From the NCBI GenBank assembly GCA_018667995.1, contig JABIQT010000941.1, forward strand, positions 1 to 7,644: a DNA stretch of 7,644 nucleotides. Reading direction: 5' to 3'. The translations under genes were made by a program, and so were the position numbers. Below the pieces are notes generated by a model. It had not been told where the DNA came from and did not search any database. It saw nothing but the letters and a program-made list of their open reading frames with translations. The stretch comes from Candidatus Latescibacterota bacterium. GTDB taxonomy: Bacteria; JAAXHH01; JABIQT01. This document shows positions 1 to 7,644 of the stretch, one piece after another. Numbering within the stretch: the first letter of the stretch is position 1; the number at the start of each line of letters is the position of its first letter.

Positions 1-127
1 AACTTACCGGCGACTGATTCTCGCCTATGCGCTCAAGCCGGCCGCCTGCCCGCACGGAGAAGTCACTGTCATCGAACAGCTGAAACTTGAACGAGGTGCT
101 TCCGACGTTGGCAATGAGGATATTCAT
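1..127 (-). CDS. Acetate/propionate-family kinase, N-terminal fragment (runs off left edge)
   Basis: Reading leftwards from an ATG at 125-127, the open frame encodes 42 residues beginning MNILIANVGSTSFKFQLFD. The NxGSxSxKF pattern (residues 7-15) is the first phosphate-binding motif of the acetate/propionate/butyrate kinase family (ASKHA fold), which converts acyl phosphate and ADP to carboxylate and ATP. About 90 percent of the usual roughly 400-residue protein lies outside the window. The next gene upstream on the same strand is a class II aldolase with a microcompartment-type tail, 81 bp away, so the two are probably co-transcribed. In PVM-type BMC loci a kinase of this family yields ATP from the acyl phosphate made from aldehydes. 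Substrate (acetyl, propionyl or lactyl phosphate) cannot be decided from this fragment. No clear SD precedes the start. Confidence 0.85.
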   Translation of the reverse strand, partial: MNILIANVGSTSFKFQLFDDSDFSVRAGGRLERIGENQSPVS

Positions 128-208
128 GGATGGGAATAAAGCTACCAATGCTTAAGAGACCGCGCGGATGAATGCTGATGTAGAGGGCGAATCAAATCTG
201 CAGACAGG

Positions 209-1069
209 TTACCTTACGGGGATAATCTTGGCCTGGCCATCGTCCCCGGATTCAGAGCCTCCAGCACCAAGTCGGTTAACCACCTCACGCGTTATGAGGC
301 GGACCAACTCGTCCTGAGACGGCTGTTCGTTAGCGCTATCCTTCTTGTTCGGCGGCATGATAGGCTGGCTATCGGCGACCGACTGATCGTTGATGTTATG
401 ACCGTTCTGTAGTTGGCAAACGGCTTTAGTAGTTACTCCGAAGCGATCTCGAAGTCCAATGAGGTTGTCGACGTCTTTTTTGCCCAGGCTGTTTACGTTA
501 CCCAGAAGACGGGCCGTCAGGGCAATGTTGGCGAAATGCTCCATGGTTTCCATTTTATGGTAAGCATTGATGACGTCCGGACCGATGGTCAAGGCACCGT
601 GGTTCTCCAGGAGGTAGGCGTCGTAGTCGTGCACGAACTTCCGAATGGGTTCTACGAGTTCCATCGTGCCGGGAAGACCATACTCCACTATCGGAACCGA
701 CCCCAGTGCAACTATTACCTCGGGCAACAGGCACTCCGTCAATGGGATCCCCGCCACAGAGAAGCCAGTAGCCGTCGGTGGGTGGGCGTGCGCGACCCCG
801 TTCACGTCTGATCGCTCTTGGTATACCATCAAATGCATTTTTATTTCAGATGAAGGTTTGAACCTGCCGGAGACCACATTTCCGTCATAGTCGATAACAA
901 TCAATTGCTCAGGCGTTAGAAATCCCTTGCTGACACCTGTCATTGTCACCAGTAGTCGATCTTCCGAAAGACGAACGCTTATGTTGCCATCATTCGAGGC
1001 TACATAGCCCCGTTCGTACATGCGTCTGCCTACATGAATTATGTCAGCCTTCGCCTGCTGCAGTGTCAT
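209..1069 (-). CDS. Class II (fuculose/rhamnulose-phosphate type) aldolase with C-terminal BMC encapsulation peptide
   Basis: This 286-residue class II aldolase/adducin-family protein (numbered from the ATG at 1067-1069) shows the phosphate-binding SNDGNIS loop (25-31), a zinc-site glutamate in SSE (Glu75), the AHAH pair (His94, His96) and the third zinc histidine in ENHG (His157). The family cleaves a ketose 1-phosphate, such as L-fuculose or L-rhamnulose 1-phosphate, into dihydroxyacetone phosphate and lactaldehyde. The domain ends near residue 210. A polar, Pro/Gln/Asn-rich linker follows, then an amphipathic helix (253-268, DELVRLITREVVNRLG) of the kind that targets cargo to microcompartments, and a short acidic/basic tail. 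Planctomycete PVM-BMC aldolases carry such extensions. An in-frame ATG at 1096 would add nine residues, but only the 1069 start has an SD (AAGGGG, 6-nt gap). Substrate identity is inferred. Confidence 0.9.
   Translation of the reverse strand: MTLQQAKADIIHVGRRMYERGYVASNDGNISVRLSEDRLLVTMTGVSKGFLTPEQLIVIDYDGNVVSGRFKPSSEIKMHLMVYQERSDVNGVAHAHPPTATGFSVAGIPLTECLLPEVIVALGSVPIVEYGLPGTMELVEPIRKFVHDYDAYLLENHGALTIGPDVINAYHKMETMEHFANIALTARLLGNVNSLGKKDVDNLIGLRDRFGVTTKAVCQLQNGHNINDQSVADSQPIMPPNKKDSANEQPSQDELVRLITREVVNRLGAGGSESGDDGQAKIIPVR
266..313 (-). other. Putative encapsulation-peptide segment of the aldolase
   Basis: These bases encode DELVRLITREVVNRLG. Hydrophobic residues recur at i, i+3/i+4 spacing (L, V, I, V, V, L), giving one non-polar face on a charged helix, and the segment is joined to the enzyme by a long low-complexity polar linker. 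It ends in LG, followed by AGG. This pattern matches the known design of BMC encapsulation peptides. It is a pattern match, not a demonstrated function. Confidence 0.75.
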
Positions 1070-1075
1070 GTTCAA

Positions 1076-1081
1076 CCCCTT
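1076..1081 (-). promoter_or_regulatory. Ribosome binding site deciding the aldolase start
   Basis: On the minus strand AAGGGG lies 6 nt before the ATG at 1067-1069. No comparable site precedes the in-frame ATG at 1094-1096. The family alignment also begins near MTLQQAK, which is the downstream start. Confidence 0.55.
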
Positions 1082-1142
1082 GATATTTCTGGCCATACGC
1101 CATGGTTAGATTCTGGCGCAGTTTTTCAGTTTCTTTGAAGAC

Positions 1143-1163
1143 AAACGCCCAATATAGGCGTCT
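1143..1163. repeat. Inverted repeat across the -10 box upstream of the aldolase (candidate operator)
   Basis: The arms AAACGCC (1143-1149) and GGCGTCT (1157-1163) are separated by CAATATA. The inner five base pairs are perfect (ACGCC/GGCGT), and the outer pairs include one mismatch that becomes a G-T wobble in the minus-strand RNA. The loop contains the -10 hexamer of the predicted aldolase promoter, so a dimeric repressor bound here would block RNA polymerase. The alternative is a short RNA hairpin ending the upstream transcript, but no T-run follows on the minus strand. Confidence 0.4.
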
Positions 1164-1179
1164 GACCTACTATACACAA
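1151..1179 (-). promoter_or_regulatory. Predicted sigma-70-type promoter for the aldolase/kinase genes
   Basis: On the minus strand, TTGTGT (1179-1174) and TATATT (1156-1151) are separated by 17 nt. The -10 matches the consensus at five of six positions and the -35 at three of six. The -35 lies inside the last codons of the upstream SelA-like gene. This would let the aldolase and kinase be transcribed independently of it. Transcription would start near 1144, leaving a leader of about 75 nt. Confidence 0.45.
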
Positions 1180-2540
1180 GTGTTTTTAAGCACAGATGTT
1201 AGTGTCCCGATTTGCCATTCCTCGACCGTTCGCATGTCGATTAACACATTGCTTCCTTCGCATCCAGAAAGAACTGATGGGACATGGTCACGGAGGCGCC
1301 TGGCAAGACCCTTGGCGGGTGTGTTCTTTACACTGATAATGAGGCTATAACCCGGGATGGACTCCGAAGGAAGGCGTGCTTCCGTCAGATGGGTAATGGA
1401 CTTGGTCGTTCTAATTTCATATGCGAATTCAGGGCTCTCGCGGCATGCCTTCAGTACACGCTCCATTCGGTTGAGAATGCTGGTCTCAGATGTCAATATT
1501 GCCCTTCCAGGTGCATTATTTGAGAGTCCCCCTGATCCTTCGTCATATCCGGCGAGGGCGTTGACCATGTGAGTCTGGCTATCTGTTTTGGACGCCAGGT
1601 ACGATGCCAATGTGTTGTTCAAAATGGCATCCATGGCATGAGATTCGCCTGCGACGATGCCACAGGGCGGACCGCCCGTAAATTCGCTCCGGCAAATGGC
1701 GATGGAAACGCCTGAACTGATCGCGTCTCGGATGGATGGGCCAAGATTTAGGATGCCGCTGCGTATCGGAGATAGCGTGGTCAATCCAGCCCCATAAATG
1801 ACGGGGATCCCCAATCGCCGCCCCAGTGTGGCGATCTCTGCTATTCCTACTTCCTTTGAGAACCCTTCAAAACCATATGTTTGCGGCCTAAGGTACAAGA
1901 TTGCTCCCGTATTTCCACCGATAGCTATCTCATAATCTTCAATATGAACTTTGTTTGTAGCACCGACTTCGACAGGTTGAACCTGGCATTCCTCAAGAAG
2001 ATCCAGCACTCGCAGATTGCCCCACGTACCAACCTGGGCACGCGCGATAATGACCTCTTTACCCGGGCAAAGACTATTCACGGCCAACCAAAGTCCCGCG
2101 ATATAGTCACGGAACAGGCAAGTACGTTCCGCTCCCGTAATCCTGCTCAAGATTGTCTCTGCAGGAGTGGCATCAATAGCAAGCTTCGAGACGGCCTGAT
2201 CAATCGTAGAGGGCTGAACTGGGAGATTCGCCGCTGCGTTGGCGTAGCTCGTCTGAAACAGGACTCCAGAGGCGTTGATGGGTAAGGAGGCCTCGTCCTG
2301 CGCTGCCTCGAGAATCCGAGAACAGACCACGTCTACCAGTGCCTGCAGCGAAATATCCTTCGGTGCTGAAGTCTGCTCTCTGATCGACGATCTGATTTCC
2401 GCCAGAAGTGATCGTACAGTCTGGACTACTTTGGATCGCGCGTGCGTCGCGCAGATTTTCTTTAGCCTCTCGTCCTGCAGGAGTGTACTCACGGCCGGAA
2501 CGGATGACATAGGCGCATGCACCCTAGGCTTATGCTTCAT
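1170..2540 (-). CDS. SelA-fold protein lacking the PLP lysine (inactive L-seryl-tRNA(Sec) selenium transferase homologue)
   Basis: The 456-residue product follows bacterial SelA over its whole length. It has the N-terminal helical domain (SVPAVSTLLQDERL, 13-26), INASGVLFQTS where SelA has INLTGTVLHTN (88-98), RITGAE (133-138), EVGATNKVHIEDY (191-203), TYGFEGF (221-227), GVS...GGPPCGIVAG (277-298) and a matching C-terminal domain (RLPSES near 389; LIDMRTVEEWQ, 433-443). The catalytic core is changed. SelA's SGDKLLGG, carrying the PLP lysine, is CRSEFTGG here (283-290), and the PLP-pyridine aspartate of TDLGSG is glycine (YGAG, Gly250). PLP-dependent selenocysteinyl-tRNA synthesis is therefore very unlikely. 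The conserved fold and uninterrupted frame suggest a selected non-PLP or scaffold role, which is unknown. The first 11 bp overlap the DUF2064 gene, so translation may be coupled. An alternative ATG at 2510 has a weak AGGG 9-11 nt upstream. Confidence 0.85.
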   Translation of the reverse strand: MKHKPRVHAPMSSVPAVSTLLQDERLKKICATHARSKVVQTVRSLLAEIRSSIREQTSAPKDISLQALVDVVCSRILEAAQDEASLPINASGVLFQTSYANAAANLPVQPSTIDQAVSKLAIDATPAETILSRITGAERTCLFRDYIAGLWLAVNSLCPGKEVIIARAQVGTWGNLRVLDLLEECQVQPVEVGATNKVHIEDYEIAIGGNTGAILYLRPQTYGFEGFSKEVGIAEIATLGRRLGIPVIYGAGLTTLSPIRSGILNLGPSIRDAISSGVSIAICRSEFTGGPPCGIVAGESHAMDAILNNTLASYLASKTDSQTHMVNALAGYDEGSGGLSNNAPGRAILTSETSILNRMERVLKACRESPEFAYEIRTTKSITHLTEARLPSESIPGYSLIISVKNTPAKGLARRLRDHVPSVLSGCEGSNVLIDMRTVEEWQIGTLTSVLKNTCV

Positions 2541-3249
2541 CTTGCAGTCGGTCTAACCGTTCTGACATGGACATCAGGATTACCTCAGAATTGGCCCCGG
2601 TATAACGATCTCCGGCGTCGCGGATGGAGGCGATTGTCTGGCGAAGATTGAGCAAGTCCTTTGCCTGATCCACATCGGACCATTCAGGTAGCTCAAGTAG
2701 ACTCAGGCCTGCTGTAGTTGCCGCCCGTATAGTCTGTGGGTAAACCAAATCGGTGCTCCAACTAATATCTCTAAATAAATCAATGTATCTGTCGTTGTGG
2801 GTGCGTTGATTTTTCAGACCAATAAGGTAGTAGCCTCCGTCCGTGGCTGGTCCCAATACAACGTCATGTTCTCTTAGTCCATCAAAGGCCTGCTCGAAGA
2901 TGTGCTGTGGTAATGCCGGGCAATCGCTCCCTACGGTGACAACGCCCATTGTGTCGTTCACCAAAGTATTACGAAAGGCGCGCAGGAGTCGATCCCCAAG
3001 CGACTCTCCCGATTGCGCAAACCACGATACGGTAGGAGATCCTATAATCTCTCGGAGTACCGGCTCGGCATCGGCGGGGCTGTATGCGACGCTTGTTTGC
3101 GTATTGGCCACTGACCGAGCCGTGTTTAGCGTGTCCTGGACAAAGGCGCGATAGAGTTCCGCAGCCTCACGTGATGTCAGAAATGGAGACAGACGGGTTT
3201 TAACAGTCCCGGGGGTGGGGGATTTTGCGAATACTACGATTGACTGCAA
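2530..3249 (-). CDS. DUF2064/TIGR04282-family GT-A-type glycosyltransferase or nucleotidyltransferase
   Basis: The 239-residue product has the full set of DUF2064 motifs. These are FAKSPTPGTVKTRL at residues 7-20 (the nucleotide-binding loop with basic residues Lys9, Lys17 and Arg19), GESLGDRL at 81-88, VGSDCPAL at 106-113 (DxD-like metal/nucleotide site), GPATDGGYYLIGL at 133-145 and the late W.DVD segment near 190-194. The fold is Rossmann-like GT-A, related to MobA. Database names call this family 'arsenosugar biosynthesis glycosyltransferase', but no arsenic gene is present here, so the substrate is unknown. A polar C-terminal extension of about 25 residues, rich in charged and Met residues, follows the usual domain. 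Its start is TTG at 3247-3249, supported by GGAG 6 nt upstream. It heads a minus-strand transcript and overlaps the SelA-like gene. Confidence 0.85.
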   Translation of the reverse strand: MQSIVVFAKSPTPGTVKTRLSPFLTSREAAELYRAFVQDTLNTARSVANTQTSVAYSPADAEPVLREIIGSPTVSWFAQSGESLGDRLLRAFRNTLVNDTMGVVTVGSDCPALPQHIFEQAFDGLREHDVVLGPATDGGYYLIGLKNQRTHNDRYIDLFRDISWSTDLVYPQTIRAATTAGLSLLELPEWSDVDQAKDLLNLRQTIASIRDAGDRYTGANSEVILMSMSERLDRLQDEA

Positions 3250-3255
3250 AGGATA

Positions 3256-3259
3256 CTCC
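3256..3259 (-). promoter_or_regulatory. Ribosome binding site supporting the TTG start of the DUF2064 gene
   Basis: GGAG on the minus strand lies 6 nt before the TTG at 3247-3249. The predicted protein begins QSIVVFAKSP directly after it, the normal N-terminus of this family, so the rare start codon is likely real. Confidence 0.6.
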
Positions 3260-3279
3260 GTTGAAATTGGTTAAGGGGA

Positions 3280-3308
3280 ACAATACCCGATACCCTAATT
3301 CCTGTCAA
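3280..3308 (-). promoter_or_regulatory. Predicted promoter for the DUF2064/SelA-like transcript
   Basis: On the minus strand, a perfect -35 TTGACA (3308-3303) and a -10 TATTGT (3285-3280, four of six) are separated by exactly 17 nt. Transcription would start near 3273, about 24 nt before the TTG start codon. A second TTGACT (3320-3315) is less well placed. Confidence 0.6.
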
Positions 3309-3394
3309 TATTCAAGTCAACTATGAGGCTGATATGGCTGAAAATCACCGTCCCTAACATGAAGCAAGACCTATGTGTTATGGCCAGATATGGC

Positions 3395-3424
3395 TTGACA
3401 TCATGTTTCACGAATGCATATGTT
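3395..3424 (+). promoter_or_regulatory. Predicted promoter for the IscS-like gene
   Basis: A perfect -35 TTGACA (3395-3400) is followed after 18 nt by TATGTT (3419-3424), a four-of-six -10. Transcription would start near 3431 and give a leader of about 45 nt ending in a strong SD. With the minus-strand promoter at 3280-3308, the 226-bp gap forms a divergent control region. The 9-mer GATATGGCT occurs twice in it (3331-3339 and 3387-3395). Confidence 0.55.
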
Positions 3425-3475
3425 CAAAATCTTTGCGAAGTTGAGATTATTGAGGTATTTCGAGGTGGATAGGAC

Positions 3476-4291
3476 ATGCCTGCTAGTAATAGTTCGCTTG
3501 CAAATCGGGTTCCTGAGTCTACAGATCCACGCGTCCTTGATGAGATGATGCCTTACCTCACCGAACTGTTTGGAAATGCCGCCAGCCTCAACCACTCCTT
3601 CGGATGGGCGGCGCAGGATGCGTGCGACCGTGCAAGAGATCAGATCGCCGCGGCCATAGGAGCGCGAAGTGGTCGTGAGGTGGTTTTTACGAGTAGCCAT
3701 TTGGAGTCGGACCGGCTTGCGGTTCTTGGTGTGGCGACAGCATATACAGATCGTGGGCAACACGTGCTGGCATCGGGCTCCGAATGCTATCTCCGTCACA
3801 TGCGTGAAATAGCAGAAGACAATGAAGAAATCGAACTGGGCTTGATCCCTTTGGACCAAACCGGGGTTCCAGATTTTGAATCATTCAGAAAGGTTGCCAG
3901 AGGAAACACGGTCCTGTATTCACTGGCCATTGAATCCGATACTGAGGATCTTTCGGCTCACCTGAGAACGGTCGGGCAATTATGCAGGGAGCGGGGCGTC
4001 CTGTTTCATGTCAGCACCGCTGACATTTTGATTCGGCGTCATATCAGTGTTGAAGATGCTCACATTGACCTGCTCACACTGGACAGTCGAAAACTGGCCG
4101 GTCCCCCGGGAATAAGCGCACTTTACGTTCGAGCCCGGAAGCCGATGGTCCGTCTTGCCCCCTTGATCGATGGTGGTGGGCAGGAGAGAGGGCGAAGATC
4201 CGGTACTCTCAATGTAGCTGGAATTGTGGGACTGGGCGCAGCCTGTCATTTCTGCGACGAGGCTCACAAGCTGATGGAAGGATCACAGTGA
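3476..4291 (+). CDS. Truncated, catalytically degenerate IscS/NifS-like class V aminotransferase-fold protein
   Basis: The 271 residues align with cysteine desulfurases of the IscS type. Matching segments are DPRVLDEMM (17-25), FGNAASLNHSFGW (32-44), REVVFTSSHLESDRLAVLG (67-85), GPPGISALYVRARKP (209-223) and GGGQERGRRSGTLNVAGIVGLG (233-254). Lys206 occupies the Schiff-base position (SRK instead of SGHK). Other key residues are altered. The His of TEHK is Cys104, the Asp/Gln pair of HVDATQ is Ser180/Asp183, and the NNEIG motif is SDTED. The first strand (LDYSATTP) is also lost. The usual protein is about 380-400 residues. This one stops before the C-terminal domain, so the sulfur-carrying cysteine loop is absent. 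It has a good SD (GAGGTGG, 7-nt gap) and promoter, so it may be expressed. Desulfurase activity is not expected, and the role is unknown. Confidence 0.8.
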   Translation: MPASNSSLANRVPESTDPRVLDEMMPYLTELFGNAASLNHSFGWAAQDACDRARDQIAAAIGARSGREVVFTSSHLESDRLAVLGVATAYTDRGQHVLASGSECYLRHMREIAEDNEEIELGLIPLDQTGVPDFESFRKVARGNTVLYSLAIESDTEDLSAHLRTVGQLCRERGVLFHVSTADILIRRHISVEDAHIDLLTLDSRKLAGPPGISALYVRARKPMVRLAPLIDGGGQERGRRSGTLNVAGIVGLGAACHFCDEAHKLMEGSQ

Positions 4292-4612
4292 GCTTGCGCG
4301 GTCGCGTTGCGCTTGTTACGGGCGCCAGAGTTGGCCTACCATGGCCACACCTCAGCGAACGAGAGCCTGCCGGTCTTTTAGAGAAGTCAGGCACGAGACA
4401 TCGGAACGGATGGCGTCATTATCAATATGGTAGCGCCGGGATTGATGGCCGGGACCGGCATGAGTTGACATCATAACGAGACTTCGCGGGGCGGAGTGCC
4501 CAGGCGAACCTTTGTTGGACGACTCAGCAGACTTGAAGAGTGGTTTCATTGCCTCGGCATCATTCGTGACGGGGCAGGTCTTGTGGTTGACGATGGGCTA
4601 ACGATGAGATGA
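4288..4612 (+). pseudogene. Decayed short-chain dehydrogenase/reductase (FabG-like) remnant
   Basis: A GTG at 4288-4290 overlaps the upstream stop as GTGA and opens SLRGRVALVTGA, the standard SDR N-terminus and glycine-motif start. Homology then breaks up. From 4391 another frame encodes RDIGTDGVIINMVAPGLMAGTG, the SDR segment that normally sits around residue 180-195, and reaches an in-frame TGA at 4466-4468. The same frame continues with PRRTFVGRLSRLEEW. A third stretch (from 4551) gives ASASFVTGQV, and after one more frame change VVDDGLTMR ends at TGA 4610-4612. Only about 325 of the expected 750 bp remain. The Tyr-x-x-x-Lys active-site region falls in the missing middle. Internal deletion, at least three frame changes and a stop make this a pseudogene. 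The tidy start overlap implies it was once an operon partner of the IscS-like gene. Confidence 0.8.
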
Positions 4613-4662
4613 AGGATCAAGGATCGACGCTGTTTGGCTGTTGACGGTGTCGCCCTTAACTC

Positions 4663-4667
4663 AGGAG
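4663..4667 (+). promoter_or_regulatory. Ribosome binding site of nrnA
   Basis: AGGAG lies 7 nt before the ATG at 4675 and fixes that start. The 62 bp between the pseudogene end and nrnA holds no convincing promoter or terminator, so nrnA may be read from further upstream. Confidence 0.6.
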
Positions 4668-4674
4668 ATGTACT

Positions 4675-5646
4675 ATGTGGACCGAGATTGAGCGTGTTAT
4701 AGACGCGAACCAGAAATTTGTGGTCACCAGTCATGTGAATCCAGATGGTGATTCAATTGGTTCGGCTTTGGCCCTGTGTGAGTTTTTGAGGGCACGGGGT
4801 AAAGAGGCCGTTGTTATGACCAGCGACGAGGCACCGATGGTGTACCGTTGGCTGGATCCAGGTGGAGATATGATTTCACCAGCGACGGAGGAGGACCACC
4901 ACCATATCACATCGGCGGATGCGGTCTTCATTGTGGATGTGAATGGATGGGAGCGACTTGGGAGCATTGGAGAAATCATTCGTGATGCGGCGGCCGTTAA
5001 AGCTGTGATCGACCACCACCCGTATCGAGAGGAAATTACACCAATCACCGTTGTGGACACATCCGCCTGCTCAACAGCGGAACTGATTTATGATCTAATT
5101 ACATCACTAGGCGGACCCCTTTCCCGGAGGGCGGCCGACGGTCTCTATACTGGAATTCTGACTGACACGGGATCATTTCGCTTTGCGAACACCTCCCCTG
5201 TGGCTCACCGGATTACTTCGAGCTTGCTTGATGCCGGTGTGGAACCCGCCACGGTCTACGATCTTGTATACAACCAGAATTCTGAAGCCAGAACACGATT
5301 GATGGGAAAGGTGCTATCGGGAATCTCATTTGCCGGAAATGGGCAAGTTTCCTGGTTGACCGTAACCCGAGATATGATCGCGGACGCGGGCACGAGACCA
5401 GAAGATACGAGCGGATTTGTAGACGCGGCAATGACGATCGCCGGCGTGGAGATTGGGATAATCTTCGTAGAGGCCCCGGACAATAAGGTTCGTATCAGTC
5501 TGCGCTCCAGAGGCAACAAGGATGTTAACAAAGTAGCCTCCAATCTGGGCGGCGGTGGTCACAAAAACGCGTCAGGGGTAGTTTTCCAAGGATCAATCGA
5601 AGAGGCGGTGATAGCCGTTACCGGTGAAGCCGTGAAAGCCCTTTGA
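4675..5646 (+). CDS. nrnA: DHH/DHHA1 phosphoesterase, NrnA-type oligoribonuclease / pAp phosphatase
   Basis: The 323-residue protein is full length for NrnA, a cytoplasmic Mn-dependent enzyme that degrades nanoRNA and dephosphorylates 3'-phosphoadenosine 5'-phosphate. The DHH domain shows SHVNPDGDSIGS (19-30; metal ligands His20, Asp24, Asp26), Asp88 in VDVN, the name-giving DHH at 113-115 and ILTDTGSFRF (161-170; Asp164). The DHHA1 domain carries the substrate-binding SLRSRG (275-280) and GGGGHKNASG (292-301) motifs. All catalytic residues expected from family knowledge are present, so it should be active. The DHH is followed by PYREE instead of the more usual xxN pattern, a small variation. 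Its stop overlaps the next gene by 4 bp. nrnA is commonly a housekeeping gene, so its coupling to a transporter operon may be chance packing. Confidence 0.93.
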   Translation: MWTEIERVIDANQKFVVTSHVNPDGDSIGSALALCEFLRARGKEAVVMTSDEAPMVYRWLDPGGDMISPATEEDHHHITSADAVFIVDVNGWERLGSIGEIIRDAAAVKAVIDHHPYREEITPITVVDTSACSTAELIYDLITSLGGPLSRRAADGLYTGILTDTGSFRFANTSPVAHRITSSLLDAGVEPATVYDLVYNQNSEARTRLMGKVLSGISFAGNGQVSWLTVTRDMIADAGTRPEDTSGFVDAAMTIAGVEIGIIFVEAPDNKVRISLRSRGNKDVNKVASNLGGGGHKNASGVVFQGSIEEAVIAVTGEAVKAL

Positions 5647-6686
5647 GCGTGTACCAGAATACCAGTGCCATGTTAAAGAGGCTATCGAAGGACGCCAACA
5701 GAATAACTTTCAGTTACTTATCGATAAGCTTGCTACTACTGCTCTTCATGGTTCAATCGTGTGGGAATTCCGCGGAAGACTCATCGGATGCTTTCAAGGT
5801 CGCCCTGCTGACCCCCGGACCAGTTAGCGATGCCGGATGGAACGCCAGTGCCTACGAAGGACTGCAACTGATCGGCACCACTATAGGGGCAGAGGTCAGC
5901 CAAATAGAGACGCGCACTCCGGCTGACTTTGAACAGGGATTTCGGGATTACGCAGGCGCTGGTTACGATCTGATATTTGGCCATGGATTTGAATTTCAGG
6001 ACGCAGCTGCGACGGTATCAGAGTCGTTCCCCGGCAGTGTCTTTATTACCTCATCAGGAACCACCGTACGCGACAATGTCGCCCCTATCGTATTCGAGAT
6101 TGAACAAGCCACCTATCTTTTGGGAATGATCTCGGCATACCAGAGCAAGTCCAGGAAAATCGGTGCCGTCGGTGGCATAGAGATCCCCTCGGTGAAAAGC
6201 AGCTTTGACGCTTTCGCTGCCGGAGCTCGATCCGTCGATCCTGAAATCAGTGTGGTCGTCTCATATATAGGCAATTGGGAAGATGCGGGCGCGGCGAAAG
6301 AGGCCACTCTCGCGCTCATGGATCAAGGCATCGATTTCATTTTTCACAATGCGGATGCTGCGGGCCTCGGGGTATTTCAGGCTGCACAAGAGCGGGGTTC
6401 CGTATTCGTATTCGGTTCTAACAAGAACCAGAACGACATCGCGCCCGATGTGATTCTGGCCAGTGCCGTACTGAGCATACCAACTGCCATGCTTACGGTC
6501 GCCCGTGAAGTCCAGAATGGATCTTTTTCTCCAAGTATCAGGCGTCTGGGAATGGCCGAAAATGTGGTAACATTGGTCATCAACTCTAAGCTTCGTGATC
6601 GTGTGCCAATCGAAGTTTGGGACGCTGTGGCCGAGTCGGAGGGCAAGATCCGGTCGGGGGAATTGACTGTACCCAGGGGGTTTTGA
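5643..6686 (+). CDS. BMP/PnrA-family ABC transporter substrate-binding lipoprotein
   Basis: A basic N-region, the hydrophobic stretch ITFSYLSISLLLLLFMVQSC (21-40) and a cysteine at 40 form a lipoprotein signal. After processing, the protein would be anchored in the envelope. The mature part matches basic membrane protein/PnrA binding proteins: KVALLTPGPVSDAGWNASAYEGL (52-74), DLIFGHGFEFQDAA (109-122), FEIEQATYLLGMISA (151-165), IGAVGG (173-178), FIFHNADAAGLGVFQAA (232-248) and the GSNKNQNDIAPDVILAS region (258-274). Family members bind nucleosides or related small ligands for ABC import. Where many members have DxDQ, this one has NKNQ, so ligand choice may differ. Its start could be TTG 5643, overlapping the nrnA stop as TTGA, or ATG 5670, which gives a more typical signal length. 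Neither has a strong SD. The cognate ATPase begins 3 bp after the stop. Confidence 0.88.
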   Translation: MSVYQNTSAMLKRLSKDANRITFSYLSISLLLLLFMVQSCGNSAEDSSDAFKVALLTPGPVSDAGWNASAYEGLQLIGTTIGAEVSQIETRTPADFEQGFRDYAGAGYDLIFGHGFEFQDAAATVSESFPGSVFITSSGTTVRDNVAPIVFEIEQATYLLGMISAYQSKSRKIGAVGGIEIPSVKSSFDAFAAGARSVDPEISVVVSYIGNWEDAGAAKEATLALMDQGIDFIFHNADAAGLGVFQAAQERGSVFVFGSNKNQNDIAPDVILASAVLSIPTAMLTVAREVQNGSFSPSIRRLGMAENVVTLVINSKLRDRVPIEVWDAVAESEGKIRSGELTVPRGF

Positions 6687-6689
6687 AAC

Positions 6690-7644
6690 GTGCGTATTTC
6701 CATGCGCGGTATCTGTAAGAGATTTGCGGGAACCGTCGCACTCGAAGATGTGGGAATCGAGTTTCGTCCCGGTGAAATACATGGAATTCTGGGCGAGAAC
6801 GGTGCCGGCAAGACCACGTTGATGAATGCGCTCTACGGACTACATCAGCCTGATCGTGGCGAGATTACCATAGACGATGAACCGGTGTCCATATCTTCGC
6901 CTCGCGTTGCCATCTCTCTCGGCATCGGTATGATCCATCAGCACTATACGCTAGCGCCAGCATTGACCATTGCCGAGAATATCATTCTGGGCGAAGCACG
7001 TGCTGATGGTTGGTGGTTAAAGCCACGTAGTTTCAGCGATGAGATACGAACCTTCGCAAGGCATGCCGGCTACGATGTTGATCCTGATCGTATCGTCCGA
7101 GAACTTTCCGTCAGCAAACAGCAGCAGGTAGAAATCATCAAGGCTCTGAGACATGGTGGCAGGGCACTCATCCTTGACGAACCGACCGCCGTGCTGTCCC
7201 CTCAAGAGACAGTTGGGCTCTTTACTGCGCTGCGGCACCTGAGTGATGGTGGCAGGTCTATCGTCTTTATCAGTCATAAACTTCAGGAGATGCTTGATCT
7301 GTGTGACCGTGTCACGGTGCTGCGCAGGGGCCGGGTGGTTGCTACTGTGAAGACAACCGATACGTCTGCTGACGCGTTGACCGGCATGATGATCGGTGGA
7401 AGTCTGAAGGAAATGAGACGTAAGACTGATGAAAGATCCAACAGGATCGTCGTATCTGTCAATGCCCTCAATGTAGATGACGATCGTGGACAAGGTGCCG
7501 TGACCAATGTTTCTCTGGACATTACCGCCGGAGAGATTCTTGGATTGGCTGGAGTCGATGGAAATGGGCAGAAGGAGCTGGCCGAGGCACTTACCGGTCA
7601 ACGGCCATCGGTTTCCGGTACAGTGAGTTTAGACGGCCGAGATG
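6690..7644 (+). CDS. Sugar/nucleoside-type ABC transporter ATP-binding protein, two tandem NBDs (partial, runs off right edge)
   Basis: An open frame of 318 codons begins at GTG 6690, with AGGGGG (6675-6680) upstream, and has no stop before the window end. The first nucleotide-binding domain has Walker A GENGAGKTT (35-43), Q-loop Gln84 in MIHQHY, signature LSVSKQQQVEI (139-149), Walker B ALILDEPTA (159-167) and H-loop His196 in FISHK. The second domain opens with VTNVSLDITAGEILGLAGVDGNGQKEL (271-296). Its Walker A lacks the lysine-threonine pair, as is usual for the C-terminal half of RbsA/NupO-type proteins of about 500 residues. The canonical LSVGQ/LSVGE signature is LSVSK here. An ATG at 6702 is possible but would cut into the first strand. 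With the BMP lipoprotein it forms an importer, and two permease genes are expected downstream. Confidence 0.92.
   Translation, partial: MRISMRGICKRFAGTVALEDVGIEFRPGEIHGILGENGAGKTTLMNALYGLHQPDRGEITIDDEPVSISSPRVAISLGIGMIHQHYTLAPALTIAENIILGEARADGWWLKPRSFSDEIRTFARHAGYDVDPDRIVRELSVSKQQQVEIIKALRHGGRALILDEPTAVLSPQETVGLFTALRHLSDGGRSIVFISHKLQEMLDLCDRVTVLRRGRVVATVKTTDTSADALTGMMIGGSLKEMRRKTDERSNRIVVSVNALNVDDDRGQGAVTNVSLDITAGEILGLAGVDGNGQKELAEALTGQRPSVSGTVSLDGRD

Follow-up and report, generated by a model that had tools for sequence, protein, structure and literature searches.

Reciprocal losses in two kinds of SelA suggest a split selenocysteine synthase in a bacterial phylum

We lean towards the view that a bacterial selenocysteine synthase has been split into a hetero-oligomer, one half of which is the product of a SelA-like gene without the PLP lysine. 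The gene lies in a window of 7,644 nucleotides that makes up an entire contig of a draft genome belonging to a phylum of 16 genomes ('Latescibacterota' in the submitters' titles). The two kinds of SelA in these genomes, their reciprocal losses, their conservation and the accompanying Sec-decoding genes are evident from sequence; from these data we infer that the two proteins associate, the lysine-less one binding tRNA and the short one performing catalysis. In one protein the chemistry has been lost and the tRNA grip kept, in the second copy the reverse, and both therefore probably work as one split enzyme. The chances appear about even that the whole phylum makes Sec through such a hetero-oligomer, in which one SelA, a pseudo-enzyme, recognises tRNA-Sec and makes the ring contacts while another, lacking the N-domain, carries out catalysis. 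The literature searched contains no description of a split selenocysteine synthase.

A SelA-like protein that keeps the N-domain and lacks the PLP lysine

The open reading frames at 1170–2540 (minus strand), 2530–3249 (minus strand) and 3476–4291 (plus strand) are intact. The first encodes a protein of 456 residues that matches PF03841 (E=4e-40). With TIGR00474 it scores 190 bits, below the equivalog cut-off of 267.9, which its relative in genome G015 clears (351 bits). Residues 7–456 of its AlphaFold model (pLDDT 83.7) align to Aquifex aeolicus SelA 3w1h with a Z score of 38.4 over 433 residues. Like SelA (TIGR00474; PDB 3W1H/3W1K from A. aeolicus, 8UZW), the window protein thus has the whole-length fold including the N-terminal domain, the presence of which is indicated by the model alignment starting at residue 7, by a PF12390 match at 2286–2510 (minus strand, E=1.3e-5) and by residues P15, V17, R43, L46 and R50, retained in 15/15 lysine-less proteins.

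It differs from SelA in its active site, and is proposed to act together with a separate catalytic subunit. The PLP lysine (K285 in A. aeolicus) is missing from all 15 lysine-less proteins compared: 14 have Gly, and the window protein has Glu286 (codon 1683–1685, minus strand), which is at or next to the site since the motif alignment contains a one-residue gap. The selenophosphate-binding Arg86, Arg312 and Arg315 are also replaced in the window protein, where N, S and A are aligned. The earlier note on this DNA had described the gene as a Lys-less SelA, which these alignments bear out. The gene is encoded in 16/16 genomes of the phylum; the G014 copy ends at a contig edge and the reading frame is intact, with invariant residues, in the 15 others. 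When the best 80 of 552 loci from a scan of genome contigs were inspected, lysine-less proteins were seen in only three, all of this phylum, and a plasmid search returned distant SelAs only.

The lysine-less SelA is the fastest-evolving gene of the window, with 28–39% identity between lineages versus 57–62% for the short SelA described below and 73–78% for the neighbouring aldolase. The family's longest invariant stretch is the EVGATNK....DY segment (residues 191–203; positions 1932–1970, minus strand). It corresponds to A. aeolicus residues 188–200, of which 191, 192 and 199 belong to the published dimer-dimer interface (PMC4607533).

A short SelA with the opposite losses

A second SelA without the N-domain is encoded elsewhere in 14 of the 16 genomes. 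It scores 485–506 bits with TIGR00474, the match beginning at position 58–72 of the 455 in the model, and R86, R119, S217, S282, D284, K285, R312 and R315 (A. aeolicus numbering) are present in 14/14 copies. A wrongly called start site was rejected as the cause of the missing domain, the in-frame sequence upstream having no N-domain in the 14 genomes checked. The TIGR00474 search found no complete SelA in the 16 genomes, and its only N-domain carriers were the lysine-less proteins, bar one short noise match.

The short form was also rejected as a widespread variant: in about 165 other SelA-bearing genomes, nearly all listed rows begin at model positions 1–4, and no pair of lysine-less and short SelA was seen in these genomes outside the phylum. 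The exceptions are split contigs or fragments, one sequence with stops, one starting at position 27, and the proteins of G290 and G135. That of G290 is simply among those that do not start at positions 1–4; G135 has an N-less SelA alone, with no lysine-less companion.

Dimer-dimer interface and phylogeny

The interface is preferentially kept in the lysine-less SelA, with 8 of 13 interface columns retained versus 11 of 66 elsewhere (p=0.0017), and preferentially altered in the short SelA, with 8 of 13 retained versus 61 of 66 (p=0.0089), in a test drawn up after the alignment was seen, though around published residues. E188, K194 and F224 are retained in all lysine-less proteins and altered in nearly all short ones. 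The equivalents of the ring-interface residues Asp199, Thr192, Gly223 and Phe224 are kept in the lysine-less SelA; Arg174, whose bond with D199 links dimers to each other, is kept in the window protein and replaced in 12 of the 15 lysine-less proteins.

The two kinds of SelA were placed apart in an unconstrained tree. Likelihood was higher when they shared one clade, and a deep separation was dropped because such joint trees score better. A shared clade is consistent with a single duplication, and the sister relation may be due to long-branch attraction.

Selenocysteine decoding and the proposed division of labour

Genes for tRNA-Sec were detected at 68–72 bits in 13 genomes, ARAGORN also finding them in the four genomes checked; SelB was above cut-off in 14/16 and SelD was present in 15/16. 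In the window's genome and in G015, SelD is itself a selenoprotein with a TGA at the Sec site. The window's own assembly (85% complete) contains this SelD and a short SelA; tRNA-Sec and SelB were not found in it. Judged by the tRNA-Sec, SelB and SelD of the genome set, organisms of this phylum decode selenocysteine.

Published descriptions of SelA portray a homodecamer whose subunits each combine tRNA-Sec binding with catalysis, two dimers being needed for one tRNA (PMC4607533). In the proposed mechanism, an ancestral full-length SelA would have been duplicated in this phylum. The short copy retained all tested catalytic residues but no longer has the N-terminal domain or a part of the dimer-dimer interface. 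The lysine-less subunit would be non-catalytic; it would bind Ser-tRNA-Sec and offer the acceptor end to a neighbouring short-SelA dimer, in whose active site Ser would be turned into Sec using selenophosphate. A similar division is found in the split pyrrolysyl-tRNA synthetase of bacteria, with tRNA-binding and catalytic parts on separate polypeptides (PMC6267555); that enzyme is unrelated and divided into separate domains, whereas each SelA subunit here keeps the full core fold.

Several observations count against this model. No short SelA was found in G014 (99% complete) or G015 (83% complete), despite SelB and SelD in both. The lysine-less gene sits in an aldolase operon and not beside sel genes, and the protein evolves fast. 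R174 is replaced in 12 of the 15 lysine-less proteins. Moreover, the SelA active site is located between a dimer's two subunits, and pairing one of each kind might cripple it.

The aldolase operon and alternative roles

The gene at 2530–3249 (minus strand) overlaps the SelA-like gene by exactly 11 bp (2530–2540), as the earlier note had stated, and its identification there as DUF2064 is upheld by PF09837 (E=8e-32) and by a TIGR04282 score of 192.7 bits (cut-off 134). The product is a predicted member of the TIGR04282/DUF2064 glycosyltransferase-like (GT-A-like) family. DUF2064 also adjoins the SelA-like gene in G001, G015 and the g3 genomes read, and overlapping genes couple the two in several lineages. 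On the other side, the window has a class II aldolase at 209–1096 (minus strand; PF00596, E=2e-48), whose C-terminal extension ends in an amphipathic helix resembling an encapsulation peptide. The next gene, cut by the contig end, is acetate-kinase-like (5' end at 1–127, minus strand; identified by visual comparison with L060 g12 and L061 g13). The aldolase is present in one copy in each of the 16 genomes and adjoins the lysine-less SelA wherever the contig permits.

The earlier note had considered that the SelA-like gene might travel with BMC genes only. Twelve of the 16 genomes have no match to the BMC shell family PF00936 yet carry the lysine-less SelA and the aldolase, as well as DUF2064 in those read; the g3 aldolases, from genomes without BMC, are 210–227 residues long and have no C-terminal extension. 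Because these 12 genomes retain it, the SelA-like gene is not a BMC gene, and this identity was discarded.

Such linkage raises an alternative, in which the lysine-less SelA would be an aldolase-pathway protein unrelated to tRNA-Sec, serving the class II aldolase or the microcompartment it once had as scaffold, chaperone or regulator, with the short SelA making Sec alone by an N-domain-independent route. The adjacency to the aldolase, with DUF2064 upstream in the loci read, its persistence after BMC loss in 12 genomes, and the presence of the lysine-less SelA in G014 and G015, where no short SelA was found, all speak for it, and the split-synthase model does not account for the sharing of an operon with the aldolase and DUF2064. 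We nevertheless consider this alternative unlikely: it leaves the retained N-domain and dimer-dimer interface residues unexplained and gives no reason why the short SelA lost exactly those parts while Sec decoding persists.

It is more doubtful that the lysine-less SelA, with its N-domain kept, its catalytic residues gone and its gene away from sel genes, tunes Sec supply by binding tRNA-Sec or Ser-tRNA-Sec and sequestering or delivering it, forming no joint enzyme. The short SelA would then be left without means to recognise tRNA-Sec, and known SelA requires two dimers per tRNA (PMC4607533).

The short SelA resembles the SelA of Helicobacter pylori and H. acinonychis, which keeps the catalytic residues, lacks the tRNA-binding N-domain and has a changed interface; in H. 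pylori Sec decoding has been lost (PMC4607533). Hence neither protein might make Sec, the short one being repurposed as in H. pylori, the fast-evolving lysine-less one slowly decaying and Sec arising by another route such as archaeal-type SepSecS. This we regard as slightly more improbable still: unlike H. pylori, the phylum has tRNA-Sec, SelB, a Sec-containing SelD and an N-domain-bearing lysine-less companion, which is encoded by an intact reading frame in 15 genomes and retains invariant residues.

The divergent IscS-like gene

The gene at 3476–4291 (plus strand; PF00266, E=1e-34) encodes a class-V aminotransferase/NifS-like protein of 271 residues and is homologous to the cysteine desulfurases NifS/IscS over about 260 of them. 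It differs from these enzymes in being truncated, without the C-terminal part and its catalytic Cys loop, and in most active-site residues (His to Cys, Asp to Ser, Gln to Asp). The earlier note, in calling it stripped of a normal active site, overstated the loss: a lysine is still present at the PLP-lysine position (Lys206, codon 4091–4093). A full-length relative of 379 residues (47% identity over 245) was seen only in G014, upstream of NrnA. Directly 3' lies an SDR (short-chain dehydrogenase) pseudogene (4288–4609, plus strand): in tblastn with the intact 255-residue SDR of G015, the start region is in one frame and the C-terminal part (E=1e-20) in a different one, in-frame stops are present and about 130 residues are missing. 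The divergent neighbour operon consists of an NrnA-like DHH protein (4675–5646), a BMP/PnrA-like lipoprotein (5643–6686) and an ABC ATPase (6690 to the end, 7644), all on the plus strand and in an order also found in G001 and G014.

By its sequence, the IscS-like gene is a truncated copy of the full-length relative, separate from the SelA-like module. It groups with the NrnA-BMP-ABC side, as in G014, and the SelA-like gene with the DUF2064-aldolase side. Since this truncated copy sits next to an SDR pseudogene, the neighbours do not represent two parallel functional degenerations, as had been supposed. That a modified cofactor or RNA linked to sulfur or selenium is the joint product of the SelA-like, DUF2064 and IscS-like proteins is hardly credible: the genes are neighbours across a common divergent region in the window, with promoter-like matches on both strands near chance level and not above it, but the IscS-like gene is not beside the SelA-like gene in other loci examined, and the three occur together in no other genome examined. 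What survives of that proposal is a selenium-linked RNA role, the lysine-less SelA probably acting at the tRNA-Sec step.

Implications for SelA function

It has been proposed that SelA homologues with a role other than Sec synthesis are marked by the lack of the N-domain (PMC4607533). This rule is broken by a phylum that decodes Sec although its sole lysine-bearing SelA is N-domain-less, and the reciprocal losses in the lysine-less companion amount to a separation-of-function experiment performed by nature. If the split is real, a ring enzyme can be partitioned by duplication into one subunit for recognition and one for catalysis, the hand-over of tRNA between neighbouring dimers would become testable, and annotation by N-domain or lysine alone would miscall both SelA genes.

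Gene content of the window and status of the IscS-like gene

Contig C499 makes up the whole window; the draft genome to which it belongs measures 6.06 Mb and is 85% complete. It was compared within a phylum sample of 16 genomes, namely the window's family, G015, and the family of G001, G014 and twelve genomes of a single genus (g3). The open reading frames described in an earlier note were present where it had placed them, as was the 11-bp overlap of the DUF2064 gene (2530-3249) with the SelA-like gene (1170-2540, minus strand). The former matches DUF2064/TIGR04282 and the latter the SelA family, including its N-terminal domain. The other families matched are class-V aminotransferase (NifS kind), class II aldolase, NrnA-like DHH protein, BMP lipoprotein and ABC ATPase, and the first 127 bases carry, on the minus strand, the start only of an acetate-kinase-like gene, matched by eye to loci L060 and L061.

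The proposal that the IscS-like gene (3476-4291, plus strand) is a partner of the SelA-like gene was not borne out. A full-length relative in G014 (379 aa, 47% identity) likewise lies directly upstream of the NrnA-BMP-ABC genes (4675-7644 in the window). The window copy is 271 aa long, and its stop codon runs into the beginning of an SDR remnant (4288-4609). Set against the intact G015 SDR, this remnant lacks about 130 aa and contains a frame change and in-frame stops. Because of this truncation and the adjoining decay, we regard the IscS-like gene as a truncated edge gene bordering a decayed region. The PLP-lysine position is a lysine in the window copy, and this lysine is lost in the G014 protein.

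In a second NifS-like family (L070:7754-8902 in G001, g3 homologues in L032-L044) the PLP lysine is gone, SARS or SART replacing SAHK, and the catalytic Cys (SVGSSCAAHA), His and Asp are retained. An intact Cys loop in a desulfurase without its PLP lysine is unusual. These genes lie near MoaD/MoaE-like genes in G001 and G005.

The SelA-like gene is linked to an aldolase and DUF2064

Direct search detected lysine-less SelA in 15 genomes; in G014 the gene is cut by the contig end, leaving a C-terminal fragment that again lies just before the aldolase. The class II aldolase (209-1096 in the window) is single-copy in all 16 genomes and adjoins lysine-less SelA wherever the contig permits, both genes being at contig ends in G002. 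DUF2064 lies upstream of lysine-less SelA in the loci read (G001, G015 and g3 genomes), the two genes overlapping in G015 (17 bp) and in G005 and G006 (4 bp each).

Bacterial microcompartment (BMC) shell proteins were detected only in G000 (the window's genome), G001, G014 and G015. The aldolase carries an encapsulation-peptide-like C-terminal extension in the genomes with shell genes; the g3 aldolases read (L062:8842-9474 and other g3 loci), from genomes without them, have no such extension. The aldolase and SelA-like pair has therefore outlasted the microcompartment, the enzyme being retained after BMC loss. An AIR-synthase-like protein, which scores about 100 bits to each of HypE, ThiL and SelD and falls between them, is encoded near this locus (L061:16965-17987, L062:7395-8417; matches in G000 C825, G014 C185 and G015 C80). 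Its gene adjoins an HU-like gene where read, and in G000 is on a separate contig from the SelA-like locus.

Lysine-less SelA retains the N-domain and short SelA the catalytic residues

At the position of Aquifex aeolicus Lys285, lysine-less SelA has Gly in 14 proteins and Glu in the window. Ser282 is lost in all of them, and Asp284, Arg86, Arg312 and Arg315 have been lost or vary between proteins, which points to loss of catalysis. Parts that would bind tRNA are kept: the N-domain residues P15, V17, R43, L46 and R50 (window numbering) are retained in 15 of 15, the leucine without exception. The Pfam N-domain match was 1.3e-5 for the window, 6e-13 for G015 and weak for G001; in the g3 protein scanned it fell below threshold, yet the residues were retained. 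Residues 7-456 of the AlphaFold model of the window protein (mean pLDDT 83.7) could be superposed on A. aeolicus SelA 3w1h_A, with 433 residues aligned, a Z score of 38.4 and an rmsd of 4.2. This match supports a SelA fold for the modelled protein and is silent on function, because SelA sequences were included in the input alignment.

A second, short SelA was found in 14 genomes (TIGR00474, 485-506 bits), the match beginning at model position 58-72 and so leaving out the N-domain. No N-domain was found in the reading frames checked upstream, and the tested catalytic residues were all present (14/14). No full-length lysine-bearing SelA was found in the 16 genomes. Outside the phylum, about 165 genomes of a broad sample had SelA at E<=1e-35. 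Among the matches listed, these start nearly always at model position 1-4, most of the late starts checked came from split or broken genes, and no lysine-less and short pair was seen. The 100%-complete genome G135, from another group, has a sole SelA without N-domain (L256, C113:55008-56135; TIGR00474 70-453, 375 bits).

Phylum members decode selenocysteine

Rfam matches of 68-72 bits to tRNA-Sec were obtained in 13 genomes, and ARAGORN called tRNA-SeC(tca) in G001, G003, G006 and G015. SelB exceeded the cut-off in 14 of 16 genomes and SelD in 15 of 16; tRNA-Sec and SelB were not found in the window's own 85%-complete assembly. Together, these genes indicate that bacteria of the phylum decode selenocysteine. 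In G000 (L264, C1058:1586-2506) and G015 (L265, C19:21578-22510), SelD itself carries TGA in frame at the site known for Sec, which means that some Sec synthase must be present. In most other genomes the SelD frame runs for 700-880 aa with no stops, suggesting a fusion.

Reciprocal losses in the two SelA proteins

In SelA, tRNA-Sec sits between two dimers: the N-domain contacts its D-arm and the neighbouring dimer performs the processing; the A. aeolicus dimer-dimer contacts are residues 174, 191, 192, 199 and 218-224 (PMC4607533; PMC7609411). Conserved columns were taken from an independent set of 26 canonical SelAs, with windows 187-203 and 218-224 as the interface. Of the interface columns, 8/13 were kept by all four lysine-less lineages, versus 11/66 of the columns elsewhere (p=0.0017), and in short SelA the bias was reversed (8/13 versus 61/66, p=0.0089), p values that serve as a guide only since the windows were drawn around the published residues after the alignments had been seen. 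E188, K194 and F224 are retained in all lysine-less proteins. No short SelA keeps E188 or F224, and K194 is changed in 13 of 14, the remaining case being one Arg, as in some canonical SelAs. The alignments thus indicate that the losses in the two proteins are reciprocal.

A quick tree placed the two kinds apart. Constraining them to group gave a best tree whose likelihood was higher, the gain being 30 log units with 106 rows and 17 with 64 rows that exclude the window. One duplication inside the phylum followed by reciprocal loss fits these likelihoods, with uncertainty from the long branches.

A proposed split selenocysteine synthase

SelA forms homo-oligomers in the papers found, and the literature searched, which largely lacks subscription papers, yielded no description of a heteromeric SelA. 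A split synthase has against it that short SelA is absent from the G014 and G015 assemblies, that the lysine-less protein evolves fast, and that the aldolase and DUF2064 link is left without explanation; the complex itself is predicted. Even so, a split selenocysteine synthase is the simplest way to account for the reciprocal losses, the selenocysteine decoding and the conservation: the lysine-less subunit would provide the tRNA and ring contacts, and the short subunit would carry out the chemistry.
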